From: Rhodospirillaceae bacterium SYSU D60007
GTDB taxonomy: Bacteria; Pseudomonadota; Alphaproteobacteria; Reyranellales; Reyranellaceae
Length of the DNA: 64,000 nucleotides
Assembly: GCA_003574685.1 (NCBI GenBank)
Contig: QOCQ01000015.1
Coordinates: 1 to 64,000, forward strand
Direction of reading: 5' to 3'
Each line of letters begins with the position of its first letter. Position 1 is the first letter of the stretch. The notes beneath the pieces are model-generated. The model ran no database searches, was not told the origin of the DNA, and saw only the letters and a list, made by a program, of their open reading frames with translations. The position numbers and the translations under genes were made by a program. This document shows, in pieces, positions 1 through 64,000 of the stretch.

Positions 1-45
1 CGGCATCGCAACCCTCCACCCGCAGGGCCGCAATGCTTGCCAAAT

Positions 46-82
46 CCGTCCACCATGTCTCCGTACACCCGTCCACCATGTC
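46..82. repeat. Two direct copies of a 14-bp unit, possible insertion-sequence end
   Basis: The unit CCGTCCACCATGTC occurs at 46-59 and 69-82, 23 bp apart. Short spaced direct repeats of this kind are typical of the termini of some IS21/IS481-like elements, where they serve as transposase binding sites. No transposase is visible inside the window, so this would be an element end or a remnant whose body lies to the left. The assignment to an IS rests on my memory of similar termini and is uncertain. Confidence 0.3.
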
Positions 83-94
83 CCCCGTCAGCAC

Positions 95-113
95 AACAAG
101 CTCACCATGAAGG
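95..113. repeat. Half copy of the dispersed palindromic repeat
   Basis: ACAAGCTCACCATGAAGGC at this position matches one arm of the complete palindromic element at 2238-2323. Only one arm is present, so this is a truncated copy next to the possible IS end. The rest of the region from 1 to 200 shows no gene that I can support. Confidence 0.5.
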
Positions 114-200
114 CTATTCCGACGCAGTGTCTTGCCCATATTCATCGGCCGAGCCAACCGGGCAATCAGGTATGTAAATGCCCTGGCCCGAGCCGGGCCC

Positions 201-1034
201 TCAGCAAACGCTGGCATAGCGCTCGCGCACGATTTGCAGCACCTCGTCGGGGTCGCGTTGCCACCAGTTGCGCGCGGAGAAGATCTCGACCTCGACGCAG
301 CCGTCGTAGCCCGCGGCCTCGACCCAGCCGCGGATCTTCGCAATGTCGATGATGCCGTCGCCCATCATGCCGCGGTCCAGCAGCAGGTCCGTCGTGGGCA
401 CCAGCCAGTCGCAGACATGGAACCCCAGGATGCGCCGGCCGGCGCGGGCAATCTCGCGCTTCAGCGCCGGATCCCACCAGACGTGATAGACGTCGACCGC
501 GACGCCCACGCCCTCGCCCAGCGCATCGCAGAGATCGTTGGCCTGCGCCAGCGTGTTCACGCAGGCGCGGTCCGCGGCATACATCGGATGCAGCGGCTCG
601 ATGGCCAGCGGCAGCCTCTGCGGCCGTGCATACTCCAGCAGCGCCGCGATGCCGTCCTTCACTTGCTGGCGCGCGCCCGCGATGTCCTTCGAGCCGGCCG
701 GCAGCCCGCCCACCACCAGGACCAGGCATTCCGCGCCCAGCGCCAGCGCCTCGTCCACGGCACGGTGGTTGTCCTCCAGCGCCCTGGCGCGGCCCGCCGC
801 ATCGGCGGCCGGGAACATGCCGCCACGGCAATAGCCGTTTACGCGCAGGCCATGCGTACGGATCAGTCCGACCGCCGTCTCCAGCCCGCAGGCCGCGACC
901 TGCTCGCGCCACGGCGCGATGGCGCGAATGCCATGCCGCGCGCAGCCCTCGATGATCTGCGCCAAGGTCCAGCGTTCGCGCACCGTCGCGGTGTTAAGGG
1001 ACAGTAACTCCGGATGCCTGGCGAGGTCACGCAT
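201..1034 (-). CDS. Sugar phosphate isomerase/epimerase family protein (xylose-isomerase-like TIM barrel)
   Basis: The 277-residue protein belongs to the AP-endonuclease-2/xylose-isomerase-like TIM-barrel family, cytosolic metal-dependent enzymes that isomerise or epimerise sugar-like substrates. Likely metal ligands are Glu146 (AIEP), Asp181 and His184 (DVYH), His206 (GFHVCD) and Glu250 (CVEVE), in the order usual for the family. It is the last gene of the block 3480-201 and starts only 6 bases after the DUF993 gene ends, so it is probably co-transcribed. Substrate unknown. A second, divergent member of the family lies at 8863-9693. Confidence 0.85.
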   Translation of the reverse strand: MRDLARHPELLSLNTATVRERWTLAQIIEGCARHGIRAIAPWREQVAACGLETAVGLIRTHGLRVNGYCRGGMFPAADAAGRARALEDNHRAVDEALALGAECLVLVVGGLPAGSKDIAGARQQVKDGIAALLEYARPQRLPLAIEPLHPMYAADRACVNTLAQANDLCDALGEGVGVAVDVYHVWWDPALKREIARAGRRILGFHVCDWLVPTTDLLLDRGMMGDGIIDIAKIRGWVEAAGYDGCVEVEIFSARNWWQRDPDEVLQIVRERYASVC

Positions 1035-1040
1035 CTCGAC

Positions 1041-2201
1041 TCAGTTCGCAAGACCATGCACGGCCAGCACGCGGCGCATGCGCACCACCGCCTCATCGGG
1101 ATCGCGCAACAGGCCCGCCGCGTCGGCCAGGCGGAACAGGCCGGCGAGATGAAGCAGCGAACGCGCGCTCTGCTGCCCGCCCACCATCACGAAGTGCTCC
1201 TGCAGGCCGTTGAGGTAGGCCATGAACACCACGCCCGTCTTGTAGAAGCGCGTGGGCGCACGGAAGATGTGGCGCGACAGCGGCACTGTCGGCGCCAGAA
1301 TGTCGTGGAAGACATTGCTCTCGCCGCGCGCCAGCGCGCCCAGCGCCGCCGATGCTGCGGGTGCTATGGCGTCGAAGATGCCCAGCAGCGCGTCAGAGTG
1401 GCCCTGCGCATCGCCGGCGATCAGCTCGGCGTAGTTGAAATCGTCGCCGGTATACATGCGCACGCCAGCCGGCAGGCGGCGGCGCATGGCGATCTCCTTG
1501 TCCTTGTCGAGCAGCGAAATCTTGATGCCATCGACCTTGCCCGCATTGGCCGCAATCGCCGCCAGGCACACATCCATGGCCTGCCAATGGTCCTTGTGGC
1601 CCCAATAGCCGTCGAGCGCCGGGTCGAACATCTCGCCCAGCCAGTGGATCAGCACCGGCTCGCGCACCTGGCGCAGGATGCGATCGTAGACCTTGAGATA
1701 GTCGTCGGGCGAACGCGCGCAGGCCGCGAGCGCGCGCGACGCCATCAGGATGATCTGGCCGCCCGCCTGCTCCACCGCCTCGCATTGTTCCTCGTAGGCG
1801 CGGATCACGTCGTCGATCGTGAGATCGGCCGACACCGCGAGATGGTCGGTGCCGGCGCCGGAGCGGATCAGCCCGCCTTCGGCTTTGGCGAGCGCCGTGC
1901 TGCGGCGGATCAGCTCGAGGCTGGTTGGCCAGTCGAGCCCCATGCCGCGTTGCGCGGTGTCCATCGCTTCGGCCACGCCCAGCCCCAGCGACCAGACGTA
2001 GCGGCGGAACTTCAGCGTCGTTTCCCAGTCGATTGCCGGCGTCAGCCACGGGTCATTGTCCGCCAGCGGATCGGCCACGACATGCGCCGCGGCGTACGCA
2101 ACGCGACTGAACGGCCGGTCGGCCCTGGGAAACGCACGCGCCGCCCGCACCGCCACCGCCTCGATACCGCCCTCACGCGTGGGAAGATGGATGATGGGCA
2201 T
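1041..2201 (-). CDS. DUF993 family protein (dihydrodipicolinate-synthase-like)
   Basis: The 386-residue protein resembles DUF993, a family usually described as dihydrodipicolinate-synthase-like TIM barrels, found in carbohydrate-type catabolic clusters beside a Gfo/Idh/MocA dehydrogenase and a sugar phosphate isomerase, exactly the neighbours here. I chose the ATG at 2201 (MPIIHLPTREGG) because the extra 11 codons upstream look like leader; that longer start at 2234 remains possible. The reaction is not established. An aldolase or lyase step on a keto-sugar-like intermediate would fit the fold and the operon. The fold family is fairly sure, the function is not. Confidence 0.8.
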   Translation of the reverse strand: MPIIHLPTREGGIEAVAVRAARAFPRADRPFSRVAYAAAHVVADPLADNDPWLTPAIDWETTLKFRRYVWSLGLGVAEAMDTAQRGMGLDWPTSLELIRRSTALAKAEGGLIRSGAGTDHLAVSADLTIDDVIRAYEEQCEAVEQAGGQIILMASRALAACARSPDDYLKVYDRILRQVREPVLIHWLGEMFDPALDGYWGHKDHWQAMDVCLAAIAANAGKVDGIKISLLDKDKEIAMRRRLPAGVRMYTGDDFNYAELIAGDAQGHSDALLGIFDAIAPAASAALGALARGESNVFHDILAPTVPLSRHIFRAPTRFYKTGVVFMAYLNGLQEHFVMVGGQQSARSLLHLAGLFRLADAAGLLRDPDEAVVRMRRVLAVHGLAN

Positions 2202-2237
2202 GGTTCGCTCTTCAATGGTTTCTGATAGCCGCATTCC

Positions 2238-2323
2238 CCTTCATGGTGAGCTTGTCGAACCATGAAGCGGCCCGCACCGCGGCCGTGCGGTGCCTTCATG
2301 GTTCGACAGGCTCACCATGAAGG
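2238..2323. repeat. Nested palindromic intergenic repeat
   Basis: Two 30-bp arms (2238-2267 and 2294-2323) are reverse complements with one mismatch. The 26-bp centre contains a second inverted pair, CCGCAC/GTGCGG, so the whole can form one long hairpin with a distinct tip. The arms carry TTCATGGT and GTCGAACC-type blocks. It fills the gap between the DUF993 and Gfo/Idh/MocA genes. A half copy lies at 95-113. Such elements behave like REP/BIME sequences; a role in mRNA stability or termination is inference. Confidence 0.85.
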
Positions 2324-2328
2324 CCGAT

Positions 2329-3480
2329 TCACACGTCAAGCCGCGGGACGTCGATCCAGCGGCGTTCCTTCCAGCTCTGCAAGGCCAGCTCGGCGAGTTG
2401 GACGCCCTTGGCGCCCTCGACCAGCGTCCATTTGAACGGTGCGTCCTCGCACACGTGGCGAATGAACATTTCCCATTCGGCTTTGAAGCCGTTGTCATAG
2501 GCCACGTTGTCGGGCACCTCCTGCCAGCCGGCGAAGAAGTCGATGCCCTGCCGGACGTCCGGGTTCCAGACGGGCCTGGGCGTATTCACCCGCGCCTGGG
2601 TGCGGCAGGTCTGCAGCCCGGCCACCGCCGAGCCCAGCGTGCCGTCAACATGGAAGGTCACGAGATCGTCGCGCCGCACCCGCGTGCACCATGAGCTGTT
2701 GATATGGCAGATGACGCCACCTGCAAGCTGGAACGTCGCGTAGCACGCATCGTCGGCATCAGCGGCGTAAGGCTTGCCGGCCTCGTCGCGGCGTTCGGGG
2801 ATGTGCGTGGCGCCGAGGCAGCTTACGGCCTGCACCTCGCCGAACAGATTGTCCATCACGTAGCGCCAGTGGCAGACCATATCGAGAATGATGCCGCCGC
2901 CCTCCGCCTTCTTGTAGTTCCACGACGGACGCTGGGCCGGCTGCCAGTCACCTTCGAAGACCCAGTAGCCGAACTCGCCGCGCACCGAGAGGATGCGGCC
3001 GAAGAACCCCGAATCACGCAGCATCTTCAGCTTCAGCAGGCCCGGGAGGAACAGCTTGTCCTGCACCACGCCGTGCTTGATGCCTGCCGCCTTCGCCTTC
3101 TTGGCCACGGCCAGCGCGTGGTGCAGCGTGTCCGCCACCGGCTTCTCGCAATAGATGTGCTTGCCCGCGTCGATCGCCTGCGCCAGCAGGCCGGCGCGCA
3201 TCTGCGTCGTGGCGGCGTCGAAGAACACCTCGTCCTGCCGGTTGTGCAGGGCTGCGTCCAGATCGGTGGTCCAGCGCTCGACGCCATGCGCCTTCGCCAG
3301 CGCCTCGACTCTTTCGGCATTGCGCCCGGCCAGGATCGGATCGGGCATGACGCGATCGCCGTTTGACAGCAACACACCGCCCTGGTCGCGGATGGCGAGG
3401 ATCGAGCGCACCAAATGCTGGTTCGTTCCCATGCGCCCGGTGACGCCGTTCATGATGATGCCAAGGCGACGCGTTGCCAT
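2329..3480 (-). CDS. Gfo/Idh/MocA family oxidoreductase
   Basis: 383 residues. The N-terminal Rossmann fold has a glycine-rich loop at about residues 9-19 (IMNGVTGRMG), followed by the family motif EKP at 112-114 (YCEKPVAD), where the lysine acts in hydride transfer, and a C-terminal alpha/beta domain. Such enzymes are cytosolic NAD(P)-dependent dehydrogenases acting on sugars, inositols or related polyols. It lies between the DapA-like and DUF993 genes on the same strand. A second member of the family is at 10130-11176, so the pathway may use two oxidations. Substrate not identified. Confidence 0.88.
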   Translation of the reverse strand: MATRRLGIIMNGVTGRMGTNQHLVRSILAIRDQGGVLLSNGDRVMPDPILAGRNAERVEALAKAHGVERWTTDLDAALHNRQDEVFFDAATTQMRAGLLAQAIDAGKHIYCEKPVADTLHHALAVAKKAKAAGIKHGVVQDKLFLPGLLKLKMLRDSGFFGRILSVRGEFGYWVFEGDWQPAQRPSWNYKKAEGGGIILDMVCHWRYVMDNLFGEVQAVSCLGATHIPERRDEAGKPYAADADDACYATFQLAGGVICHINSSWCTRVRRDDLVTFHVDGTLGSAVAGLQTCRTQARVNTPRPVWNPDVRQGIDFFAGWQEVPDNVAYDNGFKAEWEMFIRHVCEDAPFKWTLVEGAKGVQLAELALQSWKERRWIDVPRLDV

Positions 3481-3518
3481 GTGATCTCCCTATGGGCAGT
3501 GGAGCAGCACCAGCGCGC

Positions 3519-4592
3519 CTATCCTCGCCAGCGCGCCAGATTGGCGGCGACGAAGGCATCGTCGGTCAGCTCCGGCCAGGTGGCATAGATCCGGTCAATC
3601 TCCTGCGCCTGTCCCGGGCCCAGTACTTCCTCCGGGTCAAGGCAGTGGACCGTACGCATCAGCCCCTGGCGGCGCAGCACCTCGTGACATCCCGGAATGC
3701 AGCCGCGGAAATCGTTCGCGACATCGAACACCACGGCGTTGCAGTCGGTAACCTTCGAGTCCAGTGCCAAGACGTCGAGCGGTACGTTGCCTCTCTCGAC
3801 CGCCTGCTGCGTGCTGACCAGCAAATCAACCGCCGTCTTGGTCCATACGCTCCAGTGTCCCAGCAACCCGCCGCGGAAACGCAGCGTGACCTCGCGATTG
3901 CCAATCCGCACGGCCAGCGGCGTCAGCAGATCGGCCACGATGTGATCGTCATTGCCGGTGTAGAGCGTGATGCGTTCCTCCGCGCCCGCCGCCGCCACAC
4001 CGAACGCCACGTCAAGCGTGCGGTAGCGGTTGAACGGCGCCACCTTGATGGCGATGACGTTGTCCAGCGCGGCGAACCGCGTCCAGAAGCCGCGCGACAG
4101 CGGAATGCCGCCCACGGCTGTTTGCAGATAGAAGCCGACCAGCGGCATTTCCTTCGCCACGGCGGCACAGTGCTCGACCAGTTCGTCCTCGCTGGCGCCC
4201 TTCAGGGCGCCCAGTCCGAGCAGCACGGCGTGGTAGCCCACCGCGCGTGCGACCCTGGCTTCCTCGACCGCCTGCGCCGTCCGGCCGATGGCGCCTGCAA
4301 TCATCACCAGCGGCCGGTCGGTCCATTCAGCCGCCGTCTGCCGCGCCAGCTCCAGCACTGGATGGTAGAGCCCGACATCGCGGATCTGAAACTGCGTGGC
4401 ATGCACGCCGACCGCGAGCCCACCGGAACCGGCGTCGATGTAGTAGCGCGACAGCGCGCGCTGCGACTCGCGGTCGAAACGACGCTGCTCGTCCAGGGCC
4501 AGTGGATGGGCCGGCAGCACGGCACCGCCCCGCAATACCGCCAGCACCGGCGCGGGGATGTCGGTCCAGTGCAGCCCGCCATTGGCCGCCAT
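3519..4592 (-). CDS. DapA/N-acetylneuraminate-lyase-like aldolase
   Basis: 357 residues of the class I aldolase family that includes DapA, NanA and keto-deoxy-sugar aldolases. Tyr155 (GFYLQTA) and Lys183 (AIKVAPF) are the likely proton relay and Schiff-base residues. I chose the ATG at 4592 because a clear GGAGG lies 7-8 bases upstream; the longer frame opens with TTG directly against the operator. It is the first gene of the block 4592-201 and its promoter region contains the palindrome GTAACCAACCGGTTAC at 4611-4626, so it is probably controlled by the TetR regulator just upstream. The C-terminal part is longer than in classical DapA (about 290 residues). Confidence 0.85.
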   Translation of the reverse strand: MAANGGLHWTDIPAPVLAVLRGGAVLPAHPLALDEQRRFDRESQRALSRYYIDAGSGGLAVGVHATQFQIRDVGLYHPVLELARQTAAEWTDRPLVMIAGAIGRTAQAVEEARVARAVGYHAVLLGLGALKGASEDELVEHCAAVAKEMPLVGFYLQTAVGGIPLSRGFWTRFAALDNVIAIKVAPFNRYRTLDVAFGVAAAGAEERITLYTGNDDHIVADLLTPLAVRIGNREVTLRFRGGLLGHWSVWTKTAVDLLVSTQQAVERGNVPLDVLALDSKVTDCNAVVFDVANDFRGCIPGCHEVLRRQGLMRTVHCLDPEEVLGPGQAQEIDRIYATWPELTDDAFVAANLARWRG

Positions 4593-4610
4593 CAGCCGTC
4601 CTCCAGACAA

Positions 4611-4626
4611 GTAACCAACCGGTTAC
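4611..4626. promoter_or_regulatory. Candidate TetR operator 1
   Basis: GTAACCAACCGGTTAC is an inverted repeat with GTAACC/GGTTAC arms. It lies 18 bases upstream of the DapA-like start codon and 26 bases past the stop codon of the TetR gene. It shares 12 of 16 bases, including both GTAAC/GTTAC half sites, with a second palindrome at 11199-11214 in front of the other operons of the cluster. The shared motif and the resident TetR gene suggest a common operator; binding is inferred. Confidence 0.7.
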
Positions 4627-4652
4627 AAACGTGGCGAACCGCCGCCATGCTG

Positions 4653-5330
4653 TCAACGACCTCCAGCACCGTTCAGCGGCCGGAGGTATCCGAGGATCAC
4701 GTCCACCACATGCCGTTCGCGCGCCGCCAACGCTTCCCTGGCCAGCAGGTTGCGGTCGAAGATGGTGGAGAGCGTATGGATGTTCGAGAAGTAGAAGTAG
4801 CACACGCCGGCAATCGACAGGTAAAGCTGCAGCGGGTCAACGCCGCTGCGAAACAGGCCGGCGGTACGGCCGCGCCGCAGCACGCGCCCCAGCGCGGCAA
4901 TCAGCGGGCTGTTGATGGCCTTCACCCGCGGCGACTGGCGGATGTGGCGGGCGCGGTGCAGGTTTTCGCTGTTCAGCAGGGCGATGAAATGCGGATTGCT
5001 GACGAAATAGCGGAAGGTGAAGCGCACCAGCCGGCGCATGGCCTGGGCCGGCGGCAGATCGTCGAGGTGCAGCGCCTCCTCGCGGCTGCGGATATGAGCG
5101 TACGTGTTCTCCATCACCGCGAGGAACAGTTCCTCCTTGTTGCCGAAGTAATGGTAGAGCATGCGCTTGTTGGCGCCCGCGCGCTCGGCGATGGCATCGA
5201 CGCGGGCGCCGCCCAGGCCGCGGCGGGAGAATTCCTCGGTCGCGGCCTGAAGGATACTGGCGCGGGTGCGCTGCGGATCGCGGCCGCGGCCATTGCCGTT
5301 CGACACCACCTTGCGCTTGCGGCTGCTCAT
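4653..5330 (-). CDS. TetR family transcriptional regulator
   Basis: 225 residues. An N-terminal TetR helix-turn-helix (about residues 18-65, with AIAERAGANKRMLYHYFGNK as the recognition helix region) follows a basic leader, and the C-terminal part is an all-helical ligand-binding domain. The gene overlaps the GNAT gene by ATGA and closes the block that starts at 11176. The only strong palindromes in the cluster, at 4611-4626 and 11197-11216, lie in front of its own transcription unit, the divergent tctCBA genes and the downstream block, so it is the probable local repressor and would be autoregulated. The inducer is probably the TctC-imported compound or a pathway intermediate (inference). 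Confidence 0.9.
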   Translation of the reverse strand: MSSRKRKVVSNGNGRGRDPQRTRASILQAATEEFSRRGLGGARVDAIAERAGANKRMLYHYFGNKEELFLAVMENTYAHIRSREEALHLDDLPPAQAMRRLVRFTFRYFVSNPHFIALLNSENLHRARHIRQSPRVKAINSPLIAALGRVLRRGRTAGLFRSGVDPLQLYLSIAGVCYFYFSNIHTLSTIFDRNLLAREALAARERHVVDVILGYLRPLNGAGGR

Positions 5331-6184
5331 GCCAGCTCGGCCCCCGCCAGCGCGAAGATGTGCCGGTCGTTCTCCAGACCCGGTGCCTCGCCGTGCAGCA
5401 TGCGCATGAAGCCGCGCGGTGCCGTGGCTCCGGCATCACGCAGCCACGCCGACAGGGCACGGTGGCTGTCCGGCACATCCATCAGGAACGGACCGCTCGC
5501 AGCCCCAAGTGCGCGGCCGGCGAGCGCCAGCGCGATCGCTTCATCATCCGCCACGATGGGACCGACCGATGTGGCCGCCCGACCCTCTCGGCCTACGACA
5601 TAGCCGGCAACGGCACGGTCGCGCTCGGCGAGCCAGGCGAGATCGGGCCGCCGTGCGCGCAGATGCGCGAGAATGTAGCCGCGCTGCATGGCGCTGCGCG
5701 GCGCATCGAAGGCGGCAATGCGTGCATCGTCCTCAGGAGTCGCTGGCCGCACGCTGACGGCAGCGAGCAGCGGTGGTGCCGTGCCGACGCGTGCGATGCT
5801 CCAGCGCGAAATGCGATAGAGATCGCGAAAGCCCAGGGGCAGGTACACGGGCCGGCCGAGCTCGGTGGCGTCCAGCCCCGCGGCGGCGCCGCGCGCTTTT
5901 ACATCTTCGAGGCAGCGGCGCAGCAGCCGCGTGCCCAGCCCCTGCCGGCGCTGCGCCTGCGTCACCAGCACCATGCTGAGCCAGAAGAACCGCGGCCCCA
6001 GCGGCAGGGCGAGCGCACTCGCGACCCAGTTCCCTGCCGCATCGCGCACGCCGATGCCGCTGCCGTGCTGCAGCATGAAGCGCCAGTCCGCCACGTTCTG
6101 GTTCCACCCCGCCTCCACCGACAGCGGCAACACCGCCTCGGCATCATCCGGCGAGAGCGCAGCTTCGAGCAGTCCGGTGGACAC
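5327..6184 (-). CDS. GNAT family N-acetyltransferase
   Basis: 285 residues. The first half is a GNAT domain with acetyl-CoA motif A around residues 77-87 (QRRQGLGTRLL). The second half (about 145-285) is a smaller, YitH/HolE-like acetyltransferase C-terminal domain. It transfers an acetyl group to an unidentified amine. The start is GTG at 6184 with a weak ribosome binding site, and its 3' end overlaps tetR by 4 bases. The palindromic repeat at 6201-6340 separates it from the upstream epimerase gene. Its place in the pathway is unclear. Confidence 0.8.
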   Translation of the reverse strand: MSTGLLEAALSPDDAEAVLPLSVEAGWNQNVADWRFMLQHGSGIGVRDAAGNWVASALALPLGPRFFWLSMVLVTQAQRRQGLGTRLLRRCLEDVKARGAAAGLDATELGRPVYLPLGFRDLYRISRWSIARVGTAPPLLAAVSVRPATPEDDARIAAFDAPRSAMQRGYILAHLRARRPDLAWLAERDRAVAGYVVGREGRAATSVGPIVADDEAIALALAGRALGAASGPFLMDVPDSHRALSAWLRDAGATAPRGFMRMLHGEAPGLENDRHIFALAGAELA

Positions 6185-6200
6185 GGTACGGCTCTATTAA

Positions 6201-6340
6201 CCTTCCCCCGGAGGGGGAAGGTGGCGCGCAGCGCCGGAAGGGGGATGCCGCCGCAAGCACAGCGTCAAAGGTGAAACGCCGAAGGTGTTGCACCATCCCC
6301 CTTCCGCCCCTTCGGGGCACCTTCCCCCTCCGGGGGAAGG
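6201..6340. repeat. Long inverted-repeat element, family A copy 1
   Basis: The 140-bp element opens with CCTTCCCCCGGAGGGGGAAGG and closes with its perfect complement CCTTCCCCCTCCGGGGGAAGG. Inside lie shorter palindromic arms and an unstructured spacer at about 6249-6293. Copies are at 9963-10101 and, inverted, at 44021-44159. It sits inside the minus-strand operon between the epimerase and GNAT genes, where the transcript would form a large hairpin. A related element of family B is at 9734-9926. Confidence 0.9.
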
Positions 6341-6350
6341 TTCATGGTGC

Positions 6351-7388
6351 TCAATAGCGGCCATCGCGCACCTCGTAGTGGGTGGGCTTGTCGAGGGTGG
6401 GCATGGCGCGGGCGAGCCAGTCGGCGGTCCAGGCGATCATCGCGGAAAGCGGCACGCGCGGCGCACCGAACTCCGCCACCATGCGGGCCGAATTGTTGAT
6501 CCAGCCGGTCGGGCCTTCGCTGCCGCGCAACCGCGGCGTCTTGCCCAGGAGGCGGCCAAACTCGGCCGCCAGCCAGCGCACGCTGATCGTCTCAGGCCCA
6601 GTGACGTTGATCGGCGTCGTTGGTGTCGTGGCATGCGCCAGGCAGCGCAGCGCCACGGCATTTGCATCGCCCTGCCAGATGACGTTGACGTGGCCCATGG
6701 CGAGGTCGATCTCCTCGCCATCGCGTACCTTGCGGCCCACGTCATGCAGCACGCCATAGCGCATGTCGATGGCGTAGTTCAACCGCATGATCCGGCCGGG
6801 CGTACCGTGAAGGCGGGAGAAATACTCGAACAGCCGCTCGCGCCCGACGCAGGAATTGGCGTAGTCGCCGGACGGCGGCACCGGCGGCACCTCCTCGGTC
6901 GCGCCGCCACCGGCAACGTCCACGAAGGGATAGACGCAGCCTGTCGAGAACGCGACGATGCGTGACTCCGTAAACGTTTCCGCCACCCAGCCCGGCACCA
7001 TCACGTTCATCGCCCAGGTCAGGGGCTCGTTGCCGCTGGAGCCGAACTTGCGGCCGGCCATGAAGACGATATTGGGCGCGCGCGGCAGGCGCTCCAGCGC
7101 GGCACGGTCGAGCAGGTCGCAGGCGATCGTCTCGATGCCATGCGCCTGAAGCTCTTCGCGCAGGCCTTTTTCCGTGAAACGCGCCACGCCGATCACGCGG
7201 CGATCCGGGGCGGCCCTTTTGGCCATACGCGCCAGCGTCGGGCCCATCTTGCCGCCGACGCCCAGCACCATGATGTCGCCGGGCGCCTTTGCCAGATCGG
7301 CCACCAGTGCGGGCGTGGGCTCGGTCATGAAATCGTCCACCGCCTGGACGTCATCGAAGCGGGCGGGAAGGGCGGAAGCGGTGGTCAT
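6351..7388 (-). CDS. NAD-dependent epimerase/dehydratase family protein lacking the catalytic lysine
   Basis: 345 residues. It is an extended short-chain dehydrogenase with the NAD-binding loop GVGGKMG at 43-49. Ser/Thr at 149-150 (AFSTG) fits the usual catalytic position, and Tyr177 begins the YxxxK motif, but the lysine position is Cys181 (YANSC). That lysine is normally needed for catalysis, so the enzyme may use another mechanism or bind rather than convert its substrate. It overlaps the enolase-superfamily gene by ATGA, implying coupled translation. Confidence 0.82.
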
Positions 7389-8866
7389 GATTTGCCTGCG
7401 GTGGGATGGGCCGGCACGATCCGCCCGGCGGGTGCCGGCGGCATGCGACGCAGCGCGGTGAAGTCGGTTTCGCCGGCGACAGCGAAACCGGGACAGGCCA
7501 ATGAGCCCAAACGCAGGGCACCACTCTCGATGCGCAGCCGGATCGGCCCGCTGCCGGAACGCGCATAGAGATCGGGGTGCGCGGCGGCGAACGAGGCCTG
7601 CTCCGTCTCCGGTGCGAACGACATACCATCGACGAAATGATGGCCGTTGCGTTCGACATGCGTGAGGCCCAGCAGCGACACCAGCGCCAGATCCTGCTGC
7701 ACGCTGATGCCGGCCAGCGTCGTGAGGTCCTCGGCCGACATGAAGTAGCGCGCGGTGCCGGCTTCGGCGTTGAGCTTTGCCACGCGCGCGGCGTTGAGGA
7801 TGGATTTGTACAAGCCCTTGCAGTTCTTGCTGGAGACGCCGGCATAGCCCAGACCCAGCGCCGCCGGAAACGTCGCCAGTTCGCCATCCGACTCATCGAT
7901 GATCAGCGGAATGCGGCGGGCAAGCGACTCGACCGGCCGGCTCAGCGCCACCGCGCGCTTGATGGGCTGCTCGATGAAGAGGATGGAAGATACCAGACGG
8001 CGCAGCGCCGGCGCTTCTTCCATGCGCCGCCACAGCTCGCCGATGCCCTCGACGTCGTCGTACTGTTCGTTGCCATCGAGCGTCGCGCGGTAGTCGCCCG
8101 CGTTCCGGTCCAGCACGGCCGCGATGCGCGACAGGCGGTCGAGATCGGCGCGTACGTCGCCGCCGACCTTGAGCTTGTAGTAGCGCCCGCGGTAGTGGCG
8201 CACCACCTCCTCGAGCGTTTCGGGGAGCCCGTCGTTCACGCGTTCGTCAGGCTTCTGGTCTGCCGCGACAATGGGATCCACCAGTCCGACCGTATGGCGG
8301 ACGTCGATGGTCGGCCCCGGTACCAGGCCCGCAAGGAAGGCGTCCAGATTGAAACCGGCGAGGTCGGGGGTCAGCTCCGTGACGGCGATACCCGGCACGT
8401 TGCGCCGAATCATCTCGGCGAAGGACCAGCCCTGCGCCCGGCCCAGCGCATCAAGGATGGCACGATCGAGCAGCGCGGGTCCGTAGGACGCGACCAGCGG
8501 CACGAGATCGAGCGCGGCGCCGCGTGCGAGCTGCTCGCGATAGGTGTCGGCGTAGAGCCCGAAGGCGGTGCTCCAGCCGCGCGCGCGGTACAGCCCGACG
8601 GCGACATCCAGCGCCTGGCGAAGCTGATCGAGGTTCTGCGCATCGCTGTAAGCGAGATTCTTGTCGAACCATTTGGCGCCCAGGCTCTCAGCGGCCACAC
8701 CCGTTGCCGTGCGGCCGTCGGGCAACGCAATCCTCGCGCGGATCACCGCCTGGGTGGAACGTGTGACTGTGATCACGCCAAAGCGAAACGGCAGGCGCAG
8801 CACGACGTCCCGCTCATAGCGCTCGACGGACTCCAGCCGCAGCTTCGGCGCCTCGTTCATGGTCAT
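7385..8866 (-). CDS. Enolase-superfamily (mandelate racemase/muconate lactonizing type) enzyme
   Basis: 493 residues, longer than the usual 370-420. Barrel motifs are in order: Lys231/Lys233 (YKLKVGG), Asp264 and Asn266 (LDGNEQ), Glu299 (FIEQP), Asp324/Glu325 (IIDESDG) and Lys347 (SSKNCK). The acidic residues hold Mg2+ and the two lysines flank the substrate, as in the muconate-lactonizing subgroup. Such enzymes dehydrate, racemise or cycloisomerise carboxylates, usually sugar acids. It overlaps its neighbours on both sides by ATGA, so it belongs firmly to the operon. It may supply a keto-deoxy acid for the DapA-like aldolase (inference). Confidence 0.85.
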
Positions 8867-9693
8867 GCCAGCGTCTCCAGCAGGCCCTGCACGTAGCCGA
8901 TCGCGCGCGCCGCGCAGGTTGATCCATCAGGGTGATAGTCGAACGGCTCCATGGCCACCCATCCGTCGTAGCCACCATCCTTCAGCGCCTGCAGCACGGG
9001 CGCGAACTTGTCCTCGCCCTGCCCCGGGCCTCGGCGGTTGCGGTCGTTGAGCTGGATATGGGCGACCAACCCGGTCGGCAGCCAGCGCCGCACAGCGTCG
9101 GCCACCGGTTCCGGCTCCATCTGGCCAGCCGCCAGGGTATCGATCATGGTGCGCATGGCCGGATTGCCGATGCGCTGCACGATGGCCGTCGCCTCCGCCA
9201 GCGTGTTGACGAAGTCGGCCTGAGGACGCGCCAACGGCTCGATGCAATACGCCACGCCGGCACGCCGCGCGTCGTCGGCGATGGCCGCCCATGCCGCCTC
9301 GCCGCGCTGCGCCGCGGCGCGCGCATCCGGCTGATCGCCGATCCGGCGCTGCTCCGGCGAGCCATGCACGAGGTACTGCCCGCCAAGCTCGGCGCAGAAC
9401 TCGATCAGCCGGCGCAGAATATCGACCGTCCGCTGCCACACCAGCGTGTCGGCCGTGGTGATCGACAGTCCGGCCGGGCTCACCAGCAGCCAATGCAGGC
9501 CGCTCGCCGTGATGCCCGCGTCGCTCAGCGCCCGCCGCCAGGCAGCGCGTTGCGTTTGCGGCGCGGACCAGGCCTCCTCGGCCAGCGTGAACGGCGCAAC
9601 CTCCAGCCCGGCATAACCCAGCTCCGCCGCCAGCCCGCACTGCCGTTCGAACGGCAGCTCGCGGATCACCTCATTGCACAGCGACAGCTTCAT
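8863..9693 (-). CDS. Sugar phosphate isomerase/epimerase family protein
   Basis: 276 residues, a TIM-barrel protein of the xylose-isomerase-like family (recognisable blocks include the ELGYAGLEVAPF start, YCIEPL in the middle and MEPFDYHPDG near the end, where the glutamates and histidine serve as metal ligands). The start is the ATG at 9693 (MKLSLCNEV). Sequence further upstream is the repeat-filled gap, not coding. It overlaps the enolase-superfamily gene by ATGA. It is only distantly like the copy at 201-1034, so the two probably act on different intermediates. Confidence 0.85.
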   Translation of the reverse strand: MKLSLCNEVIRELPFERQCGLAAELGYAGLEVAPFTLAEEAWSAPQTQRAAWRRALSDAGITASGLHWLLVSPAGLSITTADTLVWQRTVDILRRLIEFCAELGGQYLVHGSPEQRRIGDQPDARAAAQRGEAAWAAIADDARRAGVAYCIEPLARPQADFVNTLAEATAIVQRIGNPAMRTMIDTLAAGQMEPEPVADAVRRWLPTGLVAHIQLNDRNRRGPGQGEDKFAPVLQALKDGGYDGWVAMEPFDYHPDGSTCAARAIGYVQGLLETLA

Positions 9694-9733
9694 GTCCGTC
9701 TCACGGCAGCCCACTCGCACGTTTGGTTGTCTT

Positions 9734-9926
9734 CCCTTCTCCCCGCGAAGGCGGGGAGAAGGTGCCCGAAGGGCGGATGAGGGGCTTCGCGGCCTTGCGA
9801 CAAACAGGGCGCGCGGATTGTGGACGTGGTGTGCCTGTTGCCGCGCAGCCGTATCCGTTGCAGCGCTGCGAAGCCCCTCATCCGGCGCTGCGCGCCACCT
9901 TCTCCCCGCCTCCGCGGGGAGAAGGG
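9734..9926. repeat. Long inverted-repeat element, family B
   Basis: The 193-bp element is built like family A but with different sequence: outer clamps CCCTTCTCCCCGC and its complement, then GGTGCCCGAAGGGCGGATGAG on the left and CTCATCCGGCGCTGCGCGCC on the right, around a spacer. It stands directly next to a family A copy. Together they fill the gap 9694-10129, which holds no gene. Confidence 0.85.
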
Positions 9927-9962
9927 AATACGGTGCAGATCGCGTATGCGCGTCTTCATATG

Positions 9963-10101
9963 CCTTCCCCCGGAGGGGGAAGGTGGCGCGCCAGCGCCGG
10001 AAGGGGGATGCCGCCACAAGCACGGCGTCAAAGGCGAGACACCGAACGTGTTGCACCATCCCCCTTCCGCCCTTCGGGCACCTTCCCCCTCCGGGGGAAG
10101 G
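9963..10101. repeat. Long inverted-repeat element, family A copy 2
   Basis: 139 bp, nearly identical to the copy at 6201-6340 in arms and spacer and in the same orientation. It lies 3' of the Gfo/Idh/MocA gene at 10130, within the same transcription unit, so the two copies could recombine or pair with each other. Confidence 0.9.
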
Positions 10102-10129
10102 TTGGTGGTTTTGCATGTGGCCATGCAGG

Positions 10130-11176
10130 TCATGTTGCCACCCTGACGGTGCGCCGTTCGCGGGCTGCGGCGTAGATGGCATCGCACACGGCGGCCATGG
10201 CGACGCCGCTTTGCACGTCTGCTTCGGGTTGACGGCGCGATCCTACGGCATCGAGAAATGCCGCCAGCTCCAGCGCGACGCTTTCGTGGGGCGCCATGGA
10301 TGCGACCGTCTCCGTCCGCGGTGCCTCGCAGACCGGCGACCACCAGGCTTCGGACCGCTCGTGCCAGCAGGGCCGCCACACCAGGGTGTCGGTCATGAAG
10401 TCGGCGACGAGCTGGCCGGTGTCGCCGGTGACCGTCAGGCACTTGCGCGAAAGCCCACCGGGCGCATAGGGATCCGGATGCTCACCAGCCACGATGCACG
10501 AGGCCTCGATGCGGGCGGTGGGACCGTCGTGCCAGTTCAGCACGATGGACGCGAGATCCTCCAGGCCGCGACCGAGCCGGTCGAGCAGCGTTGCCGACAC
10601 TTCGTCGGGCGCCCGGCCCACGATCCACAGCACGAGGTCCATCACGTGCACCGCGTCGTTGAGCACGACGCCCGCGTCACGCCGCGGCACCTTCAGGCTG
10701 ATGAAGTCAGCCGTGATCCAGACAGGCTGGCCGATCGCACCCGAAAGCACCTGGTCGCGCAACCGTCGGGCAGCGGGATGCACGCGCATCACGTAGCCGA
10801 CCTGGACGATGCGGTTCCTTGCGGCCGCCTTCGCCGCGATGCTTTTGGCTTCGGCAAGAGTCGCGGTCATCGGCTTCTCGATCAGCACGTCGCAACCCGC
10901 ATCGAGCGCAGCCAACGCAATCGCTGCATGCGTGTCGCCGGGGGTTACGATGTCCACCACGTCCACGCTGCCCAAGGCCGCGTTCCAGTCTGACACGACA
11001 TCGGTAGCTCCGGCCTCGCGTGCCTGCGCCTGTGCGCGCGCGTTTGGCTCGACGATGGTGAGCCGCACATCAGGTCCGAGCCCGGCCCATGCACGCGCAT
11101 GCACCGCGCCGAACGCGCCGAAGCCGACCTGCAGGACTCGCAGAGCTTTCGCATCGGACTTGACGAGTGCCGCCAT
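10130..11176 (-). CDS. Gfo/Idh/MocA family oxidoreductase
   Basis: 348 residues. It has an N-terminal Rossmann fold with the loop GFGAFGAVH (about residues 18-26), the EKP motif in LIEKPMTATL near residue 100, and a C-terminal substrate domain. It is an NAD(P)-dependent dehydrogenase of a polyol-, sugar- or amine-type substrate. It is the first gene of the minus-strand block. The candidate operator at 11197-11216 lies 21 bases upstream, between it and the divergent tctC. Two dispersed repeats separate it from the next gene. Confidence 0.88.
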   Translation of the reverse strand: MAALVKSDAKALRVLQVGFGAFGAVHARAWAGLGPDVRLTIVEPNARAQAQAREAGATDVVSDWNAALGSVDVVDIVTPGDTHAAIALAALDAGCDVLIEKPMTATLAEAKSIAAKAAARNRIVQVGYVMRVHPAARRLRDQVLSGAIGQPVWITADFISLKVPRRDAGVVLNDAVHVMDLVLWIVGRAPDEVSATLLDRLGRGLEDLASIVLNWHDGPTARIEASCIVAGEHPDPYAPGGLSRKCLTVTGDTGQLVADFMTDTLVWRPCWHERSEAWWSPVCEAPRTETVASMAPHESVALELAAFLDAVGSRRQPEADVQSGVAMAAVCDAIYAAARERRTVRVAT

Positions 11177-11196
11177 CGCCAGACAGTCTATCCTCT

Positions 11197-11216
11197 AAGT
11201 AACCAGTTCGTTACTT
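11197..11216. promoter_or_regulatory. Candidate TetR operator 2, in the divergent promoter region
   Basis: AAGTAAC-CAGTTC-GTTACTT is a perfect 7-bp inverted repeat with a 6-base spacer. Its core, GTAACCAGTTCGTTAC at 11199-11214, matches the palindrome at 4611-4626. It sits in the 68-bp gap between the divergent Gfo/Idh/MocA and tctC genes and could control both. Confidence 0.75.
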
Positions 11217-11244
11217 CGCACTGTAGGACAAAGGGAGGCGTGGA

Positions 11245-12255
11245 ATGAAGCGCATTATCGCAGGGCTTGCGGCGCTGGCGGCGATGTCGATCGCAGCCGT
11301 GGCGCAGGCCCAGAACTATCCCTGGAAACCCGAACGGCCGGTGACCATCATCGTGCCCTGGGCCGCCGGTGGCTCGACCGATCAGATGGCGCGCATCGTC
11401 GCCGCCGAGCTGGAACAGGCGCTTGGCCAGAAATTCGTGGTCGTCAACCAGCCGGGCGCTTCGGGTTCCGTGGGCACCAAGGGCGCGCTTGAGGCCGAGA
11501 AGGATGGCTACACCTGGGCGGCCGGCGCCGCGTCGGACGTCGGCACGTACAAGGTGCTGGGTCTGCTCGACACGCAGCTCAAGGACTGGCACCTCTTCTT
11601 CGCAGTTGCCAACCTGACGGCGGTCGCCGCCAATCCCGGTGCACCGTTCAAGGATTTCGGGCAGTTCCTCGACGCCCTGAAGACGAAGGGCGACACCATC
11701 CCGGTGGCAACCGCCGGCTTGTCCTCGGCCGGCCACAACTTCATGGAGTCGGTGAAGGCCAACGCGCCGATCACCTACAAGCACGTCACCTATAATGGCG
11801 GCGCACCGGCCGTGACCGCCACGGTCGCGGGCGAAACCCAGGCGGTAGCCCAGTTGCTGGTCGAGATGTCCGAGCACATCAAGGCGAAGCGGCTGATTCC
11901 GCTGGCGGTGCTGGCGGAGAAGCCGGTGAAGCTGGAAGGCTATGGCGAATTGCAGCCGACGGCCAAGTGGCTGCCCAAGATGCCGGCACCGCTCAACTAT
12001 TTTGGCATCTGGGTACCGCGCGGCGTACCGGACGCGGTCGTGAAGACGATGGAAGCCGTGTGGAAGGACAAGATCGCCAAATCCGCCGCGCTGCAGAAAT
12101 ATGCCGACTCGCGCAGCGCCCTTGTCGCGCCGCTGTACGGCAAGGAGGCGGAGCAGGAGGCCTTCAAGATGGTCCGGCAGACGGCGTGGCTGTACTTCGA
12201 CGCCGGCAAGGCCAAGCTGTCCCCTGACACGCTCGGCATCGAACGCCTGCAGTAA
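11245..12255 (+). CDS. tctC: TctC/Bug family periplasmic solute-binding protein
   Basis: 336 residues. The first 22 form a Sec signal peptide ending AVAQAQ, followed by the Bug-family start (YPWKPERPVTIIVPWAAGGSTD), where the VPWAAGG loop binds carboxylates. It captures a small, probably carboxylated, substrate in the periplasm and hands it to TctAB. A strong ribosome binding site (GGGAGG) precedes the ATG. It is first in the operon tctC-tctB-tctA-selW-like and is divergent from the catabolic block. Ligand unknown. Confidence 0.92.
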   Translation: MKRIIAGLAALAAMSIAAVAQAQNYPWKPERPVTIIVPWAAGGSTDQMARIVAAELEQALGQKFVVVNQPGASGSVGTKGALEAEKDGYTWAAGAASDVGTYKVLGLLDTQLKDWHLFFAVANLTAVAANPGAPFKDFGQFLDALKTKGDTIPVATAGLSSAGHNFMESVKANAPITYKHVTYNGGAPAVTATVAGETQAVAQLLVEMSEHIKAKRLIPLAVLAEKPVKLEGYGELQPTAKWLPKMPAPLNYFGIWVPRGVPDAVVKTMEAVWKDKIAKSAALQKYADSRSALVAPLYGKEAEQEAFKMVRQTAWLYFDAGKAKLSPDTLGIERLQ

Positions 12256-12263
12256 CAATGGCT

Positions 12264-12392
12264 GGGAGCGCGCCACTCCAGTGGCGCATTGGCGAAGCGT
12301 CAGCGACCCCAGATCTTGCGGTGGTTGCTGATGCGAGGCCGACTGTCCTGCGCTTCGCTCCGGGCAGGGCGCCACCGGAGTGGCGCGCTCCC
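12264..12392. repeat. Inverted-repeat element between tctC and tctB
   Basis: The 24-bp arms at 12264-12287 and 12369-12392 (outer part GGGAGCGCGCCACT) are reverse complements with one mismatch, around an 81-bp centre. It belongs to a different repeat family from the A and B elements. Its place between the binding-protein gene and the membrane genes recalls the malE-malF REP, which stabilises upstream mRNA; that role here is inferred. Confidence 0.85.
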
Positions 12393-12418
12393 GGCACACA
12401 TGACGTGAGTTCCCCCGC

Positions 12419-12961
12419 ATGACGGAAACGCCGCCGTCTTCCGTGCTGCCGCATGAAGAGCCGCTGCCGCCACGCTACGATTTGTGGACGGCCGCGGTAT
12501 TTTTCTGCATCGGCGTCGCCATCGTCTGGCTGGCGTGGCAGATGCCGACATATGAGGAGCAGCAGGGGAAGATCTACACCGCACCCGGGCTGGTGCCGGC
12601 ACTCCATGGAATCGTCATCGCTGGACTCAGTCTCTGGCTGGGACTGCGCGCCATTACGCGCGGTGCGTTGCGTGCCGGTCGCGGCCAGGAACGGCCACCC
12701 CGCGAGGGCTACAGTGACACGCGACTGTACCTTGCCGCCGCGCTCTGCCTGATCTTTGCCGTGGGGTTGGTAGGACGCCTGCCGTTCTGGCTGGCGGCGG
12801 CGATCTTCGTCTTCTCGTTCACAACCCTGTTCGAATGGCAGCGAGGCGCGCCCGCTCGCGAACGCGTACGCCGGCTGGCGATCGCTGCCGCGCTGGGCAT
12901 CGGCACCGGCGTCGTGGTGACGCTGGTGTTCGAGCGGGGCTTCCTCGTACGCCTGCCGTAG
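12419..12961 (+). CDS. tctB: TctB family small membrane subunit of a tripartite tricarboxylate transporter
   Basis: 180 residues with about four hydrophobic segments (around 26-42, 65-80, 105-135 in two parts, 150-170), the usual TctB topology. It partners TctA in the inner membrane. It follows tctC after the inverted repeat and precedes tctA by 11 bases. TctB sequences are poorly conserved, so the call depends on context and topology as much as on sequence. Confidence 0.88.
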   Translation: MTETPPSSVLPHEEPLPPRYDLWTAAVFFCIGVAIVWLAWQMPTYEEQQGKIYTAPGLVPALHGIVIAGLSLWLGLRAITRGALRAGRGQERPPREGYSDTRLYLAAALCLIFAVGLVGRLPFWLAAAIFVFSFTTLFEWQRGAPARERVRRLAIAAALGIGTGVVVTLVFERGFLVRLP

Positions 12962-12972
12962 GGTCGCTGTGC

Positions 12973-14487
12973 ATGCTCGATAGTCTTGGCCAGTTCGGCA
13001 GCGCCTTCGCAGGCTTTCTGTCTTTCTCGGTACTGCTGACGGTCTTGTGGGCCACGTTCCTGGGCATCGTGATCGGCGCGCTGCCCGGGCTGACCGCGAC
13101 GATGGGCGTGGCTTTGATGACCACGCTCACCTTCACCATGCCGCATCGCGAGGCGGTCCTGGTGCTGATCTGCATCTATGTCGGGGCGATCTATGGTGGC
13201 AGCCGCAGCGCCATCCTGCTGAACATTCCCGGCACCCCCGCATCAGCCTGCTCGACGCTCGACGGCTTTCCGCTGGCGCGCCAGGGGCTGGCGGGCCGCG
13301 CCATGGGCATCTCCACCAGCGGCTCGTGGCTGGGCACCCTGTTCGGGACCCTGTGCGTGGCGACGCTCACGCCGTTTTTGGCTGAGCTGGCACTGACGTT
13401 TCACAGCGCCGAGTTCTTCTGGATCGCGGTGTTCGGCATCGTGATCGCCGGCACGCTGTCGGGCGGCGACCCGCTGAAGGGCTATCTCGCGGGATTTTTC
13501 GGTCTGTGGGTCGCCACCATCGGCCAGGAGCCGCACTACAACTACCAGCGCTTCGCTTTCGGCTCGACCGAAGTGGCGGGCGGCATCGGGCTGCTGCCGG
13601 CCCTGGTCGGCGCCTTCGGTGTCGCCGAGGTGCTGCAGGCCATGCGTGCGCCGGCGGCTACGGCCGTCAGCAGCACCATCGATTCGGTCCTGCCGCGCAT
13701 CCGCGATGTGATGAAGTACTGGAAAACGATCCTGCGTTCCGGGGCGATCGGCACGTTCATCGGCATCCTGCCCGGCCTCGGCGAGGATACCGCCGCGTGG
13801 TCCTCCTATGCCGCCGCGCGGCGCGCCAGCAAGGAAAAGGAGAAGTACGGCCGCGGCTCGATCGAAGGGCTGATGTCGGCCGAGACCGGCGAGAGTGCTT
13901 GCGTGCCGGGCGCCATCATCCCCGTTCTGACGCTGGCCGTGCCGGGCTCGGCGCCGGCCGCGGCGCTGATGGCGGCGATGCTGATCCACGACATCAACCC
14001 CGGCCCGATGCTGATGATCCAGACGCCGGAGTTCTTCTACCAGATCGTGGCCATGCTGGTGATCGCCGACATGAGCAAGCTGCTCTTCGGGCTGACGCTG
14101 GTGCGGCCGCTGCTGTGGATCCTGCTGGTGCCGCGCGAGCGGCTGATGCCGGTCGTGTTCGTGCTGTGCACCGTGGGTGCCTTTGCCATCACGTCCCGCA
14201 TTTTTGATATCTACGTCATGCTGTTCTTCGGGCTGGTCGGCTTTGTGCTGCGCGAGCTGAAATTTCCCATGGCGCCCATGATCCTCGGGCTGGTGCTTGG
14301 CGAGCTGCTGGAAAGCAACCTGACGCGCGCGCTGGTGCTGTCGGATGGCAGCATCGCGCCGTTCTTCACGCGGCCGCTCAGCGGCACGCTGGCGGCCATC
14401 ACCATTTTTACGGTTGTCTGGTCGATCCCCTCGGCGCAGGCTGCCGTCCGGCGATTCGTAGGCACGCTGCTCAGGAGAAGTGCATGA
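12973..14487 (+). CDS. tctA: TctA family large permease subunit of a tripartite tricarboxylate transporter
   Basis: 504 residues, the normal length, with about a dozen membrane segments and the two conserved TctA signatures, the N-terminal GALPGLTATMG and the internal GILPGLGEDTAAW. I chose the ATG at 12973 (MLDSLGQFGSAF); the frame is open further upstream but would overlap tctB. It forms the channel for ion-driven import of the TctC ligand. The last codons overlap the start of the selenoprotein gene as ATGA, so the two are probably translationally coupled. Confidence 0.93.
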   Translation: MLDSLGQFGSAFAGFLSFSVLLTVLWATFLGIVIGALPGLTATMGVALMTTLTFTMPHREAVLVLICIYVGAIYGGSRSAILLNIPGTPASACSTLDGFPLARQGLAGRAMGISTSGSWLGTLFGTLCVATLTPFLAELALTFHSAEFFWIAVFGIVIAGTLSGGDPLKGYLAGFFGLWVATIGQEPHYNYQRFAFGSTEVAGGIGLLPALVGAFGVAEVLQAMRAPAATAVSSTIDSVLPRIRDVMKYWKTILRSGAIGTFIGILPGLGEDTAAWSSYAAARRASKEKEKYGRGSIEGLMSAETGESACVPGAIIPVLTLAVPGSAPAAALMAAMLIHDINPGPMLMIQTPEFFYQIVAMLVIADMSKLLFGLTLVRPLLWILLVPRERLMPVVFVLCTVGAFAITSRIFDIYVMLFFGLVGFVLRELKFPMAPMILGLVLGELLESNLTRALVLSDGSIAPFFTRPLSGTLAAITIFTVVWSIPSAQAAVRRFVGTLLRRSA

Positions 14488-14702
14488 AGATCCGCATCGA
14501 TTACTGCAGTGGTTGAGGCTACAAGCCCCAGGCCCTCCGTGTGAAGGCGAAACTCGAACAGCTTGGTCATGGCGACGTCGACATCGCGCCGGGAAAGTCC
14601 GGCCAGTTCGACATCACGGTCGATGGCACGCTGGCTTACTCCCGCTACCAGACCGGCCGGTTTCCGACCGACGACGAGATCGACGCGCTGGTGGATGCCT
14701 GA
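14484..14702 (+). CDS. SelW-like (Rdx family) selenoprotein with in-frame UGA/Sec11
   Basis: Read through the TGA at 14514-14516, this frame gives a 72-residue protein starting MKIRIDYCSGUGYKPQA. The CxxU motif (Cys8-Ser-Gly-Sec11) followed by GYKP is the signature of selenoprotein W, and the rest (GQFDITVDGTLAYSR, then a helix) fits the small thioredoxin-like Rdx fold. The start overlaps the tctA stop by ATGA; the natural stop is TGA at 14700-14702. The window carries tRNA-Sec, selA, selB and selD, so decoding is plausible. Rdx proteins are thought to act in thiol redox chemistry, but their exact role is not settled. A normal gene call would end after 10 codons and miss it. Why it belongs to a Tct operon is unknown. 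Confidence 0.88.
14532..14548 (+). promoter_or_regulatory. Candidate bacterial SECIS hairpin
   Basis: GCCCTCCGTGTGAAGGC, 15 bases after the Sec UGA, can fold into a stem of five base pairs with one C-A mismatch and the loop CGUGU. The size and distance resemble the E. coli fdhF hairpin that SelB binds, and the loop holds a GU pair as expected. Bacterial SECIS elements are variable, so this is a reasoned guess. Confidence 0.45.
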
Positions 14703-14707
14703 GCTAA

Positions 14708-14732
14708 GCGTGCGCGCGGAGGCGGCGCACGC
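14708..14732. terminator. Hairpin between convergent genes, possible bidirectional terminator
   Basis: GCGTGCGC (14708-14715) and GCGCACGC (14725-14732) form a perfect 8-bp stem with a 9-base loop. It fills the 32-bp gap between the selW-like gene and the convergent fccB-like gene. No U-run follows, so it would be a weak intrinsic terminator. Confidence 0.45.
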
Positions 14733-14734
14733 GG

Positions 14735-16009
14735 TCAGCCCCAGATGTCGGCCGTGATGTTGGTGTACCAGTTGTAGGTGTAGTCGGCCTCGAGCTTGCG
14801 CTCGTTGAGGGCCGTCGGTGTCCGGACGCTGACGCCGCCAGCATCGGGTGTGGGGGTGATGCCCTTTTCGTTCACTTGGTAGACGTCGGCGACAGATATG
14901 CCGTAGTCCGGCGTCACCAGGCTGTAGCAGACATTGAACAGCGCCGGGGGCGCGGGCGAGCGGCCGGCCAGGCTGTCGACAATGGCAGCCGCCACGACCT
15001 TGCCCTGCGTGTTGGCGGCCGATCCTGATTTCGGCATGGCACCCGCGATGGCCGCGTCGCCCACGACGTAAACGCCAGGCACACGGGTCGAGGCGAACGT
15101 GGCGGGATTGACCGGGCACCAGCCATTCTCGGCTGCAACACCGGCTGCGTGAGCTATGGCGCCGGCCCGCTGCGGCGGGATGACGTTGACCACCGCGCCC
15201 TTCTGGACGCCAAAGGCCGTGGTGACCGCCATCGCGCCGGCATCGACGCTCTCGACCTTGCCGCCGTCCCTGCCGGCGACCCAGGTGATCATGCCGGGAA
15301 ACTCGCTTTCCCAGGCCGCCTGGAACAGGCCCTGTTTCGAGAACGAGTCCTTGGCGTCGAATACAAGGATCTTCGATTTCGGCTTGTTGTTCCGGAAATA
15401 CCAGGCCACGACGCTGACCCGCTCGTAGGGACCGGGCGGACAGCGGAAGGGATTGGCCGGTGGACAGACAATGAAGGTACCGCCATCCGGCATGGCCTCA
15501 AGCTGGCGGCGCAGCAGCAGCGTCTGTGCCCCTGGCTTCCAGGCGTGCGGCATCATCTCCGCCGCCGCCTCGCTGTAGCCGGGCAGGCCCGTGAAGTTCA
15601 GGTCTATGCCGGGCGATAGGACCAGCCGGTCCCAGGAGAGCCTGCTCCCGTCCCCGAGCGTCACCGTACGCGCCGCGGGATCAACGCCGGCCGCTTCGCC
15701 CTTCACGACATTCACGCCGGCCTTGCGCAGACCGTCGAAGCCGTGGGTGATCTGTTCCATGTGGCGAAAGCCGGCGATGACGCAGTTCGAGAACGGGCAG
15801 GTGATGAACCGCTCCTCGCGTTCGACCACCGTGACGTCCAGCGCAGCGTTAGCCCGCCTGAGGTAGCGCGCTGTCGTCGCGCCGCCGAAGCCGGCCCCGA
15901 TCACGACCACCTTCCCGGCAGCGCCTTGCGCCAGTGCCGGCCGGCCGATCGTACCCAGAGCGGCCGCGGCGCCGGCCATCCCGAGCACGAAACGGCGGGT
16001 AGCGGCCAT
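14735..16009 (-). CDS. Flavocytochrome c sulfide dehydrogenase-like FAD subunit (FccB/SoxF type)
   Basis: 424 residues. A twin-arginine-like leader (MAATRRFVLGMAGAAAALG, one R pair) is followed by the FAD-binding Rossmann loop VVIGAGFGGATTA (about 35-47). Further blocks are FITCPFSNCVIAG, VYVVGDAAI near residue 316, and a C-terminal FCSD flavin-binding domain with NVCYSLV. Relatives pair with a periplasmic cytochrome c to oxidise sulfide or polysulfide. The cytochrome gene lies 9 bases upstream in the same operon. Its true substrate is not shown by the sequence. Confidence 0.88.
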   Translation of the reverse strand: MAATRRFVLGMAGAAAALGTIGRPALAQGAAGKVVVIGAGFGGATTARYLRRANAALDVTVVEREERFITCPFSNCVIAGFRHMEQITHGFDGLRKAGVNVVKGEAAGVDPAARTVTLGDGSRLSWDRLVLSPGIDLNFTGLPGYSEAAAEMMPHAWKPGAQTLLLRRQLEAMPDGGTFIVCPPANPFRCPPGPYERVSVVAWYFRNNKPKSKILVFDAKDSFSKQGLFQAAWESEFPGMITWVAGRDGGKVESVDAGAMAVTTAFGVQKGAVVNVIPPQRAGAIAHAAGVAAENGWCPVNPATFASTRVPGVYVVGDAAIAGAMPKSGSAANTQGKVVAAAIVDSLAGRSPAPPALFNVCYSLVTPDYGISVADVYQVNEKGITPTPDAGGVSVRTPTALNERKLEADYTYNWYTNITADIWG

Positions 16010-16018
16010 TGTCTTCCC

Positions 16019-16318
16019 CTATTTCAGCGTGGCGATGAATTCGGCAATGGCGCCGATCTGCTCCTCGCTGTAGCTGCGGGCGATACGGTTCATGACCGTG
16101 CCGGGCCGGCGGCCGGTCCTGAACTCGGTCATCTGGCGCACGATGTGCTCGCGCGGCAGACCGGCCAGCGATGCCACCGGGCCGCCGCTCCTCCCGTCGG
16201 GACCGTGGCAGACATAGCAGGTCTGGGCCATCGCCTGCCCGGAAGGTCCAGGGCTCTGCGCTGCCGCACTGACAGGCAGAAGCAGTGCGGCAAGCAGAAC
16301 GGGGATCCGTATGCGCAT
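16019..16318 (-). CDS. Small periplasmic cytochrome c (FccA-like)
   Basis: 99 residues: a signal peptide (about 1-21, ending SAAAQ) and one class I heme site, CYVCH at residues 34-38, with a likely Met axial ligand in TVMNRIA. I chose the ATG at 16318 (MRIRIPVLL); the longer frame upstream runs into the DUF4242 gene. It is the probable electron acceptor of the FccB-like subunit. One heme and about 80 mature residues suit a monoheme FccA/SoxE type. Confidence 0.85.
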   Translation of the reverse strand: MRIRIPVLLAALLLPVSAAAQSPGPSGQAMAQTCYVCHGPDGRSGGPVASLAGLPREHIVRQMTEFRTGRRPGTVMNRIARSYSEEQIGAIAEFIATLK

Positions 16319-16334
16319 GCGGGCCGGCGGACGT

Positions 16335-16622
16335 TCAGCCCTCTGGCCGCTCCGTCGTGGGATCGATGGTACGGCGAACCTCGGTAATCTTCGTCGCGGG
16401 GAATCCACTGACCTCGGCGTGCTTGCGGATGATGTCCTCATCCTTCGCCAGATAGACGCAGAAGGTCTTGTCGGCCGCGACGTAGCTTTCGAGCCACTGG
16501 ATATCCGGTCCCAGGCTGCGCAGAACCTCATTTGACTTCGCGGCCGCGCCGCGGAGCTGTTCGCGCTCGAATGTCCCGACCTTCGGAATGTCGCGCTCGA
16601 TGATGAATTTGCGCAGGCTCAT
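16335..16622 (-). CDS. DUF4242 family small protein
   Basis: 95 residues. MSLRKFIIERDIPKVG and the YVAADKTFCVYLAKDEDIIRKHAEVSGFP block match DUF4242, ferredoxin-like-fold proteins sometimes described as nickel binding. It lies between the cytochrome and the lipoate-ligase-like gene, all on one strand with gaps under 30 bases, so it is probably part of the same redox operon. Function unknown. Confidence 0.75.
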   Translation of the reverse strand: MSLRKFIIERDIPKVGTFEREQLRGAAAKSNEVLRSLGPDIQWLESYVAADKTFCVYLAKDEDIIRKHAEVSGFPATKITEVRRTIDPTTERPEG

Positions 16623-16648
16623 TGGTACCTCCCTCAGCAGAAGCCGGA

Positions 16649-17779
16649 TTATGGCCGCGCCAGTCGAAGAAGCTGGGCCAGCGGGTCAGGCGCGGGTGGT
16701 GGCGGACGCAACGCTATGGCGAGCTCGGCGGCGGTGATACCGGCCAGTTCCACGCCCAGCAAACCCATCTGGCCGTGAATGCGCGCCGCAAGGTCTGGCG
16801 CGTCGCGCCGCAGCCCGACCAGCCGGGACGCCAGGCGCTCAAGCCCGTCGGAAGGCAAGCAGGTGAGGTCGCCGGTGATCTCGATGTCAGCGATCGCGCC
16901 GGACCGCTCAAGCAGCCGCAGGCGTATCTGCCCGCCCGCGCCGCGATACGTCAGATCGGCCATGGTCACGCCGCCCGTGGCGCGCAGCTCGGCGCGGGCC
17001 ATCCGCCGGCCCCCCTGGAAGATATGCTCCTCATCCGCCATCTGCAGCTCGCGCCTTTCGATCGCGGCCAGCTCATCATCCCGCAGCGGCGAGGGCTCAA
17101 GCGCCCACCCCAGCGCGCTGGCCATGCGATCCAGTATCACCTCCCGGACACCCTGCCTGGCGGGCGGCCGTTGCGCACGCGACACAGCCTCGCGGACGGT
17201 CTCATGGATCTGCTCGCGAAGCTGCTCCGAAGGCAGGCTGGCACGCCGGGCCAGAAGATCGGCATCAAATGTGACCAGCAGGCTGCCGCCCACGATCACG
17301 ACATCGCGAACCAGGCCGGCCTGTATGCCGCCGACGCGATACCGGTCCAGCATGATCCCGCCCCACGCACCGCGCTCGGCCTGCAGCCCGAAGGCGTTCC
17401 AGGTGGCGACAAAGGGCTCTGCGAAGCGGGCGTAGAGGCCGCTGACGCCGCTGCGCGCCTCGGGCCTGGAGCGTGGCAGCACGACGTGCACCAGCAGGTC
17501 ATCGGCAGAGAGCCACAGGGCTGGCCCGCCGGTTTCCCGACGAATCAGCGGCATCTTCAGGCTGATGCAGGCCTGCACGTCGATCTCGCGCATCACGTCC
17601 TGACAGGCGCCCACGCTGACAAAGCCCGACTCGGGCCCGGCCAGCACCACGGCTGGCGGATCGTCCGGCTGCATGGCATCCGCAATCCCGTGATAGGTGG
17701 CCTGTGCCGTGAGCGGTGGAACGCCGCCGACGTCGATCAGCCGTGCCTTTGTGTTGCCGCCCGCGGGCTGGTCAGCCAT
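16649..17779 (-). CDS. Lipoate-protein ligase A-like protein with catalytic lysine replaced
   Basis: 376 residues. Residues about 45-215 follow the LplA/LipB fold: GACQDVMREID, the RRETGG block at 80-85 (RRxSGGG in LplA), and GGIQAG around 150. A C-terminal part with LTYRGAGGQIRLRLLERSGAIADIEITGD (about 270-298) resembles the LplA accessory domain. The lysine that binds lipoyl-AMP in E. coli LplA falls at an arginine (RYRVGG, R148), and the glycine run is GGP, so normal ligase activity is doubtful. LplA-like proteins are known near sulfur-oxidation genes, which suits the adjacent FccAB-like pair. Confidence 0.7.
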   Translation of the reverse strand: MADQPAGGNTKARLIDVGGVPPLTAQATYHGIADAMQPDDPPAVVLAGPESGFVSVGACQDVMREIDVQACISLKMPLIRRETGGPALWLSADDLLVHVVLPRSRPEARSGVSGLYARFAEPFVATWNAFGLQAERGAWGGIMLDRYRVGGIQAGLVRDVVIVGGSLLVTFDADLLARRASLPSEQLREQIHETVREAVSRAQRPPARQGVREVILDRMASALGWALEPSPLRDDELAAIERRELQMADEEHIFQGGRRMARAELRATGGVTMADLTYRGAGGQIRLRLLERSGAIADIEITGDLTCLPSDGLERLASRLVGLRRDAPDLAARIHGQMGLLGVELAGITAAELAIALRPPPPAPDPLAQLLRLARP

Positions 17780-17840
17780 GAAATGCTCCCTCGGCTGTCA
17801 CACGACAGAAATGCAACGCCGGCGGCAGCGCCAGGTCGCA

Positions 17841-18563
17841 TCAGAATTTGCCGCGTTCCAGCCGGAAAATGTCGGGATTCGTCCGGTCCGCGATGTAGCT
17901 CACCTTCAGGCTCACCTGGCCTGCGGCCTGCGGTGCCGCCTCCACGCGCCCCTCCGCCTTGCGTTCGATCGCGACCCCGTCCGCGATCACCTGGACGGCA
18001 CCGGTCTTGTCGTCCTCCGCACCGAACAGAAGCAGGGTGCTCGGGCCCACCGGAATGCCGAGATTGACCCGGCCCTCACGCCACGAGAACTCGTTGAAGT
18101 AGTTTACCAGTTGAACGCCCGCCACGATATAGGGCCCTGTGTCGGCCTTTTCCGCTTTCGGGTCGCGTGCCCATACCACGTTGACCTGGATAAGCTTTTT
18201 CGACTGGTATCCCAGAATGTAGACGACGGTCGCCGAACCGGGCCCAGGGTCCAGCGCCGGCACCGTCACCATCAGCGCCGCCGTGCGCTCGATGGCGTTG
18301 GCGGTCTTGCGGATCGCGTCGGGCTTGACCGAAAAGTCCTTCTGGATGGCGGCCCGCACCTCGGCTTCGGTCATACCGAACCTGGCCGAACGGAAGCCCG
18401 TGACCTCGTAGGCAGGCTTGGCCGGCTTGTCGGGCTTCTCCGGTCCCGTCGGCGGGGTCGCCGCGGTCGGTGCGGTTGTCGTGTCCGATGATTGCGCCCA
18501 TGCCGGCGCCGCAGCGCAGAGAATGCAGCCCGCCAATAACGCCAATACCCGCCTTGCCAACAT
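17841..18563 (-). CDS. Secreted hypothetical protein
   Basis: 240 residues from the ATG at 18563: signal peptide MLARRVLALLAGCILCAAAPAWA, a Pro/Lys/Thr-rich linker (about 25-50), then a globular domain containing GFRSARFGMTEAEVRAAIQKDF, a motif common in periplasmic proteins of unknown function. I do not recognise a family with confidence. Its operon position upstream of the lipoate-ligase-like and FccAB-like genes suggests a role in the same periplasmic redox process (inference). Confidence 0.7.
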   Translation of the reverse strand: MLARRVLALLAGCILCAAAPAWAQSSDTTTAPTAATPPTGPEKPDKPAKPAYEVTGFRSARFGMTEAEVRAAIQKDFSVKPDAIRKTANAIERTAALMVTVPALDPGPGSATVVYILGYQSKKLIQVNVVWARDPKAEKADTGPYIVAGVQLVNYFNEFSWREGRVNLGIPVGPSTLLLFGAEDDKTGAVQVIADGVAIERKAEGRVEAAPQAAGQVSLKVSYIADRTNPDIFRLERGKF

Positions 18564-18650
18564 CGATGCGCGCCCCGTTTTTGCCCAGCCGCGCCACCTT
18601 GCGCCCGGAGCGGGCCGCAAATCAATGTTTCCGGCAGCGTGCCCGGGAGG

Positions 18651-19229
18651 TCAGCGGGCTTCGGTCCAGCTCTCGGAGAAGGCCAGCGCGCATGTGCTGA
18701 AGGGCCGCCCCTCGCGCTCCCGCGGCCAGGGGCGGCCGGCCGCCTCAACGCCATTGCGGGTAAGGCGCGCCGCGAGGGCCGGCACCAGCACGGTGCAAAC
18801 GCCGTAGGGGCGCCCTGGGGTCGCATTCGGCTGCGTGTGGATCAGCAACGGATCGCCGATGTCATGCCAGGTCAGGGCGATGTCCTCGTCCCGCGCGGCG
18901 ATCCGCTCGGTCCAGAAATAGTGCGGATCGCCCGACTTGCTGAAGCTGGCCTCGGTCACCGGGATCGAGGTATCGAGCAGCTCGGCGTTCAGCATGCCCT
19001 GCACGGTCTTCTGCAACCACCGCGCCATGGCGATGTTGTCGGTGTAGATGCGCCAGCGGTTCTGCGTCAGCTCGCTCTTCAGGTAGAGAACATGACCCGG
19101 CCCGGCCGGGCAGAACAGGATCCGCCAATAGCTGGCATCGGTGCTGTTGGGATCTCCGTCTTTCGCGCTCAAACGGATGAATGGATTCTCGCCCGTCAGG
19201 ATGACGCGGTTGGGATCGGCGGTGGTCAT
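18651..19229 (-). CDS. Hypothetical protein
   Basis: 192 residues from the ATG at 19229, which has GGGGAG about 10 bases upstream. No signal peptide, membrane segment or motif that I recognise. Three cysteines are spread out (FCPAG, GVCTV, STCAL), and aromatic residues are frequent (SYWRILF, YFWTER). It is the first gene of the minus-strand group reaching to fccB. The upstream stretch to 19382 holds nothing I can name. Confidence 0.65.
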   Translation of the reverse strand: MTTADPNRVILTGENPFIRLSAKDGDPNSTDASYWRILFCPAGPGHVLYLKSELTQNRWRIYTDNIAMARWLQKTVQGMLNAELLDTSIPVTEASFSKSGDPHYFWTERIAARDEDIALTWHDIGDPLLIHTQPNATPGRPYGVCTVLVPALAARLTRNGVEAAGRPWPREREGRPFSTCALAFSESWTEAR

Positions 19230-19382
19230 GTCGTTTCGCTCCCCGCTGGTATCAGCCGGCCACATCAGAGGGGCGGTAGCCTTTCAGCGCAAGCGGGAAG
19301 ATTTCAGCACAGTCTTGCAGCAGGACGAACACAGTGAAACCGGCGGAGCCTCCACCGGTTCTTGCACCACATCGTAATGTCA

Positions 19383-19577
19383 CTACTGTGATTCGTTCGG
19401 CTCGAATCCGGTCCTCACATCCAGCCTTGCTCGCGAATCGGGCGAGCCGGGCGTGATCATCAAATGAGTCTTGAGACCGCAGGCTGCCGCCCGCTCGATA
19501 ATCGCGTTCAGCCTCAAGACCAGCCGATGGATGCGATCCGCTTCTGCGATCGCCAACGCAGGCTTGACCGTAGCCAC
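19383..19577 (-). CDS. Possible small protein of 64 residues
   Basis: A GTG start at 19577 with GGGAG 8 bases upstream opens a 64-residue frame, starting MATVKPALAIAEADRIHRL, with an amphipathic helix-rich N-terminus and an Arg/Asp-rich tail. It stands alone between the unknown gene and the cytochrome gene on the same strand. It is short and unrecognised, so it may be spurious; the good ribosome binding site is the only support. Confidence 0.35.
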   Translation of the reverse strand: MATVKPALAIAEADRIHRLVLRLNAIIERAAACGLKTHLMITPGSPDSRARLDVRTGFEPNESQ

Positions 19578-19685
19578 GTACTACTCCCTGCCACCAACGC
19601 CATCCCCGCGCTATGGTAGCAAAGTGCGTCGCCGATGCCAGCATGCAAACGCAGGCGACGCCGCCTTGTCACAGATTTTGTTCGG

Positions 19686-20516
19686 TCAACAGGCTTTGCC
19701 GCCGAAGCAGATCTTCCGTTCGCGCATTGCGCGAAGGTAGGCAAGGATCGCCGCGTGCTCGGCCTCGGCGAGATGGCCAAAGCCCGGCATCTTCGAACCG
19801 GTGCGATAGCTATCCGGCGCCTTGATGAATGCGGCCAGGTGTTCAGGCAGCCAGTACTCGGTGACGTTGCGCGGCACATTCAGCTCCGGTCCGAGGTCGC
19901 CGCCCGCCAGATTGACCGAATGACAGGATGCGCATTGCTGCACAAACAGGCGAAAGCCGCGCTGCGCCGCATCGCTGGCGCCATGGGGCGGCGTCGCCTT
20001 CTCATAGCGCCGATCGAAGCTTTCGATGGACAGCGAGACGAGCTGATAGGGCCATTTGTAGTTCGTATCGGCGCCGTCGATTGCGGGCCACACCAGATAA
20101 AACGGCGCCGGCGTGATCATCTCCTTGCCCCGGGTGAACGGCTCCCAGGGATCGTTTGCCGGTCGGTCCAGATCGCGCACCGCGACAATGCCCTGCGCCG
20201 AAAGTGCGCGCGCCAGGTCCATCGAGGGCGCGTAACCGTCGGCGCAGTGAAACACCAGCTCGGCCCCCTGCTCCGCCCAGCGGTCCACCTCCGGCCAGGC
20301 CTTGCGCAGCAGCCCCGTGAGGGCGTAGCCGGCATAGCGCTTCGGTTTCCTGTAGACCGGATCTTCAATCGCGACAGTGATCGCCGGCCCCGCTGTGCCG
20401 ATAAGGCTGGCGATATCGGCCGGCTTGCCCATTGGCTGCGCCGCGGCAACCTCCGCGAGAAGCAGAAGAGCCATTGCAACCACAGGGCTGAACGCGCCGG
20501 CAGCCAGCCACGACAT
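19686..20516 (-). CDS. c-type cytochrome with an unrecognised N-terminal domain
   Basis: 276 residues from ATG 20516. Signal peptide to about residue 27 (ending AEVAAAQ), an N-terminal domain of about 150 residues (with YAGYALTGLLRKAWPEVDRW and VFHCADGY, loosely recalling a molybdopterin-oxidoreductase fragment), then a monoheme cytochrome c domain: CASCH at 195-199, Met ligand in SKMPGFG. It ends in two cysteines (ICFGGKAC). It lies 7 bases after the EamA gene, so the two are co-transcribed. Electron partner unknown. Confidence 0.82.
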   Translation of the reverse strand: MSWLAAGAFSPVVAMALLLLAEVAAAQPMGKPADIASLIGTAGPAITVAIEDPVYRKPKRYAGYALTGLLRKAWPEVDRWAEQGAELVFHCADGYAPSMDLARALSAQGIVAVRDLDRPANDPWEPFTRGKEMITPAPFYLVWPAIDGADTNYKWPYQLVSLSIESFDRRYEKATPPHGASDAAQRGFRLFVQQCASCHSVNLAGGDLGPELNVPRNVTEYWLPEHLAAFIKAPDSYRTGSKMPGFGHLAEAEHAAILAYLRAMRERKICFGGKAC

Positions 20517-20523
20517 CCGCTTT

Positions 20524-21576
20524 TCAATGCCCGTGCCGGTGATGCGCGTCGGGCGTGTGGGGGTGGGTGTGCCGCAGCCGGACATGTGCATGCCGGTGGC
20601 TGTGGGGCTCGCCAGGCGGATCATCGGCGCCGTGCGCATGCCGATGGTGGGCGTCGTGCACGTGCCGGTGTGCATGCTCGATCGGGTCATGCTCGTGCTC
20701 ATGCTCGTGCCGCTCGGTGAGGTGTAGCCAGACGCCAGCAGCCATCAATAGCCCGGCGATAGCGAGTTGCATCGACAGGCTCTCGTCCAGCATCGGAAGC
20801 GCGGCGACGGCCCCGATGAAGGGCGCCGTCGAGAAGTAGGCGCCTGTCCTTGCCGTTCCCAGATGACGCAGTGCCACCACGAACAGCGCGAGGCTGACGC
20901 CGTACCCCAGGAACCCGACCAGCCCCGCGACGAACGCGACCTGGAACGCTGGCAGCATCGCGCCACTGCCCAGCGCCAGCGACAGCGACAGGCTTACCGG
21001 CCCCGCCACCAGACCTTTCACCATCGCGATCTGGATGGGGTCCGCCAGCGACACCTTGCGGGTCAGGTTGTTATCGAGTCCCCAGGCGATGCACGCCCCC
21101 ACAATGGCAAGCGGCCCCGGTATGTCCCGCAACGCCACGTCGTCTTGCCATGCCAATACCATGGCGCCGGCCGCGATCAGACCCATGCCGGCTGCGATGC
21201 GCCGGTCGAAATTCTCGCGAAAGGCAAACCACGCGATCAGCGCCGTGGCCACGCCTTCAAGCGTCAGAAGCAGGGACGCCGTCGCACCGTCGGTGCGCGC
21301 CAGCCCGACGAGGAGCAGGACAGGTCCGATCACACCGCCGAACAGGATGGCGCCCGCCAGCCAGGGCAGGTCGCGCACCGTGAGTGGAGACTCGGCCTTC
21401 GGTCGATGCCGCCACAGCACCGACTGAAGGATGGCCAGTCCGATGCCGGAGCCGAGATAGAACAGGCCCGCGAGCAGCCACGGATCAATCACGCCGATCA
21501 GAATCTTCGCCGCCGGCGTCGACAGCCCGAACAGCGCTGCCGCAGCGAGTGCGCAGGCGACGGCGGTGAAGTTCAT
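20524..21576 (-). CDS. EamA/DMT family transporter with a histidine-rich C-terminal tail
   Basis: 350 residues from ATG 21576 (MNFTAVACALAAAALFG). Two EamA domains give about ten membrane segments in the first 280 residues. The last about 65 residues hold more than 20 histidines in HxH and HEHEHEH runs. Such tails bind transition metals in metal chaperones and ZIP/CDF carriers. The transporter substrate is unknown; a metal or metal-regulated metabolite is a reasonable guess. Downstream and 7 bases away is the cytochrome c gene. Confidence 0.85.
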   Translation of the reverse strand: MNFTAVACALAAAALFGLSTPAAKILIGVIDPWLLAGLFYLGSGIGLAILQSVLWRHRPKAESPLTVRDLPWLAGAILFGGVIGPVLLLVGLARTDGATASLLLTLEGVATALIAWFAFRENFDRRIAAGMGLIAAGAMVLAWQDDVALRDIPGPLAIVGACIAWGLDNNLTRKVSLADPIQIAMVKGLVAGPVSLSLSLALGSGAMLPAFQVAFVAGLVGFLGYGVSLALFVVALRHLGTARTGAYFSTAPFIGAVAALPMLDESLSMQLAIAGLLMAAGVWLHLTERHEHEHEHDPIEHAHRHVHDAHHRHAHGADDPPGEPHSHRHAHVRLRHTHPHTPDAHHRHGH

Positions 21577-21679
21577 CGGATCGAGATCCCCTCGCAAAGC
21601 TGCACCCTGCCCATTACCCGGCCCGACGCGCCAACCGCGACGCGCCAACCCTGAGGTCCCTGTTTGTGGCATTTAGTTG

Positions 21680-21717
21680 CGAATAATGCGTACACTTCGA
21701 ATAATTCGAATATTGCG
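21680..21717. promoter_or_regulatory. Repeat-rich operator region upstream of the toxin-antitoxin pair
   Basis: A perfect palindrome TTCGAAT-A-ATTCGAA at 21696-21710 lies between two near-identical direct repeats, CGAATAATGCG (21680-21690) and CGAATATTGCG (21707-21717). The stretch is A/T-rich compared with its surroundings, and the antitoxin gene starts about 50 bases downstream. Autoregulation by the antitoxin is the usual arrangement for such modules, so this is the likely binding region. Confidence 0.6.
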
Positions 21718-21766
21718 TTTCGCCAGCCAGCCTTCATAATAACGGACATTCAATCAGGAGGTCGCA

Positions 21767-22225
21767 ATGCCATTCGACGGTTCCCTGTCGGAGCGCCTGC
21801 CGACGCCAGAGGAAGTCCGGAAGACCAGGGAGGCGACACGCGCCCTTGCATCCATGGCAAACAAGCAAGGAGCCTTGTCGCTTCGCCTGAAGCAAGGCGA
21901 AGGGAAGGAAGCGATTGTCGAGCTGCCTCCGGCGGTGAGCCGGTTGGTTCTTGATCTGCTGATGCTGATCGGGAAAGGAGAAGCCGTAACCCTGGTTCCG
22001 GTAGGTGCCGAGCTGACCACGCAACAGGCTGCCGATCTGTTGAACGTCTCTCGTCCATTTCTGATCAAGCTCATCGAGGACAAACAACTGCCGCATCACA
22101 AGGTAGGCAGGCATCGTCGCATCAGGGCAGAGGATCTGTTCGCATACAAGCGACGGCGCGATCGGGATAGGAGCGAGGCGCTTCGCAAGCTTGCTCGCCT
22201 CGGCCAGGAATTCGAAGATGGATGA
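21767..22225 (+). CDS. Excisionase-like HTH antitoxin
   Basis: 152 residues. The C-terminal half (about 82-125, TTQQAADLLNVSRPFLIKLI, then HHKVGRHRRI and DLFAYKRRRD) is a MerR/excisionase-type winged helix. The N-terminal half is a protein-interaction region. GGAGG stands 8 bases upstream of the ATG. It overlaps the downstream PIN gene by ATGA, the standard antitoxin-first layout. It should bind and neutralise the PIN protein and repress its own promoter. Confidence 0.85.
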   Translation: MPFDGSLSERLPTPEEVRKTREATRALASMANKQGALSLRLKQGEGKEAIVELPPAVSRLVLDLLMLIGKGEAVTLVPVGAELTTQQAADLLNVSRPFLIKLIEDKQLPHHKVGRHRRIRAEDLFAYKRRRDRDRSEALRKLARLGQEFEDG

Positions 22226-22800
22226 GGCACATATCCGATCGTTTCACTGCGCTTCTGGATGCGAACGTCCTGTACCCGTTCATGGTGCGCGACGTCCTCC
22301 TGACTCTTGCGTACGCCGGGCTCTATCGACCTCTTTGGACGAACACGATCACAGACGAATGGCGACGAAACCTGATCGCTGCGAAGCCACATCTGGAACC
22401 GAATCTTCGAGATACGGTCGAGACAATGGAGCGGGCGTTTCCCGAGGCGATCGTGGGAGGCTATGAAGATTTAATTCCCTCATTCGACCTGCCGGATCCA
22501 GATGACCGTCACGTGTTGGCCGCCGCTGTGAAGGGGAGCGCAAGCCTCATTGTGACTGAAAACCTGGGTGATTTCCCCGAAGCCATCCTTTCACAGTATG
22601 GCATTGAGGCCTGTACGGCTGACGAGTTTATCGTCAACACCATTCAGCTCTATACAACCGACGCAGTTGCGGCCTTGAGAGAAATGCGTTCCCGCTACGA
22701 TGCTCCCGCCATGACGCCGGATGAACTCAGGCTGGCGCTTATCGCGGCCGGGCTGGTGCTTACAACGGCAGAGCTGGGTCCACACCTTCCATCATTGTGA
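22222..22800 (+). CDS. PIN-domain toxin (VapC-like ribonuclease)
   Basis: 192 residues. The PIN acidic residues are visible: Asp13 (LLDANVLYP), Glu in TDEWRRN, Asp in LPDPDDRHVLAAA, and Asp in TENLGDFP. These bind Mg2+ for RNA cleavage. At about 190 residues it is longer than VapC (about 130), with a helical C-terminal extension, matching the PIN_3-like group paired with excisionase-like antitoxins. It is translationally coupled to the antitoxin. The RNA target is unknown. Confidence 0.85.
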   Translation: MRHISDRFTALLDANVLYPFMVRDVLLTLAYAGLYRPLWTNTITDEWRRNLIAAKPHLEPNLRDTVETMERAFPEAIVGGYEDLIPSFDLPDPDDRHVLAAAVKGSASLIVTENLGDFPEAILSQYGIEACTADEFIVNTIQLYTTDAVAALREMRSRYDAPAMTPDELRLALIAAGLVLTTAELGPHLPSL

Positions 22801-22828
22801 CTCCAGGTCAATTGACACCCACTGAACC

Positions 22829-23476
22829 TCAAAGCAGCCCGTCAGCCACAAGACGTTTGACCGCCTCCCTAGCAGCGCCGCCCGCGACAGTGTTGAAGTT
22901 GGCGGCGGTGCTGCCTCGCGCCATGACACGGGCCATCCAGCGCCGTTTGTCATCGGGTGTGAACACCGTGATGCCGTAGATACCGACAGGTCGGCTGACC
23001 GTATACCCGCCTGCGACGTAGCCTGGCGTGGTGTAGGTGGTGGCCGTATAGGTATTGCCCATCCATGATCCTTGAGTGTAGGTCTGGCCGGGAACATAGG
23101 TCGGCGGCACATAAAGATTATCAGTATCCTTGGTGACAGGTACTGCCATAATGATCTGCCGGATGCCTCGCTGAGCGGCGACAGCACGTTGCTCCGCCTC
23201 AGTCCATTCCCGAGTTGGCGGAAATAGGTCCAGCGATCGATAGGCCATGACCTTACGGTCAGCCAAAGCTTCGACCAGCGCTGTTTCCATGGCCTGCTGT
23301 TCATCCAGCGCCATCCTGTAGCCGACGACCAGCACTGGCGAAGTCAGCTTCATGGCCTCGGCGCGCGTGGACGGGTCCACAGCGCTCGCGCTTTCGGTCT
23401 TGGTGACCACCGGCACCAATCCACAAGCGGTCAACCAAACGATCCCAAAAATGGAAAGAAAAGACCGAATCATCAT
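22829..23476 (-). CDS. Secreted lipoprotein, DUF4136-like
   Basis: 215 residues. A lipoprotein signal peptide (MMIRSFLSIFGIVWLTAC, lipobox Cys18) is followed by a domain with repeated Thr/Tyr/Gly-rich stretch (about 115-155). It resembles the DUF4136 group of envelope lipoproteins, but only loosely. It is convergent with the PIN gene. Base composition is visibly poorer in G+C than the neighbouring operons. Function unknown. Confidence 0.65.
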   Translation of the reverse strand: MMIRSFLSIFGIVWLTACGLVPVVTKTESASAVDPSTRAEAMKLTSPVLVVGYRMALDEQQAMETALVEALADRKVMAYRSLDLFPPTREWTEAEQRAVAAQRGIRQIIMAVPVTKDTDNLYVPPTYVPGQTYTQGSWMGNTYTATTYTTPGYVAGGYTVSRPVGIYGITVFTPDDKRRWMARVMARGSTAANFNTVAGGAAREAVKRLVADGLL

Positions 23477-24085
23477 TTACCGCTTCTCGCAGGTGGCACA
23501 ACTTCCTTACGGTCGCCCAATGTGGCGACGCTAATACTAATCAGTCCAATTCGGATGCGTCCGCGTAGCTGCTCGGAACAGCGCCGTCGAAAAGGACCGC
23601 GGTTTCCGCGCATCAGGTCGGTAAAAGAATCGGGTAGACTTGTCGGAAGGTCTGGTCAGGAACCACTCCGCCCCATTACTCTCGGAGATGAGTCGCTCAT
23701 GGCCATTCCTCTCTCGATTCGCACGGGGCCGCTATCGTTGACACTCCATATTCACATGGTCCGCAGGCTTGTCGGCGATGCCATGATAATCCATCACTAT
23801 CATGCTATTCTGAGAAGACGAGCCGAACATCGTGCGCTCGTTGGGGGCCACCTATATGCCGGCTGGTGCGCCACGATAGGCTTGTCCTTGAATCACGTTC
23901 TGCACGTTTCCGCCCGGCCATTGGCAACGCTGATCCCAAAGTGGCGTGGCAGCATTCCTTAACAAGGAATACGCAGGCATCGCAGCACACAGAACAAGTT
24001 AGCGGCAAATGCAGTGGCAAGGTAGCCGCATTGCCGCGACCGCAGTCATCCTGTCGAAACGAGAGTATCGGGATTTGAAGGCGCG
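23477..24085. other. Non-coding stretch between the lipoprotein gene and tRNA-Sec
   Basis: About 600 bases without a gene I can support. The open frames present have no ribosome binding site and no recognisable motif. Only a weak inverted repeat CATGATA/TATCATG (23782-23804) stands out. It probably contains the promoter of the lipoprotein gene. It adjoins the 3' end of the tRNA-Sec gene, a common integration site, but I see no repeat of the tRNA end. Confidence 0.6.
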
Positions 24086-24181
24086 TGGCGGAAGAGAGTG
24101 GGAGTCGAACCCACGAAGGACCGTCCAACGGCCCTTACTGGATTTGAAGTCCAGCCGCCCCACCGGGAACGTATCCCTTCC
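24086..24181 (-). tRNA. selC: tRNA-Sec (anticodon UCA)
   Basis: The 96-nt minus-strand sequence starts GGAAGGGAT and ends CTCTTCCGCCA, giving an 8-bp acceptor stem, which is longer than in ordinary tRNAs and typical of tRNA-Sec. The anticodon arm CTGGA-CTTCAAA-TCCAG carries anticodon TCA, which reads UGA. A long variable arm (GGGCCGTTGGACGGTCC region) and the T arm GTGGG-TTCGACT-CCCAC are present. CCA is encoded. It is 14 bases downstream of selB on the same strand, so it may be co-transcribed. Confidence 0.97.
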
Positions 24182-24195
24182 ATCCTGCACCCAGA

Positions 24196-26145
24196 CTACG
24201 ATGGTCCAGCGCCTTTGACGAATCGCTCGTAGCGGTCGCGGTTCACCACGCGGACCTGGTCGCGCAGGGTGGTGACGCCGCCGCGGTCGAAGAACTCCAG
24301 GATCTGGATTGCCACCTTGCGGCCGCCGCCGATGCGGTCGCGGAACTCAGCCGCCTTGAACCTGCCGTCGGGCGCCTGGGCCGCCAGGTCGCCCGCGATC
24401 CGCGCCAGCTCGACGACCGGTCCGCGCAGGAAGAAGTGGTCCTGCGCCACCTGCCAGACCACGCCCATCTTGCTCAGCCGGCGCATCAGCTCGCGCACCC
24501 TGTTTTCCGGCACGCCGCAATGATCCGCAAAGTCGCGAACCCGCGGCGGGCCGAAGCGCTGCTGCTCCAGGACCGGCCGGATCTTCGCCCACAGCTTCTC
24601 GTCCTCGGCTGACAGCCGCACCGCATGGCCCGGCAGACGCAGCCACGGCCCGTCCGCCTCGATCACCTTTGCTGCCAGCAATGCGGCGACGATAGCGGCA
24701 AAGGGCGCGGCGGCAATCTTCATGGGCAGCGCCACGCGCAGCTTTTCGGGCTCCAGCCCGGCGCTGTTGGGCTGCTTCTGATGGTGCGTGCCCAGCGTCG
24801 CCGTAACCGCGCGCTCGATCTCCGCCAGCCGTGCAAGCGGTAGCGCGAAAGCACTCCCGCCGGCGCCATCCGCGGCCGGCAACGCCTGCAGGCCGGCCGC
24901 GGACACGGCGGCATCGCGCGCTTCGGGCCGCAGATTACGCGCCAGCGCAAAGACGGCGAGATCCACGACGTGCGGCGGCAGTGACGCGAGCGCCGCCAGC
25001 GCCGCGGCCGGCGCGGACTCCTCCAGCACCTGCAACAGCGCCAGCCTCTCCGGCCGCCGGCGAAAGCGCGTCGGCGGCCAGGGATCGAGCACCACACCGC
25101 CAGCGATGGTGCGCCGCGCCGACTGGTCGCGCAGGATCAGGCGGTCGCCATGCAGGGCACCGATGGGACGATCCAGCACGAGCTGCGCCAGCGCGCCCTG
25201 GCCAGGGGCGAGGCTCTCGGCGTCGAGCAGCACCACGCGGGCCATCACGTGCGCGGCACCCAGATGCAGGTGCACCGGCGTCCAGTGGCGCATCGGCCGC
25301 GATTCGTCGGGCAATAGCCGCAGGCGCACGTCCAGCCGGTCTGTCGGCCGGCGCAGCGTGGGCGCCACCAGCCAGTCGCCGCGATGAATGGCATCCTTGC
25401 TGATCTGCGGGCCGGCGATATTGAGCGCGCAGCGCTGGCCGGCGCGGCCAACCTTCGCGGGCGCATTCTGCGCATGGATGCCGCGCACGCGCGCCGCAGC
25501 GCCCGTCGAGAGCAGCACAAGCTGGTCGTCCTGCCGCGTCTCGCCGCTGAACACCGTGCCGGTCACCACGGTGCCGGCGCCGGCCACCGTGAAGCAGCGA
25601 TCGACCGGCAAGCGGAACCAGCCGTCGGCCGCACGATCGCCGGTGGCTTCGGCCTCCAGCTCCAGCCGTACCTTCAGGTCGGCAATGCCGAGACCGGTCT
25701 GGGCCGAGGCCGGCATGACGTCGGCGTCGGCCAAAGTCGTACCCGCCAACAGCAACCGGATATCCGTCTCCAGCCGCACGAGGCGATCGGCGTCTGCGAG
25801 GTCTGCCTTCGTGATCGCAACGGCGCCGCGGCGTACGCCCAGCAGATCAAGGATCGCCAAATGCTCGCGCGTCTGGGGCATGGGCCCGTCATCGGCCGCC
25901 ACCACCAGCAGTGCGAAATCGATGCCGCCGACACCCGCCAGCATGTTGTGGATGAAACGCTCGTGGCCGGGCACATCGACAAAGCCCAGCGTGCGCCCGT
26001 TGTCGAGCGGCAGGTAGGCAAACCCCAGGTCGATGGTGATGCCGCGCGCCTTCTCTTCCGGCAGGCGGTCGGTATCGACGCCGGTCAGCGCCCGCACCAG
26101 CGTCGTCTTGCCGTGATCGATATGGCCTGCCGTGCCGACGATCAT
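24196..26145 (-). CDS. selB: Selenocysteine-specific elongation factor SelB
   Basis: 649 residues, within the normal range. It has the GTPase G1 loop [13 protein letters not shown] (4-16), DVPGHERFI near 57-65 and the NxxD-like TKAD block at about 111-114, then EF-Tu-like barrel domains and C-terminal winged helices (about 440-649) that bind the SECIS hairpin. It delivers Sec-tRNA to in-frame UGA codons. It overlaps selA by ATGA and is followed by tRNA-Sec, so one transcription unit supplies most of the Sec pathway. Confidence 0.97.
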
Positions 26146-27533
26146 GACGAGGTGGTTCCCGGCGCAAGCTGTGCAAGCTGGTCGAGAAAAGCGGCCTCGT
26201 CGTCGAGGCAGCGAAGATCAAACTTCAATCGACCGTCCTCGATACGCCCGACTACAGGCACAGGCAGGGAACGGAACGCTGTCGCCATGTGCTCGACGGC
26301 AGCACCGCTTTTCGCGCCCACGGGACGAATCGACAGGCAGTGACTGGGCAGCAGGTCCACCGGCAACGCGCCGCTGCCGATCTGGCTGCGGCATGGCTCG
26401 ACCGACACCTCCGCCCTGCCCGCCAGCGCCGCTGCAAGCGCCGGCAGGAGGCGGTTTGCCGCCGCCTCGATCTCGGCGACGGGCCGAGTCAGCAGCCGCA
26501 ACGTGGGCAGGCGCTGCGCCAGCCGGTCGGGATCGGCGTAGAGGCGCAACGTGGCTTCCAGCGCGGCCAGCCTGCCCTTGTCGAGGCGCAAGGCGCGTTT
26601 CAGCGGATTGCGGTTGAGCTGCTGCACCAGATCCTTTCGGCCGACCACGATGCCACATTGCGGACCGCCCAGCAGCTTGTCGCCACTGAAGCTCACCAGA
26701 TCCGCGCCGGCTTGCAACGCCTCGCGCGGCGTGGGCTCGTGCGGCAGGCCCCAGTTTTCCAGATCAACGAGTTGGCCGCTGCCCAGATCATTGACGAAGG
26801 GCAGGCCGTGCCGATGCGCGAGCGCGGCCAGCTCACCTTCGGGCACGCTGCTGGTGAAGCCGACCACGGCGTAGTTCGAGGGATGCACCTTCATGAGCAT
26901 CGCGGTTGCTGGCCCGATGGCGGCCTCGAAGTCCCGCAGGTGCGTGCGGTTGGTAGTGCCGACCTCCACCAACCGGCAGCCGGCGCGCGCCATGATGTCG
27001 GGCATGCGGAAGGCACCGCCGATCTCGATCAGCTCGCCGCGCGATACCGGCACTTCCTTGCCCAGCGCAAGCGTGTTCAGCACCAGCATCACCGCGGCGG
27101 CGTTGTTGTTGACCACGGTCGCATCGTCGGCACCGGTCAGCCGGCACAGCCAGTCGCGCACGTGATCGTCGCGCTCGCCGCGTTTGCCATCGGTCACGTC
27201 GAATTCGAGATTCGAAGGCCGGGCCAGTACGCCGGCCATCGCCATCACGGCCGTATCGGCCAGCACCGCCCGGCCGAGATTGGTATGCAGCACCGTGCCC
27301 GTGAGGTTGAACACCGGCCGTTGCGTGGGGGCCATGCCGGTGGCGAGCTTGCCTGCGGCCAGCGCCGCCACTCCGGCCTCATCCGCAACGGCACGCGTGG
27401 CCCGCAGCTCCGCCAGCGCCGCGCGCACCGCCTCGGTTGCCGGCTGCCGGCCGTAGCGCTCGACCAGGGCCACAGCGGCGGCGCTTTTCAGAACACGGTC
27501 GACAGCGGGAAGGCGGGAGAGATCGACAGTCAC
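26142..27533 (-). CDS. selA: L-seryl-tRNA(Sec) selenium transferase SelA
   Basis: 463 residues from a GTG at 27533 ([15 protein letters not shown]), the same length as the E. coli enzyme; a longer frame extends to 27608. The PLP lysine is Lys286 in [10 protein letters not shown], and the [14 protein letters not shown] block is conserved. It converts Ser-tRNA(Sec) to Sec-tRNA(Sec) using selenophosphate from SelD. It is placed between fdhE and selB, the usual order when the Sec genes travel with formate dehydrogenase. Confidence 0.96.
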
Positions 27534-27651
27534 GGAATGCTCGCACGCGAGACGGCGGGACTCGCCCGCAGGAAGGCCGGTACCTAGCAAATAACCAGCG
27601 GCCGGCAAAGCGTGAGGTATCGCCGGCGGCGCCTCCCCCAGGAAGGCTGCC

Positions 27652-28611
27652 TCAATCGACGCGCGACAGAGGCTGCGGATCGTCCTCCGGTTCTTCGGAC
27701 AGCAGATAGAAGCTGGGACAGGCGCGCCACCAGCCGGCTTCCGATACCAGGATGTCGAGCGGCAGGGTCGCTACATCGTCGGCCACCGGATCGACGGCCG
27801 CATCCTCCTCGACGTAGAGGATCTTGGTATAAGTCCGGCATTCGTCGCAGGTTTCGGCGCGCACCGCCTTCGATCCGCTGTCGGGATGGTGGTAGGCGAT
27901 ACCCTTGGTCGACAGGCAGTTGGCGCACTGGATGCGGGTGTAGTGCCAGCGGGCCTGGCAGAGTGAGCAGCACAGATAGCGCAGACCCTGCCTGCCGCGC
28001 GCGGCGTCAACCATCGATGCGACGGGCATTGCGCCGCACACGGGGCAGAGATTGCGCGGCTCGACCGGCGCCGGATCGGCCGGGTCAAGCAGCGCCGCCA
28101 TGCGCGTAAAGTGGAGCTCCAGCGCCGCACCGGCAAACGGTGCTTCGGCGGTCTCCTGCGGTTGCCGCGTCATGCGCAACACGCGGTCGGCCAGCGCATC
28201 GATCGAGGCGTCGTCACGGCCGGCGAAGCTGGCCAGCGCCTGCATTGCTGGCCCGGGCATGGGTACACCCGTCAGCGCCGCAGCGATCAGCCGTGCGCCA
28301 TCGACGAAGGAGCGGTCGCGCTTCCAGGTGAACCGGTCGATCAGCGGAAATTCGTGGGCGCGGCAGAATGCGATGTGGTCCTTTCCCGGCAGGGTGCCGG
28401 GGGGCAGGCGGGCGGCGGCCTCGTGCTGGGCGCGCGCAACGGCGGCCATAAAGCGCAGATAGGGTTCGAGCGGATTGCCAGGCGCCAGCGCCTCCAGCCG
28501 TTCGGCGCGCGTCTGGAAGTGCCTGCCGATGTCGGGCAACCGCACGAACGCCGGCACCGCCATCTGGCCGACATCGACAGGCTCGGGAACTACCTTGCCT
28601 TTCAGGACCAT
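27652..28611 (-). CDS. fdhE: Formate dehydrogenase accessory protein FdhE
   Basis: 319 residues with the FdhE cysteine pattern in the second half: [11 protein letters not shown] (about 192-202), [19 protein letters not shown] (about 220-238) and CDEC (about 263-266), which bind iron. FdhE is needed for maturation of membrane-bound formate dehydrogenase. It follows fdhI with a 31-bp gap. Since the catalytic subunit gene is missing upstream, it may be left without its client unless another copy of formate dehydrogenase exists elsewhere. Confidence 0.95.
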
Positions 28612-28642
28612 TGGCCTGCGTCCCGATCGAGAGCGCCAGCCA

Positions 28643-29287
28643 TCACGCGGGCTTGTGCGGCTTGTCGACCTCCTCGCGCAACCATTTGCGGTGATGGCGC
28701 CAGGCCCAGCCGCCGGTGACGGAGCCGCGGGTCATGCCACGGATGGTGCCGCGCACCCAGATCGCGGCGTAGACGTGCACGATCACCACCGAGATCAGGA
28801 TCACGGCCGACAGCGAATGCACCACGGCCGCCAGCCGCTTCTGCTCGATCGTGGTGAGATGCCCGAACTGCGAGTCCCACAGCGCCAGCCCGCTGAACAG
28901 CAGCAGGATGGTCAGCACGCACATGAACCAGAACACCAGCTTCTGACCGGCATTGTACTTGCCGGCCTCGGGCACCCTCGCCTCGTCGGCGGCCAGCACG
29001 TGCTTGATGTTGCGCATCCACGCGGTGTCGTCGCGGGTCCAGAGATTGAAGCGCACGAAACGGATGAACAGACCGAGGAAGCTCAGCATCGCCAGCAGGC
29101 CGATCCAGGGATGAATGATCCGCGTCCAGACGCCGCCGCCGAACAGGTCGGACAGGAAGAAGAGCGAGGGATGGAACAGCGACATGCCGGAAAGCACCAG
29201 GCAGATCATCAGGATGGCATTGATCCAGTGGTTCAGCCGCGCGCCCGGCGTGTAGCGATCAAGAATGTTGTTCCTGTTCTCGGCCAT
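28643..29287 (-). CDS. fdhI: Formate dehydrogenase gamma subunit (cytochrome b556)
   Basis: 214 residues from ATG 29287 (MAENRNNILDRY). Four membrane helices carry histidines for two b hemes: RLNHWINAILM, RIIHPWIGLLAM, VVHSLSAVIL and VIVHVYAAIW. It anchors the Fdh complex in the membrane and passes electrons to quinone. It lies 31 bases after the fdhB remnant, in operon order. It looks intact, although its partner FdhB is broken. Confidence 0.94.
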   Translation of the reverse strand: MAENRNNILDRYTPGARLNHWINAILMICLVLSGMSLFHPSLFFLSDLFGGGVWTRIIHPWIGLLAMLSFLGLFIRFVRFNLWTRDDTAWMRNIKHVLAADEARVPEAGKYNAGQKLVFWFMCVLTILLLFSGLALWDSQFGHLTTIEQKRLAAVVHSLSAVILISVVIVHVYAAIWVRGTIRGMTRGSVTGGWAWRHHRKWLREEVDKPHKPA

Positions 29288-29318
29288 GGCGACGATCCCT
29301 TCCCTCGCCCCTTCGGGC

Positions 29319-29819
29319 TCATGCCGGCCTGTCGCGGCGCATCCTTTCGGCGGCCGCTTCATCCTCGGCCTGGACCTCGTTGGGGCCGTGCGTCACGTAG
29401 TGCAGGAAGCCGGCCAGCGCAGCCAGCCCGACGCCGGCCAGCAGGATCGGCTTGGTGATGCCCTTCCATATCTCGACCAGCGGGCTGATCTTCGGATCCT
29501 TGGGCAAGCCGGCGTAGATCTCCGGCTTGTCGACGTGCTTGAGCACGTACATCACGTGCGTACCGCCGACGCCGGCCGGATCGTAGAGCCCGGCGTTCTT
29601 GTAGCCACGCTCCTTCAGGTCGGCGATCCGCTTGTCGGCCCACGCCACCATGTCGGGCTTGGTGCCGAAGGAGATCGCCTGCGTCGGGCACGCCTTGGCG
29701 CAGGCCGGCGCCTGCCCGACGGCAACGCGATCCGAGCACAGCGTGCACTTGTAGGCCTTCTGGGAGCCAGGGCCAAAGGGACGGGCGTCCGCACAGCCGG
29801 TCCAGATGTTGGCGTTGCA
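29319..29819 (-). pseudogene. fdhB: 5'-truncated formate dehydrogenase beta subunit (iron-sulfur) gene
   Basis: About 165 C-terminal residues of a protein normally near 300. The block KAYKCTLCSDRVAVGQAPAC, then CPTQAISFGTK, GLYDPAGVGGTHVMYVL and a C-terminal membrane helix are clear FdhB. Upstream of KAYKC the frame stays open to a stop at 29903 but the sequence no longer matches: the CxxCxxCxxxCP ferredoxin cluster has collapsed to C-x7-C, and no start codon with a ribosome binding site is seen. The N-terminal half and the catalytic subunit gene that should precede it are absent; crcB lies there instead. I take it as a deletion remnant. Confidence 0.85.
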
Positions 29820-29919
29820 AATCCGACGGCGCTTGTTGGCAGGTGGAAGCCTAGTCCTGCTGCTCAGCTTCCGGCAAGCACAACTCTGTGAGAAGCAATG
29901 TCATTGCACAAACAGGAGG

Positions 29920-30312
29920 TTACCTGTTGATCCGCGTGCCGACGATATGGCCGATCCAGGCGGCAGCCAGCGACGCTCCGATCACGGCAACGATGTATGC
30001 CGTCGCCGTCGCAAGGCTTCCTTCCATCAGCAGCGTCAACGTCTGAAGGCTCAGGGCCGAGAAGGTCGTGAAGCCACCGCAGAGCCCACCCATGACGAAC
30101 TGCCGGCCGGTGATACCTACGGCGAACCGCCCGCCGGGACCACAGAGCGTGGCGAAGAGCATGATGGCGAACGATCCGAGGATGTTCACGAATGCCGTCG
30201 CATCAACGCCGCTGAACAGGGCGCCGCACAGGAACCGCAGCAGCGAGCCGATGGCAGCGCCGCAACCCACGGCAAGACACAGCCGCAGCGCAGTCGGACG
30301 GCTTTCGTTCAT
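29920..30312 (-). CDS. crcB: Fluoride ion channel CrcB/Fluc, second subunit
   Basis: 130 residues from ATG 30312 with four membrane helices and Fluc signatures (GAAIGSLLRF, VNILGSF, GGLCGGFTTFSALSLQT). Two crcB genes in tandem usually form a heterodimeric fluoride exporter. The start overlaps the stop of the upstream copy as TGATG. It stands directly against the fdhB remnant, so it marks the breakpoint. Confidence 0.93.
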   Translation of the reverse strand: MNESRPTALRLCLAVGCGAAIGSLLRFLCGALFSGVDATAFVNILGSFAIMLFATLCGPGGRFAVGITGRQFVMGGLCGGFTTFSALSLQTLTLLMEGSLATATAYIVAVIGASLAAAWIGHIVGTRINR

Positions 30313-30710
30313 CACATCCGCCCGAACAGCCGCGTGGCCGACCAATAGCCTGCCGCGACCGCACACACGCTCAGGCCCGCCGACAGCACGATGTTAAGGA
30401 GCGCGTGCCGGTATTGTCCGCTCAACGCCAGCTCAAGGGTCTGCAGGCTGAAGGACGAGACCGTTGTGTAACCACCCAGGACTCCCACCATCAGCACATC
30501 GCGAAACAGCGGGTCAGAGAACGCGCCGCCGGCGATACTGGCCGCGGCAGCGAGCACGCCGGCGGCAAGAGCGCCCGTGACGTTGACCGCAAGCGTGCCC
30601 CACGGGAACAGGCCAGGCGCGATCCGTCCGGCCGCCGCCGTGACGCAGAAGCGGAGCATGCCGCCGGCAAAGCCGCCCATCGTCACAAGCAAAGATGCCA
30701 GCAGGGTCAT
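30312..30710 (-). CDS. crcB: Fluoride ion channel CrcB/Fluc, first subunit
   Basis: 132 residues from ATG 30710 (MTLLASLLVTMGGFAGGMLRF). It has the channel motifs GGMLRF, LAVNVTGAL and GVLGGYTTVSSFSLQT, where the Phe and Ser/Thr residues line the fluoride path. It forms a pair with the downstream copy. No fluoride riboswitch is recognisable in the 92 bases between it and the divergent selD fusion. Confidence 0.93.
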   Translation of the reverse strand: MTLLASLLVTMGGFAGGMLRFCVTAAAGRIAPGLFPWGTLAVNVTGALAAGVLAAAASIAGGAFSDPLFRDVLMVGVLGGYTTVSSFSLQTLELALSGQYRHALLNIVLSAGLSVCAVAAGYWSATRLFGRM

Positions 30711-30802
30711 TGCCGCGAAGTTCCCGGACCTGCGAGGGAATTGCAACGACGGCGCGCGGACAGGCCTCGCATACCGGCTGCCTGTTCGCGTAGGGTGCGG
30801 CC

Positions 30803-33028
30803 GTGTCCCGCTCCCCGCGTGTTGCCGATACATCCGCACCGGTCCTCGACCTCGTTCTGGTCGGGGGCGGGCATGCGCATGTCGAGGTGCTGCGGCAGGC
30901 GGCCATGACCCGGACCCGCGGCGTGCGGCTGACCGTGATCGCCCGCGAGCTGGAGACGCCGTATTCAGGCATGCTGCCGGGCCTGCTTGCCGGGCACTAC
31001 ACGCAGGGCGACGCGCATATCGATCTGCGCCCCTTGTGCCAGGCGGCTGGCGCACGGCTCTTTCACGCCGAGGCGATCGGGCTTGATCTGTCGGCACAGC
31101 GCGTGCTCTGCGACCGCCGTCCGCCCGTGGCGTTCGAGCGGCTGTCGCTCGACATCGGCTCGCGGCCACAGACGGCGGACGTACCGGGCGCCGATCGCTA
31201 CGCACTGCCGATCAAGCCGGTGTCGGCCTTCCGCCGCGGCTGGGACGAAATCGAGGCGCGGCTGCACGCGAGCGACCGGCCGCTGCACGTCACCGTGGTG
31301 GGAGGCGGCGCCGGCGGTGTGGAACTGACGCTCGCCCTTCAGCACAGGTTGGCGAAAGCCGGGCTGGATACCAGGGCGGCATTCACCCTGGTCAGCAAGA
31401 CGGACAGCATTCTGCCGACCCATCCCCCGCGCGTGCGCAATGCCTTTGCCGGCGTGCTCGACGCGCGCGGTGTGACCATCGTGACGGGCCGCGCCGTCGT
31501 CGAGGTGCGTCCCGATTCCGTCATGCTGGAGGATGGCGCCACGCTGGCCAGCGACGCGACGCTGTGGGTGGTCGAGGCCGGGGCGCCGGACTGGCTGCGC
31601 GAGTCGGGACTGGCGACAGACGAACGCGGCTTCATGAAGGTGAACCGCTATCTCCAGTCCGTCTCCCACGCCGACGTGTTCGGTGCCGGGGACGTGATCG
31701 CCTTTCCCGAGCCCCTCGCCAAGGCCGGCGTCTTTGCCGTGCGCGAAGGGCCGGTGCTGGCGCGCAATCTGCTGGGACCGCCGGACAAGCCGCTCAAGGC
31801 CTACAGGCCGCAGCGCCGGTTCCTGACGCTGATTTCGACCGGCAACAAGCACGCCGTCGGTGCGCGGGGAGCGCTCTCGGTACGAGGCGACTGGGTGTGG
31901 CGATGGAAGAACCGTATCGACCGGCGCTGGATGCGCATGTATCAGGCGCTGCGCCCCGGCGCGATGGCGATGGACAAGAGCGGGCCTGTCGCAGCGATGG
32001 AAGCGATGCGCTGTGCCGGCTGCGGCGCCAAGATCGGCGCCGACGTGCTGCGCGGCGCACTCGAGTCGCTCGACATCCCCGCGCGTGAGGATGTGCTGCT
32101 GGGCGTGCGCGAGGCGGAGGATGCCTCGGCCATCGCCGTGCCAGCCGGTCTGGCGCTGGTGCAGAGCGTCGATTTCTTCCGTGCACTGATCGACGATCCG
32201 TGGCTGTTCGGCCGCATCGCTACCCTGCACTGCCTCTCCGACCTGTTCGCCACGGGTGCGGCGCCGCACAGCGCACTGATGACCGCATTGCTGCCGCACG
32301 CGCCGCCGCACTTGCAGCGTCACGACCTCCAGGCGCTGCTCGAAGGCGTGCTGAAGGAGCTGGCGCATGCCGGCGCCACCCTGATTGGCGGGCACACTGG
32401 CGAGGGCATGGAGCTGAGCCTCGGGCTCACAGTGAATGGCCTGGCTGACCCCGCGAACCTGCTGCGCAAGGGCGCTTTGCGGGCGGGCGATGCGCTGATC
32501 CTCACCAAACCGCTGGGCACGGGCGTGCTGTTCGCCGCCGACATGCGAGGCAAGGCCCGCGCGCCCTGGATCGAGGCGGCGCTGGTCTCGATGCTGCGCA
32601 GCAACGGCCCGCCCGCCGAAGCCGCGCGCAAGGCTGGCGCCGTAGCCTGCACCGATATCACCGGTTTTGGCCTTGCAGGACATTTGCTGGAAATGCTGCG
32701 TGCATCGGGAGTCGATGCGGAAATTGCCGTCGACGCCGTTCCGGCGCTGCCGGGCGCCCGCCACCTGCTGGGCCGTGGCATCGAGAGCACCATGGCGCCC
32801 GCCAACCGCGCCAGCGGCGGGTCTCTGATTCTGCCGGCGAGCACCGGGGGCCCGGCGGGTCTGCTGTTCGATCCCCAGACATCGGGCGGGCTTCTCATTG
32901 GCATCGCGGCGGACAAGGCGCCGGCGTTGATCGATATACTGCACCGTGAGGGTGCGCCGGAGGCCGCCATCATCGGCCGCGTGCTGCCCCGTGCCGGGGG
33001 CGCACCGCTTCTGGCCCTGACGACATGA
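30803..33028 (+). CDS. selD: SelD selenide-water dikinase fused to an N-terminal FAD/NAD(P) oxidoreductase
   Basis: 741 residues from a GTG at 30803. Residues about 15-380 are a type II NADH-dehydrogenase-like flavoprotein (LVLVGGGHAHVEVL, VTVVGGGAGGVELTLAL, VFGAGDVIAF). Residues about 400-741 are SelD with Cys407 and Lys410 in AGCGAKIGAD, a nucleotide-binding IGGHTGEGMELSLG, and PQTSGGLL. SelD makes selenophosphate from selenide and ATP. The fused flavoprotein may reduce selenium to selenide (inference). Such fusions are known in bacteria. The active-site residue is Cys, not Sec. mobB follows 13 bases later. Confidence 0.95.
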   Translation: MSRSPRVADTSAPVLDLVLVGGGHAHVEVLRQAAMTRTRGVRLTVIARELETPYSGMLPGLLAGHYTQGDAHIDLRPLCQAAGARLFHAEAIGLDLSAQRVLCDRRPPVAFERLSLDIGSRPQTADVPGADRYALPIKPVSAFRRGWDEIEARLHASDRPLHVTVVGGGAGGVELTLALQHRLAKAGLDTRAAFTLVSKTDSILPTHPPRVRNAFAGVLDARGVTIVTGRAVVEVRPDSVMLEDGATLASDATLWVVEAGAPDWLRESGLATDERGFMKVNRYLQSVSHADVFGAGDVIAFPEPLAKAGVFAVREGPVLARNLLGPPDKPLKAYRPQRRFLTLISTGNKHAVGARGALSVRGDWVWRWKNRIDRRWMRMYQALRPGAMAMDKSGPVAAMEAMRCAGCGAKIGADVLRGALESLDIPAREDVLLGVREAEDASAIAVPAGLALVQSVDFFRALIDDPWLFGRIATLHCLSDLFATGAAPHSALMTALLPHAPPHLQRHDLQALLEGVLKELAHAGATLIGGHTGEGMELSLGLTVNGLADPANLLRKGALRAGDALILTKPLGTGVLFAADMRGKARAPWIEAALVSMLRSNGPPAEAARKAGAVACTDITGFGLAGHLLEMLRASGVDAEIAVDAVPALPGARHLLGRGIESTMAPANRASGGSLILPASTGGPAGLLFDPQTSGGLLIGIAADKAPALIDILHREGAPEAAIIGRVLPRAGGAPLLALTT

Positions 33029-33041
33029 GAACGAGCGGAGC

Positions 33042-33545
33042 ATGAAGATCCTCGGCATCGTCGGCTGGAGCGGCAGCGGCAAGACCACGCTGATCGAAAG
33101 GCTGATTCCCCTGCTGATCGCGCGCGACATCAGCGTATCCACGGTCAAACGCTCGCATCACGGCTTCGACGTCGATACCGAGGGCAAGGATTCATGGCGA
33201 CACCGCAAGGCTGGCGCATATGAGGTGATGGTGGCCTCGGAGCGGCGCTGGGCGCTGATGCGCGAGAACCGTGAGGCCGCGGAGATCACGCTGGACTCCC
33301 TGCTGGCGCGCATGGCGCCGGTCGATCTGGTTCTGGTGGAGGGATTCACCACCCACGCGCATCCCCGCATCGAGGTCTGGCGCGCGGCCGAGGGCAAGCC
33401 GCTGCGCGCCGGCAGCGATCCCGGCCTGCTCGCCGTTGCCGCCCCGCGCAGCGATCACGGCCGCGATGCCACACATTCCTGGCTCGACCTCGACGATGCC
33501 GACGCTGTGGCCGGCTTCATCGCCGCCTGGCTTGGACACCGCTGA
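33042..33545 (+). CDS. mobB: Molybdopterin-guanine dinucleotide biosynthesis adapter protein MobB
   Basis: 167 residues. A P-loop at the start (GWSGSGKTTL, about 8-17), then VKRSHHGFDVDTEGKDSWRHRKAGA and LVLVEGFTTHAHPRIEVWR are MobB signatures. It assists MobA in attaching GMP to molybdopterin, giving the bis-MGD cofactor of formate dehydrogenase. It sits 13 bases after selD and fits a former fdh/sel neighbourhood. Confidence 0.95.
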   Translation: MKILGIVGWSGSGKTTLIERLIPLLIARDISVSTVKRSHHGFDVDTEGKDSWRHRKAGAYEVMVASERRWALMRENREAAEITLDSLLARMAPVDLVLVEGFTTHAHPRIEVWRAAEGKPLRAGSDPGLLAVAAPRSDHGRDATHSWLDLDDADAVAGFIAAWLGHR

Positions 33546-33556
33546 CAGAGCGAGAC

Positions 33557-34078
33557 ATGGACGACATCGAGATCGTTGCCTATGACCCGGCCTGGCCCGC
33601 AATGTTCGAAGCCGAGGCCGCGCGGCTGCGGGCCACGCTGGATGGCAAGCTGATCGTGGGTCTGGAGCATTTCGGCAGCACCGCCATCCCGGGGCTTGCC
33701 GCCAAAGCCGTCATCGACATCCTGATCGCCGTGCGATCTCTCGTGCAAGCGCGCGGCAGCTTCATCGACCCCCTGCGCCAGCTCGGCTACGTGTTCTGGG
33801 CTGACAATCCCCGGACGGACCGCCTGTTCTTCGTCAAGGGCATGCCGCCCTATGGCGAACGCCGCACCCACCATGTGCACGTGACCGAGCCGGAGGGAGA
33901 GCTTTGGCGGAGGCTGCTGTTCCGGGACTACCTTCGCGCCAACCCCGGGGCGGCCCGCCGTTACGAACGGCTGAAGCGCGAGCTCGCCCGACGCTTCCGG
34001 TCGGACCGGGAAGCCTATACCAACGCCAAATCGGCATTCGTCGAGGAGATCATGGCGGAGGCAGCGCGGCGGGAATAA
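33557..34078 (+). CDS. GrpB family (UPF0157) protein
   Basis: 173 residues of the GrpB/UPF0157 family, which has a nucleotidyltransferase-like fold. The EHFGSTAIPGLAAKAVIDILIAV core carries the GS and DxD-like pair; HHVHV and YEALKR-like YERLKRELA blocks follow. It often stands alone or fused to coenzyme A kinases. It lies 11 bases after mobB on the same strand, and so may be read from the same transcript. Substrate unknown. Confidence 0.9.
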   Translation: MDDIEIVAYDPAWPAMFEAEAARLRATLDGKLIVGLEHFGSTAIPGLAAKAVIDILIAVRSLVQARGSFIDPLRQLGYVFWADNPRTDRLFFVKGMPPYGERRTHHVHVTEPEGELWRRLLFRDYLRANPGAARRYERLKRELARRFRSDREAYTNAKSAFVEEIMAEAARRE

Positions 34079-34106
34079 GCTGCTGAAGCTATTGCGGAAG
34101 GCCAGC

Positions 34107-34823
34107 ATGTCCCGTCCGGTCCTTGCCCTCACCAGCATGCTCCTTGTGCTCGCCCTGCCCGCCATGCCGGCATCAGGACGCGAACCCGGCGGCATCTCCT
34201 CGACGGCGATCTCACGCTGCGCCGGCAAGATCGGCAGCGACACGCGCCGGGCGGACCCCGCCTTCGGGGTCATCATGCTCGACGGCATGCCGTGGATGAC
34301 GATCGAGCGCACCGAGGAACGGGTGGGCGCGCAGCGGATTGCCACCACAGTCACGGGCACTGGCGCGCGCCGCCGCAGCGACGGCACGTCCGTGCCCTTC
34401 CGCTTCACCTGCCTCTTGGACCAACATGGCCAGGCGGTGATGTTCCATGCCAACCAGATCTCGCCCACGCTGGGCGATGCGCTGCCGCCGGCCACCGTCG
34501 TTGAAGGCTCCGTGACCTACATGCAGCGCATGGCCTTGCCGCAAGGCGCCGAGTTGCGCGTCCAGCTCCTCGATACGGGCAAGACGCCCGCCGATATTGT
34601 TGCCGAGCAGGTCGTGCGCAGCGGCTGGCAGGTGCCCATTCCCTTTGCCTTGCGCCTGCCGAAGGACATGAGCCTGGATGGCCGCAAGCTTGTCGTGACC
34701 GCGCGGTTGGTTGTGCGCCAGCAAACGCTGTTCGAGCTCAAGACGCCACGCGGCGTGTCGGCCGCCGATCTCGCCAAGCCCGTCGAGCTCACCCTGGAAC
34801 AATCCGCAGCGCCCGCCCGCTGA
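34107..34823 (+). CDS. Secreted protein with a YbaY-type lipoprotein domain
   Basis: 238 residues from ATG 34107, which has GGAAGG 5 bases upstream (a TTG at 34092 is less likely). Signal peptide to about residue 25 (ending MPASGR). The N-terminal half (about 30-130) has two cysteines and no known family. The C-terminal half (about 135-230, GSVTYMQRMALPQGAELRVQLLD to the VELTLEQ end) matches the YbaY/YscW beta-sandwich domain. Probably periplasmic. Function unknown. Confidence 0.78.
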   Translation: MSRPVLALTSMLLVLALPAMPASGREPGGISSTAISRCAGKIGSDTRRADPAFGVIMLDGMPWMTIERTEERVGAQRIATTVTGTGARRRSDGTSVPFRFTCLLDQHGQAVMFHANQISPTLGDALPPATVVEGSVTYMQRMALPQGAELRVQLLDTGKTPADIVAEQVVRSGWQVPIPFALRLPKDMSLDGRKLVVTARLVVRQQTLFELKTPRGVSAADLAKPVELTLEQSAAPAR

Positions 34824-34922
34824 CTCGCACGCGCGGCAGTGTCCCGATTGTCTTCGCGCGTCTTCGCAAGGCTGGCCTGTACGGATCAGCGTGGCCGGCC
34901 GATCTGTTTGCGATAGATTGTC

Positions 34923-34953
34923 GATGTCGCGTGAAGATCCTTCACGCGACATC
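34923..34953 (+). other. Perfect 14-bp hairpin just upstream of the FMN riboswitch
   Basis: GATGTCGCGTGAAG and CTTCACGCGACATC form a perfect 14-bp stem with the 3-base loop ATC. It abuts the P1 stem of the riboswitch at 34953. There is no U-run, so it is not a classical terminator of the upstream gene. It could cap the leader RNA, end the upstream transcript with Rho, or mark a transcription start region. Confidence 0.7.
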
Positions 34954-35100
34954 GTTCTCAGGGCGGGGTGGAAGTCCCCACCGGCGGTATGTGCGCTGCG
35001 GCGCACGAGCCCGCGAGCGCCCGCCGGCCCAGGCCGGCGGGGTCAGCAGATTCGGTGCGAAGCCGAAGCCGACGGTTACAGTCCGGATGGAAGAGAACGG
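34953..35100 (+). ncRNA. FMN riboswitch (RFN element)
   Basis: The conserved RFN parts are present in order: CGTTCTCAGGGCGGGGTG, GAAGTCCCCACCGGCGGT, an expanded variable arm (about 34990-35035), GTCAGCAGATTCGGTGCGA, GCCGACGGTTACAGTCCGGA and GAGAACG closing P1. It binds flavin mononucleotide and turns off the downstream riboflavin gene ribH2 when FMN is plentiful. Confidence 0.97.
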
Positions 35101-35107
35101 GAGGAGT

Positions 35108-35141
35108 CCGGTGTGCCGCCCGCCTGCGTGCGGCGCGCCGG
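35108..35141 (+). promoter_or_regulatory. Expression-platform hairpin of the FMN riboswitch
   Basis: CCGGTGTGCCGC (35108-35119) pairs with GCGGCGCGCCGG (35130-35141), allowing two G-U pairs, over a 10-base loop. No U-run follows and the ribH GGAGG lies about 35 bases further, so regulation may work through Rho or by alternate pairing rather than by an intrinsic terminator. Confidence 0.55.
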
Positions 35142-35161
35142 AGGATGCTCGTACGCCCTGA

Positions 35162-35671
<510 letters not shown>

Positions 35672-35694
35672 CGAGGTGGAAAGGGCCTTCTCTC

Positions 35695-37401
35695 CTATTC
35701 CGCGGCGGCTTTCGCGTAAGCGCCGCCGAACAGGGTCTGCGCCTGTTCCTCGGTGTAGTAGCCGCGGCGCAGGTCTCGAGCGATCAGCGCCCGATCGCGC
35801 TGCCGCGGGTCGCCATAGCCGCCGCCGCCCGGTGTGGTGACGCGCACCAGGTCACCGGGACCCACGACGATGTCCTGGTCCTTCGAGAGATGCGGCGGTG
35901 TATAGATTTCACCGCCGCGCTCGATGCGCACGGTGTTGACGCCGCCGTCGCTGCCGCCCAGCACGCCCTGCGGACCGACGCGGCCGTGGTCCATCACCAT
36001 CGACACGCGCGCCTCGCCGCGGCGGATCCGGATGGCATACCGCACGCCCATGCCGCCGCGATACTTGCCGGCCCCGCCGGTGCCCTCGGCCAGCGCGAAC
36101 TCCTCGAACAGCACCGGATAGTATTGTTCCAGCACCTCGACGGGCGGCATCTTGGAGATGCCGATGGTCGAGCAGCCATTGCTGAGCCCGTCGCCTTCGG
36201 CGCTGCCGCCGTAACCGCCGCCGGTAAAGAGATACATGATGTAATGCCGGTCGCGCGCGGGATCGTACCCGCCCACGCCCAGATTGCCGGAAGTGCCGGC
36301 CGGTGCGGCGAAGAGCCGGTCGGGAATCGCCTTTGTCAGCGCCGCGAACACCGCCTCGGCAATGCGCTGGCTCACCTCGGCGGCGCAGCCCGAGACGGGG
36401 CGAGGATATCTGGCGTAGAGAAAGGTGCCCTCGGGATCGATGATGTGCAGCGGCTCGAACGTGCCGGCATTGATCGGCACGTCAGGGAAGACGTGCTTGA
36501 TCGCAAGATAGATCGCCGAACGCGTGGTGGCGATCACGCTGTTCATGGGTCCGCGGCACGGCGGGCTGGAGCCGCTCATATCGAAGGTCAGCGCCTCGCC
36601 GCTCTTGGTGATCTTCATGCGGATGGTAAGCGGCGCATCGACCACGCCGTCGGAATCGACGATCGAGGTGCCCTCGTAGACGCCATCGGGAATGGTGGCG
36701 ATCTTCGCGCGCATCTGCCGGGCCGCGCGGCGGCGCAGCTCGGCGATGGCCTGCCTGACCGTATCCTCGCCGTAGCGGTCGATCAGGTCAGTCAGGCGCC
36801 GCTCGCCCGTATCCAGCGCCGCGGCCTGCGCCTTGATGTCGCCGATGCGCTGATCGGCGATGCGGATATTGCTGAGGATGATGGCGAGGATCTCCTGATC
36901 CATCGTGCCTTTCTTGAAGAACTTGATGGGCGGCAGCCGCAGCCCTTCCTGCTCGACCTCCGTAGCGCTGGCCGAGAAGCCGCCCGGCACCATGCCGCCG
37001 ACATCCGGCCAGTGGCCAGTGTTGGCCAGCCAGGCGAACAGCCGGCCGCCATAGAAGAACGGCTTGACGAAGCGCACGTCCATCAGATGCGTGCCGCCAA
37101 GATAGGGATCGTTGACGATGAAGACGTCGCCCGGATCGACGCGCCCGCCATAGTGGCTCTTCACGCGATCGATCACGGCCCGCGCCGAATACTGCATGGT
37201 GCCCACGAACACCGGCAGGCCGAGTTCGCCCTGGGCGATCAGCGATCCGTCCGCGGCATCATAGATTCCGTCCGACCGGTCCATGCCCTCGGAGATCACC
37301 GGCGAGAAGGCCGAGCGCACGAAGGCCAGGTCCATCTCGTTGCAGACCTGGTTGAGGCCGTTCTGGATCACGGCCAGGGTGACGGGATCGAGGGTGGTCA
37401 T
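35695..37401 (-). CDS. hyuB: Hydantoinase B/oxoprolinase family protein (HyuB)
   Basis: 568 residues, normal for the family. MTTLDPVTLAVIQNGLNQVCNEM at the N-terminus, NDPYLGGTHLMDVRFVKPFF, DMSGSSPPCRGPMNS and GGGGYGDP near the end are typical. HyuB is the beta subunit of ATP-dependent hydantoinase/5-oxoprolinase-type amidohydrolases and works with HyuA. Here the methyltransferase gene at 37600-38463, on the other strand, separates it from hyuA. Substrate could be a hydantoin, an oxoproline or a related cyclic amide. Confidence 0.93.
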   Translation of the reverse strand: MTTLDPVTLAVIQNGLNQVCNEMDLAFVRSAFSPVISEGMDRSDGIYDAADGSLIAQGELGLPVFVGTMQYSARAVIDRVKSHYGGRVDPGDVFIVNDPYLGGTHLMDVRFVKPFFYGGRLFAWLANTGHWPDVGGMVPGGFSASATEVEQEGLRLPPIKFFKKGTMDQEILAIILSNIRIADQRIGDIKAQAAALDTGERRLTDLIDRYGEDTVRQAIAELRRRAARQMRAKIATIPDGVYEGTSIVDSDGVVDAPLTIRMKITKSGEALTFDMSGSSPPCRGPMNSVIATTRSAIYLAIKHVFPDVPINAGTFEPLHIIDPEGTFLYARYPRPVSGCAAEVSQRIAEAVFAALTKAIPDRLFAAPAGTSGNLGVGGYDPARDRHYIMYLFTGGGYGGSAEGDGLSNGCSTIGISKMPPVEVLEQYYPVLFEEFALAEGTGGAGKYRGGMGVRYAIRIRRGEARVSMVMDHGRVGPQGVLGGSDGGVNTVRIERGGEIYTPPHLSKDQDIVVGPGDLVRVTTPGGGGYGDPRQRDRALIARDLRRGYYTEEQAQTLFGGAYAKAAAE

Positions 37402-37599
37402 GGCCTATACTCGCGCATTCTGCACGCGCGCGCGACTGCCGTCTGCGCGTCTCCGCCGTTCAGATACATGGCTAGCCCACCTCCTTTTTGCAGAAGGTGT
37501 TTTCGCGTTTTGCTGATGCCGGCCGCAAAATGACACGACCATGCCACCGATACTCCGATACGACCGACTATCACACCGATTGCCCAGGGAGGATCTGTC

Positions 37600-38463
37600 A
37601 TGGGTCGTCTGCAACGGCTGATCGATGAGCCGGTGCCGCTGCGCTTCCTGGCACTTCGTTTTCTCGATCGCCGATTCAATTTCCTCGGCTATCCAACAAA
37701 ACTCAATCTCGGCGCCATCGAGCGGCCGCATTACGGCCACTGCCTGCTCAAGGCGGCCGAACTGGCCCGCAAGCTCGGCCAAGGCCGGATCACTGCTATC
37801 GAGTTCGGCGTCGCCGGCGGCAACGGCCTGCTGTCGTTGGAACGGCACGCCGAGCTGGTGCGCCAGGAAACCGGCATCGGCATCAACATTTACGGCTTCG
37901 ACAGCGGGACCGGTATGCCGCCGCCACGGGATTACCGCGACATGCCGTATATGTGGCAGCAGGGCTATTTCGCCATGGAGGCAGATAAGCTGCGTGCACG
38001 ATTGCACGCGGCGCGACTGGTCCTCGGGCCGGTGGAGCAGACCGTGCGGGACTTCTGCAGTCAGGAAAACCCGCCGCCCATCGGCTTCGTCGCCTTCGAC
38101 CTCGACTACTACTCGTCGACCGCGTCAGCGCTGACATTGTTCGACGCGAACAGCCGTCATTTCCTGCCGCGTGTCGCCTGTTACTTCGACGACGTGGTTG
38201 GCGATATCGACTGGGCCTACAATGAATTCACCGGCGAACTTCTGGCGATCAAGGATTTCAACCGCAGCCACGAGGACGTGAAGCTGGCGCGAGTGAACGG
38301 CCTGCGGTTCGTCGGCGGCCGCCTTCCGCGCGCCTGGCACGAGCAAATCTTCGTTGCCCATTTCTTCCGCCACGCGGATTACGACCGGCCGATCTCGGAG
38401 GTGTCACAGCATCCGCTTGATCCCCCGGCAGGAGGGGAACGGTTGCTCGAAGCGGAGGATTGA
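37600..38463 (+). CDS. Class I SAM-dependent methyltransferase-like protein
   Basis: 287 residues. Motif I reads AIEFGVAGGNGLLSL (about 66-80), followed by IYGFDSGTGMPPP and FVAFDLDYYSS, which suit a TylF-like or related Rossmann methyltransferase. The N-terminal 60 residues precede the core. GGGAGG lies 6 bases before the ATG. It lies antisense between hyuB and hyuA, two genes normally contiguous, so it is probably a later insertion. Base use is not obviously foreign. Substrate unknown. Confidence 0.7.
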   Translation: MGRLQRLIDEPVPLRFLALRFLDRRFNFLGYPTKLNLGAIERPHYGHCLLKAAELARKLGQGRITAIEFGVAGGNGLLSLERHAELVRQETGIGINIYGFDSGTGMPPPRDYRDMPYMWQQGYFAMEADKLRARLHAARLVLGPVEQTVRDFCSQENPPPIGFVAFDLDYYSSTASALTLFDANSRHFLPRVACYFDDVVGDIDWAYNEFTGELLAIKDFNRSHEDVKLARVNGLRFVGGRLPRAWHEQIFVAHFFRHADYDRPISEVSQHPLDPPAGGERLLEAED

Positions 38464-38503
38464 AGGTAGCTCTTGAGGACTGAATCGGATCCCCGATAGC
38501 GCA

Positions 38504-40555
38504 TCACACGACCTCAAGCACGAGGTTCCCGAGCGGATCGAGCGACACCCGGTTGCCGGGCTCCACGACGATCGTGCAGTCAAGCTGCTCGATGATCGCC
38601 GGCCCCTCGAACCGGGCATCCAGCGGCAGGCGTTCGCGCGTCAGGATTGGCGTATCAAGCCAGCCGCCCTGCTCGAACCAGACCTGGCGCCGGCCCGCCG
38701 TCGCGCCGGCGAGATCGCGAGCCTTCTCGCCCCGCGTCAGTGTGACGAGATCGATCGCCGGGCGGCGGCCGATCACGGCGGTATGCAGGTTCACCAGCAC
38801 GGCCCCGATCTCGGGCAGCTCCACGCCGAAGCGCCGCCAGTAGGCCGCTTCGAAGGCGGCGCGCAATTCCGATATCGAGACGTCGATCCGCGGCAGCGGC
38901 ACGGTGAGCATATGGCTCTGGCCCTGGAACTGCATGTCGGCGAAATGCAGGCAGGTGACGCCCTCCACGGCCACGCCCTCGGCTCTGAGAGTCGCCTCGC
39001 CCTGCTCGATCTGCGCCTGCAGGATGGCACGCACGCGACCCGGATCGAGGGCCGGCAGCGGCGTATTCACGGTGCGCACGTAATCATGGCGCAGATCGGC
39101 CACCACGCAGCCAAGCGCATTGGTGATGCCCGGACGCGCTGGCACCAGCACGCTGGGGATCGCCAGCTCGCGTGCCAGGGCCGCGGCATGCAGCGGGCCC
39201 GCCCCGCCAAAGGCAAAAAGCGCGAAATCGCGCGGATCGTATCCCTTGGCCAGCGACACCAGCCGGATGGCGCCGGCCATGCGGTCATTGGCCACCCGCA
39301 GGATCGCCGCCGCCGCCGAGGCCCAGTCGAGCCCGAGCTTCGCGCCGACTTCCGCCGTGATGCGCTCCCGGATGTGCTCCAGCGAGATTTTCGTATCGAC
39401 GGACAGCAGATGGTCGGGGTTGAGCCGCCCCAGCACGAGGTTGGCGTCTGTAATGGTGGGCTGCTCGCCGCCGCGGCCGTAGCAGATCGGCCCCGGGCGC
39501 GCGCCGGCACTCTGCGGCCCGACGCGCAGCATGCCCGAGGAATCGATATGCGCGATCGAGCCGCCGCCGGCGCCGATGGTGTGCACATCAACCATCGGCA
39601 CGTGAATCGGAATGCCGTACTCGAGGTCGAGCTCGCTGGAGACCTGCGGCACCCCGTCCCTGATCAGGCCCACATCGGTCGATGTGCCGCCCATGTCATA
39701 GGTGATGAGGTTCTCCTGCCCGCAAGCGCGCCCCGTGAACGCCGCCGCCATCACGCCCGAGGCCGGGCCGGACATCACCGTGTTGACCGCGGCGCCGGCC
39801 ACGAGGCTCGCGGCCACCGTGCCGCCATTGCCCTGCATCATCAGCAGGTCACGGGCAAAGCCGCGGCCTTTCAGCTCCGCCACCAGCCGGCCGATGTAGC
39901 GGTCGAGGATCGGCTGAACGGCAGCATTGACGCTGGCCGTCGTGCCACGCTCGTACTCGCGGTACTCCGACACGATCCTGTGCCCGGCGGTCACATAGGT
40001 ATTGGGCCAGACCTCCTGCGCGATCTGCAATGCGCGCAGCTCGTGCGCCGGGTTGATGTAGCTGTGCAGGAAGTGGATCAGCAGGGCTTCGCATCCGGCC
40101 TCGCGCAGCCGCAAGGCGGAAGCGCGGACGGCGGCCTCGTCGAGCGGCGTCACCACTTCGCCTGCTGCGTCCATGCGTTCGGGCACTTCCAGCCGCAGCT
40201 CGCGCGGGATCAGCGGCTCGAAGCTGCCGGTTAGCCCGTACGGCTTGGGCCGCGTGCGCCGGCCCAGCTCCAGCACGTCGCGAAAGCCCCTGGTCGTGAT
40301 TAGTCCGACGCGGGCGATCTTGCGCTCCAGCAGCGCATTGGTGGTGGTGGTGGTGCCGTGCACGACAGCCTGCAGCGCCTCCGGATCAAGACCGGCCTCG
40401 TCGAGCGCCGCGACGACGCCGAAGGCCTGGTTCTCCGGCGTGGTCGGCACCTTGGCCAGCGACACCGCGCCGCTGGCCTGATCGACGGCGATCAGGTCGG
40501 TAAAAGTGCCGCCGACATCGACGCCGACAACGATCGTGGGTGTTCTGGTGCTCAT
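38504..40555 (-). CDS. hyuA: Hydantoinase A/oxoprolinase family protein (HyuA)
   Basis: 683 residues from ATG 40555. It has the ATPase fold of acetone-carboxylase/hydantoinase alpha subunits: IVVGVDVGGTFTDLIAVD (about 7-24), HGTTTTTNALLERK (about 65-78), YDMGGTSTDVGLI and FGGAGPLHA. It hydrolyses ATP to open a cyclic amide jointly with HyuB. It follows livF with a gap of about 20 bases, so the Liv transporter is probably the uptake system for its substrate. Confidence 0.94.
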   Translation of the reverse strand: MSTRTPTIVVGVDVGGTFTDLIAVDQASGAVSLAKVPTTPENQAFGVVAALDEAGLDPEALQAVVHGTTTTTNALLERKIARVGLITTRGFRDVLELGRRTRPKPYGLTGSFEPLIPRELRLEVPERMDAAGEVVTPLDEAAVRASALRLREAGCEALLIHFLHSYINPAHELRALQIAQEVWPNTYVTAGHRIVSEYREYERGTTASVNAAVQPILDRYIGRLVAELKGRGFARDLLMMQGNGGTVAASLVAGAAVNTVMSGPASGVMAAAFTGRACGQENLITYDMGGTSTDVGLIRDGVPQVSSELDLEYGIPIHVPMVDVHTIGAGGGSIAHIDSSGMLRVGPQSAGARPGPICYGRGGEQPTITDANLVLGRLNPDHLLSVDTKISLEHIRERITAEVGAKLGLDWASAAAAILRVANDRMAGAIRLVSLAKGYDPRDFALFAFGGAGPLHAAALARELAIPSVLVPARPGITNALGCVVADLRHDYVRTVNTPLPALDPGRVRAILQAQIEQGEATLRAEGVAVEGVTCLHFADMQFQGQSHMLTVPLPRIDVSISELRAAFEAAYWRRFGVELPEIGAVLVNLHTAVIGRRPAIDLVTLTRGEKARDLAGATAGRRQVWFEQGGWLDTPILTRERLPLDARFEGPAIIEQLDCTIVVEPGNRVSLDPLGNLVLEVV

Positions 40556-40574
40556 GGCCTGACGTCGTTCTTTC

Positions 40575-41312
40575 TCACACCGACAGATATTGCTCGCGCA
40601 CGGCTGGTTCGGCACGCAGCGCATCCATCGTGCCGGCAAACCGGATCCGGCCTTTCTCGACGATCACGGCGCGATCCGCCAGTTGTGACGAGAAGTGCAG
40701 GTTCTGTTCCGACAGGATCACGCACAGGCCTTCGGCGCGCAGCGCGCGGATCGCCGCGGCCATCTGCTCCACGATCAGCGGCGCCAGGCCTTCTGACGGC
40801 TCGTCCAGCAGCACGCAGCGCGGATTGCCCATCAGCGTGCGTGCGATGGTCAGCATCTGCTGCTCGCCGCCTGACATGCGCCCGCCGGGCCGATCCTTCA
40901 TGCGCCCCAGATTCGGGAACAGCTCGAACAGCCTTTCCGGCGTCCACAGGGGTCCATCGCCGCGCTGTTTCTGCCGGCCGACCTCCAGGTTCTCCATCAC
41001 CGACAGATCGGTGAAGATGCGCCGATCTTCGGGCACGAATCCGAGGCCGAGGCGCGCGATCCTGTAGGGGGCAAGGCCATCGATGCGCTCGCCCTCGAAC
41101 ACCACGCTGCCGGCGGCCGGACGCACCAGACCCATGATCGACTTCAGCGTCGTCGACTTGCCGGCCCCGTTACGGCCCAGCAGGGCCAGCACATCCCCGG
41201 CCGACGCGGCGAAGGAAACATCCGCCAGGATATGGGCGCGACCGTAGTAGGCATGCAGGCCCTCCACCTGAAGCATGGGTGGGCGCCAGGCGGCGTCAGG
41301 CGTCGTGGCCAT
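40575..41312 (-). CDS. livF: Branched-chain amino acid-type ABC transporter ATP-binding protein LivF
   Basis: 245 residues. Walker A GRNGAGKST (about 42-50), signature MSGGEQQML (about 146-154), Walker B RCVLLDEPSEGL and H-loop region SEQNL. It is the LivF type, which powers uptake of branched-chain-like substrates. It overlaps livG by 17 bases. The start could also be the internal ATG at residue 13 (MLQVEGLHAYYG). Confidence 0.93.
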   Translation of the reverse strand: MATTPDAAWRPPMLQVEGLHAYYGRAHILADVSFAASAGDVLALLGRNGAGKSTTLKSIMGLVRPAAGSVVFEGERIDGLAPYRIARLGLGFVPEDRRIFTDLSVMENLEVGRQKQRGDGPLWTPERLFELFPNLGRMKDRPGGRMSGGEQQMLTIARTLMGNPRCVLLDEPSEGLAPLIVEQMAAAIRALRAEGLCVILSEQNLHFSSQLADRAVIVEKGRIRFAGTMDALRAEPAVREQYLSV

Positions 41313-42066
41313 ACATCGCTCCCGTCCCGAGATAGACGGCCTGCACCTGCGGATCGGCGCGCACCTCGGCTGGCGTGCCCTCGGCGATCAACCGGCCGCG
41401 ATCCAGCACGATCACGCGATCGGCATGGCCGAACACCACGTCCATGTCGTGCTCCGTGAACAGCACGGCGATACCGCGCTCGCGGGCCAGACGCGCTGTC
41501 AATTCCATGAGCTGGATGCGTTCCTTCGGCGCCATGCCGGCGGTCGGCTCGTCCATCAGCAGCAGCCGCGGCTCGTTGGCAAGCGCCACAGCCAGCTCGA
41601 CGCGCTTGAGATCGCCATAGGCCAGCACGCCACAGACACGTTCGGCCTGGTCGCGCATGGCCACCCGCTCCAGCAGCGCGTCGGCCTCCGCAACATGGAG
41701 ACTGCTGGCGCGGGGCAGCAGGGAGCCCAGCCGGCGGTGATGCGAGATCAGCGCCATCTGCACATTCTCGCGTACGGTCATTGACACGAAGGTGGCGGTG
41801 ATCTGGAAAGTCCGTCCCACGCCCAGCCGCCAGATCTGCCGCGGCGGCAGGCCGACGATGCTGCGACGCTCCAGCATGACCGTGCCGGCATCCGGCCGGA
41901 GCTGCCCGTTGAGCATGTTGAAGCAGGTCGACTTGCCGGCCCCATTGGGTCCGATCATCGCCAGCAGTTCGCCGGACGAGACGGCGAAGTGCACATCATC
42001 CACGGCGCGCACCCCGCCGAACGCCTTCGACAGCCCCCGCACCTCCAGCACCGGCGCGGCGCTCAT
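41296..42066 (-). CDS. livG: Branched-chain amino acid-type ABC transporter ATP-binding protein LivG
   Basis: 256 residues from the ATG at 42066 (MSAAPVLEVRGLSKAFGG), which overlaps the permease stop by ATGA; a longer start at 42099 exists. Walker A GPNGAGKST is about residues 37-45. The signature motif is weak here (GVLAYGDLKRVE in place of LSxGxQ), a LivG-like feature. Walker B is LLLMDEPTAGM. With LivF it energises the fused LivHM permease. It is expressed with the hyuA block. Confidence 0.93.
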   Translation of the reverse strand: MSAAPVLEVRGLSKAFGGVRAVDDVHFAVSSGELLAMIGPNGAGKSTCFNMLNGQLRPDAGTVMLERRSIVGLPPRQIWRLGVGRTFQITATFVSMTVRENVQMALISHHRRLGSLLPRASSLHVAEADALLERVAMRDQAERVCGVLAYGDLKRVELAVALANEPRLLLMDEPTAGMAPKERIQLMELTARLARERGIAVLFTEHDMDVVFGHADRVIVLDRGRLIAEGTPAEVRADPQVQAVYLGTGAMYGHDA

Positions 42067-44015
42067 GCCGTCTGCCTTCGCCATGGAAGGCGATCCCACA
42101 GGAGGCGGGCGCCGCCGGCGATTCCCTGCGGGAAGAGCAGCACCAGCGCGAGGATCACCAGCCCCAGCATGGCGCGCCAGAACTCGGTGTGCCGCGCCAG
42201 CTCATCCTTCAGCCAGGTAAAGACCCCGGCGCCCGCCACTGGCCCGGTCAGCGTCTGGACGCCACCCAGCAGCACCATGACCAGCGCATCGGTCGACTGG
42301 GCAATCGAGCTCAACTCGGGTGAGATGCTGCCCTTCGAGAAGGCGTAGAGCCCGCCCGCCAGACCGGCGAGGGCGCCGGCAACCGTAAAGGCAAACCATT
42401 GCTGGCGGCGGACGTTGATGCCGATCGCCTCGGCGCGCAGCGGCGAGTCGCGGCCCGCGCGCAGCGAATAGCCGAACGGGGCGTAAAGCATACGCCACAG
42501 GAAGGCGATACCCAGCGCGCACAAGGCGAGCGCCAACCAGTAATAGGCGCTCTTGCTGGCCAACCAGGAAGGCGGCCAGATGCCGATCATGCCGTTGCTG
42601 CCGCCGGTGAAGGAATCCCACTGGAAGATCACGGACCAGGCAATCTGGGCGAAGGCGAGCGTCAGCATCGCAAGATAGACGCCGGAGAGCCGCACGCAGA
42701 ACCAGCCGAACAGCAGCGCGAAACCACCGGCAGCAACGGGTGCGAGCAGAAGCGACACCTCCATCGGTAGCGCGGCGCGCTTCAGCATCAGTGCCGCAGC
42801 GTAGGCGGCGATGCCAAAATAGGCGGCATGGCCGAACGACACCATGCCCGATGGCCCCATCAGGACGTGCAGGCTCACCGCGAACAGCGCGAAGATGAAG
42901 ATGTCGGTCAGCAGCACCAGAAGGTAGCGGTCGGACGGCATGGCAAGCGGCACCAGCGCCAGCAGGACCAGTGCCGGCGCCCACGCCGGCCAGCGTGGCA
43001 GGCGTGGCGGCGATGCCGATTCGGCGGCGAGGCGCTGCGTGGCTGGCGGCCGACCCAGCAGGCCATAGGGCCGCACGATCAGCACCACGGCCATCACCAG
43101 GAACTCGACGACGAGCGTCAGGCGGGAAAACGACACCTCCAGCCCCACGAACTCCTGCGTGCCGATCGCAACACAGAAGGCCTTCACGACGCCGATGAGG
43201 ATGGCAGCCAGGAATGCGCCCGGCACGCTGCCCAAACCGCCGACGACCGTCACGACAAAGGCATCGGCAATCAGCGCCAGGTCAAGGCCGAGATGGGCGG
43301 GCTCGCGCGGGAGCTGCAGCGCGCCCCCCAGCCCGGCCAGGACCGAACCGATGAAAAAGACGCCGGTAAACAGCCACGCCTCGTTGACGCCCAGCGCACC
43401 CACCATTTCGCGATCCTGCGTGGCGGCGCGCACCAGTGCGCCCCAGCGCGTGCGGGTGAGCGCCAGCCACAGCGCGAGCAGTACCAGCGGCGCGATCACG
43501 ATCAGCGCCAGATCATACTGCGGCACGTGCCGATCCAGGATGACGACCGTGGAGTCCAGCCCCGGCGCACGCGGGCCCACGAGATCCTCCGGACCCCAGA
43601 TGGCGAGCGCTATGTCCTTGATCACCAGCACCACGGCGAAGGTCGCCAGAAGCTGGAACAGCTCGGGCGCATGATAGATGCGGCGCAGGATCAGCACCTC
43701 GATCGCCACACCGACGAGGCCCACCAGCAATGCCGACAGCACCACGGCGGCCCAGAAGCCGAGGGACGTGCGACCAAAACCGCCGAAAGCAAAGAGCGGC
43801 GTCACAAGGCCTTCGAGCAGCGTGTAGGCGCCGTAGAGGCCCAGCATGTAGAGCGAGCCGTGCGCAAAGTTCACGATGCGCGTGACCCCGAAGATCAGCG
43901 ACAGCCCGGCCGCCACCATGAACAGCGAGGAGGCACCGGCCAGGCCGTTGAGAAGCTGGGCAATAAAGCTGGCGAAGGTCACTAGGATGAGGACGTGGCT
44001 ACCGCATGTGACCAA
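42063..44015 (-). CDS. Fused LivH-LivM permease
   Basis: 650 residues. Residues about 12-315 are LivH-like (LLNGLAGASSLFMVAAGLSLIFG, then a GVVKAFC block and VRPYGLLG near 320). Residues about 345-640 are LivM-like (GPSGMVSFGHAAYFGIAAYAA, MIGIWPP, FSKGSISPELSS). Usually these are two separate genes. The start is uncertain: TTG at 44015 with GGGGGAAGG from the adjacent repeat as ribosome binding site, or GTG at 43982. It forms the membrane channel for the LivJ ligand. Confidence 0.92.
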   Translation of the reverse strand: MVTCGSHVLILVTFASFIAQLLNGLAGASSLFMVAAGLSLIFGVTRIVNFAHGSLYMLGLYGAYTLLEGLVTPLFAFGGFGRTSLGFWAAVVLSALLVGLVGVAIEVLILRRIYHAPELFQLLATFAVVLVIKDIALAIWGPEDLVGPRAPGLDSTVVILDRHVPQYDLALIVIAPLVLLALWLALTRTRWGALVRAATQDREMVGALGVNEAWLFTGVFFIGSVLAGLGGALQLPREPAHLGLDLALIADAFVVTVVGGLGSVPGAFLAAILIGVVKAFCVAIGTQEFVGLEVSFSRLTLVVEFLVMAVVLIVRPYGLLGRPPATQRLAAESASPPRLPRWPAWAPALVLLALVPLAMPSDRYLLVLLTDIFIFALFAVSLHVLMGPSGMVSFGHAAYFGIAAYAAALMLKRAALPMEVSLLLAPVAAGGFALLFGWFCVRLSGVYLAMLTLAFAQIAWSVIFQWDSFTGGSNGMIGIWPPSWLASKSAYYWLALALCALGIAFLWRMLYAPFGYSLRAGRDSPLRAEAIGINVRRQQWFAFTVAGALAGLAGGLYAFSKGSISPELSSIAQSTDALVMVLLGGVQTLTGPVAGAGVFTWLKDELARHTEFWRAMLGLVILALVLLFPQGIAGGARLLWDRLPWRRQTA

Positions 44016-44020
44016 AACTG

Positions 44021-44159
44021 CCTTCCCCCGGAGGGGGAAGGTGCCCCGAAGGGGCGGAAGGGGGATGTCTCAACACGCTGGGAGCCTAGCTTTGACAGCG
44101 TGCCTGCGGAGGCATCCCCCTTCCGGCGCTGCGCGCCACCTTCCCCCTCCGGGGGAAGG
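44021..44159. repeat. Long inverted-repeat element, family A copy 3, inverted
   Basis: 139 bp with the same clamps as the copies at 6201 and 9963, but inner arms and spacer in the opposite orientation (spacer close to the reverse complement of copy 1). It sits between livJ and the fused permease gene. It also provides the GGGGGAAGG in front of the permease start. Position and structure recall REP-based mRNA stabilisation of binding-protein genes. Confidence 0.9.
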
Positions 44160-44188
44160 TCAATGAAGACACGCGGGCGCATCCAGCG

Positions 44189-45391
44189 TCAGTTCGTCGG
44201 GCGCATGCGGCGGACCTCGGCGTCGGGCGGCAAGGCATCCTTGCCGTCGACGTAGCGCCAGTCGACCATCACGCCCTTGCCGTCCTTCACGTCGAGCCGC
44301 CCGACATAGGCGCCCATGGTCGACTGGTGATCGAGCGCGCGGTACGTGATATCGCCGAACGGCGTGCCATGAGACAGCCCTGACATCGCCGCAACCAGCT
44401 TTTCCTGGTCGAGTGCGCCTGCCTTCTTGATGGCCGCTGCCGCCGACAGGATCGTCGAATAGCCGACGACCGAACCGAGCCGGGGATAGTCGTTGTATTT
44501 GGCCTGGTAAGCCTTGAGGAACTTCGTGTGCTCCGGCGTCTTGATCTCGTTCCACGGATAGCCGGTGACGTACCAGCCCTTCGGCGCCTCCTCTTTCAGC
44601 GGGTCGAGATATTCCGGCTCGCCGGCCAGCAGGTTGAAGACCTCGATGCCCTTGAACAGGCCGCGCTGATTGCCTTCCCGCACGAACTTCGCCAGATCGG
44701 CGCCGAACAGCGAGCTGAAGATCGCCTCGGGCTTGGCATCGGCCAGGGCTTGCGCCACCGCGCCAGCCTCGATCTTGCCCAAGGGTGCGGCCTGCTCCGC
44801 CACGAACGAGGCGTCAGGCTGCTGCGCCTGCAGCAACTTCTTGAACGCTGCGGTGGCTGACTGGCCATACTCGTAGTTGGGATAGACGGCCGCCCAGCGC
44901 TTCTTTTTCAGCTTCACCGCATCGGGCACTAGCATGGCGGTCTGCATGTAGGTCGAGGGCCGCAGGCGGAAGGTGTACTGGTTGCCCTGGTCCCAGACGA
45001 TCTTGTCGGTCAGCGGCTCGGCCGCGATGAAGAGAGTCTTGCGTTGTCTCGCGAAGTCGGAAACCGCAAGGCCAATGTGGGAAGCGAACGTGCCCAGCAG
45101 GAAGGACACCTGCTCGCGACTCAGCAGCTCCTCTGCCACGCGCACGGCATCGCCGGGCGTGCCGCCATCGTCGCGGGATACGATCTCGAGCTTGCGCCCG
45201 AGCACCCCGCCTGCCGCGTTGACTTCCTCGACGGCGAGTTCCCAGCCTTTCCTGTAGGGCTCGAGAAAGGCCGGAAATACCTTGTAGCTGTTCAGCTCGC
45301 CCAGCTTGATCGCGCCTTGCTGGGCGCGCACCGGCAGTGCCAGCCCTGCCGCCGCGCCACTGGCCAGAGCGAGAACGGTCCTGCGTTTCAT
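44189..45391 (-). CDS. Branched-chain amino acid-type ABC transporter substrate-binding protein
   Basis: 400 residues from ATG 45391 (MKRRTVLALASGAAAGLALPVRAQ), a signal peptide cleaved near residue 24. The fold is periplasmic-binding-protein type I (GELNSYKVFPAFLEPYRKGWELAVEEVNAAGGVLG start, DDGGTPGDAVRVAEELLS). It catches the ligand for the LivFGHM system. The gene order livJ, livHM, livG, livF, hyuA suggests hydantoin-like or amino acid-like import. Confidence 0.92.
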   Translation of the reverse strand: MKRRTVLALASGAAAGLALPVRAQQGAIKLGELNSYKVFPAFLEPYRKGWELAVEEVNAAGGVLGRKLEIVSRDDGGTPGDAVRVAEELLSREQVSFLLGTFASHIGLAVSDFARQRKTLFIAAEPLTDKIVWDQGNQYTFRLRPSTYMQTAMLVPDAVKLKKKRWAAVYPNYEYGQSATAAFKKLLQAQQPDASFVAEQAAPLGKIEAGAVAQALADAKPEAIFSSLFGADLAKFVREGNQRGLFKGIEVFNLLAGEPEYLDPLKEEAPKGWYVTGYPWNEIKTPEHTKFLKAYQAKYNDYPRLGSVVGYSTILSAAAAIKKAGALDQEKLVAAMSGLSHGTPFGDITYRALDHQSTMGAYVGRLDVKDGKGVMVDWRYVDGKDALPPDAEVRRMRPTN

Positions 45392-45512
45392 GACGTCGGT
45401 CCCCCTGTTCGGATGGTGCTCACTTGACGGAACAATGCCGCCGCGCACAAGGCTCGTTCGTAAGCTAACGATCACCGAATCCTATCGCCGCGCCGCCACG
45501 CCGGTAAAGGGC

Positions 45513-46097
45513 TCACCGCTGCCCGTCCCAGAGCCGGATCTCGTCGGCGCGAAGGCCGCTCACGCGCGCGTGCGGACGGCCGCCGGTCGACAGGCCGACC
45601 ACGAACACAATCTCCTCGGGGCGCGGACCGTCCGGCACACAGAACTCGATCGCGTCGAAATGGCTGCGCACATAGGCGGCGTTGGCGTGGTGCAGCGGAA
45701 TGTCGATGCGCGCGCCGGCGGCAGCGACCTTGACTGTGGAAGGTACCAGCGCCTTTGCCCCGCCCATGGCTTCGCGAATGCCCCAGCCGCTGGGCTGGTG
45801 CCACAACGCGGCATGCTCCAGCTCGCCCGCGATGCCGACGATGGCGCCCTTGCCGTAGGCTTCGATTTCGGAGCCCTGCGCATCGAGCGCCGCGATCAGG
45901 CGTCGGGTGATATCCAGCGCCAGTGGCTTCAGATCGTCCATCATGGGCGCGATGTCCTCGACATAGCGGCCGGCATAGGGATTGCGGATCACCGCGCCGA
46001 TTGCACCCTTGCGTACCGGGTCGGCCAGCGGCGGGCCGCCATCGTGCCAGATCTCCTCGACCGCCGTTACGATCTTGCGGATCTCGATGTCAGCCAT
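45513..46097 (-). CDS. DUF1185 family (amino acid synthesis) protein
   Basis: 194 residues of the DUF1185 family, called amino acid synthesis protein in databases without a proven reaction. MADIEIRKIVTAVEEIWHDGG and the AVIRNPYAGRYVEDIAPMM region are typical. It lies downstream of the amine oxidase and cyclodeaminase genes and upstream of livJ on the same strand. It probably belongs to the cyclic amide or amino acid pathway. Confidence 0.85.
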   Translation of the reverse strand: MADIEIRKIVTAVEEIWHDGGPPLADPVRKGAIGAVIRNPYAGRYVEDIAPMMDDLKPLALDITRRLIAALDAQGSEIEAYGKGAIVGIAGELEHAALWHQPSGWGIREAMGGAKALVPSTVKVAAAGARIDIPLHHANAAYVRSHFDAIEFCVPDGPRPEEIVFVVGLSTGGRPHARVSGLRADEIRLWDGQR

Positions 46098-46131
46098 GGC
46101 GTCTCCCCGTATTGCCGCCCGCCCGGCGAGA

Positions 46132-47265
46132 CTACACCACCTCGCCGGCCACGTAGCGCGTTAAGCTGTCGGGACTGCGCCGGCCCGCGACCAGATCGGC
46201 GAAGGCCTCGCCCAGGCAGGCACCGAATTTGAAGCCGTGTCCCGAGCAGTTCGACATCACCCATGCCGCTTTGCCCAGCGGCAGCGACTGGAAGGTTTCG
46301 CGTCCCGGCCGGCGGTCCACGGTGTAGAAGCACACCTTGCCCTCGGCGAGCTGATAGCGGTCAAGATCGCGCAGCCAGCCGCGTGCCTGCTCAAACACGG
46401 CGCGCGTTTCGGCGGTGCCAGCGATACGCGGATCGCTCTCGGCATCGCCCGTACGGCTGAACAGATGATCGCCGATCTTCAAGCGGGTCTGCGTACCGTC
46501 CGGCGCGAACACGGGCGGCACGAGATAGAACCCGCTCGCCCGCTCGGCGCAAAGCAGCGACGGATGCTGCGCCCAGGCACGTGCCAGATCCTCTGGCAGA
46601 TCGACATAGGCCAGCACCTGCCGCGAAGGCTCGACCCGCTGCGCGACGGTCGGCGCCAGAGCCGCAACCCAGGCGCCGGCCGCGACGAGAACGAGATCAG
46701 CGCCGAGCGTCTGGCCGTCCGCGAGAGTCACGCGTGCTGCATCGGCATCGACCGACGCCACGCGCATCGCCGCCCGCAGGTTGGCGCCCTTTTCGGCCAG
46801 CCAGCGCGCGAGCGCCGCGACGATGCGCTCGGCCAGCAGCACGCCGCCTTCGGGCGAAAGGAACGCCACTTCAACGCCCTGCGGATCGACCAGCGGAAAG
46901 CGCGCAGCCAGGCGCTTCGCATCCAGTTCCTCGACCAGAAAGCCGTCTCTCTTCAGTGCCTTCAGCGATGCCGCGACCCAGTCGTCGGTCAGTCTGCTCA
47001 TCGAGAGCGCGCCGGTATCGACGCAGAGCCTGACGCCGAGATCGGTCCACAGCCGGTTCCACGCCGCGTAAGCATGGGTGATCATGCGCATGTAGCCGGT
47101 TTCGAGGCCATAGGCGCGGCGGATCAGCCGGTGTGTATCGACCGACGTGCCGCGCGGGTTGGGAATCGGCCCCTGCTCCAGCAGCGTCACCCGATGGCCG
47201 CCCCGCACCAGGGCCCACGCCGCGCCCAGCCCGGCAATGCCTGCGCCGACGATCAGGACGTGCAT
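46132..47265 (-). CDS. FAD-dependent oxidoreductase of the DAO family
   Basis: 377 residues. FAD loop VLIVGAGIAGLGAAWAL (about 3-19), then ATP-like GGHRVTLLEQGP, and a conserved C-terminal NCSGHGFKFG. This is the DAO type, which oxidises D-amino acids, sarcosine or related amines. It overlaps the cyclodeaminase stop by TGATG. No signal peptide. Substrate could be an N-methylated or D-amino acid made from HyuAB products (inference). Confidence 0.9.
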   Translation of the reverse strand: MHVLIVGAGIAGLGAAWALVRGGHRVTLLEQGPIPNPRGTSVDTHRLIRRAYGLETGYMRMITHAYAAWNRLWTDLGVRLCVDTGALSMSRLTDDWVAASLKALKRDGFLVEELDAKRLAARFPLVDPQGVEVAFLSPEGGVLLAERIVAALARWLAEKGANLRAAMRVASVDADAARVTLADGQTLGADLVLVAAGAWVAALAPTVAQRVEPSRQVLAYVDLPEDLARAWAQHPSLLCAERASGFYLVPPVFAPDGTQTRLKIGDHLFSRTGDAESDPRIAGTAETRAVFEQARGWLRDLDRYQLAEGKVCFYTVDRRPGRETFQSLPLGKAAWVMSNCSGHGFKFGACLGEAFADLVAGRRSPDSLTRYVAGEVV

Positions 47266-48260
47266 CAGATGCTCTCGACGGCGAGCTCCGCCGCCGCAAG
47301 GTCTTCAAGCGCGGCGCCCACCGACTTGAAGAGCGTGATGCCCTCGTTGTCGTCCGGCTCGCGGCCGCGGTGGTAGCCGCGGCAGAGGTCAAACAGATCG
47401 GCCAGCACGTCATCCTCGTCGAGGGCGCCGGAGCGCAGCGGCTGCACGATGTCGCCGGCCTCCTTCAGGGCGCCAGCACGGGTATCGACGAACACCATCG
47501 CGGCGCGTACGGCCCGGTCGTCGCTTTCGCGCATATCGCGGGTATAGGCGCCGACCAGATCGACGTGCTGCCCGGGCTGCAGCCAGGCTCCCTCCACCAG
47601 CGGCGTATGGCTGAGGGTCGCGCAGGAAATGATGTCAGCAGCGCGGAATTCGGCAGCGCGGTCCGTGGCGGCGCGCACCGAAACCGTCCGCCCCACAGCG
47701 CCGGGTAGCGATGCCGAAAGGCGTGTCGCCAGCGCTTCGGCGTGCGCGACCGTGCGGCCCCAGATCGCTACTTCCGCAATCGGCCGTACCTTGCAATGCA
47801 CCCGGATCAGCTCCGGGGCCAGCGCGCCGGTACCGATCATCAGCAGGCGACGGCTGTCAGGCCGTGAGAGGAACCGCGAGGCCAGTCCGGAAGCGCAGGC
47901 CGTGCGCCGCTTGGTCAGCATGGCGCCATCCAGGAGGGCCAGAGGCGCCCCAGTTCCTGCATCCAGGAGCAGGTACTGGCCGTAGACGGCCGGCAGGCTT
48001 CTGAGCCCGTTGTCCGGGAATACGGTGACAACCTTCACGCCGATGCGGCCGGCCGGCTGCCCGCGCTCCTTGGGCGGCGTGGTCCAGGCCGGCATCAGTA
48101 ACAGCAGCGCATCCGCCGATCCCGGCCCGGTCGGTGCGGTAATCGTATGATGATGCCGCACTGGCATCTCGACGCCGGCGCGGAATGTTGCCTCGAGGCG
48201 ACCAATCAGCGCCAGATCATCGAGCGCGGCGTCCACCTGGGCGGCATCGAGCAGGCGCAT
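47265..48260 (-). CDS. Ornithine cyclodeaminase/mu-crystallin family protein
   Basis: 331 residues with the NAD(H)-binding block LMIGTGALAPELIRVH (about 140-155) and KVVTVFPDN. The family contains ornithine cyclodeaminase, alanine dehydrogenase and ketimine reductases. Its stop overlaps the start of the DAO gene and its start overlaps the lapA stop, so it is part of a tightly packed operon. Likely acts on cyclic imine or amino acid intermediates. Confidence 0.9.
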   Translation of the reverse strand: MRLLDAAQVDAALDDLALIGRLEATFRAGVEMPVRHHHTITAPTGPGSADALLLLMPAWTTPPKERGQPAGRIGVKVVTVFPDNGLRSLPAVYGQYLLLDAGTGAPLALLDGAMLTKRRTACASGLASRFLSRPDSRRLLMIGTGALAPELIRVHCKVRPIAEVAIWGRTVAHAEALATRLSASLPGAVGRTVSVRAATDRAAEFRAADIISCATLSHTPLVEGAWLQPGQHVDLVGAYTRDMRESDDRAVRAAMVFVDTRAGALKEAGDIVQPLRSGALDEDDVLADLFDLCRGYHRGREPDDNEGITLFKSVGAALEDLAAAELAVESI

Positions 48261-48670
48261 CAGCCGCGCGCCCGGGCCGGGTCCATGCCCTCGGGATCGA
48301 CCAGCGCCTGCTGCCGCTCCAGTGAACGGACTTCCGCCGATGGCATTTCCTTCGTCGCCGCCTGCTTGCCTGCGGCCTTGTCCCGGGCGGCAAGGTCGGC
48401 GCGCAGTTGCGCCACCTCGCGGGCGAGCCGGTCCGATTCGCGACGCCGTTCGCGCGCCAGCCGGCGATGCCCGTGGCCCGCGATCCAGCCCATGGTCAGC
48501 CCGATCAGTACACCCAGCAGCAGCAGGAGCACGATCAGCAGATAGAGCGGCATGACCACAAAATCGCTGAACGGCCAGAGGTGCAACTCAACGGGCGAGC
48601 TGTTGCTGACGGCGACCAGGACCCCCAGCAGCACGACAAGGCCCAGGAAAATGCGGGAAACGATCTTCAT
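48260..48670 (-). CDS. lapA: LapA (DUF1049) family membrane protein
   Basis: 136 residues: two membrane helices (about 5-22 and 40-64) and a charged helical, Arg/Ala-rich tail (70-136). LapA-type proteins act with LapB in controlling lipopolysaccharide synthesis in E. coli. Genes of this type commonly follow ihfB in proteobacteria, as here (ihfB ends 70 bases upstream). Its link with the catabolic operon downstream is probably only positional. Confidence 0.8.
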   Translation of the reverse strand: MKIVSRIFLGLVVLLGVLVAVSNSSPVELHLWPFSDFVVMPLYLLIVLLLLLGVLIGLTMGWIAGHGHRRLARERRRESDRLAREVAQLRADLAARDKAAGKQAATKEMPSAEVRSLERQQALVDPEGMDPARARG

Positions 48671-48740
48671 GCCGGCAGCCTAGCCGGGCCGCGGGCGCAG
48701 AAACAACGCCGGTGATGGTGTTTCGGGATGCCGGGCGGTC

Positions 48741-49082
48741 TCAGCCCATGTCCTTCCCGGCTTCCGGCTTGGGCTCCGCCCGCGCGGCCAGTTCCGCAGC
48801 AAACTCCCGGTTGATACGATCCCGCAGGTCCTTGCCCGTCTTGAAGTAGGGCACCCGCTTCTCAGTGACGGAAACGGCCTCGCCGGTCCTGGGATTGCGG
48901 CCGGTACGCGAGTCGCGGCGCTTCACTGAAAAAGCGCCAAACCCGCGCAGTTCGACCCGATCGCCGCGCGCCAGCGCATTCGTGATCTCGTCGAAGATCG
49001 TCGCCACGATGCGCTCGACATCCCGCTGATACAAATGGGGATTCAGCGCGGCAAGCTTGGCGATCAGTTCCGACTTCGTCAT
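48741..49082 (-). CDS. ihfB: Integration host factor subunit beta
   Basis: 113 residues from ATG 49082 ([19 protein letters not shown]). The DNA-bending arm has [27 protein letters not shown], typical for IhfB, including the proline and the YFKTGK end. It dimerises with IhfA to bend DNA at regulatory sites. The C-terminus has a Lys/Ala/Pro tail of about 15 residues. Normal length is about 95. Confidence 0.95.
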
Positions 49083-49284
49083 CGAGGACGGTGCCTTCCC
49101 AAGTTTGGGGCTGCGGGTTTCGGGTGCGAACAACAGATAGTGTAATTATGCCGGGAGGGCCCCAAAGCGTCAACCCTATGTCATTGGAATATCGGGTTTT
49201 TTGCTCCCCGAAGGCGGACGCCTTGTCAGCCTACCGCCGCGTCCTTAGGAATCGGGCCCAAGCCGCCGCAGGGGGTTATTGTTG
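49083..49284. promoter_or_regulatory. Divergent intergenic region between ihfB and the binding-protein gene
   Basis: About 200 bases without a gene. It should contain promoters of both divergent genes. A T-run at about 49196-49201 (GGGTTTTTTGC) is preceded by no clear stem. I cannot place -35 and -10 boxes with confidence. Confidence 0.4.
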
Positions 49285-50865
49285 ATGATGGTTCGCCGGA
49301 TCGCCGCGGCGCTGGCCCTGCTGATGGCGGTGGCGCTGGCACCGCTTTCACCGAGGGCGCAGGAACTGAGGGTAGGCCTCGCCGCCGAGCCCGGCACCCT
49401 CGATCCGCACTTCCATAACCTTCCGGCCAATAACCAGATCGCCCTGCACATGTTCGAGGCCCTGGTGGCCCAGGATGCGGCCCAGAACCTCGTGCCGGCG
49501 CTGGCGCAGACGTGGACGCCCCTCGACGACCGCACCTGGGAGTTCAGGCTGCGCCCGGACGTCACCTTTCACGACGGCAGCCCGTTCACGGCAGAGGACG
49601 TGGTCTTCAGCATCGAGCGGGCCGCGCGGGTGCCGAATGCGCCTGCACCCTTCACCTGGTTCACCCGCCAGATCGCCGGCATCGAGATAGTCGATCCGCT
49701 GACCCTGCGCGTGCGCACCGCCAACCCGGCACCGCTGCTGCCGCGCGAGCTGAGCGCGATCCGAATCCTCTCAAAGCGGGCTGCATTCGGCCCGGCGCCG
49801 GAGGGCAAGACCACAGATCAGCTCAACCGCGGCGAAGGGCTGATCGGTACCGGCCCTTTCCGGTTCGTATCGTGGGCGCGCGGCGAGCAACTCGTCCTCG
49901 AACGCAATGACTCGTATTGGGGACCGAAGCCGGCCTGGCAGCGCGTGATCTTCCGGCCGGTGCCCAACCCCACGGTGCGCATCAACGCCCTGCTCTCGGG
50001 CGACCTCGATATGGTCGAGAGCCCGCCTGCTGGCGATCTGCCCGCCCTGGCGGGCGATTCGCGGGTGGTACTGGCGCGCAACCCCTCGCACCGCGTGTTC
50101 TATATCCATTTCGACCAGTTCGCCGAGCCTTCGCCAGGCATTCCGGACGCCGGCGGCCGCAACCCGCTGAAGGACAAGCGCGTCCGCCAGGCGCTGGCCC
50201 TGGCGCTCGACCGCAGTGCACTGGTTCGGGAAATCCTGGCGGGCTTCGCTGTCCCTGCCGCTGAACTCCTGCCATCGCCCATGTTCGGGACACGCCAGGG
50301 CCTCACGGTGCCCCGCGCCGACCGGGAACGTGCGCGGCGCCTGCTCAGAGAGGCGGGCTATCCTGACGGCTTCTCGTTACTGCTGGGCACAGCGAGCGGT
50401 CGATACCTGCATGACACGAAACTTGCCGAGACCATCGCCGCACAATGGACCGCGATCGGCGTCAGGACACATGTCGAGTCCCTGGCACCGCAAGCGTTCG
50501 CCAAGAACCGCGACGAACATCGCTACAGCGCCTATGTCGCTGCCTACGCCACGACGACCGGCGAGATGTCCGAGCCGCTGCATGCGCTGGTCGCCACACC
50601 CAATCCCGAGCGCGGCGCAGGCTGGGCAAACAAGGGACGCTACAGCAACCCCGCCATCGACGCGGTGCTGACGGAAGCCCTGCGCACTGTCGACACCGAC
50701 AAGCGCCGTGCGCTGCTGCAGGAGGCAAGCCGGCTCGCGATGGATGACTTCGCAGTGTTGCCGCTCTTCTTCGACATGGCCGTGTGGGCGCTGCGGCCGG
50801 GGCTCACTTATCCCGGCCGCGCCGATCACCTGACCCTGGTCCAACAAGTGACGCCGTCCCGCTGA
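49285..50865 (+). CDS. Peptide/oligopeptide-type ABC transporter substrate-binding protein (SBP_bac_5)
   Basis: 526 residues from ATG 49285 (TTG codons upstream are less likely; GGGGG stands 8-12 bases before). Signal peptide MMVRRIAAALALLMAVALAPLSPRA, then LRVGLAAEPGTLDPHFHNLPANNQIALHMFEAL and WEFRLRPDVTFHDGSPFTAEDVVFSIER, classic cluster C binding protein. It binds di- or oligopeptides or similar. There is no permease or ATPase gene beside it, so it depends on another transporter. The nearby peptidases may degrade what it brings in. Confidence 0.92.
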   Translation: MMVRRIAAALALLMAVALAPLSPRAQELRVGLAAEPGTLDPHFHNLPANNQIALHMFEALVAQDAAQNLVPALAQTWTPLDDRTWEFRLRPDVTFHDGSPFTAEDVVFSIERAARVPNAPAPFTWFTRQIAGIEIVDPLTLRVRTANPAPLLPRELSAIRILSKRAAFGPAPEGKTTDQLNRGEGLIGTGPFRFVSWARGEQLVLERNDSYWGPKPAWQRVIFRPVPNPTVRINALLSGDLDMVESPPAGDLPALAGDSRVVLARNPSHRVFYIHFDQFAEPSPGIPDAGGRNPLKDKRVRQALALALDRSALVREILAGFAVPAAELLPSPMFGTRQGLTVPRADRERARRLLREAGYPDGFSLLLGTASGRYLHDTKLAETIAAQWTAIGVRTHVESLAPQAFAKNRDEHRYSAYVAAYATTTGEMSEPLHALVATPNPERGAGWANKGRYSNPAIDAVLTEALRTVDTDKRRALLQEASRLAMDDFAVLPLFFDMAVWALRPGLTYPGRADHLTLVQQVTPSR

Positions 50866-51043
50866 GCGCAGAGCAGATTGGTGCGTGGCGATTTTCCGCG
50901 GCCCGGCAGAACGGTTGACAGCGGCACGACGGCCGCGTGTTCTTTGCAAGCTTCGTTCAGGTGCAGCGCAAAGCTCCAGCGCCTTGCGATGGTGCCGTAG
51001 CGTGGCCATGTGCGTTCGGGCGAATCAGAAATCGGGGGCCCTC

Positions 51044-51655
51044 ATGCGAAGCATCACCAGCCGCAAACCGGTCGCAATCGATCCACTTGCCTTCCTGCGC
51101 GGCTGGCTGCGTTCGCCCTTGTCGGTGGGAGGGCCGTTCGCCAGCACCGTATGGACCGCCGAGCGGATTGCCGAAGCGACCCTGGAAGCGGCGCGCGGCG
51201 AGCGCGGGCCGGTGATCGAGCTGGGTGCCGGCACCGGGCCGGTTACGGAAGCGTTGCTGCGGCTGGGATGCCCACCGGAACGCCTGGTTGTGATCGAGCG
51301 TGATGTCGAGATGTGCGCCCTGCTGGAGGAGCGCTTTCCCGGCCTCCAGGTGCTGCGCGGCGATGCCCTGCGGCTGCGCGACACGCTCTTCGCAGAACGT
51401 ATCCGCTCGGCCTGCGTTGTGCTGAGCGGCCTGCCCATGCGGATCGTGCCGACGGCAACCGCGAGCCGTTTCTTTCGCGACGCGCTTGCCCTGCTGCCAG
51501 CCGATGGCGCCGTGATCCAGTACACTTACGGCCTGCGCGCACCGCTCAATCCCTCAGTCGCGCTCTCGCTCAATCTTGAGCCGACATTTCTGGGACGCGA
51601 ATGGCGCAACCTGCCGCCCATGGGCATCTGGCGCTACCAGCAGCGGCCAGCCTAG
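51044..51655 (+). CDS. KsgA/PmtA-like SAM-dependent methyltransferase
   Basis: 203 residues from ATG 51044 (MRSITSRKPVAIDPLAFL), GGGGG upstream. Motif I is PVIELGAGTGPVTEALLRLG (about 61-80), with VVIERD (acidic end of beta 2) and VLSGLPMR as motif IV. It belongs to the small methyltransferase group that includes bacterial PmtA, which methylates phosphatidylethanolamine to phosphatidylcholine. I favour phospholipid methyltransferase over rRNA dimethylase because the length and LPMR motif fit PmtA. Confidence 0.75.
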   Translation: MRSITSRKPVAIDPLAFLRGWLRSPLSVGGPFASTVWTAERIAEATLEAARGERGPVIELGAGTGPVTEALLRLGCPPERLVVIERDVEMCALLEERFPGLQVLRGDALRLRDTLFAERIRSACVVLSGLPMRIVPTATASRFFRDALALLPADGAVIQYTYGLRAPLNPSVALSLNLEPTFLGREWRNLPPMGIWRYQQRPA

Positions 51656-51757
51656 TGTCATGCCCCGGAAGTAATCTCTGTCATCCCGAGCGTAGCGGCG
51701 AGGCTGCCGTGTGGCTACTCTTCCCCGGCCATAGTAGCGAGGGGATCGAGAACATCG
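51656..51757. other. Short intergenic stretch with a dispersed-repeat-like sequence
   Basis: GTCATCCCGAGCGTAGCGG (from 51679) looks like a dispersed repeat motif common in high-GC proteobacterial genomes. I see no gene or terminator. The peptidase start codon is at 51758. Confidence 0.35.
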
Positions 51758-52843
51758 ATGTCGCACCACGATCATTTCTCGCCCGACTATGCGAGCGCCC
51801 GCGACAAGTTCCGGGCGGCGTGCGCCGAGGCGGGCGTGGGCGTAACGCGCTGGCTGCACCCGTTGCGCGGTCCACTGGGTGAGGAGCTGGCGACCGACAC
51901 CGCCTGGATTGGTCCGCTGAATGCCCGGCGCGTACTGGTAACCTGCTCCGGGACGCATGGCGTGGAAGGCTACTATGGCAGCGGCTGCCAGGTGGGATTC
52001 CTGCGCGACGGGCTGTATCGCGACCTGCCGCCCGAGACGGCGGTGCTGCTCATCCACGCCACCAATCCCTACGGCTTCGCCTGGGCCCGCCGCGTCAACG
52101 AAGACAACATCGACATCAATCGCAACTTCATCGATTTCGGCAAGCCTCTGGCCGAGAACGGGCTTTATCTTGAGCTTGCCCGGCTGCTCGCGCCGGAGGC
52201 GTGGAACGAGCAGGTCGAAGTACGCACGCGTGCCGAGCTCGGCGCCTATGTCGCCCGTGCCGGCGCGGAGGGCTTCGGCCGCGCCGTGGTGGCCGGGCAG
52301 CGCACCCATCCCAACGGCCTGTTCTTCGGCGGCACCAGCCCATGCTGGTCCAATCGCACGATCGCGAAAATCGTCCCGCACTACCTCGATGCCGCCAGCC
52401 ACGTGTGCGTGCTCGATTTTCACACCGGGCTGGGGCCGACCGGCTACTCCGAGATCATCTGCCGGCATGCGCCGGGATCACCAGCGTTGGCGCTGGCGCG
52501 CCAATGGTTTGGCGACGCGGTGACCTCGCCAGCCGCGGGCGAAAGCCAGTCGCCGGTGATCGAGGGCAACCTGCGCATGGCCTTTGTGCGGCTGTTGCCC
52601 GAAGCCCTCGTTGTTGCCGCCGCCATCGAGGTCGGCACCGTGCCGCCTGACGAGGTCAACATGGCGCTGATCGCCGACAATTGGCTGCATATCCATGGCG
52701 ACCCGCAGTCGGAGGCGGGGCGCGCCATCAAGAAGCGCATCCGCGACGCCTTCTACCAGGACGCCGATGCCTGGCGGGATGCCTGCTATCCGCGCGCCGT
52801 TGAGATCCAGAAGCAGGCGCTGGCCGGCCTGGCGACAGCGTGA
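51758..52843 (+). CDS. DUF2817 family zinc carboxypeptidase-like protein (M14 family)
   Basis: 361 residues. The zinc site is formed by THGVEGYYGSG (His and Glu, about 67-77) and VLDFHTGLGP (His, around 216). RVNEDNIDINRNFIDF (about 111-126) has the arginine and asparagine of M14 peptidases, and the catalytic Glu is in AAIEVGTVPPDE. No signal peptide. It probably removes C-terminal amino acids or acts on an amidated substrate. The M20 peptidase gene follows at 52927. Confidence 0.85.
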   Translation: MSHHDHFSPDYASARDKFRAACAEAGVGVTRWLHPLRGPLGEELATDTAWIGPLNARRVLVTCSGTHGVEGYYGSGCQVGFLRDGLYRDLPPETAVLLIHATNPYGFAWARRVNEDNIDINRNFIDFGKPLAENGLYLELARLLAPEAWNEQVEVRTRAELGAYVARAGAEGFGRAVVAGQRTHPNGLFFGGTSPCWSNRTIAKIVPHYLDAASHVCVLDFHTGLGPTGYSEIICRHAPGSPALALARQWFGDAVTSPAAGESQSPVIEGNLRMAFVRLLPEALVVAAAIEVGTVPPDEVNMALIADNWLHIHGDPQSEAGRAIKKRIRDAFYQDADAWRDACYPRAVEIQKQALAGLATA

Positions 52844-52926
52844 CACTGCCGCGCGTGATCGCTGCTTGTGCGCCCCGGATTCGCCGTTAGTCTCGCACGC
52901 GACGACACATTTGCCCGAGGCTCTCC

Positions 52927-54207
52927 ATGCTCGATGCCACGCTGAGTACCCGGATCATGAACGCCGTCGACGAGACGTTCGAGCGGCAGACCGCCGTGTT
53001 GGCCGATCTCGTGCGCATTCCCTCTGTGCGCTATCGCGAAGCACCCGCGCAGGACATGATGGCACGGCTGTTCAAGGAAGAGGGCCTGGGCATCGACCGC
53101 TGGCAGATCCGGGTGGACGACATCAAGCACCTGCCCGGCTACTCCCCCAAGCACGTCGACTACGATGACGCTTGGAACGTGGTCGGCGCCTGGCGGCCCA
53201 ACAATCCCAAGGGCCGTTCCCTGATCCTCAACGGCCACATCGACGTAGTGCCGGAAGGGCCGCACGACATGTGGACGGCCCCGCCTTTCGAGCCGCGCAT
53301 CAAGGATGGCTGGATGTACGGACGGGGCTCGGGCGACATGAAGGCGGGCTTGATCGGCAACCATTTCGCGCTCATCGCACTGCGTCGCCTGGGCTGGCGG
53401 CCCGCCGCTGACGTCTTCATGCAATCCGTCGTCGAGGAGGAGTGCACCGGCAATGGCGCGCTGGCCTGCCTGCAGCGTGGCTATCGTGCCGACGCCGCAC
53501 TGATTCCTGAGCCGTCAGGCGGCACGATGACCATCGCCCAGGTCGGCGTGATGTGGTTCCAGGTCAAGGTGACGGGTCATCCCGTGCACGTCTACAAGGC
53601 GGATGCCGGATCCAACGCCATCGAGTCGGCGTTCCGGCTGATCCAGGCGCTGCGCGATCTGGAGAAACAGTGGAACACCCGCAAGGTGAACGACCCGCAT
53701 TTCCACGACCACCATCATCCGGTGAACTTCAATGTCGGGCGGATCGAAGGCGGCGACTGGGCAAGTTCCGTGCCGGCCTGGTGCACGTTCGACATGCGGG
53801 CGGGCGTGCTGCCCACGCAGACCCTGGCGGAAGCCCGCCGGGAGATCGAGGACTGCGTGCGGCGCGCCGCCGCCAATGATCCCTTCCTCGGCAACGCACC
53901 GCCGACAGTGACATGGGAGGGATTCCAGGCCGAACCTTTCGTGCTGAAGAACCACGAAGCGGTGCGCAGTGTACTGGCCGAGGCTCATCAAACGGTATTC
54001 GGGGAGGCGCTGGAGGACCGCACGTCCACCGGAACCGCCGACAACCGGTTCTTCGGCCTCTATGCCGGCATTCCTGCGCTGGTCTACGGTCCGCAATCCG
54101 ACGACATCCACGGCTTCGACGAGCGCGTGAACCTCGAGTCCGTGCGCAAGATCACGCAGTCCACGGCCCTCTTCATCGCGCAGTGGTGCGGGCTCGAGCG
54201 GGCGTAA
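52927..54207 (+). CDS. ArgE/DapE family M20 metallopeptidase or deacylase
   Basis: 426 residues. M20 motifs in order: LNGHIDVVPEGP (His, Asp), GRGSGDMKAGL (Asp), VEEECTGNGAL (Glu-Glu), PEPSG and the C-terminal His in DIHGFDERVNL. A two-zinc enzyme that cleaves amides, such as N-acyl amino acids or dipeptides. It follows the DUF2817 gene on the same strand with an 83-bp gap. Substrate unknown, although peptide uptake by the nearby binding protein would fit. Confidence 0.9.
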   Translation: MLDATLSTRIMNAVDETFERQTAVLADLVRIPSVRYREAPAQDMMARLFKEEGLGIDRWQIRVDDIKHLPGYSPKHVDYDDAWNVVGAWRPNNPKGRSLILNGHIDVVPEGPHDMWTAPPFEPRIKDGWMYGRGSGDMKAGLIGNHFALIALRRLGWRPAADVFMQSVVEEECTGNGALACLQRGYRADAALIPEPSGGTMTIAQVGVMWFQVKVTGHPVHVYKADAGSNAIESAFRLIQALRDLEKQWNTRKVNDPHFHDHHHPVNFNVGRIEGGDWASSVPAWCTFDMRAGVLPTQTLAEARREIEDCVRRAAANDPFLGNAPPTVTWEGFQAEPFVLKNHEAVRSVLAEAHQTVFGEALEDRTSTGTADNRFFGLYAGIPALVYGPQSDDIHGFDERVNLESVRKITQSTALFIAQWCGLERA

Positions 54208-54234
54208 GTGCCGCCCGGAACCGTTGGAGCGGGC

Positions 54235-55071
54235 ATGCCGTTTGGAAGGGCGATGACCGGGCGTATGGGGATTGGTGTGCTGCTGCTGGCTGCAGGGCTG
54301 GCTGCATGCGAGTCCGCTCCCATTACAGGCCGCAGCCGGCTGGCGCCGATCGGCGATCAGCAGCTTCGCGCCCAGGCTGAACAGCTTTATCAGCAGGAGC
54401 TTTCGAAGCACACGCTGTCCACGAACAGCGAGTACAAGGCGCTGGTCGAGCGCGTCGGACGTCGCATTGCGCAAGCGGCGGAAACGCCCCCCGAGCAATT
54501 GTGGCGCGCGCCGAATTTCGACTGGGAGTTCAACGTCATCGATGAGCCCGGTGTCATCAACGCGTACTGCCTGCCGGGTGGAAAGATCGCCGTCTACACA
54601 GGCCTGTTCCCGGTCAGCCGCGACGAAGCGGGGCTTGCGATCGTCATGGGCCATGAGGTGGCGCACGCATTGATGCGCCATCACGGTGAACGTCTGGCGG
54701 ACCAGATGGCCATCGCCACCACGACCACGATCGGCGGTGCGGTTCTCGGCGCCATCATTGGTGGCGAAGACAACCGGACCACGGGCGCCGTTGCCGGCGC
54801 AGGCCTGGCCATCGCCGGCAACATGCTGCTGCTGAACTTCTCCCGTACCCAGGAGTCCGAGGCCGATCGGGTGGGCCTGATCCTGGCAGCTCATGCCGGC
54901 TACGATCCGCGCGCCGCTGTGGGGCTGTGGCAACGCATGCGCGCCGCCAATAGCGGCAGCGGCCGCCCACCGGAATTCCTCTCGACGCATCCTGCCGAGG
55001 AGACGCGCATTGCCGACATCCGGCGCCACCTGCCGGAGGCGTTGCAGTATTATCGCGGTAAAGAGGAATGA
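54235..55071 (+). CDS. M48 family metalloprotease, lipoprotein
   Basis: 278 residues from ATG 54235, which has GGAG 5 bases upstream (GTG at 54208 and ATG at 54253 are alternatives). The lipobox LAAC ends at Cys25. HEVAH at 140-144 and the downstream Glu in ESEADRVG are the zinc ligands, as in BepA/LoiP. It is a periplasmic quality-control protease in the outer membrane. A transmembrane-like glycine/alanine stretch (about 162-188) lies between the two zinc motifs. Confidence 0.9.
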   Translation: MPFGRAMTGRMGIGVLLLAAGLAACESAPITGRSRLAPIGDQQLRAQAEQLYQQELSKHTLSTNSEYKALVERVGRRIAQAAETPPEQLWRAPNFDWEFNVIDEPGVINAYCLPGGKIAVYTGLFPVSRDEAGLAIVMGHEVAHALMRHHGERLADQMAIATTTTIGGAVLGAIIGGEDNRTTGAVAGAGLAIAGNMLLLNFSRTQESEADRVGLILAAHAGYDPRAAVGLWQRMRAANSGSGRPPEFLSTHPAEETRIADIRRHLPEALQYYRGKEE

Positions 55072-55078
55072 TCGGGTC

Positions 55079-55324
55079 ATGACCGATCTGCCGCCTTGCG
55101 ACCAGACGTATGATGCCAGCGGCCTGCTCTGCCCGTTGCCGGTTCTGCGCGCCAACCGCGCGCTGCGTGAGCTGGCGCCGGGACAGATGTTGAAGGTGTT
55201 GGCCACCGACCCCGCGGCGGAAGCGGACTTTCCTGCCTATTGCCGCCAGACCGGCCACACGCTTGTGGCGACAGGCCGCGAGGCGGAAACCTGGATATTT
55301 GTCATCCGCAAGAAGGACGCGTGA
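55079..55324 (+). CDS. tusA: TusA family sulfurtransferase
   Basis: 81 residues. The TusA signature is DASGLLCPLPVL with Cys18 as the sulfur-carrying residue. It relays sulfane sulfur for tRNA thiolation, molybdenum cofactor or other sulfur work. It starts 8 bases after the M48 gene stop. The family is universal in proteobacteria. Confidence 0.9.
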   Translation: MTDLPPCDQTYDASGLLCPLPVLRANRALRELAPGQMLKVLATDPAAEADFPAYCRQTGHTLVATGREAETWIFVIRKKDA

Positions 55325-55400
55325 GAGCGTCCGGCATGTGCTCTTGCGCCCGGCCCTGCGGGGGGCTAGCCATGCGGAACAGCAGCGCCCTGAGGTTTGA

Positions 55401-56600
55401 ATGCCCGCTTTCAAAACGCTCGACTCGGTTCCCGTCGCCGGCAAGCGCGTATTGATCCGCGTCGACCTCAACGTGCCGATGGAAAACGGCAAGGTCACGG
55501 ACATGACGCGCATCGAGCGTGTCGCGCCAACCATCGCCGAGCTGGCCAGCAAGGATGCGAAGGTGGTGGTGCTGAGCCATTTCGGCCGGCCCGGCGGCAA
55601 GGTGGTTCCCGAGATGTCGCTGCGGGCGCTTGTCGAACCGCTGAGCTCAAGCCTGAAGCGACCGGTCGCGTTCGCCGAGGATTGCGTGGGACCTTTGGCA
55701 CAACAGGCCGTCGCGGCGCTGAAGAACGGCGACATCGTGCTGCTCGAGAACCTGCGCTTCCACAAGGCGGAGGAGAAGAACGAGGCGGCCTTCATCGACC
55801 AGCTTTCCGTGCTGGGCGACATCTATGTCAACGACGCGTTCTCCTGCGCGCATCGCGCGCACGCCTCGACGGAGGGACTGGCCAACCGGCTGCCCGCCGT
55901 TGCCGGCCGGCTGATGCAGGCCGAGCTTGAGGCCCTGGACAAGGCCCTGGGTAACCCGAAGCGGCCTGTGGCGGCGCTGATCGGCGGCGCCAAGGTTTCG
56001 ACCAAGCTGGAGCTTCTGGGCAATCTCGTCAGCAAGGTCGACCGGCTGGTGATCGGCGGCGGCATGGCCAACACCTTCCTTCACGCGCAAGGCGTGAACG
56101 TCGGCAAGTCGCTGTGCGAGAAGGATCTCGCCGACACCGCGCGCGACATCATGGCGAAGGCGCAGACGTCGAAGTGCAAGGTGCTGCTGCCCGTGGATGC
56201 CGTTATCGCCGGCGAGCTGAAGCAGGGCGCCGCGAGCCGCACCGTTGATATTGCGGCGGTGCCCGACGACCAGATGATCCTCGACATCGGCCCCAGATCC
56301 ATCGCCGCCCTGAATGCCGAGCTGGCCGAATGTGCCACGCTGGTATGGAACGGACCGCTGGGCGCTTTCGAGGTGGCGCCATTCGATGCCGGCACGACCG
56401 CGGTGGCGCAGCAGGCCGCGGCGCTGACCCGCGCCGGCAAGCTGCTGTCGGTGGCGGGCGGCGGCGACACCGTGGCCGCGCTCGCGCATGCCGGCGTGGA
56501 GGAACAGTTCAGCTATGTCTCGACGGCCGGCGGCGCCTTCCTTGAGTGGCTTGAGGGCAAGGAACTGCCGGGCGTGGCCGCGCTGGTTCGGGCCGCCTAG
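55401..56600 (+). CDS. pgk: Phosphoglycerate kinase
   Basis: 399 residues, the normal length. [19 protein letters not shown] (about 21-39), [10 protein letters not shown] (about 58-67), [12 protein letters not shown] (about 195-206) and GGGDTVAAL near 353-361 are the classic motifs for 3-phosphoglycerate and ATP. It makes ATP in glycolysis, or runs in reverse for gluconeogenesis. It stands without gap or fructose-bisphosphate aldolase nearby and is followed directly by the NUDIX gene. Confidence 0.97.
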
Positions 56601-56603
56601 ACC

Positions 56604-57197
56604 ATGAGCACCATCGAGCGGCCGCCGCCACGCCTGCCCTGGGATCCACCTGAAAATTTCAGGAAGCGGATTCCCGAAGGCGACAACCGCGAGCGCCTTG
56701 TGTGTGACGACTGCCAGTTCGTGCTGTACCAGAACCCGAAGATCGTCGCCGGCTCGGTCGTCACATGGCAGGATCGCATTCTGCTGGCGCGCCGCGCGAT
56801 CGAACCGCGCAAGGGCTACTGGACCCTGCCGGCGGGCTACATGGAAATCGGCGAAACCACGGAACAGGCGGCGCAGCGCGAAGCGATCGAGGAGGCTTGC
56901 GCGAATATCGAGATCGACCGCCTGCTGGCCGTCTACAGCATTGAGCGCATCGGCCAGGTGCAGATCATGTACCGCGCGCGACTGGTGTCACCGGACGTCT
57001 CCTGCGGCCCGGAAAGCGCCGAGGTAAGGCTTTTCCTCTGGGAAGAAATTCCGTGGGAAGACCTCGCCTTCCCGACCGTCGTCTGGGCGCTGGCGCACTT
57101 TCACCAGACGCGCGATCGCAGCGACTTCAGCACTTTTTCCAATCCCGTCGGCGATCTGGCCCGCATGTGGCCCCCGCGCAAGCCGGCGGGGGTGTAG
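56604..57197 (+). CDS. NUDIX hydrolase with a zinc ribbon-like N-terminus
   Basis: 197 residues. Cys34 and Cys37 (LVCDDCQFVLYQNPK) form half a zinc ribbon. The Nudix box is GYMEIGETTEQAAQREAIEE (about 78-97), which coordinates Mg2+ and cleaves nucleoside diphosphate-linked compounds; RREAxEE is well kept. It may act on NADH-like or ADP-ribose substrates. The gene begins 3 bases after pgk ends, so the two may be co-transcribed. Confidence 0.88.
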   Translation: MSTIERPPPRLPWDPPENFRKRIPEGDNRERLVCDDCQFVLYQNPKIVAGSVVTWQDRILLARRAIEPRKGYWTLPAGYMEIGETTEQAAQREAIEEACANIEIDRLLAVYSIERIGQVQIMYRARLVSPDVSCGPESAEVRLFLWEEIPWEDLAFPTVVWALAHFHQTRDRSDFSTFSNPVGDLARMWPPRKPAGV

Positions 57198-57201
57198 ACG
57201 T

Positions 57202-58281
57202 CTATCCGGACGGTTGCAGGATTGCCTGCGCCTCGGCGACGAGCTTTTCGACCAAAGCGGCGGCGGGCAGATCGCGCGCGAGAGGTGCGGCCTGGCCTGC
57301 CCACATGGGCATGAAGGCCGACCGGGCGGCATCGTCAGGGACGTACCACAGCGGCGCGACAAGGCTTGCCTGCAGCGGAAATGGCAGCGCCTCCGGATCC
57401 GGAATTTCCTGCATGAGCTGGTTGCGCAGGGCACGGGCAGGCCGGCCCGTAAAGACACGGGTCACTTCGGTCGCCTCGTCCGTGGCGGACCGCAGAGCGT
57501 TGCGATAGACGGGCAATACCGACGCCTCGGGGCAGCTCAGAAAGGCCGTGCCCATCTGGACGCCGCTGGCGCCGAGCGCAAACGCCGCGGCAATGCCCCG
57601 GCCATCGGCGATGCCGCCGGCGGCGATCACCGGCACGCGCACCGCATCGACGATCTGCGGCACCAGCGCCATCGTGCCGATCGTTCCTGCTCCCGCCGAC
57701 GGCGTGAATGTCCCGCGGTGACCACCCGCCTCGAAACCTTGCGCAATGATTGCATCGGCACCGCCCGCCTCCAGCTCTCGTGCCTCGGCGACGGTCGTTG
57801 CCGAGCTGAGCACGACGCATCCTGCCGCCTTGATCTCGCGCATCGCGTCCGCCGGCGGCAGGCCGAAATGGAAGCTGACCACCCGCGGCCGCAGCTCGAG
57901 GATGAGCTCAAGATGGCCAGCACCGAAACAGGGGAACGGCTCGGCCGGCTGCGGCACCGCGCCGAGACCAAGCCGCTCGAAATGAGGCGCCAGCCGCGCC
58001 CGCATGCGTTCTGCCGCCGCCGCATCCGCTGCGGGGGCGGCATGCACGAAGAAGTTGATGTTGAACGGATGGTTGGTCGCGCCGCGAATCTGTGCGACCT
58101 GCTTGCGTATGGCATCCGGCGGCAGGGTCGCGCCGCCGACGGATCCCAGCGCGCCGGCGTTGCAAACAGCAGAAACCAGCTCGGGCGTGGTGAACCCGCT
58201 CATCGGCGCCTGGATGATGGGATGGGTGACGCCGAGCAGGTCGGCAACGCTGCGTCGTGGCCACATCTGATCGCTCCTCAT
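57202..58281 (-). CDS. Nitronate monooxygenase family FMN enzyme
   Basis: 359 residues, TIM barrel of the 2-nitropropane dioxygenase family: HPIIQAPMSGF (about 20-30), QGFEAGGHRGTF with the conserved His (about 187), and a phosphate-binding AAGGIADGRGIAAAFALGASGVQMGTAFL. Uses FMN and oxygen. It overlaps the UPF0280 gene by ATGA and is the last gene of the N-heterocycle-like cluster, where it may oxidise a nitro or enol intermediate (inference). Confidence 0.88.
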   Translation of the reverse strand: MRSDQMWPRRSVADLLGVTHPIIQAPMSGFTTPELVSAVCNAGALGSVGGATLPPDAIRKQVAQIRGATNHPFNINFFVHAAPAADAAAAERMRARLAPHFERLGLGAVPQPAEPFPCFGAGHLELILELRPRVVSFHFGLPPADAMREIKAAGCVVLSSATTVAEARELEAGGADAIIAQGFEAGGHRGTFTPSAGAGTIGTMALVPQIVDAVRVPVIAAGGIADGRGIAAAFALGASGVQMGTAFLSCPEASVLPVYRNALRSATDEATEVTRVFTGRPARALRNQLMQEIPDPEALPFPLQASLVAPLWYVPDDAARSAFMPMWAGQAAPLARDLPAAALVEKLVAEAQAILQPSG

Positions 58282-59129
58282 GCGCCATCCCGAATCGCCG
58301 GCAGGACGAGGCGCCAGCGTCCCTGCAGGCTGATTGCCGCTCCGTAGATCAGCCCGCTGGCTTGAAGCGCATGCGCCTTCGCCGCGCCTGCGTCCAGCGC
58401 TGCGACGACGGTTTCCTCCGGCAGGGGTCCGACGTCGACGGTCACCGGCAGCTTGCCCAGATCGGTGTCGTCGCGCATCGAGGCGGCCGAACGGCGCTCG
58501 ATCGCCGGGTGCCGGACGTTGACCGCGTTGCCAACGATCGTCGCGGCCGCATCGGCGGCAGCGCCGGTCGCGGCCAGTACCGTCGCGCTATCCGCAATGC
58601 CCAGCGAGAAGGAGCGGCCGCGCCAGCCCGATGTGGCCAGCCCGCGCACCGGCATGTCTGCGGTCAGCACGGCAATGGCATCAAGCGCCGGCGTACCGAT
58701 ATTGGCAATGATGGCGGTTCGCAGCGCCTCGCCGGGCGCCAGATGAAAGGCGATGTCGCCGCCATTGTTCACGTATGCTCTGGCAAGCGTCCGGTCGCGC
58801 AGCATGGCGGCGAGGATTTCGTCGGCGACGGCGCCGGCCACCGCCGCCATCGGCGTGACATAGACATCGCGGTACGGCCAGACGGATTCGGCCATGCGCC
58901 GCGCGACGGGGCCGTTCAGACAGGGAAAGCGGGCACCCAGAGGCGCGCGCAGTATCGCAAGTTCGCCTACGAGCGTTTCAAGGACGTCACCGAAGCGGTC
59001 CGTTGCCTGTTCATAGGCAGCCGCGACCTCACGCGCCTGCCCCCACGCCTCGACAATCAGATCGATGGGGCCGTGCTGCAGGTGCAGGCGGCCGTCGGGC
59101 ATGCGCGCAATCTGCGGGCCGCCCCACAT
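58278..59129 (-). CDS. UPF0280 family protein (ApbE-like)
   Basis: 283 residues. UPF0280 has the fold of ApbE, the FAD:protein FMN transferase: VNNGGDIAFHLAPG (about 120-133) and GLATSGWRGRSFSLGIADSATVLA (about 182-205). It typically occurs with 6-hydroxynicotinate-reductase-like and xanthine-dehydrogenase-type genes, as here, and may flavinylate or mature a partner. Overlaps the nitronate monooxygenase gene by 4 bases. Confidence 0.85.
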   Translation of the reverse strand: MWGGPQIARMPDGRLHLQHGPIDLIVEAWGQAREVAAAYEQATDRFGDVLETLVGELAILRAPLGARFPCLNGPVARRMAESVWPYRDVYVTPMAAVAGAVADEILAAMLRDRTLARAYVNNGGDIAFHLAPGEALRTAIIANIGTPALDAIAVLTADMPVRGLATSGWRGRSFSLGIADSATVLAATGAAADAAATIVGNAVNVRHPAIERRSAASMRDDTDLGKLPVTVDVGPLPEETVVAALDAGAAKAHALQASGLIYGAAISLQGRWRLVLPAIRDGA

Positions 59130-59135
59130 GGCCGG

Positions 59136-60593
59136 TCAGGAGCCGCCTTCCGACGGCGCGGCAGGCCAGGCCCGCGTCTCCAGCTTCTCCGACTTCAGCA
59201 CGTCCTCCAGCGCCACCGTGCGATCGGCATAACCACCCAGCGCCGCGTAGTCGTCGCGACGCAGCGTGAACTCGATGGGCGCGACCAGCGCGGGCGTCGG
59301 CACATAGCCAAACGATCTGTCGGGCATGCGCGTGACATCGACCATCAGCGTGATGCCGCCACCCGGCCAGATATAGGCGGGCGCACCACCGCAGGTGACC
59401 CGCGTCAATGCCTCCTTCACCGAACGCGTCAGTCGCACGGGATTCTCGGTCACGCCGGCACGCAATGAGCCGCCGGCGCCCGCCATGAACATCACGGTGC
59501 ACAGGGCGGGTTCACAATTCTCGGCGATCCGGTCGACCACCCTGGAAACGGCCGCAGGCATTTCGGCGGCGACCGGTTTCAACTGTTCGTCGAGCACATA
59601 CCAGGCCGCATGCTCGCCTGTTGTGGAAACCATCAGCAGCCGCAGCCCCGGCCAGGCAGTCCGGGAGTCGATCTTCTCGATGATCTCCAGCGGATCGGTG
59701 ATGTCGGTGCCGCCCCAGCCGAGACCCGGCTCGGCAACCTGGAAATAGCGGCCCGGCGTCGATCGGCGGCCGCGCACGCGGATACCCGCCGGCCGCATGT
59801 CGAGAAAGCGGCCGCCCTGATGCTCCGTCAGCACGCCGGTGATGTGGTCATCGACCACGATCACCTCATCGACGTGGCCGGCCCATTGCGGCGCGAACAT
59901 GCCGATCGCTGCCGAGCCGCAGCCCACGCGCATGCGTTCCTCGCGCGCAGCATTAACAATCGGCGCCTGCCCCGCCTGTACGACCACGGTGGCGCCATCA
60001 TCGATCGCCAGTTCAACCGGCTGGCGATTGCACAACGCCAGCAGCGTATCACAGGTGATTACCCCTTCCTTCTTGCTGCCGCCGGTGAGGTGGCGCACGC
60101 CGCCGAGGGAAAGCATCTGCGAGCCGTATTCCGCCGTGGTCACATGGCCGACCTGCTCGCCGCCAGCACGCACCGCTGCCTGCTCGGGGCCCAGGAACCG
60201 GTCGGTATCGATCTTCACCTTCACGCCGCAATAGCTGAAGATCCCCTCCGTCACGACCGTGACCATATCGACGTTATCGATGCGGCTGGACACGATGAAC
60301 GGCGCCGGCTTGTAGTCGGGATAGGTGGTGGTGGCGCCAATACCAGTGACGAACGCGCCCTGGCCCAGCGATCCATTCCAGCCCTCCTCGCCCTGCGCGA
60401 ACGGCACGCGCGGTGCCTCGCTATGCGCCAGCAGCACCAGCGGATCGACGCGCACCAGCCGGCCGGCCTCGTTGGCATAGCGGTCGCAGGCGCCGGACTT
60501 GCCCGGCCTGATGCGGCACAGCACCGGGCAGGCATCGCACCGCACGATGCCGGCGTCGGCCTCAGCCTTCGACAGCGCGATATCGTCGCTCAT
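59136..60593 (-). CDS. 6-Hydroxynicotinate reductase-like iron-sulfur protein
   Basis: 485 residues. The N-terminal CxxCxxxC-x9-C cluster (Cys19, Cys22, Cys26, Cys36) can hold a 4Fe-4S centre. The rest resembles 6-hydroxynicotinate reductase (Hnr) from nicotinate-fermenting bacteria, which reduces 6-hydroxynicotinate to the tetrahydro form. It overlaps the fused hydroxylase gene by ATGA, so the two make one metabolic unit. The exact substrate in this organism is open. Confidence 0.78.
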   Translation of the reverse strand: MSDDIALSKAEADAGIVRCDACPVLCRIRPGKSGACDRYANEAGRLVRVDPLVLLAHSEAPRVPFAQGEEGWNGSLGQGAFVTGIGATTTYPDYKPAPFIVSSRIDNVDMVTVVTEGIFSYCGVKVKIDTDRFLGPEQAAVRAGGEQVGHVTTAEYGSQMLSLGGVRHLTGGSKKEGVITCDTLLALCNRQPVELAIDDGATVVVQAGQAPIVNAAREERMRVGCGSAAIGMFAPQWAGHVDEVIVVDDHITGVLTEHQGGRFLDMRPAGIRVRGRRSTPGRYFQVAEPGLGWGGTDITDPLEIIEKIDSRTAWPGLRLLMVSTTGEHAAWYVLDEQLKPVAAEMPAAVSRVVDRIAENCEPALCTVMFMAGAGGSLRAGVTENPVRLTRSVKEALTRVTCGGAPAYIWPGGGITLMVDVTRMPDRSFGYVPTPALVAPIEFTLRRDDYAALGGYADRTVALEDVLKSEKLETRAWPAAPSEGGS

Positions 60594-63385
60594 GGCCGGT
60601 CTCCCGGCTTGGCCTGCAGCGCTGCCCGCAGGCGGTGGGGCAGCACGGGCACGCGCGTCAGGCGCACGCCTGTGGCATGCGCGATGGCGCCGAGAATGGC
60701 CGGCGCGGTCGGCACCAGCCCCGGCTCGCCTACGCCCTTGGCGCCCGACGGACCCAGCGGCTCGCCATCCTCGATCAGGATCGTCTCGATCAGCGGCATG
60801 TCACCGGCGGTGGGTATCAGATAGTCGTGCAGGTTCTCGGTGCGGCCGGGCAGATATTCTTCCATCAGCGCCAGGCCCAGCCCCTGTGCGATTCCACCCT
60901 CGATCTGTCCCTCCACCTGCATGGGATTGATGGCGCGACCCACGTCATGTGCGGCGACGATGCGCAGCACCTTCGTCGTGCCGAGCTCGAGATCGACCTC
61001 GACCTCCGCCGTCTGCGCGGCGAAAGCATAGGTGGCGTAGGGAACACCCTGCCCGTCAGCGTCCAGCGGCGTGGTCGGCGGATCGAACGTGCCCTTGCCG
61101 ACGAGGACATTGCCGTCTGGATCGGCGGCCAATGCGGCAAGGTCGATCCGGCGCACGGTCTCACCGTCTGAGACCGTCAGAACGGCAGCATCCAGCGCCA
61201 GGGCTGCGTTGGTGCCTGCATTCGCCAGCCGGAGGATCTGACGGCGCAGGTCGGCGCCGGCCAGCTCGGCGGCCTTGCCCGAGACAAAGGTCTGGCGTGA
61301 AGCAGACGTCTTGCCGGCATCGGCTGTGCGATCCGTATCTCCAGCGACCAGCCGGAACTGCGCCATCGGCAGTCCCAGCGCATCGGCCGCGATCTGGATC
61401 ATGATGGTATTGCTGCCCTGGCCGATATCGACCGCGCCGTTATAGAGCGTCAGCGTCCCGTCGCGCCCGAGGCCAACGCGCATCGTCGAGGGATTGGACA
61501 TCGAGGTGTTGCCGATCCCGTACCACATGCAACCGATGCCAATGCCGCGCCGGCGATGCGTCGCTGCCTTCCGGGCCTGCGCATTGAACGCTGCGACGTG
61601 GCGCAGCGAGTCGCGCCAGCGTGGCCGCAGCGCCTCCAGGCAGGCCGCCAGCCCGGCGGAGTGATGCAGCACCTGGCCCGTGGCCGTGCGGTCACCGACA
61701 CGTAGGGCATTCCGATGGCGAAACTCCAGCCGATCCACACCGAGCTGCTCAGCCAGTGCATCCATCGCCGCCTCGTGCGCGATGGCAGCCTGCGGCACGC
61801 CAAATCCGCGGAAGGCCCCTGACGGCGGATTGTGGGTGAAGTACGCTGCCCCGCGGCTGCGCATGTTCGGCACGCGATACGGCCCCATCGCATGCACCGG
61901 CACGCGGTTGGCGACGGTCGGCCCCCAGGACGCGTAGGCGCCGGTATCGAAGACCGCATCGACATCGCACGCCGTGAGCCGCTCACCGACCGTGGCCGCG
62001 AAGCGGGCCTGGATGCGTGCGGGATGGCGCTTGGTCGTGGCGGCCATGCTTTCCGGCCGGGTGTAGATGCAGGCCACCGGCCTTCCCAGCCGCCATGCCG
62101 CCAGCGCTACCAGCGGCTGCACCGACAGATCCAGCTTGCCGCCGAAACCGCCGCCGCAGGCGGTGGGCACGATGCGCACCTGCTGCGGCTTCAGCCGCAT
62201 CACGCTCGCAACCTCATCGCGGTCCATGTAGGGCGTCTGCGTCGTGACGTGGATTTCCAGCCGGTCGCCCACGCGCCGTGCCCAGCCCGCTTCCGGTTCG
62301 ATGTAGGCATGCTCGACGAAGGGCGTCTCGACCGCGATTTCCGCGACAGCCTCCGCGTTTGCTAATGCCGCTTCAACATCACCGCAGCGCACCCCACCTT
62401 CCATCAGCAGGTTGCCCGGCCTGTCGTCCTGCACCAGCGCCGCGCCTGGTGCGCGTGCCTCATCGACGCCAGTAATCGGCGGCAGCATGGTCCACACAAT
62501 CGGGAGCACTTCGTCGGCGAGGCGCATCACGACCTCGCGGGTGCCGACCAGAGCCAGGACCGCTTCACCGCGATAGCGCACGATGCCATCCGCCAGCACG
62601 GGCTGGTCCTTGATGTCGGGGTAGATCCCGAAGCCGTTGAAAGGCACGTCCCGTGCCGTGAGGATTTGCTCCAGCCCGGGATGGGCGCGACGCACCGCCT
62701 CCAGATCGCCCAGCGCGAATCGGGCATGGGCGTGCGGCGAACGCACCACGCGCAGCCAAAGCGCGTCGTGCGGGATGGCATCGGCGCCATACGACTCCGT
62801 GCCCGCGACCTTGGCAATGCCATCGACGCGGATCGCACGCGCACCGACGGCCTGCCCCACAGGTGGCGAATCCACACCGGCCGAGGTGGCGGCCGCCAGG
62901 ACGGCATCGATGATCTTCTGGTAGCCGGTGCAACGGCAGAGCGTACCACCGATGGCGTCGAGCACTTCCGCGCGTGACGGACGTGCCGTCCGGCGCAGCA
63001 AGTCCGACGCCGACATCAGCATGCCGGGCGTGCAGATGCCGCACTGCGCCGCGCCGTGCGCCAGAAAAGCCTGCTGCAGTTTTGAGAGCGTACCGTCCTG
63101 CCTCAAGCCCTCGACGGTTTCGACGCTGCGGCCCTCCACCTGTCCCATCGGCGTAAGGCAAGCACACACCTGCCGGCCGTCGAGCAGAACGGTGCAGGCC
63201 CCGCAGTCGCCGGCATCGCAGCCGATTTTCGTGCCGGTGAGTCCCAGATCGTCGCGCAGCACCTGCGCCAGCCGCGTGAGCGGACTGGCCGCAACGGCGG
63301 CGGGTCGGCCGTTCACGATGAAGCGCACCGCGGCGTCTCCATCGATGGCCGCGTTCTGGCGGGCACCCGCATCAGGCGGTGTCAC
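60590..63385 (-). CDS. Fused [2Fe-2S] and molybdopterin-binding subunit of a xanthine dehydrogenase-family hydroxylase
   Basis: 931 residues. The N-terminal 165 residues bind two [2Fe-2S] clusters: Cys56, Cys61, Cys64, Cys74 and Cys115, Cys118, Cys150, Cys152. Residues about 180-931 are the molybdopterin-binding part, with GGGFGGKLDLSVQP around the cofactor, GKTSASRQTFVSGKA and the active-site glutamate in GVGEPGLVPTAP. It hydroxylates an aromatic N-heterocycle. Usually the two parts are separate subunits. The FAD subunit gene lies upstream, overlapping by 14 bases. Confidence 0.9.
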   Translation of the reverse strand: MTPPDAGARQNAAIDGDAAVRFIVNGRPAAVAASPLTRLAQVLRDDLGLTGTKIGCDAGDCGACTVLLDGRQVCACLTPMGQVEGRSVETVEGLRQDGTLSKLQQAFLAHGAAQCGICTPGMLMSASDLLRRTARPSRAEVLDAIGGTLCRCTGYQKIIDAVLAAATSAGVDSPPVGQAVGARAIRVDGIAKVAGTESYGADAIPHDALWLRVVRSPHAHARFALGDLEAVRRAHPGLEQILTARDVPFNGFGIYPDIKDQPVLADGIVRYRGEAVLALVGTREVVMRLADEVLPIVWTMLPPITGVDEARAPGAALVQDDRPGNLLMEGGVRCGDVEAALANAEAVAEIAVETPFVEHAYIEPEAGWARRVGDRLEIHVTTQTPYMDRDEVASVMRLKPQQVRIVPTACGGGFGGKLDLSVQPLVALAAWRLGRPVACIYTRPESMAATTKRHPARIQARFAATVGERLTACDVDAVFDTGAYASWGPTVANRVPVHAMGPYRVPNMRSRGAAYFTHNPPSGAFRGFGVPQAAIAHEAAMDALAEQLGVDRLEFRHRNALRVGDRTATGQVLHHSAGLAACLEALRPRWRDSLRHVAAFNAQARKAATHRRRGIGIGCMWYGIGNTSMSNPSTMRVGLGRDGTLTLYNGAVDIGQGSNTIMIQIAADALGLPMAQFRLVAGDTDRTADAGKTSASRQTFVSGKAAELAGADLRRQILRLANAGTNAALALDAAVLTVSDGETVRRIDLAALAADPDGNVLVGKGTFDPPTTPLDADGQGVPYATYAFAAQTAEVEVDLELGTTKVLRIVAAHDVGRAINPMQVEGQIEGGIAQGLGLALMEEYLPGRTENLHDYLIPTAGDMPLIETILIEDGEPLGPSGAKGVGEPGLVPTAPAILGAIAHATGVRLTRVPVLPHRLRAALQAKPGDRP

Positions 63386-64000
63386 GGTGCGACTCCACGA
63401 GCCGTGCGGCGAGCTCTTGCAGCAGACGCCGCGTCAAGGTCATCGCGCCATCGCGGCGATACGCGGCGCTGGCCCGCACGTCGTCAATCGGCCGCAGCGC
63501 CGAAAAATGCTGCGGCTCGACCGCATCCTGCGAATCGGACAGGTACCGGCCCAGCAGCGCCTGCTCCAAGCCGGGCAGACGCTGGGCGACCTCCGAGCAG
63601 GCACCGATGGCAATGTGCGCGGCTACAATCCGCCCTGCCGTGTCGGCTTCGATCACGCCGGCAGCCATGGCGATTGAAATCACGAGATAACGCCGTGCAC
63701 CGAGCTTCAGGAAATGTGTGGCAGCACGTGCCGAGCGTTGCGGCACCAGGATCGCGCTCACCAGCTCATCCGGCCGCGCCGCGGTACGCCGGTTACCGCG
63801 GATAAAGTCGGCAATGGGCAGCATCCGGGTCCCGGCGGCGCTGCGCAGCTCAAGGCGGGCATCCAGCGCCATCAGCACAGGCACGCTGTCGGCCGCGGGC
63901 GAGGCGTTGCACAGATTGCCGGCGACAGTAGCGGCGTTCTGGATCTGGGCACCGCCCACCTCGCGTGCCGCCAGCTTCAGCCCGTCGAACAGCGGCGGCA
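63372..64000 (-). CDS. FAD-binding subunit of the molybdenum hydroxylase (5' end outside window)
   Basis: Only the 3' part is present: the coding strand enters at the window edge with LPPLFDGLKLAAREVGG, then IQNAATVAGNLCNASPAADSVPVL, the FAD-binding signature of CoxM/HcrB-like subunits, and a C-terminal domain. It transfers electrons from the molybdenum centre to an acceptor. The start codon and FAD N-terminal domain lie outside the window. Confidence 0.88.
   Translation of the reverse strand, partial: PPLFDGLKLAAREVGGAQIQNAATVAGNLCNASPAADSVPVLMALDARLELRSAAGTRMLPIADFIRGNRRTAARPDELVSAILVPQRSARAATHFLKLGARRYLVISIAMAAGVIEADTAGRIVAAHIAIGACSEVAQRLPGLEQALLGRYLSDSQDAVEPQHFSALRPIDDVRASAAYRRDGAMTLTRRLLQELAARLVESHRDTA

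Follow-up and report, generated by a model that had tools for sequence, protein, structure and literature searches.

A predicted SelW-like selenoprotein gene behind the tctCBA genes of a Reyranellaceae genome

The DNA analysed here (the window) is the whole stretch of 64,000 nucleotides from Rhodospirillaceae bacterium SYSU D60007, contig QOCQ01000015.1. At the end of its tricarboxylate transporter genes a short reading frame begins inside the last codons of tctA and is interrupted by one in-frame TGA. This locus raises two questions: is the TGA read as selenocysteine (Sec), and does the position of the gene point to a role in tricarboxylate transport? The window genome belongs to the Reyranellaceae, and its congeners include Vineibacter terrae and 'Reyranella sp. 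CPCC 100927'.

The gene and its family

The features at the locus are as follows:

11245..12255, plus strand: tctC, periplasmic receptor (Pfam TctC)
12419..12961, plus strand: tctB (Pfam TctB)
12973..14487, plus strand: tctA, ATG at 12973 (Pfam TctA, E 6.9e-136)
14473..14477, plus strand: Shine-Dalgarno sequence AGGAG, within the end of tctA and 6 nt ahead of the ATG of the next gene
14484..14702, plus strand: predicted SelW-like (Rdx) selenoprotein gene, 72 codons plus stop
14514..14516, plus strand: in-frame TGA, predicted to be read as selenocysteine, U11 of C8-S-G-U11

Based on the sequence and its translation, the frame 14484-14702 with an internal TGA, as given in a preliminary description of this DNA, was exact. 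The ATG occupies 14484-14486 and the stop TGA 14700-14702, the internal TGA being codon 11. The sharing of ATGA with tctA was also borne out, with the tctA stop codon TGA at 14485-14487. Readthrough gives a product of 72 residues, MKIRIDYCSGUGYKPQALRVKAKLEQLGHGDVDIAPGKSGQFDITVDGTLAYSRYQTGRFPTDDEIDALVDA. Convergent with this gene, the minus strand (14735-16622) carries genes for a flavocytochrome c sulfide dehydrogenase flavoprotein, a cytochrome c and an SCO4226-like protein, and the first two of these were also found near Rdx in two congeners.

The product belongs to the SelW/Rdx family. The Pfam Rdx profile (PF10262) matched residues 2-71 with 61.1 bits (cut-off 22.6) and E 1.2e-16; since this match covers both sides of the TGA, the frame is not a chance one. 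It was the sole PF10262 match in the whole genome. The score for NCBIfam TIGR02174, 49.5 bits, likewise exceeded its cut-off (34.2). The NCBIfam model NF041051 (SelTWH_Campy, SelT/SelW/SelH family (seleno)protein) aligned over its full length (residues 3-70, E 2.5e-20), and the score of 72.5 bits lies below its curated cut-off of 88, so that the protein falls outside that equivalog.

An AlphaFold model computed with an input of 25 sequences had a pLDDT of 94.3 and placed the CxxU motif between a strand (3-8) and a helix (14-26). In a fold search with this model, all of the 23 best PDB matches (E <= 0.001) were SelW-family chains, led by 2fa8, 2ojl, 2p0g and 2obk, with TM values of about 0.84-0.88. 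Mouse SelW (2npb) and Atu0228 (2fa8), which comes from Agrobacterium, another alphaproteobacterial lineage, gave sequence matches of E 3e-7 and 3e-6 in that order and TM values of 0.66 and 0.88, respectively. Identity to the window protein across these two fold alignments was about 32-34%. Thus, the SelW/Rdx-type body proposed earlier is upheld by both profile searches and by the predicted fold.

Reading of codon 11

A profile search of 75 Reyranellaceae genomes recovered the Rdx gene in 54, each time with a single internal TGA; no Cys form was found among these 54. The TGA stood at codon 11 in all 49 distinct nucleotide versions of the homologous gene. Downstream of it the protein is strongly conserved, with 31 invariant columns among 25 aligned sequences, and single changes were more often synonymous (10973) than non-synonymous (5977).

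To judge the reading across the class, alphaproteobacterial genomes outside the Reyranellaceae were sampled, 25 with a TGA-containing Rdx gene and 18 with a non-TGA form, one of which has TAA within the match. tRNA-Sec was present in 22/25 of the former and in 2/18 of the latter, Cys-Rdx genomes (Fisher p 7e-7), as well as in all 51 good-quality Reyranellaceae genomes. Cys homologues, named in the preliminary description as possible support, exist in other Alphaproteobacteria, mostly without tRNA-Sec, and no such form was found in the Reyranellaceae genomes searched. TGA-containing SelW-like genes span many alphaproteobacterial families.

The window also holds the genes for Sec synthesis and insertion:

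24086..24181, minus strand: selC, tRNA-Sec (ARAGORN; Rfam RF01852, 75.6 bits)
24196..26145, minus strand: selB (TIGR00475, 450 bits, cut-off 242)
26142..27608, minus strand: selA (TIGR00474, 566.8 bits, cut-off 268)
30803..33028, plus strand: selD fused to an N-terminal pyridine-nucleotide oxidoreductase domain (TIGR00476, 284 bits, cut-off 125; TIGR03169, 444 bits, cut-off 310); CxxC form, start codon uncertain

All four, whose presence in the window had been noted before, are intact, and the protein genes score far above the NCBIfam cut-offs. In some other Alphaproteobacteria the tRNA-Sec gene is reported to be nested in selB; here it lies about 14 nt past the selB stop codon (24086-24196, minus strand). 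An FMN riboswitch was found at 34950-35102 on the plus strand (RF00050, 102.7 bits). With its N-terminal oxidoreductase domain, the SelD protein resembles the reported Ndh-SelD fusions (PMC2398784).

A candidate signal for Sec insertion follows the TGA:

14532..14548, plus strand: SECIS-like hairpin GCCCTC-CGTGT-GAAGGC, loop at 14538-14542, 21 nt from UGA to loop

In the family this hairpin, CCCUC-CGUGU-GAGGG, is formed by codons 17-21 (GCC CTC CGT GTG AGG), with G and then U among the first loop positions. Over 44 distinct genes the summed synonymous entropy of these codons was 0.36 bits, against 7.9 +/- 0.3 bits (minimum 6.9) in 500 shuffles of codons for the same residues, and no other five-codon stretch of the gene was as low. 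A published bSECIS model requires a loop of 3-9 nt, a stem of 4-16 bp, G in the first two loop positions, a spacing of 16-37 nt and MFE <= -7.5 (PMC13188914); the hairpin agrees with it in loop size, position of G and spacing. A clean stem of 5-6 bp was seen in 20 of 24 sequences. The window species and its three congeners have Lys21 (AAG) in place of Arg21 (AGG), which creates a C.A mismatch flanked by 3 + 2 pairs and partly offset by an outer G-C pair; because of this mismatch the stem is weaker in this genus than in the rest of the Reyranellaceae. The folding energy of the 47-nt segment is -9.6, but with z 0.37 it is no better than that of shuffled sequences. RNAalifold, run on the whole gene, found no covarying pairs and predicted partly different pairing there; covariation is absent because the hairpin is nearly invariant. 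Given these unremarkable energies and the missing covariation, the case for the hairpin rests on synonymous constraint, that is, on a conserved RNA sequence, rather than on stability or pairing as such.

Could the TGA be a true stop, with codons 1-10 and the downstream frame representing remnants or a separate, reinitiated ORF? The upstream frame is short, and GTG at codon 20 is a conceivable start, but the protein-level constraint on the downstream frame described above (invariant columns and excess of synonymous changes) would be hard to reconcile with this, and the TGA sits at the catalytic CxxC/U position in every homologue and follows tRNA-Sec across the class. We consider such a stop extremely improbable. 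Decoding of UGA as Cys or Trp, or its non-specific readthrough, is conceivable for any single gene judged from sequence alone; intact SelA, SelB, SelC and SelD, the SECIS-like hairpin and the co-occurrence with tRNA-Sec argue against it and leave it a negligible likelihood. Codon 11 is thus almost certainly a Sec codon, as judged from comparative sequence data, and the Sec reading proposed earlier is supported by the TGA in every Reyranellaceae homologue found, by conservation of the hairpin and by tRNA-Sec co-occurrence. An annotation treating this TGA as a stop would miss the gene, while the comparative evidence confirms the predicted selenoprotein.

Genomic neighbourhood and proposed explanation

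The preliminary description had raised the idea of a selenoprotein within a Tct system. We compared 46 Rdx loci with flanking DNA, some of them shortened by contig ends, using tblastn with named proteins; a plain listing of neighbouring ORFs was unreliable owing to long shadow ORFs. tctA adjoins Rdx in 4/46 loci, all from one genus (the Vineibacter clade) and including 4/4 genomes of that genus. The spacing between tctCBA and Rdx varies: the two overlap by 4 nt in the window and are separated by about 80, 300 and 310 nt in its congeners. In 40/46 loci the neighbour of Rdx is an aldo/keto reductase gene; in most cases the two genes diverge, their start codons being separated by about 47 nt. Since tctA adjoins Rdx in a single genus and the aldo/keto reductase does so in 40/46 loci, the Rdx gene predates its placement behind tct. 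A tctCBA linkage conserved across lineages was therefore not found, and the comparison with relatives, which turned up homologues outside any tct context, counts against a Tct link.

A dedicated function in Tct transport, such as control of tricarboxylate uptake or of the TctC receptor through redox chemistry, would fit the place of the gene just behind tctCBA in each of the four genomes of the genus, and the ATGA overlap in the window species. However, the other 42 loci, which include all other genera of the family, have no tct context, and gaps of about 80-300 nt separate the genes in the three congeners. Moreover, the protein has no signal peptide-like start and by its sequence is not periplasmic, and the titles and abstracts covered by our literature search for Tct and selenoproteins described no such link. 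The Tct idea thus has position in its favour, and we regard such a role as quite unlikely. A more definite version, in which Vineibacter recruited the selenoprotein to the tct operon so that the redox state of CxxU controls carboxylate uptake or use, seems to us very improbable; if true, this would be the first case of a tripartite tricarboxylate transporter with a selenium-dependent element. It is possible, though rather doubtful, that the functional partner is instead the divergent aldo/keto reductase found beside Rdx in most Reyranellaceae. The 40/46 loci, most with the short distance between starts, speak for this partnership; on the other hand, the reductase is no longer a neighbour in Vineibacter and was not found in the flanking DNA covered at two further loci, and divergent pairs may adjoin without sharing a pathway. 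This gene, lying upstream of Rdx, is a possible functional partner, and such a partnership is compatible with the explanation that we prefer.

Based on the above results, we suggest with high confidence that the locus carries a real SelW-like (Rdx) selenoprotein gene whose UGA codon 11 is read as Sec, and that its tct placement is genus-specific, the gene being a relocated redox gene rather than a transporter component. SelA would make Sec-tRNA, and SelB with tRNA-Sec, directed by the hairpin 21 nt downstream, would insert Sec at codon 11. The predicted product is a 72-residue protein of thioredoxin-like fold whose first strand ends in a C-x-x-U redox pair. By analogy with its family it may have a redox function, most likely as a small selenol/thiol oxidoreductase in the cytosol. 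The gene is the last of a putative tctCBA operon, with which it is presumably co-transcribed, and in the window species its translation is likely coupled to that of tctA via the ATGA overlap. It would thus be a relocated housekeeping redox gene riding on the tct transcript.

Other Sec clients and comparison with known systems

The usual alphaproteobacterial partner of selABC is the Sec-containing formate dehydrogenase FdhA. It is absent from the window genome, where no TIGR01553 match exceeded 125 bits. Comparison with V. terrae, which keeps an intact formate dehydrogenase operon order, revealed that the operon has lost fdoG, which encodes the Sec subunit, together with the first half of fdoH, the loss lying within the contig (28643-29765, minus strand). 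FdoH residues 158-297 remain at about 29346-29765, followed by intact fdoI, fdhE, selA, selB and selC. At the edge of the deletion lie genes for two adjacent small membrane proteins, CrcB-like by eye (29920-30366 and 30312-31205, both on the minus strand).

By hand count, the 51 good-quality Reyranellaceae genomes comprise 27 with Rdx and FdhA, 12 with Rdx only, 9 with FdhA only and 3 with neither, so that the two genes are gained or lost independently. The last three (G030, G036 and G062) possess selA, selB and tRNA-Sec, so retention of the machinery alone does not point to Rdx. Some Reyranellaceae must therefore have a further selenoprotein or more than one, or else the machinery persists after its clients are gone; in these three genomes the selenoprotein may be one beyond FdhA and Rdx or may lie in an assembly gap.

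A probable second selenoprotein of the window genome, to judge by its motif and hairpin, is encoded by an AhpD-like (CMD, PF02627) gene (L199, 1219-1767, plus strand). Its TGA (1540-1542; C21:55039-55041) replaces the second Cys of the CxxC motif (NGCPFU, i.e., CPFU), and a hairpin GCATCA-CGTG-TGATGC follows 18 nt after the TGA, with a CGUG loop common to the Rdx hairpin. A blind scan for conserved TGA-interrupted frames near the sel genes was abandoned after returning hundreds of shadow-frame matches in this G+C-rich DNA. In view of this AhpD-like gene and of the three genomes with sel genes and neither Rdx nor FdhA, we rejected Rdx as the sole explanation of the retained sel genes. Rdx, the AhpD-like candidate and the deleted formate dehydrogenase taken together suggest that in this lineage FdhA is not the sole reason to keep the Sec machinery, small redox proteins being another.

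Bacterial SelW-like selenoproteins have been known since 2005. Reports of them come from the Sargasso Sea selenoproteome (PMC1088965) and from sequenced bacteria (PMC1794560), and they form the most abundant marine selenoprotein family, with 427 sequences (PMC2398784); the CxxU form of pfam10262 is also listed among selenoproteins (PMC9312934). Among the sequenced Alpha- and Betaproteobacteria known at that time to decode Sec, FdhA was described as the sole selenoprotein (PMC1794560), a view that the present data extend. In the literature searched we found no paper on a Reyranellaceae selenoprotein, and the terms selenocysteine and Reyranella returned only unrelated work. The window gene has the family (PF10262), the fold, the CxxU motif, the UGA position and a SECIS-like element immediately downstream in common with the known bacterial SelW-like selenoproteins, but differs from them in its place behind tctA, in one alphaproteobacterial genus.
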